From Actinomycetes bacterium (GTDB lineage: Bacteria; Actinomycetota; Actinomycetes; JAJZTN01): DNA of 33,567 nt. A program made the translations under genes and the position numbers. Under the pieces are notes generated by a model that saw only the letters and a program-made list of their open reading frames with translations, did no database searches and was not told the origin of the DNA. The stretch spans positions 1-33,567 of the forward strand of contig JAJZTN010000008.1 of assembly GCA_021848885.1 (NCBI GenBank). Direction: 5' to 3'. This document shows positions 1-33,567 of the stretch, piece after piece. Positions within the stretch are counted from its first letter, which is position 1, and the number at the start of each line of letters is the position of its first letter.

Positions 1-2
1 GC

Positions 3-497
3 GAGCTCTATGTCGAGACGGAGCTGGACTCGGGTCTGCTGCTTCGGGGGTACGTCGACCGGCTCGACGTCACCCCCGACGGCCGGATGCGTGTCGTCGA
101 CTACAAGACGGGCCGTGCCCCCGCGGTCGGCTTCGAGACCAAGGCCCTCTTCCAGATGCGCTTCTACGCCCTGGTGCTCTGGCGGCTGCGCGACCGGGTG
201 CCCGACATGTTGCAGCTGGTCTACCTCGGCAGCGGTGAGGTTGTCCGCTACGTGCCCGATGAGGCCGACCTGCGGGCCACCGAGCGCAAGGTCAGCGCGA
301 TCTGGGCGGCCATCGAGAACGCCGCCCAGACCGGGGACTGGCGAGCGAACCCGAGCCGGTTGTGCGACTGGTGCGACCACCGCAGCCTCTGCCCGGCCTG
401 GGGCGGGGTGCCGCCGCCGCTGCCGGAGCGAGCCCGGCTGATCCCGCTGGCCAGCGACGAGCTGCCATCGGCCCGTGCTCCGCGTGACGAGGTGTGA
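3..497 (+). CDS. RecB family exonuclease, PD-(D/E)XK type, C-terminal part (5' end outside window)
   Basis: Frame 3 is open from the window edge: ELYVETELDSGLLLRGYVDRLDVTPDGRMRVVDYKTG...CDWCDHRSLCPAWGG; VVDYKTG nuclease motif and C-terminal Cys cluster as in RecB/AddB-type nucleases. Confidence 0.85.
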   Translation, partial: ELYVETELDSGLLLRGYVDRLDVTPDGRMRVVDYKTGRAPAVGFETKALFQMRFYALVLWRLRDRVPDMLQLVYLGSGEVVRYVPDEADLRATERKVSAIWAAIENAAQTGDWRANPSRLCDWCDHRSLCPAWGGVPPPLPERARLIPLASDELPSARAPRDEV

Positions 498-550
498 GGC
501 GTCCGGGGAGTGTGAGGCGTCCGGGGAGGAGGTGTGGGACGTCCGGGGAG
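493..550. repeat. 18-bp tandem repeat TGTGAGGCGTCCGGGGAG, two perfect copies plus one degenerate copy
   Basis: 493-510 and 511-528 identical; 533-550 differs slightly (TGTGGGACGTCCGGGGAG). Confidence 0.85.
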
Positions 551-560
551 CCGCGCCGGA

Positions 561-1319
561 CTAGCGCAGCGGGCCGCCAGCAGCCAGAGCGCTGGCCAGG
601 CTCCGCAGGTCGGCCAGCCCCAGCCCGCTCAGACTGGGTCGCAGTGCAAGCCGCGGCCCCTCGACCAGCGCCACGACATGGGGCACCCCGAGCACCATGC
701 ACCCGGCCGCCAGCGCTGAGGCAACCCCGGTGGGTGAATCCTCGATGGCCAGGCACTCAGCCGGGTCCACCTGCAGCGCGGCCGCCGCGGCCAGGTAGGG
801 CTCGGGGTGCGGCTTGCCGTTGTCCACCTCGTCCCCGGTAACGCTGACCGTGAAGGTGCGCGGCGCGAGCGCATCGAGCACCGGCTCGGCCAGCCGCCGG
901 TAGGACATCGTCACCAGCGCGGTCGGCATCCCGGCGTCGTGCAGCTGCCCGAGCAGCTCGCGGGCCCCCGGTCGCCAGGGCATGAGCGCCCGAGTGCGCG
1001 CCACCACCTCGTCGAGCAACCGGTCGACGATCTCCTCGGGGGTCAGGTCCACCCCGCCGCGTTCGCGCAGCACGCGGGCGGAGGTGGGCAGGTCGTTGCC
1101 GACCAGCCCGTGGGCGTCCTCGGTGCTCCAGCGCCCGCCGTGCTCGGCCACCAGGGCCTGCTCGGCGGCGATCCAGTACGGCTCGGTGTCCACCAGTGTG
1201 CCGTCCATGTCCCACAGCACCGCGGCGGGCAGGGTGTGGCCGGTGCCGAACCCTCCCGCCGGCCGTGCCCGCCCGCCGCTGAACCCTCCCGCCGCTGCGC
1301 CCTCGCTCGGCACGCTCAT
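561..1319 (-). CDS. HAD family hydrolase (phosphatase/phosphomutase-like)
   Basis: AVLWDMDGTLVDTEPYW motif I, IEDSPTGVASALAAG motif; overlaps the metH stop by 4 nt. Confidence 0.88.
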   Translation of the reverse strand: MSVPSEGAAAGGFSGGRARPAGGFGTGHTLPAAVLWDMDGTLVDTEPYWIAAEQALVAEHGGRWSTEDAHGLVGNDLPTSARVLRERGGVDLTPEEIVDRLLDEVVARTRALMPWRPGARELLGQLHDAGMPTALVTMSYRRLAEPVLDALAPRTFTVSVTGDEVDNGKPHPEPYLAAAAALQVDPAECLAIEDSPTGVASALAAGCMVLGVPHVVALVEGPRLALRPSLSGLGLADLRSLASALAAGGPLR

Positions 1320-4300
1320 GTGGCGTTGAAGTACTTCGCCTCGGGGTGGTGCACCACCATGGCGTCGGTGGACTGCTCCGGGTGCAGCTGAAGCTCCTCG
1401 GACAGGCTCACCCCGATCGCGGACGGGTCCAGGAGCTCGACGAGGGTGCGTCGGTCGGCCAGGTCAGGGCAGGCCGGGTAGCCGAAGGAGTAGCGGGACC
1501 CGCGGTAGTGCTGGCGCAGGATTCCGCCCAGCTCCGGGTCGTCGTCGGCGCCGAAACCGAGCTCGGCTCGCACCCTGGCGTGCCACATCTCGGCCAGCGC
1601 CTCGGTCAGCTGCACCGACAGCCCGTGCAGCTCGAGGTAGTCACGGTAGGCGTTGGCCGCGAAGAGCTCGGCGGTGGCCTGTGAGACGCGCGAGCCGACC
1701 GTGACGACCTGGAAGGCCACCACGTCGGTCTCGCCGGACTCTCGGGGCCGGAAGAAGTCGGCCAGGCACAACCGGCGGTCCCGGCGCTGGCGCGGGAAGC
1801 TGAACCGGACCCGGTCCGCGCCGTGCTCGTCCAGGATGACCAGGTCCTGCCCCTCGCTGACGCAGGGGAAGTAGCCGTAGACGACACCGGCTTCCAGCAG
1901 CCCCTCGGTGTGCGCCCGCTCCAGCCACATCCGAAGCCGGGGTCGCCCCTCGGTCTCCACGAGCTCCTCATAGCTGGGACCCCCGTCGCTGCGAGAGCCC
2001 TTGAGCCCCCACTGCCCCATGAAAGTGGCCCGCTCGTCGAGCCAGGCGGCGTACTCGGCCAGCGCGATGCCCTTGACCACCCGGGTGCCCCAGAACGGCG
2101 GGACGGGCACCGGATTGTCAGTGGCGACGTCGGAGCGTCCGGTGTCGGCTGGCTCCGGCTCGGGCCGGTTTCCGGCGCGCACCTGTCGCCCGCGCCGGGC
2201 GGGCAGGACCTCGGCCAGCGGCCGGGACGGGTCGGCCTTGGCGGCCACGATCGCGTCCATCAGCCGCAGCCCCTCGAACGCGTCGCGGGCGTAGCGCACC
2301 TCGCCCTGGTAGATCGCGGCGAGGTCGGACTCGACGTAGGCCCGGGTCAGCGCCGCCCCGCCGAGCAGCACCGGCCAGCGCGCCGCGACACCGCGCAGGT
2401 TCATCTCCTCGAGGTTCTCCCGCATGACCAGCGTCGACTTGACCAGCAGCCCCGACATCCCGATCGCGTCGGCCTCCTCCTGCTCTGCAGCCCGCAGGAT
2501 CTCCGAGACGGGCTGCTTGATGCCGAGGTTGACCACCCGGTAACCGTTGTTGCTCAAGATGATGTCGACGAGGTTCTTGCCGATGTCGTGCACATCGCCC
2601 TTGACCGTGGCCAGCACGATCGTGCCCTTGCCGGAACCGTCCGCGCGCCCCTCGATATGCGGCTCCAGATGGGCCACCGCCGCCTTCATGACCTCGGCGG
2701 AGGTCAGCACGAAGGGCAGCTGCATCTCCCCGCGCCCGAACAGCTCCCCCACGGTGCGCATGCCGGTCAGCAGCGTGTCGTTGATGATCTCCAGGGCGGT
2801 CCGGCCACTGGCCAACGCCTCGTCGAGGTCCGCCTCGAGGCCGACCCGTTCGCCGTCCACGATGCGTCGCTCCAGCCGCTCGGCCAGCGGCAGCGCGGCC
2901 AGCTGCTCGGCCCGCTCGTCTCGCAGGGCGGCCGAGTCGACCCCGGCGAACAGCTCGAGGAAGCGGGTCAGCGGGTCGTAGTCGTCGCGGCGACGGTCAT
3001 AGACGAGGTCGAGTGCCACCTCGCGCTGCTCGTCGGGGATCCGCGACATCGGGAGGATCTTGGAAGGGTGCACTATCGCCGAGTCCAGCCCGGCCGAGGT
3101 GCACTCGTGCAGGAAGACCGAGTTGAGCACCGCGCGGGCGGGGGCGCTCAGCCCGAAGGAGACGTTGCTGACCCCGAGCGTGGTCTGCACGTCCGGCCAG
3201 CGGGTCTTGACCTCGCGGATGGCCGCGATGGTCTCGATGGCGTCGCGGCGGGTCTCCTGCTGTCCGGTGGCGATGGGGAAGGTCAGGCAGTCCACGATGA
3301 TGTCGCACACCCGCATGCCCCAGCGGCCGGTGAGCTCGGAGATCAACCGGGCGGCGACCGCCACCTTGTGCTCGGCCGTGCGCGCCTGACCGGTCTCGTC
3401 GATGGTCAGCGCGACCACCGCGGCACCGTGCTCCGCGACCACCCGCATGGTGCGGGCGAAGCGGGAGTCCGGGCCGTCACCGTCCTCGAAGTTCACGGAG
3501 TTGACCACGCCGCGCCCAGGCAGCATCTCGAGCCCGGCCTCGATCACCTCCGGCTCGGTGGAGTCGATCATCAGCGGCAGCGTCGAGGCGGTGGCCAGCC
3601 GGCCGACCACCTCCCGGATGTCGTCCACCCCGGAGCGCCCGACGTAGTCCACGCAGACGTCGAGCAGGTGCGCGCCGTCGCGGGTCTGGCTCCGTGCGAT
3701 GGCCACGCAGTCCTCCCAGCGCTGCGCCAGCATCGCCTCGCGGAACGCCTTCGAGCCGTTGGCGTTGGTGCGCTCCCCGATTGACAGGTACGCCGTGTCC
3801 TGCCGGAACGCGACGCTCTGGTAGAGCGAGGCCACCCCGGGCTCCGGTCGGGTGCGGCGGGGGGCCACCTCGCGCCCGGCAACTGTCTGCACGACCTGGC
3901 GCAGGTGCTCCGGGGTGGTGCCGCAGCACCCGCCGACCAGGTTGAGCCCGAACTCGCGGGTGAACATGTCGTGGGCGCCGGCAAGCTCGGCCGGAGTCAG
4001 CGGGTAGCTCGCCCCGTCAGGGCCTAGCTGCGGCAGCCCGGCGTTGGGCATGCACGACAGGGCGGTCCGGGCATGGCGGGACAGGTGGCGCAGGTGCTCG
4101 CTCATCTCACCGGGGCCGGTCGCGCAGTTGAGCCCGAGGACGTCGATGCCCAACGGCTCCAGCGCGCTCAGCGCGGCGCCGATCTCCGAGCCGAGCAGCA
4201 TCGTGCCTGTCGTCTCGACGGTGACCTGCACCAGCACCGGGATGTCGGCCCCGGCCGCTGCGATCGCACGCCTGGCCCCGATGACGGCGGCCTTGGCCTG

Positions 4301-4822
4301 CAGCAGGTCCTGGGCGGTCTCGACGAGCACCGCGTGCGCCCCGCCCTCGAGCAGCCCGGCCACCTGGGTCTGGTAGGCGTCGCGCAGCGCGGCGAAGCCG
4401 ATATGGCCGAGGGTGGGCAGCTTCGTGCCCGGTCCCACCGACCCGAGCACCCAGCGCGGGTGCTCCGGGGTGGACCAGCCGTCGGCGACCTCCCGGGCCA
4501 GGGCCGCTCCGGCCCGGGCCAGCTCGAAGATCCGATCGGGGATGCCGTACTCGCCGAGGTTGCCGAGGTTGGCCCCGAAGGTGTTGGTCTCCACGCAGTC
4601 GACACCGACCGCCAGGTAGGCGTCGTGGATGCCCGCCACGATGTCCGGGCGGGTCACGTTGAGGACCTCGTTGCAGCCGTCCAGGCCCCAGAAGTCGTCC
4701 AGGGTCGGGTTGGCGGCCTGCAGCATGGTGCCCATCGCGCCGTCGGCGACGAGCACTCGTGCAGCCAGGGCGGCGCGCAGGTCGCGGGGGGCATCGGGCA
4801 CCACTCGAGGGTAACGACTCAC
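1316..4822 (-). CDS. metH: Cobalamin-dependent methionine synthase
   Basis: 1168 aa; DGAMGTMLQ N-terminus, GGCCGTTPEH zinc motif, VHDIGKNLV B12-binding motif (DxHxxG), C-terminal activation domain. Confidence 0.97.
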   Translation of the reverse strand: MSRYPRVVPDAPRDLRAALAARVLVADGAMGTMLQAANPTLDDFWGLDGCNEVLNVTRPDIVAGIHDAYLAVGVDCVETNTFGANLGNLGEYGIPDRIFELARAGAALAREVADGWSTPEHPRWVLGSVGPGTKLPTLGHIGFAALRDAYQTQVAGLLEGGAHAVLVETAQDLLQAKAAVIGARRAIAAAGADIPVLVQVTVETTGTMLLGSEIGAALSALEPLGIDVLGLNCATGPGEMSEHLRHLSRHARTALSCMPNAGLPQLGPDGASYPLTPAELAGAHDMFTREFGLNLVGGCCGTTPEHLRQVVQTVAGREVAPRRTRPEPGVASLYQSVAFRQDTAYLSIGERTNANGSKAFREAMLAQRWEDCVAIARSQTRDGAHLLDVCVDYVGRSGVDDIREVVGRLATASTLPLMIDSTEPEVIEAGLEMLPGRGVVNSVNFEDGDGPDSRFARTMRVVAEHGAAVVALTIDETGQARTAEHKVAVAARLISELTGRWGMRVCDIIVDCLTFPIATGQQETRRDAIETIAAIREVKTRWPDVQTTLGVSNVSFGLSAPARAVLNSVFLHECTSAGLDSAIVHPSKILPMSRIPDEQREVALDLVYDRRRDDYDPLTRFLELFAGVDSAALRDERAEQLAALPLAERLERRIVDGERVGLEADLDEALASGRTALEIINDTLLTGMRTVGELFGRGEMQLPFVLTSAEVMKAAVAHLEPHIEGRADGSGKGTIVLATVKGDVHDIGKNLVDIILSNNGYRVVNLGIKQPVSEILRAAEQEEADAIGMSGLLVKSTLVMRENLEEMNLRGVAARWPVLLGGAALTRAYVESDLAAIYQGEVRYARDAFEGLRLMDAIVAAKADPSRPLAEVLPARRGRQVRAGNRPEPEPADTGRSDVATDNPVPVPPFWGTRVVKGIALAEYAAWLDERATFMGQWGLKGSRSDGGPSYEELVETEGRPRLRMWLERAHTEGLLEAGVVYGYFPCVSEGQDLVILDEHGADRVRFSFPRQRRDRRLCLADFFRPRESGETDVVAFQVVTVGSRVSQATAELFAANAYRDYLELHGLSVQLTEALAEMWHARVRAELGFGADDDPELGGILRQHYRGSRYSFGYPACPDLADRRTLVELLDPSAIGVSLSEELQLHPEQSTDAMVVHHPEAKYFNAT

Positions 4823-4893
4823 CCGATAGCCTCCCGACGTACCCTCAGACAGGCCGGGAGGCCGTCTCGGTGGCCGGAGCGGAGGATCGTGGG

Positions 4894-5760
4894 GTGAGAG
4901 AGCTCGACCCGGTGCCGCAGCTCGATGACGCCATCCTCGTCGCCGCCTTCGAGGGCTGGAACGACGCCGGGGACGCCGCGACGATGGCCGTTGAGCATCT
5001 CGAACAGGTCTGGTCCGCCACCCCGGTGCTCGCGCTGGACCCGGAGGAGTACTACGACTTCCAGGTGAACCGTCCCACCGTCTCGGTCGCCGACGACGGG
5101 CGCAGGCACATCACCTGGCCCACCACGCGGGTGTCCTACGCCCGCCTGCCCGATCTGGGGCACGACCTCGTGCTGGTGCGCGGCATCGAGCCGAGCATGC
5201 GGTGGCGGACCTTCACCGCCGAGATCCTCGCCCTGTGCCACCAGCTCAGCGTCCGCACGGTGCTCACCCTCGGGGCGCTGCTGGCCGACACCCCCCACAC
5301 CCGACCCGTGCCGGTCACCGCGACCTCCAGCGACCGGGAGCTGGCCGAGCGGCTGGGGCTGGACCAGTCCCGATATGAGGGCCCGACCGGCATCGTCGGG
5401 GTGCTGCACGAGGCGTGCGCCGATGCGGGGCTGCCGGCGCTGTCGATCTGGTCGGCGGTCCCGCACTACGTGAGCCAGACTCCCTGCCCCAAGGCGACGC
5501 TGGCGCTGCTTCGCCGGGTCGAGGACCTGCTGCAGCTGCAGCTCCCGCTGGGCGACCTGCCGGCCCAGGCCCGGGCCTGGGAGGTCGGGGTGGACCAGCT
5601 GGCCGCCGAGGACGCCGAGGTGGCCGACTACGTGCGGACCCTGGAGCAGGCGAAGGACGCCGCGGACCTGCCGGAGGCCTCCGGGGAGGCGATAGCCCAG
5701 GAGTTCGAGCGCTACCTGCGCCGCCGCGACGAGGGACATCGCCGCGACGAGGGGCGCTGA
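4894..5760 (+). CDS. PAC2 family protein
   Basis: Probable GTG start at 4894 with a GGAGG-like RBS upstream; LVAAFEGWNDAGDAATMAVEHL...GALLADTPHTRPV typical of actinobacterial PAC2 proteins. The ORF-track start at 4759 runs antisense into metH. Confidence 0.88.
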   Translation: MRELDPVPQLDDAILVAAFEGWNDAGDAATMAVEHLEQVWSATPVLALDPEEYYDFQVNRPTVSVADDGRRHITWPTTRVSYARLPDLGHDLVLVRGIEPSMRWRTFTAEILALCHQLSVRTVLTLGALLADTPHTRPVPVTATSSDRELAERLGLDQSRYEGPTGIVGVLHEACADAGLPALSIWSAVPHYVSQTPCPKATLALLRRVEDLLQLQLPLGDLPAQARAWEVGVDQLAAEDAEVADYVRTLEQAKDAADLPEASGEAIAQEFERYLRRRDEGHRRDEGR

Positions 5761-5801
5761 GGGGCGCTGACGCTGAGGGGGTACGCCGCCAGACCGGCTC
5801 G

Positions 5802-7025
5802 TCAGAGCCGAACGCCAAGCAGCGCGTCCACCAGCTGGGCCACCAGCGCGGGAGCCGTCTCGTCCTGCCCACCGTGGCGGGTCTGCTCGACCCAGCGGTC
5901 AACCGCCTGCAGCGCGGCCGGGACGTCGAGGTCATCGGCCAGGTGCCCGCGGACCTGCTCGAGCAGCACCCCCGCCGGTGGCCCGCTCACCCGGTCGAGC
6001 GCCTCACGCCAGCGGGCCAGCCGCTCCTCGGCCCGGGTCAGGTCCTGCGGCGTCCACTCCCAGTCGAGCCGGTAGTGGTGGGCCAGCAGGGCGAGCCGGA
6101 TGGCCATCGGGTCACGGCCCTCGCCCCGAAGCGCTGAGACGAAGACCAGGTTGCCGCGGGACTTCGACATCTTCGCCCCGTCAAGGCCGACCATCCCGGT
6201 GTGCACGTAGTGCCGGGCATAGGGCTGCCCCGAGGTGAGCACGTGCGCCTGCGCGGCGCTCATCTCATGGTGCGGGAAGGCCAGGTCGGACCCCCCGCCC
6301 TGCACGTCGATGCCCGTGCCGAGGTGGTGCAGCGCGATCGCCGTGCACTCGATGTGCCAGCCGGGGCGGCCCCGGCCCAGCGCGGTCTCCCAGGCTGGGT
6401 CGTCGGGGCGCTCGCTCTGCCAGAGCAGGCAGTCCATCGGGTCCTTCTTGCCGACCCGCTGCGGGTCCCCCCCACGCTCGGCGAAGAGGGCCCGCATGCT
6501 GGCCGGGTCGGTGTGGCTGACCGAGCCGAAGCCCGGGTCGGCGCTCACCGAGAAGTAGGTGTCACCGTCGACGTCGTAGGCGGCGCCGCGCTCTCGTAGC
6601 GCGGCGATCGCCTCGACGATGAGCGGGATGGCCTCCACGGCCCCGACGTAGGCATCCGGGGGCAGCACGCGAAGGGCCGCCATGTCCTCCCGGAAAACCT
6701 GGGTCTCCCGGTCGGCTAGCTCAGCCCAGTCCTGGCCGGTCTCCACGGCCCGCTCCAGCAGCGGGTCGTCGATGTCGGTGACGTTCTGCACGTAGCGGAC
6801 CTCGTGACCCGCGTCGCGCCAGACCCGCTGGAGCACGTCGAAGGCCACGTAGGTGGCCGCGTGTCCCATGTGGGTGGCGTCGTACGGCGTGATCCCGCAG
6901 ACGTACATTGTCGCGGTGGGTCCCGGCGTTGTGGGGCGGACCTGAGCAGATGCGGTGTCGAAGAGCCGCAGGCCCCGACCCGTCCCCGGCAGGGCAGGCA
7001 GGTCGGGGGCAGCCCAGGCGCGCAT
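5802..7025 (-). CDS. mshC: Cysteine--1-D-myo-inosityl 2-amino-2-deoxy-alpha-D-glucopyranoside ligase (mycothiol biosynthesis)
   Basis: CysRS-like: [32 protein letters not shown] motif; MshC-type N-terminus [24 protein letters not shown]. Confidence 0.95.
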
Positions 7026-7049
7026 AGCGGGAGGGTAGCCGGGTGTCGA

Positions 7050-7868
7050 TCAGAAGACCGGCCAGGGGATGGCCGGCCATTGCCCGTGCGGACGCGGGAA
7101 CCGACCGCGGCGCAGCATCCGGGCGGCACGCCCGGCCACCGCGCCCACCTCTGCCGCGCTGACCAGGCCAGCCAGCTTCTCCCGGAGCCGGCACCCGGAA
7201 CCCTCGGCCAGGTCGGTGGCCAGCCGGGCGAGCATCTCGGTGTGCTCCTCCCCGATCGGGCGCCCCGCCCAACCCCACAGCACGGTGCGCAGCTTGTCCT
7301 CGGTGTGCAGGCAGACCCCGTGGTCCACGCCGTGCACGCCACCATCGGCGTCGACCAGCACATGCCCGCCCTTGCGGTCGGCGTTGTTGAGTACGACGTC
7401 CAGCACGGCCATCCTGCGCAGCCGGCTGTCATCGCGGTGCACAAGGCTGACCTGCCCGTCCTCGCCGTCGCTGGCGTCGATGACGCGCAGCCAGCCTTCC
7501 GGCACGGCGTGGCTGGGGACGACGTCCACGAGGCTGGCCTGGGGGTCGGTGTCCACCCACAGCTGGCAGACCCCCGGGCCGAACGGGCCCTCGCGCAGCA
7601 CAGTGAGCGGCACCAGGTCCCAGCCGGTCGCCTGCGATATGAGGTAGGAGGCCACCTCGCGCCCGGCCAGGGTGCCGTCAGGGAAGTCCCACAACGGCCG
7701 CTCCCCGGCGACCGGCTTGTAGACCACCGGAGCGCTCATGCCGTCCAGCTCCACCTGGGCGAGCAGCGTGGCGTTGGAGGCGGTGGTGATCCGCCCACGC
7801 ACCTGCAGCTGTCCCGAGCGCAGCAGGGTGTGCGCATCGTGAGGGTCCAGGGCCAGGCCGACGTTCAC
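7050..7868 (-). CDS. SCO1664 family protein (PI3/4-kinase-like fold)
   Basis: VNVGLALDPHDAHTLLRSGQLQVRGRITTASNATLLAQVEL...; GTG start at 7868; sits in the mshC/DUF3090/phosphomutase context. The ORF-track extension to 8699 is antisense or out-of-context sequence. Confidence 0.85.
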   Translation of the reverse strand: MNVGLALDPHDAHTLLRSGQLQVRGRITTASNATLLAQVELDGMSAPVVYKPVAGERPLWDFPDGTLAGREVASYLISQATGWDLVPLTVLREGPFGPGVCQLWVDTDPQASLVDVVPSHAVPEGWLRVIDASDGEDGQVSLVHRDDSRLRRMAVLDVVLNNADRKGGHVLVDADGGVHGVDHGVCLHTEDKLRTVLWGWAGRPIGEEHTEMLARLATDLAEGSGCRLREKLAGLVSAAEVGAVAGRAARMLRRGRFPRPHGQWPAIPWPVF

Positions 7869-7879
7869 GCCACCAGTCT

Positions 7880-8446
7880 CTAGCGCCGGTAGCCGTTCGC
7901 GCGCGGGCAGATGTGCCCCGCGGGGTCCAGCGGCTGCGCGCAGAACGGGCACGGTGGTCGTCCGGCGGCCACGACGGCCTTGGCACGCTTGACGAAGGCC
8001 CGGGCCGCCGCCCCACTCAGGTGCACTCGAAGCAGCGGCGGGCCGTCGGGGTCCTCCGCGTCGATCTCGGGCTCCTCGGCCTCCCCCTCGGTGATCGCCT
8101 GCGCCTCGATGAGGACCTGCTCGGCGTCGGCGTCCCAGGCCAGTGCCATCGTGCCGACCCGGAACTCCTCCAGCAGCGGCTGGTCCAGCGGTGCGTTGTC
8201 GTCGAGCTCCAGCGGGGCGACCGCCGGGACCGGGGCGGTGCCACCGGAGCGTCGTACGATCTCGTCGAGCAGGGTGTCCACCCGCTCGGCCAGCACCTGC
8301 ACCTGAGCCTTCTCCAGGGCCACGCTGGTGATCCGCCCGGTGCCTGAGGCCTGCAGGTAGAAGGTGCGCTGACCGGGCTCGCCGACCGTTCCCACCACGA
8401 AACGGTCCGGGGGGTCGAAGTCGAAGACCTGACGTGGCATGGCCAA
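7880..8446 (-). CDS. DUF3090 domain-containing protein
   Basis: MPRQVFDFDPPDRFVVGTVGEPGQRTFYLQASGTGRITSVALEK...CPFCAQPLDPAGHICPRANGYRR. Confidence 0.92.
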   Translation of the reverse strand: MAMPRQVFDFDPPDRFVVGTVGEPGQRTFYLQASGTGRITSVALEKAQVQVLAERVDTLLDEIVRRSGGTAPVPAVAPLELDDNAPLDQPLLEEFRVGTMALAWDADAEQVLIEAQAITEGEAEEPEIDAEDPDGPPLLRVHLSGAAARAFVKRAKAVVAAGRPPCPFCAQPLDPAGHICPRANGYRR

Positions 8447-8539
8447 ACCCTAAGCCAGTCGGTTCACCCGACCAGTCGAGCCGGGTCGGGCCCGGGCCAG
8501 GGTGGGGCCGGGCGGGGGCGCCGGGCGCGGGGCCCGGGA

Positions 8540-9247
8540 TCAGGTCGGGCCCGGGCCGCCACCCACCACGGCGTCGCTCGTGGCGCCTCGCCGGCGAGCA
8601 CGCCGAGGTGCCACGAGCTCGCGCAGCGCCCCGCCGGTGTCGTTGACCCGCAGCACGAAGGGGCGCAGCTCGGTGTAGCGCAGCACGCTGACCGAGCACG
8701 GGTCGATGACGATGCGCTGGAACTGGTCCAGGTGCAGCCCGAGGGCGTCGGCCAGCACCGCCTTGATGACATCACCGTGCGAGACCAGGGCCCACACCGC
8801 TGATTCGCCGTGCTGCTCGCGCACGGCCGCGTCGTGCTCGCGCACCGCGCTCACCGCACGGTTCGCCATGGCCAGCATCGACTCGCCCTCGGCGCCTGGG
8901 AAGGTGACCGACGACGGGTGGGCCTGCACGGCCTTCCACAGCCGCTTCTTGGCCAGCGCCTTCAGCGGCTGACCGGTCCAGTCGCCGTAGCGGCACTCCC
9001 CCACCCGCTCATCGACACTGAGCTGGTGTCCGGGCCGCCCGGTCAGCAGCGCCTCGGCGGTCTGCTGGCAGCGCTCCAGCGGGCTGGCGACCACCCGGAC
9101 CAGCGGCACGTCGGCCAACCGGGTGGCCAGCGCGGCTGCCTGCGCGCGGCCGGTCTCGTCCAGGTCCACACCGGGGGTCCAGCCGGCCAGCACGCCAGCG
9201 GCGTTCGCCGCCGTTCGGCCGTGGCGGACCAGCAGCACCGTCGTCAC
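8540..9247 (-). CDS. Histidine phosphatase family protein (MSMEG_4193-type putative phosphomutase)
   Basis: MTTVLLVRHGRTAANAAGVLAGWTPGVDLDETG (RHG motif); conserved neighbour of DUF3090. Confidence 0.92.
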   Translation of the reverse strand: MTTVLLVRHGRTAANAAGVLAGWTPGVDLDETGRAQAAALATRLADVPLVRVVASPLERCQQTAEALLTGRPGHQLSVDERVGECRYGDWTGQPLKALAKKRLWKAVQAHPSSVTFPGAEGESMLAMANRAVSAVREHDAAVREQHGESAVWALVSHGDVIKAVLADALGLHLDQFQRIVIDPCSVSVLRYTELRPFVLRVNDTGGALRELVAPRRARRRGATSDAVVGGGPGPT

Positions 9248-11112
9248 GAGCCAACCCTAGGCGGCCCCGCCTCGGCCACCCGGCGTCGGTCGTCGCGGTC
9301 GCGGATGGTGCGCCCGGCCCGGTCCAGGGCGTCCAGCAGCGGCAGGGCAACCCGGCGGGAGGTGCCCAGCACCTGGCGGGCCTGGCTCACCGTGAACGGC
9401 TGAGGCAGTCCGGAGAGCACCCGCACGGCCCGCTCCGGCGCGTCGGGGTCCAGCACGATCCCCGGCCCGATGCGCACCAGCAGCCCGGCCCGCACCGCCG
9501 CGGCAAGCTCCCCCTGGCCGAGCCCGAGCTCGGCCAGCCGGGCGGCCTCGGGAGCCGCGAAGGGTCGCGCGGCCAGGTCGGCGAGCACCGCCGCCACCGC
9601 CCGGGCCACCTGTTCGGGCAGGCCGGTGCCGGAGCGGGGGCAGACCCGGCCGTCGCGCACCTGCAGACCAGACTCGGCGCGGACCAGCTCGACCAGCTCC
9701 ACGGTGGGCAGTGCCAGCGCGGCACGGGCCGCTGGCAACGGCATGCCGGACTCCAGCGGCTGGCGGCGGCACCAGTCGGTCACCACGGCCTCCAGCCGCG
9801 TGGCGAGCTCCCGCAGCCGGCCCGGGTCGACCAGCCAGTCCCCGGCGGCCGGGGCGGGGGGTGGGGTGAGGCCCATCGCGGCTAGGGTCGAGCGGCGAGC
9901 CAGCCCGCGTCGGGCCAGCTCGGCGGCGGAGTCTGGCTCGCCGGTCATCGAGGCGAGCACGTGCGCGCGGCGAGCCGCTGCTCCGCGTCGGCGCAACGGC
10001 TCGGGAGCGACGTCGAGCAGCACCAGCCCGGCCACGACGCGATGCCGGCCCGGGTCACGCAGCAGGGCCCGGTCCCCGACGTGCACCGGCACCGGGCGGG
10101 CCAGCCGCACCCGTGCGGTGTCCGACCCCAGCAGCCGCACCCGGGCAGCCACGGCTGCCGAGCCGATGTGCAGCACCAGGTCACCCTGCAGCCGCACACC
10201 GGTGCGCCCCGGGTGGCCCTCCCCGAGACCGGTTGATGTCAGCCTGACATCAAGCTCGGCGGCCTCGGTCCAGCCCCCGGGCGTGAGCAAGGCATCACCC
10301 CGGTGCACGTCGGTGGTGTCGAGACCGCGCAGGTTGACCCCGACCCGGCAGACCCCGGTGACCTCCTGCCGCTGTTCGCCGGTGGAGCGCAGGGCGCGCA
10401 CCCGCACCGTGCGCCCGGACGAGGACAGCACCAGCTCGTCCCCGACGGCGAGCTGGCCGGCCCCGAGCGTGCCGGTGACCACCGTGCCGGCGCCGGTGAT
10501 CGCGAAGGCTCGATCGACCCACAGCCGGGTGGGGGCGGCCGGGTCGGGTGTCTCGAGCGTGGCCAGCATCCGGGCGAGAGCGGTGCGCAGCTCGGTCAGC
10601 CCCGCCCCGGTGTGGGTGCTCACCGTGACGGCCTCGACCGCACCCATGGGGGTCGCGGCCAACCGGGCGAGCGCATCGTCTCGCACCGCGGCAAGGCCGA
10701 CCGGGTCAGCCAGGTCGGCACGGCTGAGCACCAGCAGGCCGTGGCGCACACCGAGCGCGGCCAGCGCGTCGAGGTGCTCGCTGGACTGCGGCATCCAGCC
10801 CTCATCGGCAGCGACGACGAGGAGCACCGCCGGCACGGGACCGACCCCGGCCAGCATGTTGGCCACGAACCGCTCGTGACCCGGGACGTCGACGAAGGCG
10901 ACCCGCCCGGCGCCCGGCAGGTCGGTCCAGGCGAAACCCAGGTCGATGCTCAGCCCGCGGCGGCGCTCCTCGGCCCAGCGGTCCGGCTCCATCCCGGTGA
11001 GCGCGCGCACCAGGCTCGACTTGCCGTGGTCGACGTGACCTGCGGTGGCCACCACGTGCTGGGGCTGGGCCAGCCTCTGGGGCTGGCTCACCACCTCCTG
11101 GGGCTGGCTCAC
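9244..11112 (-). CDS. selB: Selenocysteine-specific translation elongation factor
   Basis: VATAGHVDHGKSSLVRALTGMEPDRWAEERRRGLSIDLGFAW, DVPGHERFVANML; winged-helix C-terminus; GTG start at 11112 overlaps the selA stop (GTGA). Confidence 0.95.
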   Translation of the reverse strand: MSQPQEVVSQPQRLAQPQHVVATAGHVDHGKSSLVRALTGMEPDRWAEERRRGLSIDLGFAWTDLPGAGRVAFVDVPGHERFVANMLAGVGPVPAVLLVVAADEGWMPQSSEHLDALAALGVRHGLLVLSRADLADPVGLAAVRDDALARLAATPMGAVEAVTVSTHTGAGLTELRTALARMLATLETPDPAAPTRLWVDRAFAITGAGTVVTGTLGAGQLAVGDELVLSSSGRTVRVRALRSTGEQRQEVTGVCRVGVNLRGLDTTDVHRGDALLTPGGWTEAAELDVRLTSTGLGEGHPGRTGVRLQGDLVLHIGSAAVAARVRLLGSDTARVRLARPVPVHVGDRALLRDPGRHRVVAGLVLLDVAPEPLRRRGAAARRAHVLASMTGEPDSAAELARRGLARRSTLAAMGLTPPPAPAAGDWLVDPGRLRELATRLEAVVTDWCRRQPLESGMPLPAARAALALPTVELVELVRAESGLQVRDGRVCPRSGTGLPEQVARAVAAVLADLAARPFAAPEAARLAELGLGQGELAAAVRAGLLVRIGPGIVLDPDAPERAVRVLSGLPQPFTVSQARQVLGTSRRVALPLLDALDRAGRTIRDRDDRRRVAEAGPPRVGS

Positions 11113-12464
11113 TGCGGGCCCGGTTCCTGCACCTTCGAGCCGCCGTTCACCCGCTCGTGCGCCGCACGCACCGCGTCGGCCAGCACCGAGTCGACCTCGG
11201 CCGGCACGGCGCGCAGGTCCAGCAGGCATCTGCCGGCCTCGACGTGGCCGACCACCGGCGGGCGACCGGCCCGCAGTGCGGCTGCGAAGTTCTCCGGCAG
11301 GCTCACCGCGGCGCTGGGCAGGTTGACTCCCGGGGCACCGCCGCCGCCGACACCGGCGCGGCTGGGCACTGCCCGGGCGTCTATGCCGGTCGCACTCAGC
11401 GACTGGGCGAGCCGCTCGGCGCGGGCGAGCAGCGAGTCCACCGGTGCGGCGAGCGCGAGCTGCACCGGGGTGGGGCCCCCGCGCAGGCTGGCCTCCAGCC
11501 CTGCCAGGGTGAGCTTGTCCACCCGCATCGCCCGCGCGGCCGGATGCCGCCGGAGCCGCTCGACCAGGTCGGCCCGACCCAGCAGCAACCCCGCCTGCGG
11601 GCCTCCGAGCAGCTTGTCGGCGCTGGCGGTGACCAGGTCGGCTCCGCCGCGCAGCGCGCCGGCCGCATCGGGCTCGTCGGGCAGCAGCGGGTGGGGCTGC
11701 AGCAGCCCGGAGCCGATGTCCACCACGAGTGGGACCCCCAGCCCGGCCAGCTGGTCCGCGGGCACGCTGCGGGTGAAGCCGGAGACCACGAAGTTGGACG
11801 GGTGCACCTTCAGGACGAAGGCGGTGTCCGGGCCGAGCGCGTCGAGGTAGTCCGCTCTGGCGACCCGGTTCGTCGCGCCGACCTCACGGACGCGCGCCCC
11901 GGCGCTGGCCAGCAGCTCCGGGATGCGGAACCCGTCGCCGATCTCGACGAGCTCACCGCGACTGATGATGATCTCCCTGCCGGCCGCAAGAGCCAGGGCA
12001 CACAGCAGCAGCGCGGCGGCGTTGTTGTTGACCACGCCCACCGCCTCGGCGAGCGGCACCGCCTCGGCCAGGGCATCCAGGGCTCCTCGCCCCCTGCGAC
12101 CACGCCGACCGGTCTCCAGGTCCAGCTCGACGTCGGTGCTTCCGGCGGCTGTGGCCACGGCCGTCATGGCGGCGGGCGACAGCGGGGCACGACCCAGGTT
12201 GGTGTGCACGATGACGCCCGTGGCGTTGATGACGGCCCGCAGCGAGCTCGCCGACTCGGGCAAGCTGCCAAGGGCGTGCTCGGCCACCTGGTCGGGGGCC
12301 AGCTGGCCTTCCCGGACCAGCTGCTGGGCGCGGGACAGGGCCGCCTTGACGGCTGCGCGACCCACCCGCTTCGCCGCCGCCTCCAGCTGCGGGTGCGCCA
12401 GCAGCACGTCGGTCCGCGGGACGCGCCGGCGGGGGTCGGTTGAGGGCTCGCCTGCCCGCGTCAT
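11109..12464 (-). CDS. selA: L-seryl-tRNA(Sec) selenium transferase
   Basis: RRVPRTDVLLAHPQLEAAAKRVGRAAVKAAL, NATGVIVHTNLGRAPL, SADKLLGGPQAG PLP-lysine motif; ATG start at 12464. Confidence 0.95.
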   Translation of the reverse strand: MTRAGEPSTDPRRRVPRTDVLLAHPQLEAAAKRVGRAAVKAALSRAQQLVREGQLAPDQVAEHALGSLPESASSLRAVINATGVIVHTNLGRAPLSPAAMTAVATAAGSTDVELDLETGRRGRRGRGALDALAEAVPLAEAVGVVNNNAAALLLCALALAAGREIIISRGELVEIGDGFRIPELLASAGARVREVGATNRVARADYLDALGPDTAFVLKVHPSNFVVSGFTRSVPADQLAGLGVPLVVDIGSGLLQPHPLLPDEPDAAGALRGGADLVTASADKLLGGPQAGLLLGRADLVERLRRHPAARAMRVDKLTLAGLEASLRGGPTPVQLALAAPVDSLLARAERLAQSLSATGIDARAVPSRAGVGGGGAPGVNLPSAAVSLPENFAAALRAGRPPVVGHVEAGRCLLDLRAVPAEVDSVLADAVRAAHERVNGGSKVQEPGPQ

Positions 12465-12581
12465 GGCCGCAACTGTACGGCGCCCGCCCCGCCCTGCCCC
12501 GGCTCGGTGCGGCCCGGTGTGGCCCGTTGCGGACCGGTGCCGCCCAAGCACGGACGGTTGCTCGCAGGCAGGCCGCTGTCG

Positions 12582-12674
12582 CGGAGGCGGACGGGAATCG
12601 AACCCGCCAGCGACAGGTCCTGCCGCTCATCGGTTTTGAAGACCGTGGGGGGCACCAGCCCGCCGAACGCCTCC
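12582..12674 (-). tRNA. selC: tRNA-Sec (anticodon UCA)
   Basis: Minus strand GGAGGCGTTCGGCGGGCTGGTGCCCCCCACGGTCTTCAAAACCG...GGTTCGATTCCCGTCCGCCTCCG: long acceptor, long variable arm, TCA anticodon at 12637-12639, adjacent to selA and selD. Confidence 0.95.
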
Positions 12675-12729
12675 GCGGCAAGACTAGCGACCGACCGTCG
12701 GGCTCCAGCGAGCCGAGCCGCGGCCTAGG

Positions 12730-13764
12730 GTGTCGGGTGTGACCGTCGGTGCTGCCTCCACTCCTGCCGCAGCGGTCCGGCTCACCCAGTTCGCCCACGG
12801 TGGCGGCTGCGCCTGCAAGATCCCTCCCGGTGAGCTCGAGCAGGTGGTGGCGGGGCTTCGTGCCGGTTCGGCTCCGCGTGACCCACTGGGTCGGCTTCTG
12901 GTCGGGCTGGACACCGGCGACGACGCGGCCGTGGTGACCCTCGACGCCGGCCCGGCCGTCGTGGTCACCACCGACTTCTTCACCCCCGTCGTCGACGACG
13001 CCTACGACTGGGGCAGGATCGCGGCCAGCAACGCCCTCTCGGACGTCTACGCGATGGGTGGGCGCCCGCTCGTGGCGCTCAACCTGCTCGGCTGGCCGCG
13101 CGGGAGGCTGCCGGTCGAGCTGGCCGCGCGGGTGCTGCAGGGCGGGCTGGACGTCGCCCATGAGGCGGGCTGCCATGTCGCCGGGGGGCACAGCATCGAT
13201 GACCCTGAGCCCAAGTACGGCATGGCCGTGACCGGGCTGGTCGACCCGGACCGGCTGCTGCGCAACGACGCCGCACGCGCGGGACTGCCGCTGAGCCTGA
13301 CCAAGCCGCTGGGCATCGGGGTGCTCAACACCCGGCACAAGGCGACCGGCGAGGTGTTCCCGCAGGCTGTCGCGGCGATGACCACACTGAACCGGGACGC
13401 GGCCGCTGCGGCGTTGGCCGCCGGAGCGGTTGCCGCCACCGACGTCACCGGCTTCGGTCTGCTCGGTCACCTGCTCCAGCTCACCCGGGCCAGCGGGGTC
13501 GGTGCGGTCATCGACGCCTCCGCGGTGCCCTATCTCGAGGGGGCGCGTGAGGCGTTGCGCGACGGGCACGTCAGTGGCGGCACCCGGCGCAACCTCGACT
13601 GGGTCACCCCGCATCTGCAGTCTCGGGTGAGCGTGGAGGAGCTGCTGCTGCTCGCCGACGCGCAGACTTCCGGTGGGCTGCTGGTGGCCGGTGAGGTGCC
13701 CGGCTACCCGGTCATCGGCGAGCTCGTCGTGGCCTCGGGCCACCCGCGCATAACGGTGCGCTGA
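12730..13764 (+). CDS. selD: Selenide, water dikinase (Cys-containing form)
   Basis: AVRLTQFAHGGGCACKIPPGELEQVV; Cys in the active-site loop, so not itself a selenoprotein. Confidence 0.95.
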   Translation: MSGVTVGAASTPAAAVRLTQFAHGGGCACKIPPGELEQVVAGLRAGSAPRDPLGRLLVGLDTGDDAAVVTLDAGPAVVVTTDFFTPVVDDAYDWGRIAASNALSDVYAMGGRPLVALNLLGWPRGRLPVELAARVLQGGLDVAHEAGCHVAGGHSIDDPEPKYGMAVTGLVDPDRLLRNDAARAGLPLSLTKPLGIGVLNTRHKATGEVFPQAVAAMTTLNRDAAAAALAAGAVAATDVTGFGLLGHLLQLTRASGVGAVIDASAVPYLEGAREALRDGHVSGGTRRNLDWVTPHLQSRVSVEELLLLADAQTSGGLLVAGEVPGYPVIGELVVASGHPRITVR

Positions 13765-13799
13765 GCACCCCGGGCTGCCGGTGCCGGATCACCGTCGGC

Positions 13800-14639
13800 T
13801 CACCCAGCGGTGAGCACCCCGGTGGCCAGCACGCCGATGAGGGCCACCCCCAGCGCCACCCGGTAGGGGACGAACGCCGTTATCCGGTGGTGTGCGACGA
13901 AGCGCAGCAGCCACGCCACGCTGGCGTAGGCGACGACGAAGGAGACCAGCGTGCCCAGCGCCAGAGCCCCCAGCGGCACATGCGCCTTGAGCGCGTCCTT
14001 CATCTCGTAGGCCCCAGCCCCCACCAGGGCCGGGATGGACAGGAAGAAGGACAGCCGGGTCGCACTGACCCGGTCCAGCCCGCGCATCAACCCGGCGCTT
14101 ATGGTCGCTCCGGAGCGGGACACCCCAGGCACCAGGGCCAGGCACTGCACGAGGCCGACCACCAGCGCGTCGGGCAGGGTGGTCTGGCGCTCCCCGCGGT
14201 CCTGCCGGGCCACCCGCTCGGCCAGCACCATGACGGCGCTCCAGAGGATGAGCCCGGCAGCCACGAACCATAGGCTGCGGAACGGGCCCTTGATCACGTC
14301 GCGTGCCGCGTAGCCCACGACGCCTATGGGCAGCGTGCCCCATATGACGAACCACGCGAAACGGAAGTCGAAGGCGCCACGGTGCTCGGCGTGGCGCAGC
14401 CCCGAGACCCAGGCAGTGGCAAGACGGACGATGTCGCGCCAGAAGTAGACGACCACCGCCGCGATGGCGCCCACCTGGATGATCGCCGTGAAGGCAGTCA
14501 CCCCGGCGTCGGCGGTGTTCAGGCCGAGGATCTTCTCGGCCACCGTGAGGTGCCCGGTGCTGGAAACCGGCAGAAACTCGGTGAGCCCCTCGATGACGCC
14601 GAGCAGGGCGGCGTCGAGCAGGCTTATCGGGTTGGTCAC
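13800..14639 (-). CDS. uppP: Undecaprenyl-diphosphatase
   Basis: LGVIEGLTEFLPVSSTGHL, PGVSRSGATI motifs; GTG start at 14639 overlaps the upstream stop. Confidence 0.95.
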   Translation of the reverse strand: MTNPISLLDAALLGVIEGLTEFLPVSSTGHLTVAEKILGLNTADAGVTAFTAIIQVGAIAAVVVYFWRDIVRLATAWVSGLRHAEHRGAFDFRFAWFVIWGTLPIGVVGYAARDVIKGPFRSLWFVAAGLILWSAVMVLAERVARQDRGERQTTLPDALVVGLVQCLALVPGVSRSGATISAGLMRGLDRVSATRLSFFLSIPALVGAGAYEMKDALKAHVPLGALALGTLVSFVVAYASVAWLLRFVAHHRITAFVPYRVALGVALIGVLATGVLTAG

Positions 14640-15742
14640 TGCGGCTCCTCCAGTCCGGCGGCGGTCAGGGCCTCCCGTGCGGTGCGCAGCACGCCGAGAC
14701 GCTCGTTCAGGTCCGCGCCGTACGCCGCGACACTGAGCGTGCTGACACCGGCCTCGGCGAAGGCGCGCATCCGCTCGGCGATGCGACCCGGCGGGCCGAG
14801 CAGGCTGGTGCTGTCGATGAAGTCGAACGGCACCGCCGCGGCGGCCTCCCGGTGCCTGCCGTCCAGGTAGGCCTGCTGCACCCTCTCGGCCGCCTCGGCG
14901 TGGCCCATCCGCACGGCGAGCCGGTTGTAGAAGTTCTGCTCCCTGCTGCCCATGCCCCCGATGTAGAGCGCCGCGTAACCGCGCAGCTGGTCGGCACAGC
15001 GCTGCACGTCCTGGCCCACCACGACCGGCACGGTGGGCACCACGTCGAAACCTTCCAGGGTGCGCCCGACCCGTGATCGCCCGGCGCGGACGTGCTCGAG
15101 CAGCTCGCGGGCGTGCGTCGGGGAGAAGAAGATCGCCAGCCAGCCGTCGGCGATCTCCCCGGCCAGCTCGAGGTTGCGCGGACCGATCGCGGCGAGGTAG
15201 ATCGGGATGGTCTCCCGCACCGGGTGCACCGTCAGGCGAAGCGCCTTGCCCGGCCCGTCGGGCAAGGGCAGGGTCCAGAACTGCCCGTCGTAGCGCACCG
15301 TCTCGCGGCGCAGCGCCATCCTGACGATGTCGACGTACTCCCGGGTGCGGGACAGCGGCTTGTCGAAACGCACCCCGTGCCAGCCCTCGCTGACCTGCGG
15401 CCCGCTGACCCCCAGGCCTAGCCGGAAGCGCCCCCCGGACAGGGTGTCGAGGGTGGCCGCGGTCATCGCTGTGTTCGCCGGGCTGCGCCCGGGGATCTGG
15501 AAGACCGCCGAGCCGACATCGATGCGCTCGGTCTGGGCGGCGACCCAGGCCAGCACGGTGGCCGCGTCCGAGCCGTAGGCCTCCGCGGCCCACGCGCAGG
15601 AGTAGCCCAGCCGGTCCGCCTCACGCGCCAACGCGAGGTTGTCGGCATTATTGCCGGCATTGTTGCCGGCATTGACGTCGGCATTGTTGCCGGCGCCCCA
15701 GTAGCCGAGGTTGACCGCCAGACGCATGCGCCCTCCTCCCAC
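14636..15742 (-). CDS. LLM class F420-dependent oxidoreductase
   Basis: MRLAVNLGYWGAGNN...DNLALAREADRLGYSCAWAAEAYGSDAATVLAWVAAQTERIDVGSAVFQIPGRSPANTAM. Confidence 0.92.
   Translation of the reverse strand: MGGGRMRLAVNLGYWGAGNNADVNAGNNAGNNADNLALAREADRLGYSCAWAAEAYGSDAATVLAWVAAQTERIDVGSAVFQIPGRSPANTAMTAATLDTLSGGRFRLGLGVSGPQVSEGWHGVRFDKPLSRTREYVDIVRMALRRETVRYDGQFWTLPLPDGPGKALRLTVHPVRETIPIYLAAIGPRNLELAGEIADGWLAIFFSPTHARELLEHVRAGRSRVGRTLEGFDVVPTVPVVVGQDVQRCADQLRGYAALYIGGMGSREQNFYNRLAVRMGHAEAAERVQQAYLDGRHREAAAAVPFDFIDSTSLLGPPGRIAERMRAFAEAGVSTLSVAAYGADLNERLGVLRTAREALTAAGLEEPQ
15645..15697. repeat. In-frame tandem repeat (12-nt TTGCCGGCATTG-type units)
   Basis: ggcattattgccggcattgttgccggcattgacgtcggcattgttgccggc; encodes GNNADVNAGNNAGNNAD. 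Confidence 0.85.
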
Positions 15743-15821
15743 CCGTCCGCGCCGACCCTATCGGCCGGCGCGGCGCAGCAGTCCCGGGCGCATCCGCTCA
15801 GCCGCTGGATAGCCTCCCCTC

Positions 15822-16796
15822 ATGCAGCAGCGACTCCTCGGCCGAAGCGGGCTGCGGGTCTCACGGATCGGGCTGGGCACCATGACCTGGGGCCGGGACA
15901 CCGACGAGCACGAGTCCGCCGACCAGCTGCGAGCCTTCCTCGATGCCGGCGGCACGTTGGTGGACACGGCGGCCGGCTACGGGGACGGCGCGTCCGAGAC
16001 GGTCATCGGTGGGCTGCTGCGCACCCTGGTCGCCCGCGACGAGGTCGTCATCGCCACGAAGGCCGGGATCTCCCGGCGCACCGGGGAGCGGGTCGTGGAC
16101 GTGTCCCGGCGGCGGCTGCTGGACGAGCTGGACGCGAGCCTGCGCCGGCTGGGCACCGACCACGTCGACCTGTGGCAGGTGCACACCTGGAGCGATGCGG
16201 TGCCTGTCGAGGAGACCCTCGGCGCGCTTGATGCTGCCCTCGCCTCGGGGCGCTGCCGCTATGTCGGGGTGTCCAACTACTCCGGTTGGCAGACCGCGCA
16301 CGCGGCGACGTGGCAGCGGGCCTGGCCCGGGCGGGCGCCGCTGGTCTCCACCCAGATGGAGTACTCCCTGCTGGCCCGCGGGGTGGAGCGCGAGGTCCTG
16401 CCGGCCGCCGAGGCCCTTGGGCTCGGGCTGCTGGCATGGTCGCCGCTGGGTCGCGGTGTGCTGACCGGCAAGTACCGTGGCGGCATCCCGGCCGACTCTC
16501 GGGCCGCCTCACCGCATTTCTCCGCCTTCGTCGAGCGCTACCTCACCCCGGCGGCCAGACGGGTCGTCGACGCCGTGGTGACCGCCGCGGAGGGCCTGGG
16601 CGCGGCTCCGCTGGAGATAGCACTCGCCTGGGTGCGGGACCGACCGGGGGTCGGCGCCGCCATCGTCGGGGCGCGTACCGCGGCACAGCTGCGCGGCAGC
16701 CTGCCCACCGAGGAGATCACCCTGCCGGTCGAGATCCGCGAAGCCCTCGAGGACGTCTCGGCCGTCTGCATGGACTATCCCGACGCGGGGCGATGA
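15822..16796 (+). CDS. Aldo/keto reductase
   Basis: MQQRLLGRSGLRVSRIGLGTMTWG, VDTAAGYGDGASE, DHVDLWQVHTWSDAVPVEETL. Confidence 0.93.
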   Translation: MQQRLLGRSGLRVSRIGLGTMTWGRDTDEHESADQLRAFLDAGGTLVDTAAGYGDGASETVIGGLLRTLVARDEVVIATKAGISRRTGERVVDVSRRRLLDELDASLRRLGTDHVDLWQVHTWSDAVPVEETLGALDAALASGRCRYVGVSNYSGWQTAHAATWQRAWPGRAPLVSTQMEYSLLARGVEREVLPAAEALGLGLLAWSPLGRGVLTGKYRGGIPADSRAASPHFSAFVERYLTPAARRVVDAVVTAAEGLGAAPLEIALAWVRDRPGVGAAIVGARTAAQLRGSLPTEEITLPVEIREALEDVSAVCMDYPDAGR

Positions 16797-16803
16797 GCTT
16801 CGG

Positions 16804-18090
16804 GTGATCGATCCGAGCGAAGGGCAGGGGCCTGCCGCGGCGGTCCAGGCGCTGGGGGTGCCCGGGCCGGTCGCGTCGGGCCTTGCCGCCGTGCTCGGAC
16901 CCGATGCCGCGCAACGAGTGGCGACCGACCCCTGGCTGGTGCTGGAGGCAGGAGATGTCACCCCGGTGCAGGCCGACCGTTTCGCGGCCGGGCGCCTGGG
17001 CGGCCTGGACCCGGGGGACCCGCGGCGAGTGGTTGCCTTGTGCCGCTGGGTGATTCGCCGTGTCGGGCACAGCGGGGCGACGCTGGTGGCCCGAGAGGTG
17101 GTGCTGGCGGCGCTCGCGGGGCTGGGGCTGGGCGAGTCAGCCGTGGCCGTAGCGGTGGAGCACGGCGGGGTCGTCGCAACGGCCGATGGGTCGTTGCTGG
17201 CACTGGCCGAGGTGGCCGCGGCCGAGCAGGAGCTGGCCGGGCACGTCGAGCGGGCGGGCACGCAGGGCGCGGACCGACTCCTCGTGGTCAGCGGGCCGCC
17301 GGGCCCGTGGCGGGACGCCGCGGTGGCGGCGGCCGCCGGCGAGGGTACGACGGGTGGAGGCACGACGAGTGGCGGTACGACGGGTGGCGGTACGACGCTC
17401 ATCCGCGATCGGGCCGAGCGCCTCGACACCCACGCGGTCCTGGCGTTGCTGCGTGAGGTCGGCGACGGCGGCCGGGTCGTGCTCGCCGGGGACCCGTGCG
17501 CCCGGCACGCCGCGCCCGGTCGGGTGCTCGCCGATCTGGTCGAGCGCGATCGCGTCGCGGTGCGTCGCGTCGAGGCGCATGCCTCCACCGCGCTGGGCCG
17601 GCTCGCCACGGCGGTACGTGTTGGGCGGCTGGAGCCCGCGGACCCGGCCGAGCACTCCCTCGTCGTGGCGCCGGTGGACTCGGTGGAGAAGGCACGCCAC
17701 CGGGTGCTCCAGCTGGTGAGCGACTCGATCCCCGGTCGGCTGGGCCTCGGTGCCGCGCACATCGCCGTGGTGACGCTGCGCGAGACCGGCCCGCTCGGGG
17801 CGGGCGCCCTCCGGGGGCACCTTCAGGCCGAGGGTGTGCACGTGCGCGTCAGTCGTGTCGACGAGCTGGACGAATCACCTGTGCCAGCCGTGGTCCTGGT
17901 GCTGGCCGCGGATGCGACCGGATCGCTGGAGCGGACCATGCTGGTCTCGGCCGTCGGGGCCGCGAGCGCGCACCTCAGCGTGGTCACCCAGGTCGGCAGC
18001 GTGCTTGCGCAGGCGTTGGCCCGTCCACCGGCTGTCCCCCGCACCGGCCTGGCCGCGCGGCTGGGCCCGCTCGAGGGGTCCGCGGGCTAG
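16804..18090 (+). CDS. Helix-hairpin-helix domain protein, RecD2-like with degenerate ATPase motifs
   Basis: HHH-rich N-terminus, AAAEQELAGHVER, and RecD2-like VVLAGDPCARHAAPGRVLADLVE; Walker A position reads SGPPGPWRDA. Confidence 0.7.
   Translation: MIDPSEGQGPAAAVQALGVPGPVASGLAAVLGPDAAQRVATDPWLVLEAGDVTPVQADRFAAGRLGGLDPGDPRRVVALCRWVIRRVGHSGATLVAREVVLAALAGLGLGESAVAVAVEHGGVVATADGSLLALAEVAAAEQELAGHVERAGTQGADRLLVVSGPPGPWRDAAVAAAAGEGTTGGGTTSGGTTGGGTTLIRDRAERLDTHAVLALLREVGDGGRVVLAGDPCARHAAPGRVLADLVERDRVAVRRVEAHASTALGRLATAVRVGRLEPADPAEHSLVVAPVDSVEKARHRVLQLVSDSIPGRLGLGAAHIAVVTLRETGPLGAGALRGHLQAEGVHVRVSRVDELDESPVPAVVLVLAADATGSLERTMLVSAVGAASAHLSVVTQVGSVLAQALARPPAVPRTGLAARLGPLEGSAG
17344..17399. repeat. 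In-frame 15-nt tandem repeat (GGTACGACGGGTGGC-type)
   Basis: ggtacgacgggtggaggcacgacgagtggcggtacgacgggtggcggtacgacg; encodes GTTGGGTTSGGTTGGGTT. Confidence 0.85.
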
Positions 18091-18440
18091 GGCGTGTCCT
18101 CTATCTCGAGGCCGTCCTCGCCGTCCTCATCATCGAGCTCATCGAGCTCATCGAGCTCGTCGTCCTCACCGTCGTCCTCACCGTCGTCCTCGTCTTCTTC
18201 GTCGTCCTCGTCGTCCTCGCCGTCGACCACCTCGAACGGGGTCACCTCGTCGTAGGTCTCATAGAGGGCGTCCTCGTAGGCCAGGAAGGCGTCCCGGAGC
18301 TGGTCGAAGGCGGCGAAGACGTCAGGGTCGGTCTCGCCGCTGCGCGACTCCACCGCCCCCAGGTGCGCGTCGATGGCGGCGATGAAGTCTGTCGCCAGCT
18401 CACGCACGCGCACGCTTGCATCGGGAATCGGTGAGGTCAT
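18087..18440 (-). CDS. Small acidic hypothetical protein with Asp/Glu-rich C-terminal tail
   Basis: MTSPIPDASVRVRELATDFIAAIDAHLGAVESRSGETDPDVFAAFDQLRDAFLAYEDALYETYDEVTPFEVVDGEDDEDDEEDEDDGEDDGEDDELDELDELDDEDG; convergent 4-nt overlap with the upstream gene. Confidence 0.75.
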   Translation of the reverse strand: MTSPIPDASVRVRELATDFIAAIDAHLGAVESRSGETDPDVFAAFDQLRDAFLAYEDALYETYDEVTPFEVVDGEDDEDDEEDEDDGEDDGEDDELDELDELDDEDGEDGLEIEDTP

Positions 18441-18488
18441 GGGGTCACGCTACCCATCTCCTGCACCCCGGTGCGACACAATGCCGGC

Positions 18489-18674
18489 GTGGTCGAGTAC
18501 GAGTACCGCCAGGTGTTCGTGCCGCGCGGGGTGAGCCGACCTGCCACGGTGAGGCTGCTGACCGACCACGCCGAGTACGGGCACTGGGAGCTCGCCCGGC
18601 TGCGGCTCTACCCCGACGGCACCCGCAAGGTGTGGCTGCGCCGCCGGATCATCCGCGCGGTCCGCACGCTCTAG
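18489..18674 (+). CDS. DUF5703 family protein
   Basis: VVEYEYRQVFVPRGVSRPATVRLLTDHAEYGHWELARLRLYPDGTRKVWLRRRIIRAVRTL; GTG start at 18489. Confidence 0.85.
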   Translation: MVEYEYRQVFVPRGVSRPATVRLLTDHAEYGHWELARLRLYPDGTRKVWLRRRIIRAVRTL

Positions 18675-18714
18675 CCTCACAGCGCCGGACACCGTCGGGA
18701 TCGACTGCCGGTGC

Positions 18715-20055
18715 TCAGCAGGCGTGCAGGAGACGGGAGATCACTCGGGCGCCGAAGCGCAGCCCCTCGACCGGGACCCGCTCGTCCACACCGTGGAAGA
18801 GCGCCGGGAAGTCAAGCTCGGGCGGAAGCCGCAGCGGCGAGAAGCCGTAGCCTCGGATCCCCAGCCGGGACAGCGCCTTGTTGTCGGTGCCGCCGCTGAG
18901 GCAGTAGGGCACGGTGTCGCTGCCGGGGTCCTCGGCCTGCAGGGCGGCGGTCATCGCGGCGACAAGCGGGACGTCGTACGGCGCCTCGAGTGCCACGTCG
19001 TGCAGCACCGTCTCGCGTCGCACCCTGGGGCCGACTAGCTCGTCGATGGTGGCCAGGAACTCGTCCTCGGCGCCGGCCAGGAAGCGTCCGTCGACATGCG
19101 CGGTCGCGCGCTGCGGTACGACGTTGACCTTGTAGCCGGCCTCCAGCATGGTCGGGGTGGCGGTGTTGCGCAGCGTGGCCCCGACCATCCGGCCCAGCGA
19201 GCCGAGCCGGGCGATGAGAGCGTCGGGTTCCTCGGGGTCCAGCGCCACCCCGAGCTCCTCGCTCATCCGGTCCAGGAAGGCCCGCACGGTCGGTGTCCAG
19301 CGCACCGGCCAGCGGTGTGCGCCGATCCGGGCCACCGCCGACGCCAGGGCGCTCACGGCGTTGTCGGTGTTGGTCATGGAGCCGTGCCCGGCCGTGCCGT
19401 CGGCCACGAGACGAAGCCAGGCCATCCCCTTCTCCGCCGTCTCGATGGGGTAGAGACGACGCCCGGACGCCACGGTGATCGAGAAACCGCCCACCTCGCT
19501 GATCGCCTCGTTGCAGCCCTCGAAGACCTCGGGGTGGTTGTCAACGAGCCATTTCGACCCGAGCCTGCCGCCGGCCTCCTCATCGGCGAAGAACACCAGC
19601 ACCACGTCGCGCGCAGGGGTACGACCGGCGCGGGCCCAGGCCCGGACCACGGAGAGCACCATCGCGTCCATGTCCTTCATGTCCACCGCTCCGCGACCCC
19701 ACAGGCAGTCGTCGCGAATCTCCCCGGCGAACGGGTCCACCTGCCAGTCCGCCGCCATCGCCGGCACAACGTCGAGGTGACCGTGCAGCACGAGGCCCGG
19801 GCGGTCCGGCTCCCGCCCCGCCCACCGGGCCACCACGGTGGCGCGCCCCGGGGCGGACTCGAAGATCCGCGGTGTCAGTCCCACCTCGTCGAGCAGCCCA
19901 GCGACGTGCTCTGCGGCGGCCCTCTCCCCCGGTCCCCGGTCGTCACCGAAGTTCGAGGTGTCGATCCGGATGAGCTGGCGGCACAGCTCGACGACCTCGC
20001 CGTCGACGTCCTCGCACGGTTGCGGTCCGGCTTCGGGCTGCTGGGTGTCGCTCAC
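18715..20055 (-). CDS. M20/M25/M40 family metallopeptidase
   Basis: LVLHGHLDVVPA, WGRGAVDMKDMDAM, FFADEEAGG, SGGTDNKALSRLGIRGYGFSPL. Confidence 0.93.
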   Translation of the reverse strand: MSDTQQPEAGPQPCEDVDGEVVELCRQLIRIDTSNFGDDRGPGERAAAEHVAGLLDEVGLTPRIFESAPGRATVVARWAGREPDRPGLVLHGHLDVVPAMAADWQVDPFAGEIRDDCLWGRGAVDMKDMDAMVLSVVRAWARAGRTPARDVVLVFFADEEAGGRLGSKWLVDNHPEVFEGCNEAISEVGGFSITVASGRRLYPIETAEKGMAWLRLVADGTAGHGSMTNTDNAVSALASAVARIGAHRWPVRWTPTVRAFLDRMSEELGVALDPEEPDALIARLGSLGRMVGATLRNTATPTMLEAGYKVNVVPQRATAHVDGRFLAGAEDEFLATIDELVGPRVRRETVLHDVALEAPYDVPLVAAMTAALQAEDPGSDTVPYCLSGGTDNKALSRLGIRGYGFSPLRLPPELDFPALFHGVDERVPVEGLRFGARVISRLLHAC

Positions 20056-20097
20056 TGGTGCCTCCGGTCGAGGTGGTCACTGGGCCGGTGTGGGGAG

Positions 20098-20181
20098 GGT
20101 CGCTGGGCTGGACACTCGATGGTGCGGGGCGGTCGCTGGGCTGGACACTCGATGGTGCGGGGCGGTCGCTGGGCTGGACAC
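20098..20181. repeat. 33-bp tandem repeat GGTCGCTGGGCTGGACACTCGATGGTGCGGGGC, about 2.5 copies
   Basis: 20098-20130 and 20131-20163 identical; partial third copy 20164-20181. Confidence 0.95.
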
Positions 20182-20319
20182 GGTCATCCTGCCGCAGCCG
20201 TGCCGCAGCCGTGCCGCGGCGGCGTCGCAGCCGGACTTCTGGCGGTCGCCGGATCAGCGATGTCTGCGGGATTTGCTAGTGTTTCCCACCGCCGCGCCGG
20301 CTGAGCCGAGCCGCGGCAT

Positions 20320-20404
20320 GTCCGGGTGGCGGAATAGGCAGACGCGCTAGCTTGAGGTGCTAGTCCCCGAATAGGGGGTGGGGGTTCAAGTCCCCCCTCG
20401 GACA
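20320..20404 (+). tRNA. tRNA-Leu (anticodon GAG)
   Basis: GTCCGGGTGGCGGAATAGGCAGACGCGCTAGCTTGAGGTGCTAGTCCCCGAATAGGGGGTGGGGGTTCAAGTCCCCCCTCGGACA; anticodon stem GCTAGC/GCTAG with loop TTGAGGT; long variable arm. Confidence 0.96.
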
Positions 20405-20604
20405 CTCCGTCTTGTACATGCACCCACCGGGGTCGCTTCCGCGGCGACCACCTGTCGGTCGGGGTGGTAGGTCAGTTTCACCCCGAGTTGGGCGTAGACC
20501 CGGGTGCGGTCGGCGGGGCCGGCTTGTTGGAGTGCGGCCAGCAGCCCGCCGACCTGTTCGACCAGCGTTCGGACCTGTTCGCTGCTCAGACCCTGATCCT
20601 TCAG
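20386..20604 (-). pseudogene. C-terminal remnant of a serine site-specific recombinase (integrase)
   Basis: LKDQGLSSEQVRTLVEQVGGLLAALQQAGPADRTRVYAQLGVKLTYHPDRQVVAAEATPVGACTRRSVRGGT resembles the C-terminus of large serine recombinases; no catalytic domain present; last codons overlap the tRNA-Leu 3' end. Confidence 0.7.
20395..20407 (+). repeat. Putative att core, left copy (CCCTCGGACACTC)
   Basis: 13-bp direct repeat identical to 27733-27745; covers the tRNA-Leu 3' end. Confidence 0.5.
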
Positions 20605-20911
20605 CCGGGGTGAGTGCGGGGGTCGTGTCGTGACGCGGAAGTGCCCTTGCTGCAAGGGAGAATCGCGATTGTCGAAGTCGCGATCAACCGAGCAGAAGGG
20701 CACCCGCGCTCGCCTCACTTGGACTTTCGGGATTCCTTCGCCGGAGACGACGACGCGCCTGCGTCGCTGCGCTTCTTGCGCTACGTACCGTCCTGGTTGC
20801 GGGACCGCGGCTGAACGCCGCCACCCGAGCTGGGTACGTACGGGCCCTGGTGCGGGCCCGCCCTGCGATCTGCCGCGGCAGACCTCCTTCGTCCCGGCGG
20901 GACGCCGGTCG

Positions 20912-20938
20912 TTAGCACTCACCGATTGCGAGTGCTAA
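20912..20938. promoter_or_regulatory. CIRCE element (HrcA operator), perfect 9-9-9 inverted repeat
   Basis: TTAGCACTC-accgattgc-GAGTGCTAA matches the CIRCE consensus exactly. Confidence 0.93.
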
Positions 20939-21164
20939 CTCCGATGGTGGGGGTGACGTCCGACACCTCCGGGCTCCGACACGCCGATCGATGAGATGTT
21001 CCCGCCGGCGCAGCGGTGGGGCCGTGGCCTTCAGGGTTCGCTCGAGAGCGGTCGGCTGCTCCGCCCAGACCGGGACGTGGGCGAGAGCTTGCGGCCTTCC
21101 CATCAAGAAGCGCCCTTGACCTATTCCCCCAGCATGCGCACGCTTGCGTTACAGGAGGGATGAG

Positions 21165-21437
21165 ATGGCCGCAACAGGCGAGACGATCAACATGCGCACG
21201 GATCGCAACCGCAAGCGTCGGCTGCAGCTTGCTGCGGACCTGTCCCACGAATCGCTGACTGCGTTCGTGCTGTCGGCAGCGGACGAGAAGGCCGAACGGA
21301 TCATCGCGGAGTCTCGGAACACGCCCCTGCCCGCGGCGTTCTTTGATGAGTTCTTCGACGCCCTCGCGCCGGAGCCCCCTCCGGCCCTGACCGCGGCCGC
21401 TACGCGGCACCGGCGCCTGGTTCGCCGTGCCGACTGA
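21165..21437 (+). CDS. DUF1778 domain antitoxin (TacA-like)
   Basis: GETINMRTDRNRKRRLQLAADLSHESLTAFVLSAADEKAERII...LPAAFFDEFFDAL; RBS AGGAGGG just upstream; overlaps the GNAT gene. Confidence 0.88.
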   Translation: MAATGETINMRTDRNRKRRLQLAADLSHESLTAFVLSAADEKAERIIAESRNTPLPAAFFDEFFDALAPEPPPALTAAATRHRRLVRRAD

Positions 21438-21948
21438 CCCGGCCTACACGTCGCACGTCTACCAACCCGGCCGGCACGACTGCCGAACCTTCGCCTGCGG
21501 CGAGCCGGCGCTCGACGCCTGGCTGCGGGACAACGCCGCCGACGCGGGCCGCGCACGGGTCACGCAGACCTTCGTCTGGGTCGACGGGGCCGGGCACGAC
21601 ACCGTTGTGGCGTACTACGCGCTGAGCGCGCACGCGATCCCCCGGACCGAGGCACCCAGCCGGATCGGCCGTGGTGTGCCGGACCCGGTGCCGGCCGCAC
21701 TGATCGGCAAACTCGCCCTGGACCAGCGGCTGCACGGTCAGGGGCTTGGCGAGGTCGTGCTCATCGATGCCCTGCAGCGCATCATCGACGCCGGAAACCA
21801 GGGGCCGACCGTGCGGGCGATCGTCGTCGACGCCGCAACCGACGCCCGTCGCCGGCTCTACGCCAAGCTGGGCTTCGTCGAGGCGCCGAACCGTCCCGAC
21901 CGCATGCTCATCCGGACCGAGACCGTGGTGAAGGCACTCAACCGGTAG
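21427..21948 (+). CDS. GNAT family N-acetyltransferase toxin (TacT-like)
   Basis: FACGEPALDAWLRDNAADAGRARVTQTFVWVD...VVAYYALSAHAI...LIGKLALDQRLHGQGLGEVVLIDAL...RRRLYAKLGFVEAPNRPDRMLIR; overlaps the DUF1778 gene by 11 nt. Confidence 0.9.
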   Translation: MPTDPAYTSHVYQPGRHDCRTFACGEPALDAWLRDNAADAGRARVTQTFVWVDGAGHDTVVAYYALSAHAIPRTEAPSRIGRGVPDPVPAALIGKLALDQRLHGQGLGEVVLIDALQRIIDAGNQGPTVRAIVVDAATDARRRLYAKLGFVEAPNRPDRMLIRTETVVKALNR

Positions 21949-22017
21949 GGCCGTGCGGAAACTCGCCGCTCACGGTCCATGTGCCTAAAGACCTTTCGGT
22001 GATCGAGTAAGCACGGG

Positions 22018-22560
22018 TCATGGAGAAAGGCCGGTGTGGGCGAGGAAGGCGAAGCACAGGTCGTAGCTGGAGCCGATGCGGTTCAGTCCGGACTCGGCGG
22101 CGGCGTGAGCTTCGTCGATGGTGTCCGGGCACAGGTTGGCCAGTTCAACCGTCTTGATGGTGCCCCAGACCATTTCGATGGGGTTGATGTCGTGGGCGTA
22201 GCCGGGGAGCCGTTCGACGACCAGCCAGTCGCACTGGGTGGCGATCCATGCGGTCATGGCCTTGGACTTGTGTGAGGGCAGGTTGTCCCAGATCAGGGTG
22301 ATCTTGTCGACGCCGACCTCGTCGTGCAGATCGGTGAGAAACTCGGTCAGCGAGTCGGTGTCGTAGGGGCCCGGCTTGATCCGGAACATCAGCGAGGCCG
22401 CGCTGGCCTCGGGTCGGTAGGCCAGCGCCAACGTCACGCTCCCCGGCAGCCCTGACCACGACCCGGCGACAGCGGCGTCAGCGACCTCAGCGGCGTCAGT
22501 GCCGTGAACAGTAGGCACGGTCTTCCACGAGCGGTCCCCTTCCTTGCGGGTTTGCTTGGC
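22018..22560 (-). pseudogene. IS630 family transposase, C-terminal fragment
   Basis: DKITLIWDNLPSHKSKAMTAWI...WLVVERLPGYAHDINPIEMVWGTIKTVELANLC (DDE domain); the N-terminal HTH part is not found upstream. Confidence 0.85.
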
Positions 22561-22660
22561 GGTTCACCCGAGACCTACCACTCGGCAGATCTCAGGTGGG
22601 GGACCGCCACCCCAAGTTCGGCAAGGACACGGGACAACCTCGCGGCGACGAACCCGAGGA

Positions 22661-22816
22661 CTACCAGTAGTGACGCCGGCCAGCGACAGCGTGGCCCGTG
22701 CGGCCGAGGACGAAGAGCACCGCGCCGACGAGGATCAAGATGATCCCGATGGTCTGCAGGACGGCGATCGTGGCAACCAGGCCGACGATGAACAGGATGA
22801 TCCCCAGGATGATCAC
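22661..22816 (-). CDS. DUF6131 family small membrane protein (51 aa; absent from the ORF track)
   Basis: VIILGIILFIVGLVATIAVLQTIGIILILVGAVLFVLGRTGHAVAGRRHYW*; GTGA overlap with the upstream gene; paralogue at 24947-25162. Confidence 0.85.
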   Translation of the reverse strand: MIILGIILFIVGLVATIAVLQTIGIILILVGAVLFVLGRTGHAVAGRRHYW

Positions 22817-23199
22817 GGTGTCTCCTTCACGTTCGGGGCTGCGTGCGTGCTGTCTGCGAGGCGTTCGTTGCGTTCGTCGTCGAGCTGCTGGCTGAGCCGG
22901 TCACGGTCCAGGCGCAGATCCGTGCTCTCGCGCCGGGAGGTCTTTAGCGCACGCCGGGACCCACGGGAGGCCAGCCGACGGGTGAAGGCGCCGAGGAGCA
23001 TGCTCAACCCCAGCATGCCCACCACACCCACGCCGATGCCGAAGGCGAACAGCTGTCCGGTGGACAGACCGGTCGGGTGTTGGCCGAAGATCCCGAAACT
23101 GTCGCCCAGCGAGTGGGCGCTGCCGCTGTTGCCGGCGACACCGGCCACCGCGACGCCGGCCGATGCGATGAGGACGATCAGCCCGATGATGACAATCAT
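22813..23199 (-). CDS. Hypothetical small membrane protein with charged C-terminal coil
   Basis: MIVIIGLIVLIASAGVAVAGVAGNSGSAHSLGDSFGIFGQHPTGLSTGQLFAFGIGVGVVGMLGLSMLLGAFTRRLASRGSRRALK...; ATG at 23199 preceded by GTGGAGGCACGGCC. Confidence 0.78.
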   Translation of the reverse strand: MIVIIGLIVLIASAGVAVAGVAGNSGSAHSLGDSFGIFGQHPTGLSTGQLFAFGIGVGVVGMLGLSMLLGAFTRRLASRGSRRALKTSRRESTDLRLDRDRLSQQLDDERNERLADSTHAAPNVKETP

Positions 23200-23283
23200 G
23201 GCCGTGCCTCCACGTGCTCCAGAAGGAATCCCTGTTGAGCCCCGCGGTGCCTCGGCGGTGGGAGCGACGAACTGATCCATTGC

Positions 23284-23297
23284 CCGTAGTCCTACGG
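23284..23297. promoter_or_regulatory. Putative operator CCGTAG-TC-CTACGG
   Basis: Perfect inverted repeat (2-bp centre), downstream of the predicted promoter of the 23199(-) operon; same sequence class at 24803-24816. Confidence 0.65.
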
Positions 23298-23330
23298 TGT
23301 AAACATAGTGAACGTTAGCCTGGTGTCACT

Positions 23331-23336
23331 TGTCAA
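23331..23336 (-). promoter_or_regulatory. Putative -35 TTGACA for the minus-strand operon
   Basis: TTGACA on minus strand, between operators at 23341-23350 and 23284-23297; TTCACT 18 bp downstream. Confidence 0.5.
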
Positions 23337-23340
23337 GGTC

Positions 23341-23350
23341 GTAGTACTAC
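23341..23350. promoter_or_regulatory. Putative operator GTAG-TA-CTAC
   Basis: Perfect 10-bp palindrome in the divergent tetR/membrane-operon intergenic region. Confidence 0.6.
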
Positions 23351-23426
23351 ATCGTCTTGCTACGCAGCCTGTCTATGCCGGATAGCATGGGCCATGAGGC
23401 GGACCGAGTGGGAGGAGGTGAGCCGA

Positions 23427-24128
23427 GTGGCTGCTCCTATCGCTGGGCCTGCCCGCGACACACAACCGATGAGCCGCGAGCTGGTACTGAGCACCGCGTT
23501 GGAGATCATCGACCGGGACGGCGTGGAAGGGCTGTCCATGCGACGCCTCGGTCAGGCGCTGGGTCGCGACCCGATGTCGCTGTACCGCTATGCGCCCACT
23601 AAGGCCGCGCTGCTCGATGGGGTGGCCGAGCTGGTCTTGGACCATCTCACCCTGGACACCACCGACGATGACTGGGCGGGTCAGCTGCGCGCCGTCGCTC
23701 GCGCGTTCCGGGCCCTCGCCCTGGCCCACCCGCACGTCGTGCCGCTGCTGGTCACCCGGCCGCTGTCCACCCCGCTCGCCCTACGGCCGCCGGGAACCCT
23801 GCGCCCCCTCGAGGCCTGCCTGGAGCTGCTCACCCGCGCCGGCTTCACCGATGTCGACGCCCTGCACGTCTACCGCTACTTCTTCGGCTTCCTGCACGGC
23901 CACGTCCTCAACGAACTCCAAGAACTAGTCGACAACCCAGAGGAAACCGACGACCTGCTCCGCCTCGGCCTGCACCGCCTACCGCTTCGAGAGTTCCCGC
24001 TGCTTCGCGGCCTGGCACCCGCCCTGGCCACCTACGACGGTGCCGCCGAGCTCGAACGCGGTCTGGACATCCTGCTCACCGGCCTGCAGGCCCAGCTTCC
24101 GTCGACCGCGCCGGCGCCCAAGCGCTGA
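23427..24128 (+). CDS. TetR/AcrR family transcriptional regulator
   Basis: SRELVLSTALEIIDRDGVEGLSMRRLGQALGRDPMSLYRYAPTKAALLDGVAELV; HTH typical of TetR with TetR-class C-terminal domain. GTG start at 23427 is favoured by GGAGGAGG upstream; the ORF-track ATG is at 23394. Confidence 0.9.
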   Translation: MAAPIAGPARDTQPMSRELVLSTALEIIDRDGVEGLSMRRLGQALGRDPMSLYRYAPTKAALLDGVAELVLDHLTLDTTDDDWAGQLRAVARAFRALALAHPHVVPLLVTRPLSTPLALRPPGTLRPLEACLELLTRAGFTDVDALHVYRYFFGFLHGHVLNELQELVDNPEETDDLLRLGLHRLPLREFPLLRGLAPALATYDGAAELERGLDILLTGLQAQLPSTAPAPKR

Positions 24129-24210
24129 GGCAACCCGGCGACACCGCGACCAGCCCGGCTCGAAGGCCGGTAGGAGCGTGGGTCCGAAGGGGCCATGAGG
24201 CTGAGGGGTA

Positions 24211-24600
24211 GAACCGGAAGCCAGACTCGTCCAGGTAGCGGGGTGGGTGCTCGAGGTCCACCGCGCCTTGGTGGGTGGAAAGCAGCCATCGTTTGGCCAG
24301 CGCCGCGACACGGCGCACGACACGGTGCACGCAGGGCAGCGGCTTGCCAATGTCCTCGCCGAGCGCCTTGGCGGCGCACTGGCTGCGTCGGTCATGGGTG
24401 TAGCCGGCCTTGACAATCCCCAGGTAACCGAACCATCCGTCGGTGACCACCGTGGATCCTGGCGCGACGTTGTCGGTGATGAACGTGTGCAGCGTGCGGG
24501 CCGAGCCATCCGGGATGACGCTCATCCGGCACCGTCCGAACCCCTTGGGGGGCTTGACTTCCACCGCGACGGCGACCAGCGCCTTCTTACCGTTGGCCCG
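24211..24600 (-). pseudogene. IS1595 family transposase fragment (ISXO2-like domain)
   Basis: GKKALVAVAVEVKPPKGFGRCRMSVIPDGSARTLHTFITDNVAPGSTVVTDGWFGYLGIVKAGYTHD...RWLLSTHQGAVDLEHPPRYLDESGFRF; both ends truncated or frame-disrupted. Confidence 0.82.
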
Positions 24601-24749
24601 GGACTCATCGCAAGCTCGGAGAGTCCCGCAAAGACTTGCCGACTGCCTCGTCGGCCTTGCTTCTCGCGTGCCCGACCTTCTCTTCAACCCCGCCACCGGA
24701 GTATCGAACGCCTCGCTCACAGCTATCCGCTACGGCGTAGATTGATGAC

Positions 24750-24759
24750 GTAGCCCTAC
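24750..24759. promoter_or_regulatory. Putative operator GTAG-CC-CTAC
   Basis: Same GTAG-NN-CTAC core as 23341-23350; 5 bp upstream of TTGACT. Confidence 0.55.
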
Positions 24760-24764
24760 AATAC

Positions 24765-24793
24765 TTGACTTCGCTGCGACCTAGGCGTCTACT
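24765..24793 (+). promoter_or_regulatory. Putative sigma70-like promoter TTGACT-N17-TCTACT
   Basis: -35 TTGACT 24765-24770; TCTACT 24788-24793; flanked by operators at 24750 and 24803. Confidence 0.5.
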
Positions 24794-24802
24794 GAGGAGA
24801 CG

Positions 24803-24816
24803 CCGTAGATCTACGG
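24803..24816. promoter_or_regulatory. Putative operator CCGTAG-AT-CTACGG (inside the 16-bp palindrome GCCGTAGATCTACGGC, 24802-24817)
   Basis: Perfect palindrome matching the 23284-23297 site. Confidence 0.65.
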
Positions 24817-24946
24817 CACCAGGTCATGGTGCACGGTCCCCGGCCGCAGCGCCGGGACCACGTCCCGGGGGTCTCACCCCGCGCCGGAGCACCGCTCCGG
24901 GCGTCCCACCGAGACCTCATCCCCGTCGCTGCCCAAGGAGACCAAC

Positions 24947-25162
24947 ATGATCATTCCCGGCATGGTCCTGATCATGATCGGCCTGGTCGCCAAGATCGCG
25001 ATCCTCCAGACGTTGGGGCTCATCCTGCTCCTCGTCGGCGCCGTTCTCATGGTCCTGGGCGCCACCGGCCGAACGGTCGCCGGGCACCGGCACTACTGGT
25101 GGCGCCGGATCCCTCCGCCCCAACCCCCGCTCTCGACGCGGCCCTCGCGCGTCCGTCTCTGA
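24947..25162 (+). CDS. DUF6131 family small membrane protein
   Basis: MIIPGMVLIMIGLVAKIAILQTLGLILLLVGAVLMVLGATGRTVAGHRHYW...; RBS AAGGAG; paralogue of 22661-22816. Confidence 0.87.
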   Translation: MIIPGMVLIMIGLVAKIAILQTLGLILLLVGAVLMVLGATGRTVAGHRHYWWRRIPPPQPPLSTRPSRVRL

Positions 25163-25173
25163 AAGGAACGTCC

Positions 25174-25437
25174 ATGGGAATCGGCTTCAGCATCTTCCTT
25201 CTCGCGGTCGGCGCAATCCTCACCTTCGCCATCCATGCCACAGTCGCCGGTATCGACATCCGGATCGTCGGCCTCATCCTCATGGCCGCCGGCGCTCTCG
25301 GTCTCGTGCTCACGATGGTGGTCTTCACCCCCCGGCGGAATCGCAGCGTGACTTCGACCCACACCGTCGACGCGACGCCGCCGCCCGCCGTCCAGCAGCG
25401 GGTCACCGACCAGGAGATCCGCAACGACGGCGCATGA
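25174..25437 (+). CDS. DUF6458 family protein (two TM helices)
   Basis: MGIGFSIFLLAVGAILTFAIHATVAGIDIRIVGLILMAAGALGLVLTMVVFTPRRN; RBS GAAAGGAA. Confidence 0.87.
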   Translation: MGIGFSIFLLAVGAILTFAIHATVAGIDIRIVGLILMAAGALGLVLTMVVFTPRRNRSVTSTHTVDATPPPAVQQRVTDQEIRNDGA

Positions 25438-25595
25438 TCCACCTCCAGGCCGAGGGCGACGCGCAGACCCGCACCGCCGAAGCCGCCGCGCACATCGACG
25501 ACGCGAAGGACAAGGCCCTCGAGGTCCTCGACCACACCAAGGACAAGCTCGCCGACGCGGCTGAGAAGGCCAAGGACATGCTGCACCAGAAGTAG
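25434..25595 (+). CDS. Small Lys/Asp/Ala-rich helical protein (53 aa; absent from the ORF track)
   Basis: MIHLQAEGDAQTRTAEAAAHIDDAKDKALEVLDHTKDKLADAAEKAKDMLHQK*; ATGA overlap with the DUF6458 gene. Confidence 0.7.
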   Translation: MIHLQAEGDAQTRTAEAAAHIDDAKDKALEVLDHTKDKLADAAEKAKDMLHQK

Positions 25596-25749
25596 CAGCT
25601 CGATGAGCAGGCACGAGCCGGGCCGGCCCAGGTCCGGCGAGCACGCGATGACACGCACGGTTCTCCAACACCAGCGCGGCCGGCCGAGGGAGTCATCCCC
25701 TCGCCGACGCCACCTGGCGCGAGATCATCAGGGCCCAAAGGAGTCGATC

Positions 25750-26676
25750 ATGAAGAGCCCACAGTCGAGGCGCAGATCATCCATCCTCGCAGCTGGTACA
25801 AGCGTGCTGGCCCTAGCCATTGTCGGATCGCTCGTCCTGCTCGGATCCGACGCAGCAGCCGCACCCGTCGCAGTCGGACTCGGCACAGCGGACAGCTTCG
25901 CCGTCCTGGCAGGGACCGGCATCACCAACACCGGCCCGACCACGATCACCGGGGACATCGGAACCTTCCCGACCGCGACCATCACAGGGCTCACCTCATT
26001 GACCCTGATCGGGACCAACCACGCGGGCGACAGCGTCACGCAAGGCGCCAAGACCGATCTGACCACCGCCTACACGACCGCCGCGGGCGAGGGCCCGACC
26101 ACCGCGATCACGCAAGACCTGGTCGGCCAGACTCTCAAGCCCGGCGTCTACAACTCCGCATCCGCGGTCGGCCTGTCCGGCGCGCTCACCCTCGACGCCG
26201 CTGGCGACCCGAACGCCGTCTGGGTGTTCCAGGCCGGCTCGACACTGATCACCGCGTCCGGCAGCAAGGTCGTCATGCTCAACGGCGCACAGGCCTGCAA
26301 TGTCTTCTGGCAGGTCGGCAGTTCGGCCACCCTGGGCACCAACTCGACTTTCACTGGCACGGTGATGGCACTGACCAGCATCAGTCTCCAGACTGGCGCG
26401 ACGGTCGACGGCCGGGTCCTTGCCCGCAACGGTGCCGTGACGCTCGACCACAACACGATCACGCGCTCCGCATGCTCCACCGCGACTAGCACTCCGAGCA
26501 CGCGGGCCTCGAGCACCGCGACCACCGCGACTAGTTCTCCGAGCACGCAGGCCTCGACCACCGCGACCACGGGCCAGGCTCCCCAGGTCATCGCCACCGC
26601 GACCACGGGCCAGGCTCCCCAGGTCACCACCACCCCCAGCGGACCTGTCGGAACCGGGGACAACAGCACCGGATGA
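25750..26676 (+). CDS. DUF3494 / ice-binding-like secreted protein
   Basis: Signal peptide; LGTADSFAVLAGTGITNTGPTTITGDIGTFPTATITG...AVWVFQAGSTLITASGSKVVMLNGAQACNVFWQVGSSATLGTNSTFTGTVMALTSISLQTGATVDGRVLARNGAVTLDHNTI. Confidence 0.92.
   Translation: MKSPQSRRRSSILAAGTSVLALAIVGSLVLLGSDAAAAPVAVGLGTADSFAVLAGTGITNTGPTTITGDIGTFPTATITGLTSLTLIGTNHAGDSVTQGAKTDLTTAYTTAAGEGPTTAITQDLVGQTLKPGVYNSASAVGLSGALTLDAAGDPNAVWVFQAGSTLITASGSKVVMLNGAQACNVFWQVGSSATLGTNSTFTGTVMALTSISLQTGATVDGRVLARNGAVTLDHNTITRSACSTATSTPSTRASSTATTATSSPSTQASTTATTGQAPQVIATATTGQAPQVTTTPSGPVGTGDNSTG
26558..26626. repeat. Two 33-nt identical copies in a 36-bp period, coding TATTGQAPQV repeats
   Basis: CCACCGCGACCACGGGCCAGGCTCCCCAGGTCA at 26558-26590 and 26594-26626. 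Confidence 0.9.
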
Positions 26677-26783
26677 CCGACGCGCTCTACCAGCGACGGA
26701 GCGTACCCACCGGCCGCCGGCTCCGGGCTGACCTGCCACCACGAGCCGATAGCCAGGGGACACCACCCCAAGCGAGGGACACC

Positions 26784-27518
26784 ATGACGGTCCGCAAGCA
26801 CGGCGATCACCGGGCCGGCACGACGACGCGTCTGCTGGCCACGGTGGGTGTCGCGTGGGCCGCGGCCGGCGGGATTGCCATCGCCGTCGCTGTCTTCATC
26901 GCCGGAGGCTCGCACCCCACGGTGATCTCCGCCCTCACGACTTCCGGCGCGAACAGCCTCACCACGACCGCGTCGCCGACGTCTACGCGCGCACCAGCAA
27001 CGACGACGCCCTCAACCGCCATCGCGGCGGGGGGCGCCGCCCCAGCACCTGGAACAGCAGGGCTGACACCCGTCCGGATCAGGGTCCCGGCGATCGGAGT
27101 CGACGCCACCCTGGTGAGGCTCGGTCTTACGTCGTACGGCGCCCTTGCGGTCCCGACCAGGGCCATGACCGCAGGCTGGTACACCGGGTCGCCGGTCCCG
27201 GGACGAGTCGGGCCAGCAGTCATCGCGGGCCATGTCCACTGGAGCGGTGTCCCCGCCGTGTTCGCCCACCTGGCCGACCTCAGACCCGGGGACCGCGTGA
27301 TGGTCTCCCGGTCCGACGGCACCACCGCTACGTTCGTTGTCGACCGTGTCGCCACCTATCCCAAGACCCGGTTCCCCACCGCCCTCGTCTACGGCTCCCT
27401 CGACGTCCCCGGCCTGCGAATCATCACCTGCGGTGGATTCGACCCGGTGGCCCGTGCCTACGAAGCCAACGTGATCGTCTTCGCAAACCTGGCCCCCACG
27501 AGACTTCGTCACCGTTGA
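26784..27518 (+). CDS. Class F sortase
   Basis: N-terminal TM; PVRIRVPAIGVDATLVRLGL...GPAVIAGHVHWSGVPAVFAHLADLRPGDRV...LRIITCGGFDPVARAYEANVIVFA (His and Cys catalytic motifs). Confidence 0.92.
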   Translation: MTVRKHGDHRAGTTTRLLATVGVAWAAAGGIAIAVAVFIAGGSHPTVISALTTSGANSLTTTASPTSTRAPATTTPSTAIAAGGAAPAPGTAGLTPVRIRVPAIGVDATLVRLGLTSYGALAVPTRAMTAGWYTGSPVPGRVGPAVIAGHVHWSGVPAVFAHLADLRPGDRVMVSRSDGTTATFVVDRVATYPKTRFPTALVYGSLDVPGLRIITCGGFDPVARAYEANVIVFANLAPTRLRHR

Positions 27519-27732
27519 GGCATCTTGGGTTCATCTATAACCCCTCCCCCGACACGGACGATCGGGCGGGAGTCTTCCGGGGAGGAGGCCTGACCTCGTC
27601 CTACCGTGGAGCCGGTTCCCGGATCCGCTAGCGGTTGCCGCCCCGAAGTCGCCGCGCTGTGGTGCTTCGGCTCAACCGACCGGATGGTGGGCGCGCTGAG
27701 CGCCGGCACTGCCAGCCCTCGTGAGCTGTCCG

Positions 27733-27745
27733 CCCTCGGACACTC
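27733..27745 (+). repeat. Putative att core, right copy (CCCTCGGACACTC)
   Basis: Direct 13-bp match to the tRNA-Leu 3' end at 20395-20407. Confidence 0.45.
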
Positions 27746-28026
27746 GACGGTGGGATGGCGCCCACCAGGTCAGCGGAAGCGCACACGGTCCATGTCGACG
27801 TCCAGGCACAACGTCGCGGGATCGGACGCCTGCTCTACGGCGAGGACCGGCCCGCAAGACGAGCCAGCACCGTGGGGAACCGCGGTGATCTCTTGACGCG
27901 GAAATGACGTAACTTGGCAAGCCATTGACCGCCCCTTGAGGCACGCGCATAGTGAGGTCGCCTCGCCTCTGGCCGACGCCAGGAGTCACCGGCCAGGGGC
28001 CCTGTCCCATCAACCGGGAGGACCTC

Positions 28027-28344
28027 ATGCGCGTCAGACGCTTCATCGCCGTGGCTGTGTCCGTTCCGCTGCTCACCTTCGCCGGCGCCGGCGCCGCGGT
28101 CGGAGGGGAGGTCGCCGGCCCACCTCAGGATGGCTTCGCAACTGGCGAGTTGACCCCCGTCGCGGACTATGTCGCCAACTCGATCTGCGCGTTCTCCGGC
28201 CTCAACGCCTACCACCCTGGCAAGGACGATGTGTTCCCGACGGTCCAGACGTACGGCGCCTTCGTGGCCGCGGGTGACAAGGACGCCGTCCCCAGCCCTG
28301 GGGACGCCTGCAACGGCCACACGGGTTGGCTTGCCGGGAGCTGA
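28027..28344 (+). CDS. Small secreted hypothetical protein (two Cys in mature part)
   Basis: MRVRRFIAVAVSVPLLTFAGAGAAVGGEVAGPPQDGFATGELTPVADYVANSICAFSGLNAYHPGKDDVFPTVQTYGAFVAAGDKDAVPSPGDACNGHTGWLAGS; GGGAGG RBS; signal peptide. Confidence 0.75.
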   Translation: MRVRRFIAVAVSVPLLTFAGAGAAVGGEVAGPPQDGFATGELTPVADYVANSICAFSGLNAYHPGKDDVFPTVQTYGAFVAAGDKDAVPSPGDACNGHTGWLAGS

Positions 28345-28351
28345 GGGTCGG

Positions 28352-29830
28352 TCACGGCAGGCTGGCAGGACCGCCCTGTCCGGCTCGGGAGGGGGAGCCG
28401 GACAGGGCGGGGCCCACGTCGCTGACAACGCTGCTCACCGCGGAGCCGAGGGCGCTCGCCACGCCGCTGAGCTGAGCGGTCAGCGGGGTGAGGACCGAGG
28501 ACCCGGGCGGGGTCGGTGAGGGGCTCAGCGACGGTTGCGGCGTCGTCGCGGGAGTCCGGGCCGTCGGAGGGCGGCCGGCCCGGTTGCCGGTCGGGGCAGA
28601 GCCGGTCGGGTTGCCGGTCGGGTTGCCGGCCCAGCCGGTAGCGGTGCCCGAGGGTGCCAGGGTCCCACCCCCCGCGTGGGAGGAGCCCGTGCCGAGCGGT
28701 CCCGGGGTGATCTGGGAGGCCACCGGGGGTCTCGGGTGCGGGAGGGGCAGCAGCAGACCCCCCGTGCCCAGTACCAGGGCGGCACCACCCACAGTCTTGG
28801 CCACGCCAGCTGCACTGACCGCTTGGCGGCCGAGGATGGCAGCATCGGCCAACCAAGCCAGAAGCCCCTGCGTGCGGCTCAACCGCGGTGCCGAGACCGC
28901 CAGCATGGCACGCACCACGACCGGGTCGAAATGCGAGCCGGAGCAGCGAGTCAGCTCACGGTAGGCCGCCGCGCGGCTCATCGGCTTGCGGTAGGACCGA
29001 GCTGCTGTCATGACGTCGAAGGCATCGGTTACCGCCACGATGCGGGCGCCCAGGTGGATCTGCTCGCCGGCGAGGCCGTTGGGGTAGCCGGTCCCGTCAT
29101 AGCGCTCGTGGTGCTGGTCGATGACCGAGCCCCATGGTCCTAGCCAGGGCAGCAGGGCGCCGGCGATCTCCTTGCCCGCGCTGGGGTGTTGTTTCAGCAC
29201 CACCCATTCAGCCGGGTCGAGCGTGCCGGGCTTGTTGAGCACCTCGGCGGGGACCCGCAGCTTGCCGACGTCGTGCAGCAGCGCCGCCCAGCGCAGCAGG
29301 TCCCTGTCCCGGGAGGGCAGCCCCAGCTGGTCGGTGACGACGTCGGTGAGCAGCCGCACCCGCTCAGAGTGCCCACGGGTGACCCAGTCGTGTCGGCTCA
29401 GTGCTGCAACGAGCCCGAGGATCTGCTCGGCCGCCTCCGCGGGGTCCCCGGCGGCCGAGGCCTGGCGCAGCTGCTCGGGCAGCGGCCGGCGGGTGGCGGC
29501 GCGATGGGCCATCGCGGCGCGTGAGGGGGCCCGGTCCGGGAAGAGCAGGGTGAGTTCGAGCAGAGTGGCCAGTGGCACCAGCCGCTGTGCGGCCCGGTCG
29601 ATGGCGAGCAGGACGAGCAGCGAGAACACCAGCAGCGCGCCACCCCGGCCGAGCCAGTCCAGGCGCGAGGCCGGCACGGGAAGCAGCCGTTGGACCACCC
29701 AGGTCAGCGTGGCCGCGATGAGCACCGGACCCAGCAGCACGACACCCCGGATCAGCCGGGCCAGCCGAGGGTGGGCCAGCCAGCGCTGGCCGTCCTCAAC
29801 TCGCTCGGAGTCGCGGCCAGGACTTGGCAT
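28352..29830 (-). CDS. HD-GYP domain-containing membrane protein
   Basis: N-terminal TM helices; RGHSERV, LLHDVGKLRVPAEVLNKPG, HHERYDGTGYPNGLAGEQIHLGARIVAVTDAFDVMT; third hydrophobic segment then Gly/Pro/Thr-rich tail. ATG at 29830 after GGAGG. Confidence 0.9.
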   Translation of the reverse strand: MPSPGRDSERVEDGQRWLAHPRLARLIRGVVLLGPVLIAATLTWVVQRLLPVPASRLDWLGRGGALLVFSLLVLLAIDRAAQRLVPLATLLELTLLFPDRAPSRAAMAHRAATRRPLPEQLRQASAAGDPAEAAEQILGLVAALSRHDWVTRGHSERVRLLTDVVTDQLGLPSRDRDLLRWAALLHDVGKLRVPAEVLNKPGTLDPAEWVVLKQHPSAGKEIAGALLPWLGPWGSVIDQHHERYDGTGYPNGLAGEQIHLGARIVAVTDAFDVMTAARSYRKPMSRAAAYRELTRCSGSHFDPVVVRAMLAVSAPRLSRTQGLLAWLADAAILGRQAVSAAGVAKTVGGAALVLGTGGLLLPLPHPRPPVASQITPGPLGTGSSHAGGGTLAPSGTATGWAGNPTGNPTGSAPTGNRAGRPPTARTPATTPQPSLSPSPTPPGSSVLTPLTAQLSGVASALGSAVSSVVSDVGPALSGSPSRAGQGGPASLP

Positions 29831-29861
29831 CGCCACCTCCGTCTGAGCCCACCATAGGTGG

Positions 29862-29875
29862 CCGTCGTACGACGG
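29862..29875. promoter_or_regulatory. 14-bp palindrome CCGTCGTACGACGG upstream of the HD-GYP gene
   Basis: Perfect palindrome; adjacent inverted repeat CCACC-ATA-GGTGG at 29849-29861. Confidence 0.45.
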
Positions 29876-29984
29876 GGAAACCGGAGGTCGCGCGCGGCCA
29901 GCCGGGTGCCCTGCCCCCGCCGAGACTCACCCGGCCGTGACACTCAACCCCGAAGCGTGAGAGGCCTCGCAGCCACGCTCGACC

Positions 29985-30743
29985 TCATATGGGCAGGCGG
30001 CGGAAAAGTGCGCGTGGCACATGGCGCAGCACGAGCATCACCCAGCGCAACGCGGGGGGCGCCCACACCGTGCCACGACCGCTGGCGATGGCGGCGGTGA
30101 CGACCTCGGCGACCTGCGCGGGTGTGGTGCTCAGCGGCGGGATCGGAAGCCCGCGGGTCATGCGGTCCTTGACGAAACCGGGTCGCACCACCAGCACGCG
30201 CGCCCCCGAGCCGTGCAGAGCGTCGGCCAACCCCTGCCCGAGCGCGTCGAGCCCGGCCTTGGCCGATCCGTAGACGAAGTTGGACCGTCTGGCCCGCTCC
30301 CCCGCCACCGAGGACAGCAGCACGAGCACACCATGTCCCTGCTCGCGCAGGCGCCGGGCACAGCCCAGCCCCAGGGAGAGCCCACCGAGGTAGTTGACCC
30401 TCGCCCAGTCCACCGCCAGCCCCGGATCGGCCTCGGCGGCACGCTGGTCACCGAGCACCCCGAAGGCCAGCAGCGCCACGTCGATGTCACCACCGGCCCA
30501 GACCCGGTCCAGCAGCGACTCGTGCGTGTCGGTGTCGGCGGCGTCGAAGGTCTCGACCGCCACGGCCGCCACCCCGTTCGAGCGGAACCGCTGCGCGATG
30601 ACCTGCAGGGCCGCCGGGTCTCGACCGGCCAGCACGACCCGGCGCAGTCGCTGTGCAGAGAAGCGGTCCAGGACAGCCGTGGCGATCTCGGAGGTGCCGC
30701 CGAGGACGAGCACCGACTGCGGAGCACCGAGCGCGTCGATCAC
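29985..30743 (-). CDS. dprE2: Decaprenylphospho-beta-D-erythro-pentofuranosid-2-ulose 2-reductase (SDR)
   Basis: SVLVLGGTSEIATAVLDRF, SSVAGERARRSNFVYGSAKAGLDALGQGLADAL; overlaps dprE1. Confidence 0.9.
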   Translation of the reverse strand: MIDALGAPQSVLVLGGTSEIATAVLDRFSAQRLRRVVLAGRDPAALQVIAQRFRSNGVAAVAVETFDAADTDTHESLLDRVWAGGDIDVALLAFGVLGDQRAAEADPGLAVDWARVNYLGGLSLGLGCARRLREQGHGVLVLLSSVAGERARRSNFVYGSAKAGLDALGQGLADALHGSGARVLVVRPGFVKDRMTRGLPIPPLSTTPAQVAEVVTAAIASGRGTVWAPPALRWVMLVLRHVPRALFRRLPI

Positions 30744-32170
30744 AGATTCAGCCTCCTGGACAGGTCGGTGCGGAAGATCCGATCGGGATCCAGCCGGTCA
30801 CGTGTGCCCTTCCACTCCTCCAGCCTCGGGTACATCATGCTCAGCAGCTCCGGGCGCATGCGGGAGTCCTTGGCCAGGTAGACCGCCCCGCCGGCCTCGG
30901 CGACGAGCAGGTCGCACTCGTCGAGCAGACCGGCCAGCCCCGGCAGGCCCGCGGGGATGTCCAGCGCCAGGGTCCAGCCCGGTCGCGGGAAGGACAGCGG
31001 GCCCGGGTCGGCCGGCCCGAACCGCTTGAGGACGGCGAGGAACGAGGGCACCCGGGCACCGCGCAAACGGGCCAGCACCTCCCGCAACGTGTCCTCGCGC
31101 TGGATGGGCACGACGAACTGGTACTGCAGGAAGCCGCGCCGGCCGTAGACGGCGTTCCAGTCGCCGACCCCGTCCAGGGGGTGGAAGAACCTCGGGAAGG
31201 GCTGCAGCTCACCCGCCCGGTGTCGGGGCGCCTTGCGAAACCATGCCTCGTTGAACGCCGCCACACTGGCTCGGTTGAGCAGCCCAGCAGGTAGCGGGCC
31301 CGGCAAGCTGACCAGCGGGCCGGAAGGGACCGCCCAGGCCCGGGCCGTTGCCCGGCCGTGCAGTGCGTCGGCAGGTGCGTGCTCCCCGCGGGTGATCACG
31401 CCTCGTCCGGCGCTTCTGCCGGTGGCCAGGCAGTCGATCCAGGCCACCGAGTAGCGGTAGAGGTGGTCGCGCGAGCTCAACCTGTCGAGCAGGTCGTCGA
31501 GGTTGGCGGCCCTCTCGGTGTCCACCAGCATCCACGAACTCTGCACCGGCAGCAGCCGAAGGGTCGCCTCGACGATGACCCCGGTCAGGCCCATCCCGCC
31601 CGCGGTGGCCCAGAACGCCTCCGGGTCGCTTTGCGGACCGATCAGGTGCGCCTCACCGCGCCCGTCGAGCAGGCTCAGGGACTCGACATGGCTGGCGAAG
31701 CTGCCGTCTCGGTGGTGGTTCTTCCCGTGCACGTCCGCCGCGATGGCCCCACCCACCGTCACGTAGCGGGTGCCTGGCGTCACCGGCACGAACCACCCCT
31801 GGGGCACCAGCAGGCGCAGCAGGTCATGCAGGCTCGCCCCGGCCGCACAGGTGAGAAGCGCATCCCCTTCGCGAACCTGCAGGTCCCGGACCGCGTCCAG
31901 CCCGGTCAGGTCCACCACGGTGCCACCGGCGGACTGCGCCGCATCGCCGTAGCTGCGCCCCAGGCCACGCACCGCGACCCCGCGAGACGGCGCAGGGCCA
32001 CCCGCCCGGACCATCTGGAGGGCGTCGCGCACCTGTTCGACAGTGCTCGGTCGCAGCACCCGCGCCGCGGTGGCGGCGGTGCGGCCCCAGCCGGTCAGCA
32101 GGCTTCGGGTCAGGCCAGCGTCACTGGCGGCGGGCCCTCGCGAGACGGGCGGCTCAGACACGGAAGGCAC
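30740..32170 (-). CDS. dprE1: Decaprenylphospho-beta-D-ribofuranose 2-oxidase (FAD-binding)
   Basis: GRSYGDAAQSAGGTVVDLT, VTPGTRYVTVGGAIAADVHGKNHHRDGSFASHV; adjacent to dprE2. Confidence 0.92.
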   Translation of the reverse strand: MPSVSEPPVSRGPAASDAGLTRSLLTGWGRTAATAARVLRPSTVEQVRDALQMVRAGGPAPSRGVAVRGLGRSYGDAAQSAGGTVVDLTGLDAVRDLQVREGDALLTCAAGASLHDLLRLLVPQGWFVPVTPGTRYVTVGGAIAADVHGKNHHRDGSFASHVESLSLLDGRGEAHLIGPQSDPEAFWATAGGMGLTGVIVEATLRLLPVQSSWMLVDTERAANLDDLLDRLSSRDHLYRYSVAWIDCLATGRSAGRGVITRGEHAPADALHGRATARAWAVPSGPLVSLPGPLPAGLLNRASVAAFNEAWFRKAPRHRAGELQPFPRFFHPLDGVGDWNAVYGRRGFLQYQFVVPIQREDTLREVLARLRGARVPSFLAVLKRFGPADPGPLSFPRPGWTLALDIPAGLPGLAGLLDECDLLVAEAGGAVYLAKDSRMRPELLSMMYPRLEEWKGTRDRLDPDRIFRTDLSRRLNL

Positions 32171-33065
32171 CGAGGCTGAACATGACGAGCCAGATCACCC
32201 CGAGAGCCTGAAGCGCCCGGTCCTGCAGGACGAGCTGCTCCGGGGCCCCGGCCCGGCCACTGTCGATGTCCACGGCGTAGCGCAGCAGGGCGATGACGAA
32301 CGGGGCGATCGACAGCTGCTGCCACGGGACGGCGGCTTGTGCTGAGCTGGTCTCGAAGGCCCACAGCGCGTAGGCCACGATCGTCACTCCGGCCGACACG
32401 CTCCACACGAAGCGCAGGTAGCCCGGGGAGTAGCCGGCCAGGGAGCGTCGGGTCCGACCGGAGCCTGCTCCGGCCAGCAGCGACTCGGCGTAGCGCTTCC
32501 CGGAGACGAGGAACAGCGCGCCGAACGCGGCGACCAGCAGGAACCAGCGCGACAGCGGCAGACCGGCAGCCAGCCCACCGGCCATCGCGCGCAGCAGGAA
32601 GCCCGCGGCGACCACGGCAAGGTCGATCACCCGCTCGTGCTTGAGGAACGCCGAGTACGCCGTGGTCAGCGCCAGGTAGACGACGATGACGTCGAGCAGG
32701 CCGTCGGAGCGGTTCAGGGCCGCCAGCGCGACCGCGGTCACGCACAGCAGGGCGGCTGCCCCCACCGCCACCCGGGGCGAGACCAGGCCCGAGGCGATCG
32801 GCCGATGCTGCTTGTCGGGATGGTGCCGGTCGGCTTCGACGTCGAGAACGTCGTTGAACAGGTAGCCAGCGCTGGCCGCCAGGCTGAAGGCCACGAACGC
32901 GATGAGGGTCGCCAGCGCCACCCGGGGTTGGGTGATCGAGGCCGCAGCCAGCGGAGCCGCCCCCACCAGCACGTTCTTCACCCACTGTTTCGGCCGCATC
33001 GCCCGCAGCAGCCCCAGCCATACGCCCACGGCCGGCAGCGTGGCGGGCTGGGCGGTCATGGGCAC
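32154..33065 (-). CDS. Decaprenyl-phosphate phosphoribosyltransferase (UbiA family)
   Basis: LRAMRPKQWVKNVLVGAAPLAAASI, YLFNDVLDVEADRHHPDKQHRPIASG; next to dprE1/dprE2. Confidence 0.92.
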   Translation of the reverse strand: MPMTAQPATLPAVGVWLGLLRAMRPKQWVKNVLVGAAPLAAASITQPRVALATLIAFVAFSLAASAGYLFNDVLDVEADRHHPDKQHRPIASGLVSPRVAVGAAALLCVTAVALAALNRSDGLLDVIVVYLALTTAYSAFLKHERVIDLAVVAAGFLLRAMAGGLAAGLPLSRWFLLVAAFGALFLVSGKRYAESLLAGAGSGRTRRSLAGYSPGYLRFVWSVSAGVTIVAYALWAFETSSAQAAVPWQQLSIAPFVIALLRYAVDIDSGRAGAPEQLVLQDRALQALGVIWLVMFSLGAFRV

Positions 33066-33294
33066 ACGCTAGCCCTGCGACCCGCTGGGGTCGGCAGGAG
33101 AGCCCGTCGCGCCGCGAGACCACCGACAAGGGTCGCTGGCCCCGGTTGGGAAGTCGTTAAGGGATCGTCCCCATTCTCGTTAAGGCCAGGACATGGTGGG
33201 CGTGCCCGACCACCAAGCCACTCGGGGCGTGGGAACCTTGTCCGTGGCAACGCCGTTGTCGGCCCGGCTTGCGGGATGATCGGAGGGGCACGAG

Positions 33295-33567
33295 GTGGCT
33301 GCATCGGCGAAGCCGGGGACGCGACGGGACCCCCGGGCGCCTGCGCGGCGGGTGCGGTTGAGCCGGCGGGGGCGGCTGGTGCGCACCGCCGGTCTGGTGG
33401 TGCTCACCCTCGGTGCCTACCTCGGTGTCTCACTCGGTCAAGCGTTGGCCGCGCCGGGCACGGACTCGGTGGCCGCCCGTGTCGCGGAGTGGGGACGCAA
33501 CCACGGCATGGGCGTCATCGTGACCACGCTCGAGCAGCTGCAGTACCGGCTGAACCCGCCGAAGGTG
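33295..33567 (+). CDS. N-terminal part of a putative phosphodiester glycosidase family protein (3' end outside window)
   Basis: VAASAKPGTRRDPRAPARRVRLSRRGRLVRTAGLVVLTLGAYLGVSLGQALAAPGTDSVAARVAEWGRNHGMGVIVTTLEQLQYRLNPPKV; RBS GGAGGGG; signal-anchor. Family assignment from context and the WxxxHGxG..TxLEQLQY pattern. Confidence 0.6.
   Translation, partial: MAASAKPGTRRDPRAPARRVRLSRRGRLVRTAGLVVLTLGAYLGVSLGQALAAPGTDSVAARVAEWGRNHGMGVIVTTLEQLQYRLNPPKV

Follow-up and report, generated by a model that had tools for sequence, protein, structure and literature searches.

The closest described systems to the locus analysed here are the HrcA/CIRCE operators of groESL, groEL, hsp20 and hrcA. A small protein gene is also under this control in Mycobacterium tuberculosis, where Rv0991c (ruc) encodes an HrcA-repressed small chaperone, a zinc-ribbon protein (PMC7448276). 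In the current analysis we have studied a perfect CIRCE in a stretch of 33,567 nucleotides, referred to as the window, from a draft genome of 233 contigs that is 97.7% complete, in which base errors are possible, and whose order has no other member in the genome set compared. Like the chaperone and hrcA operators, the site is a perfect palindrome in a genome encoding HrcA, is followed by a Shine-Dalgarno sequence and has its centre 49 bp from a gene start position, within the range of 16-168 bp observed over 67 CIRCE genes of the class. Unlike them, it precedes a gene that is neither a chaperone gene nor hrcA and that is broken. This relic is like ruc in that it represents a gene for a small protein and follows an HrcA site immediately, with a short leader, but it is without cysteines and belongs to a family different from that of the zinc-ribbon protein Ruc. 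The type of operator is known, and its target is new and broken. The site is probably the operator of a minus-strand small gene of a mobile element that was controlled by HrcA and is now pseudogenised, situated on a decayed mobile island. The features are collected in the Table.

Table. Features of the CIRCE locus in the window, CIRCE-like sites elsewhere in the genome and example loci of the small-protein family
Feature	Position or contig	Strand	Remarks
tRNA-Leu(GAG)	20320..20405	+	ARAGORN and Rfam; edge of decayed island
IS1380-family 5' end remnant	20584..20709	+	includes first transposase codons
Small basic protein gene relic	20715..20876	-	53 codons and TGA (20717-20715); GCG at start position, one internal TAG, open elsewhere
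Shine-Dalgarno run AAGGAGGTC	20881..20889	-	AAGGAGG at 20889-20883, then 6 nt to start position
Perfect CIRCE (HrcA operator)	20912..20938	-	0 mismatches; none in 100 shuffles; 2e-6 expected per genome
DUF402 gene relic (SDTPIDEMFPPAQRWG)	20961..21020	+	resembles intact DUF402 protein in G373; weak, one short stretch
TacA1-type (DUF1778) antitoxin	21165..21437	+	Pfam PF08681, E=2.5e-14
GNAT toxin partner	21427..21948	+	weak GNAT Pfam matches
Two CIRCE-like sites	C38		before groES
Two CIRCE-like sites	C98		before groEL
CIRCE-like site	C142		before hsp20 gene
CIRCE-like site	C87		before hrcA
CIRCE-like site	C68		before FmdB-like zinc-ribbon (ruc-like) gene
Example loci of the small-protein family	L204:2001-2129, L202:1504-1632, L203:3001-3132, L220:923-1069, L223:467-625, L225:1962-2111, L216:1995-2141

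The operator reads exactly TTAGCACTC-N9-GAGTGCTAA, the full consensus that the first-pass annotation of this DNA had reported, with the spacer ACCGATTGC (full site TTAGCACTC-ACCGATTGC-GAGTGCTAA). It is the sole match in the window at up to 3 mismatches, no match was obtained in 100 shuffles, and a perfect site is expected about 2e-6 times in 2.68 Mb at the base composition of the window. The CIRCE is real and a chance origin is excluded. CIRCE is palindromic, and the assignment to the minus strand rests on what comes after it. No strong sigma-70 promoter was seen in a consensus scan around the site.

The genome encodes one HrcA (contig C87; PF01628, E=1.1e-55). Counted genome-wide against the groE and hrcA loci, as had been proposed earlier, the further CIRCE-like sites number seven, with 2-3 mismatches each and all of them before a gene. 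An HrcA together with such sites before hrcA, groES, groEL, hsp20 and the ruc-like gene indicates that the organism possesses HrcA control. The site in the window is the only perfect one of the genome and the only one with no obvious gene. The gene behind the C68 site resembles ruc (Rv0991c) of M. tuberculosis, which is repressed by HrcA (PMC7448276). CIRCE before FmdB-like genes is found in this genome and in nine others (L006, L071, L076, L090-L096), a pairing that matches ruc and is spread over several actinobacterial families.

A perfect CIRCE is present in 68 of the 395 genomes of the class. The DNA around 69 perfect sites besides that of the window was examined, one more site, in G109, being left out. 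The 67 sites that give the distance range above lie directly before groEL, groES, hsp20, hrcA or ruc/fmdB, and the remaining two have a glycosyltransferase gene of the same kind downstream; a perfect CIRCE with no gene behind it is therefore exceptional in the class. The two exceptions (L077:1501 and L084:1496, from the families of G089 and G290) stand directly before a family-4-type glycosyltransferase gene, which is a possible further target of HrcA. A scan of 84,980 genomes for CIRCE with the spacer of the window gave eight matches. Seven of these precede groE or hsp20 genes; for the eighth, at the end of its locus, no neighbour could be read. The shared spacer is therefore uninformative.

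The minus strand behind the operator carries the Shine-Dalgarno-like run that had been noted earlier (20889-20881), followed by what remains of a gene for a small basic protein. The start position reads GCG (20876-20874) and a single in-frame TAG (20783-20781) interrupts the frame, which is thus not intact. Its translation, with X for the stop, is [GCG]ADRRAGPHQGPYVPSSGGGVQPRSRNQDGTXRKKRSDAGASSSPAKESRKSK. The relic scores 42 bits, exactly in frame, with a profile of intact relatives from which the window was excluded, the best of 100 shuffled windows reaching 4.3 bits with the same profile. Within this frame GC content is highest at codon position 3 (0.81), and the motif RxRNxxGx[WVI]RKKRSDAG is matched at all positions except the stop. 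The earlier remark that no suitable start codon exists here is literally true, but it overlooked the recognisable broken small frame. The description of the CIRCE as an orphan is likewise inaccurate, since this frame is still readable right behind the operator. The relic translation has no match in Pfam. With the relic peptide as query, no clear relatives were found in the other 389 genomes of the class, and the genome itself has only this copy. A sole clear member among 390 class genomes, in one copy, fits a horizontal arrival.

Search of the relic by tblastn against 72,556 plasmids (7.3 Gb) has revealed unannotated open reading frames with E-values down to 1e-5, as exemplified by that of Klebsiella plasmids (MADRRPLNKDVVVPKPGGGTQPRDRNNDGTVRKKRSDAGKPRK). 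These frames begin exactly at the position matching the GCG of the window. Close copies occur in 109 plasmid records and also in some plasmids and chromosomes of E. coli. Viral contigs and plasmids of Klebsiella, Enterobacter, Vibrio, Staphylococcus, Psychrobacter and Arthrobacter carry intact relatives, most of them unannotated. The distant intact members include those of viral contigs, Arthrobacter pA34P1 (WP_181716062.1), which is the intact actinobacterial relative, Staphylococcus plasmids (WP_201638521.1), a Psychrobacter plasmid and Lactococcus plasmids. In the alignment, the residue at the stop of the window is W in the distant members and V or I in the enterobacterial ones.

The relic shares with the plasmid proteins the motif RxRNxxGxWRKKRSDAG and a length of about 43-53 residues, and with the enterobacterial copies an identity of 64-67% over 39 residues. 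The plasmid genes differ from it in being intact and in having no CIRCE nearby; no CIRCE-like site was seen near any of the about 20 intact relatives examined. To our knowledge the enterobacterial hosts have no HrcA, and the absence of CIRCE beside their copies is therefore uninformative. That the Staphylococcus, Lactococcus and Arthrobacter copies also have none beside them counts mildly against a general link to HrcA.

The intact proteins match no family in Pfam, NCBIfam or PHROGs, and the open-access papers searched for the motif gave no occurrence of it. The operator has thus brought to light a mostly plasmid-borne microprotein family with no model in these databases. The family (about 37-53 residues, motif in the [WVI] form) spans Pseudomonadota, Bacillota, Actinomycetota and viral contigs, and its members are often found near toxin-antitoxin or replication genes.

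In the minus-strand direction the IS1380-family remnant lies beyond the relic. It is 83-89% identical to two copies each in G019 and G029, in which the transposase is intact and belongs to the IS1380 family (NF033539, E=2e-69). On the opposite side of the CIRCE follow the DUF402-like scrap and then the TacA1/GNAT pair, which begins 227 bp past the site, in agreement with the distance of about 230 bp given by the first-pass annotation. In the class sample, 33 other genomes have relatives of the GNAT partner. The island also contains a recombinase scrap. DNA search of 20600-21160 gave no match against plasmids and phages; in the class, IS1380, an hsp20 leader and the DUF402 gene were matched, and the rest resembled short GC-rich coincidences.

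The tRNA-Leu stands beside an M20-type peptidase gene, an arrangement kept in several families, and among its best relatives a CIRCE adjoins the tRNA only in the window. No repeat of the tRNA-Leu of at least 14 bases is present elsewhere in the window, so a classic tRNA-integrated island is unproven. The mobile origin of the block is suggested by its gene types and by where the small gene occurs, and not by attachment sites.

These features point to the following history. HrcA would have bound the palindrome, which probably overlaps the promoter, and thereby silenced the small gene; under heat or misfolding stress HrcA activity would have been lost and a basic protein of about 53 residues made. 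The family occurs mainly on plasmids and phage-like contigs, and for this reason the gene probably came with a mobile element, which would have left behind the island beside the tRNA-Leu with its recombinase scrap, IS1380 end, DUF402 scrap and toxin-antitoxin pair. The gene would then have lost its start codon, gained the internal stop and presumably ceased to function, while the operator stayed perfect. An apparent orphan operator is thereby turned into a readable history, that of an HrcA site before a non-chaperone small gene.

The scar of a lost chaperonin operon had been suggested earlier for this site. The idea of a scar is correct as to its type, but a different gene was lost, that of the small mobile-element protein whose relic is readable. 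A groESL or other chaperone scar was rejected, since the organism's own GroES, GroEL, Hsp20, HrcA and FmdB match nothing near the site. With these proteins as queries (tblastn for GroES and GroEL), no coding trace of groES, groEL, hsp20, hrcA or fmdB was found within 1.5 kb, and the earlier observation that groES, groEL and dnaK are missing from the vicinity holds for the window.

The CIRCE could alternatively remain from a chaperone gene that has since been deleted (hsp20, groES/EL or ruc), the relic having been placed downstream by a later insertion or deletion. We regard such a chance junction as somewhat unlikely. The region is visibly rearranged, as seen from the IS1380 end and the recombinase and DUF402 scraps, and the relatives of the small gene are without CIRCE. 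The CIRCE with 13 bp of flank is also identical at 35 of 40 positions to an hsp20 leader of G226, although 25 of these 35 positions are accounted for by the arms of the CIRCE together with 7 bases of its spacer. Against this stand the lack of any chaperone coding trace around the site and the spacing of operator, Shine-Dalgarno run and relic, which is that of a working gene. The pairing of CIRCE and relic has been seen once and the relatives are without CIRCE, so that recruitment of the gene by HrcA and a chance junction are not separable with certainty.

It is a tentative and rather unlikely proposition that a widespread, unannotated microprotein family of mobile elements has been recruited by the HrcA heat-shock circuit of the host. 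Were this so, microproteins borne on plasmids and phages would act in protein-folding stress, and mobile elements would tap the chaperone regulon. Further HrcA-controlled copies, if they exist, would give the first clue to the role of the family.

A present-day activity of the site is compatible with the history of a pseudogenised HrcA-controlled gene. The CIRCE may still work as the start of a heat-induced transcript, non-coding or very short, or as a bare HrcA site that soaks up the repressor. All 18 arm positions are intact though the gene behind them is broken, but there is no Rfam match and no terminator or promoter call at the site, and a recent loss of the gene accounts equally well for the intact operator; we consider this activity improbable.

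That the CIRCE governs the plus-strand toxin-antitoxin pair and places it under heat-shock repression, as had also been suggested, is very improbable: the palindrome is symmetric and the pair is the nearest intact gene set downstream, but the operator centre lies 240 bp from the antitoxin start, farther than for any gene of the class sample (16-168 bp), the unrelated DUF402 scrap intervenes, and a CIRCE-like site was present at none of the 29 relatives of the pair checked (reach about 1.4 kb); the antitoxin is probably not under CIRCE control.

A few other features of the window have been identified. A fragment of a DDE_3 (IS630-type) transposase (22018-22518, minus strand; Pfam PF13358) lies beside the toxin-antitoxin pair as a further mobile scrap. 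A short tandem repeat of a GGTGCGGGGCGGTCGCTGGGCTGGACACTCGAT-like unit, in about 2.5 copies, is found at 20100-20180, with the M20-type peptidase gene on one side and the tRNA-Leu on the other. The window also encodes a selenocysteine tRNA (12581-12674, minus strand) flanked by apparent selA, selB and selD genes, which together would form a selenocysteine insertion cluster.
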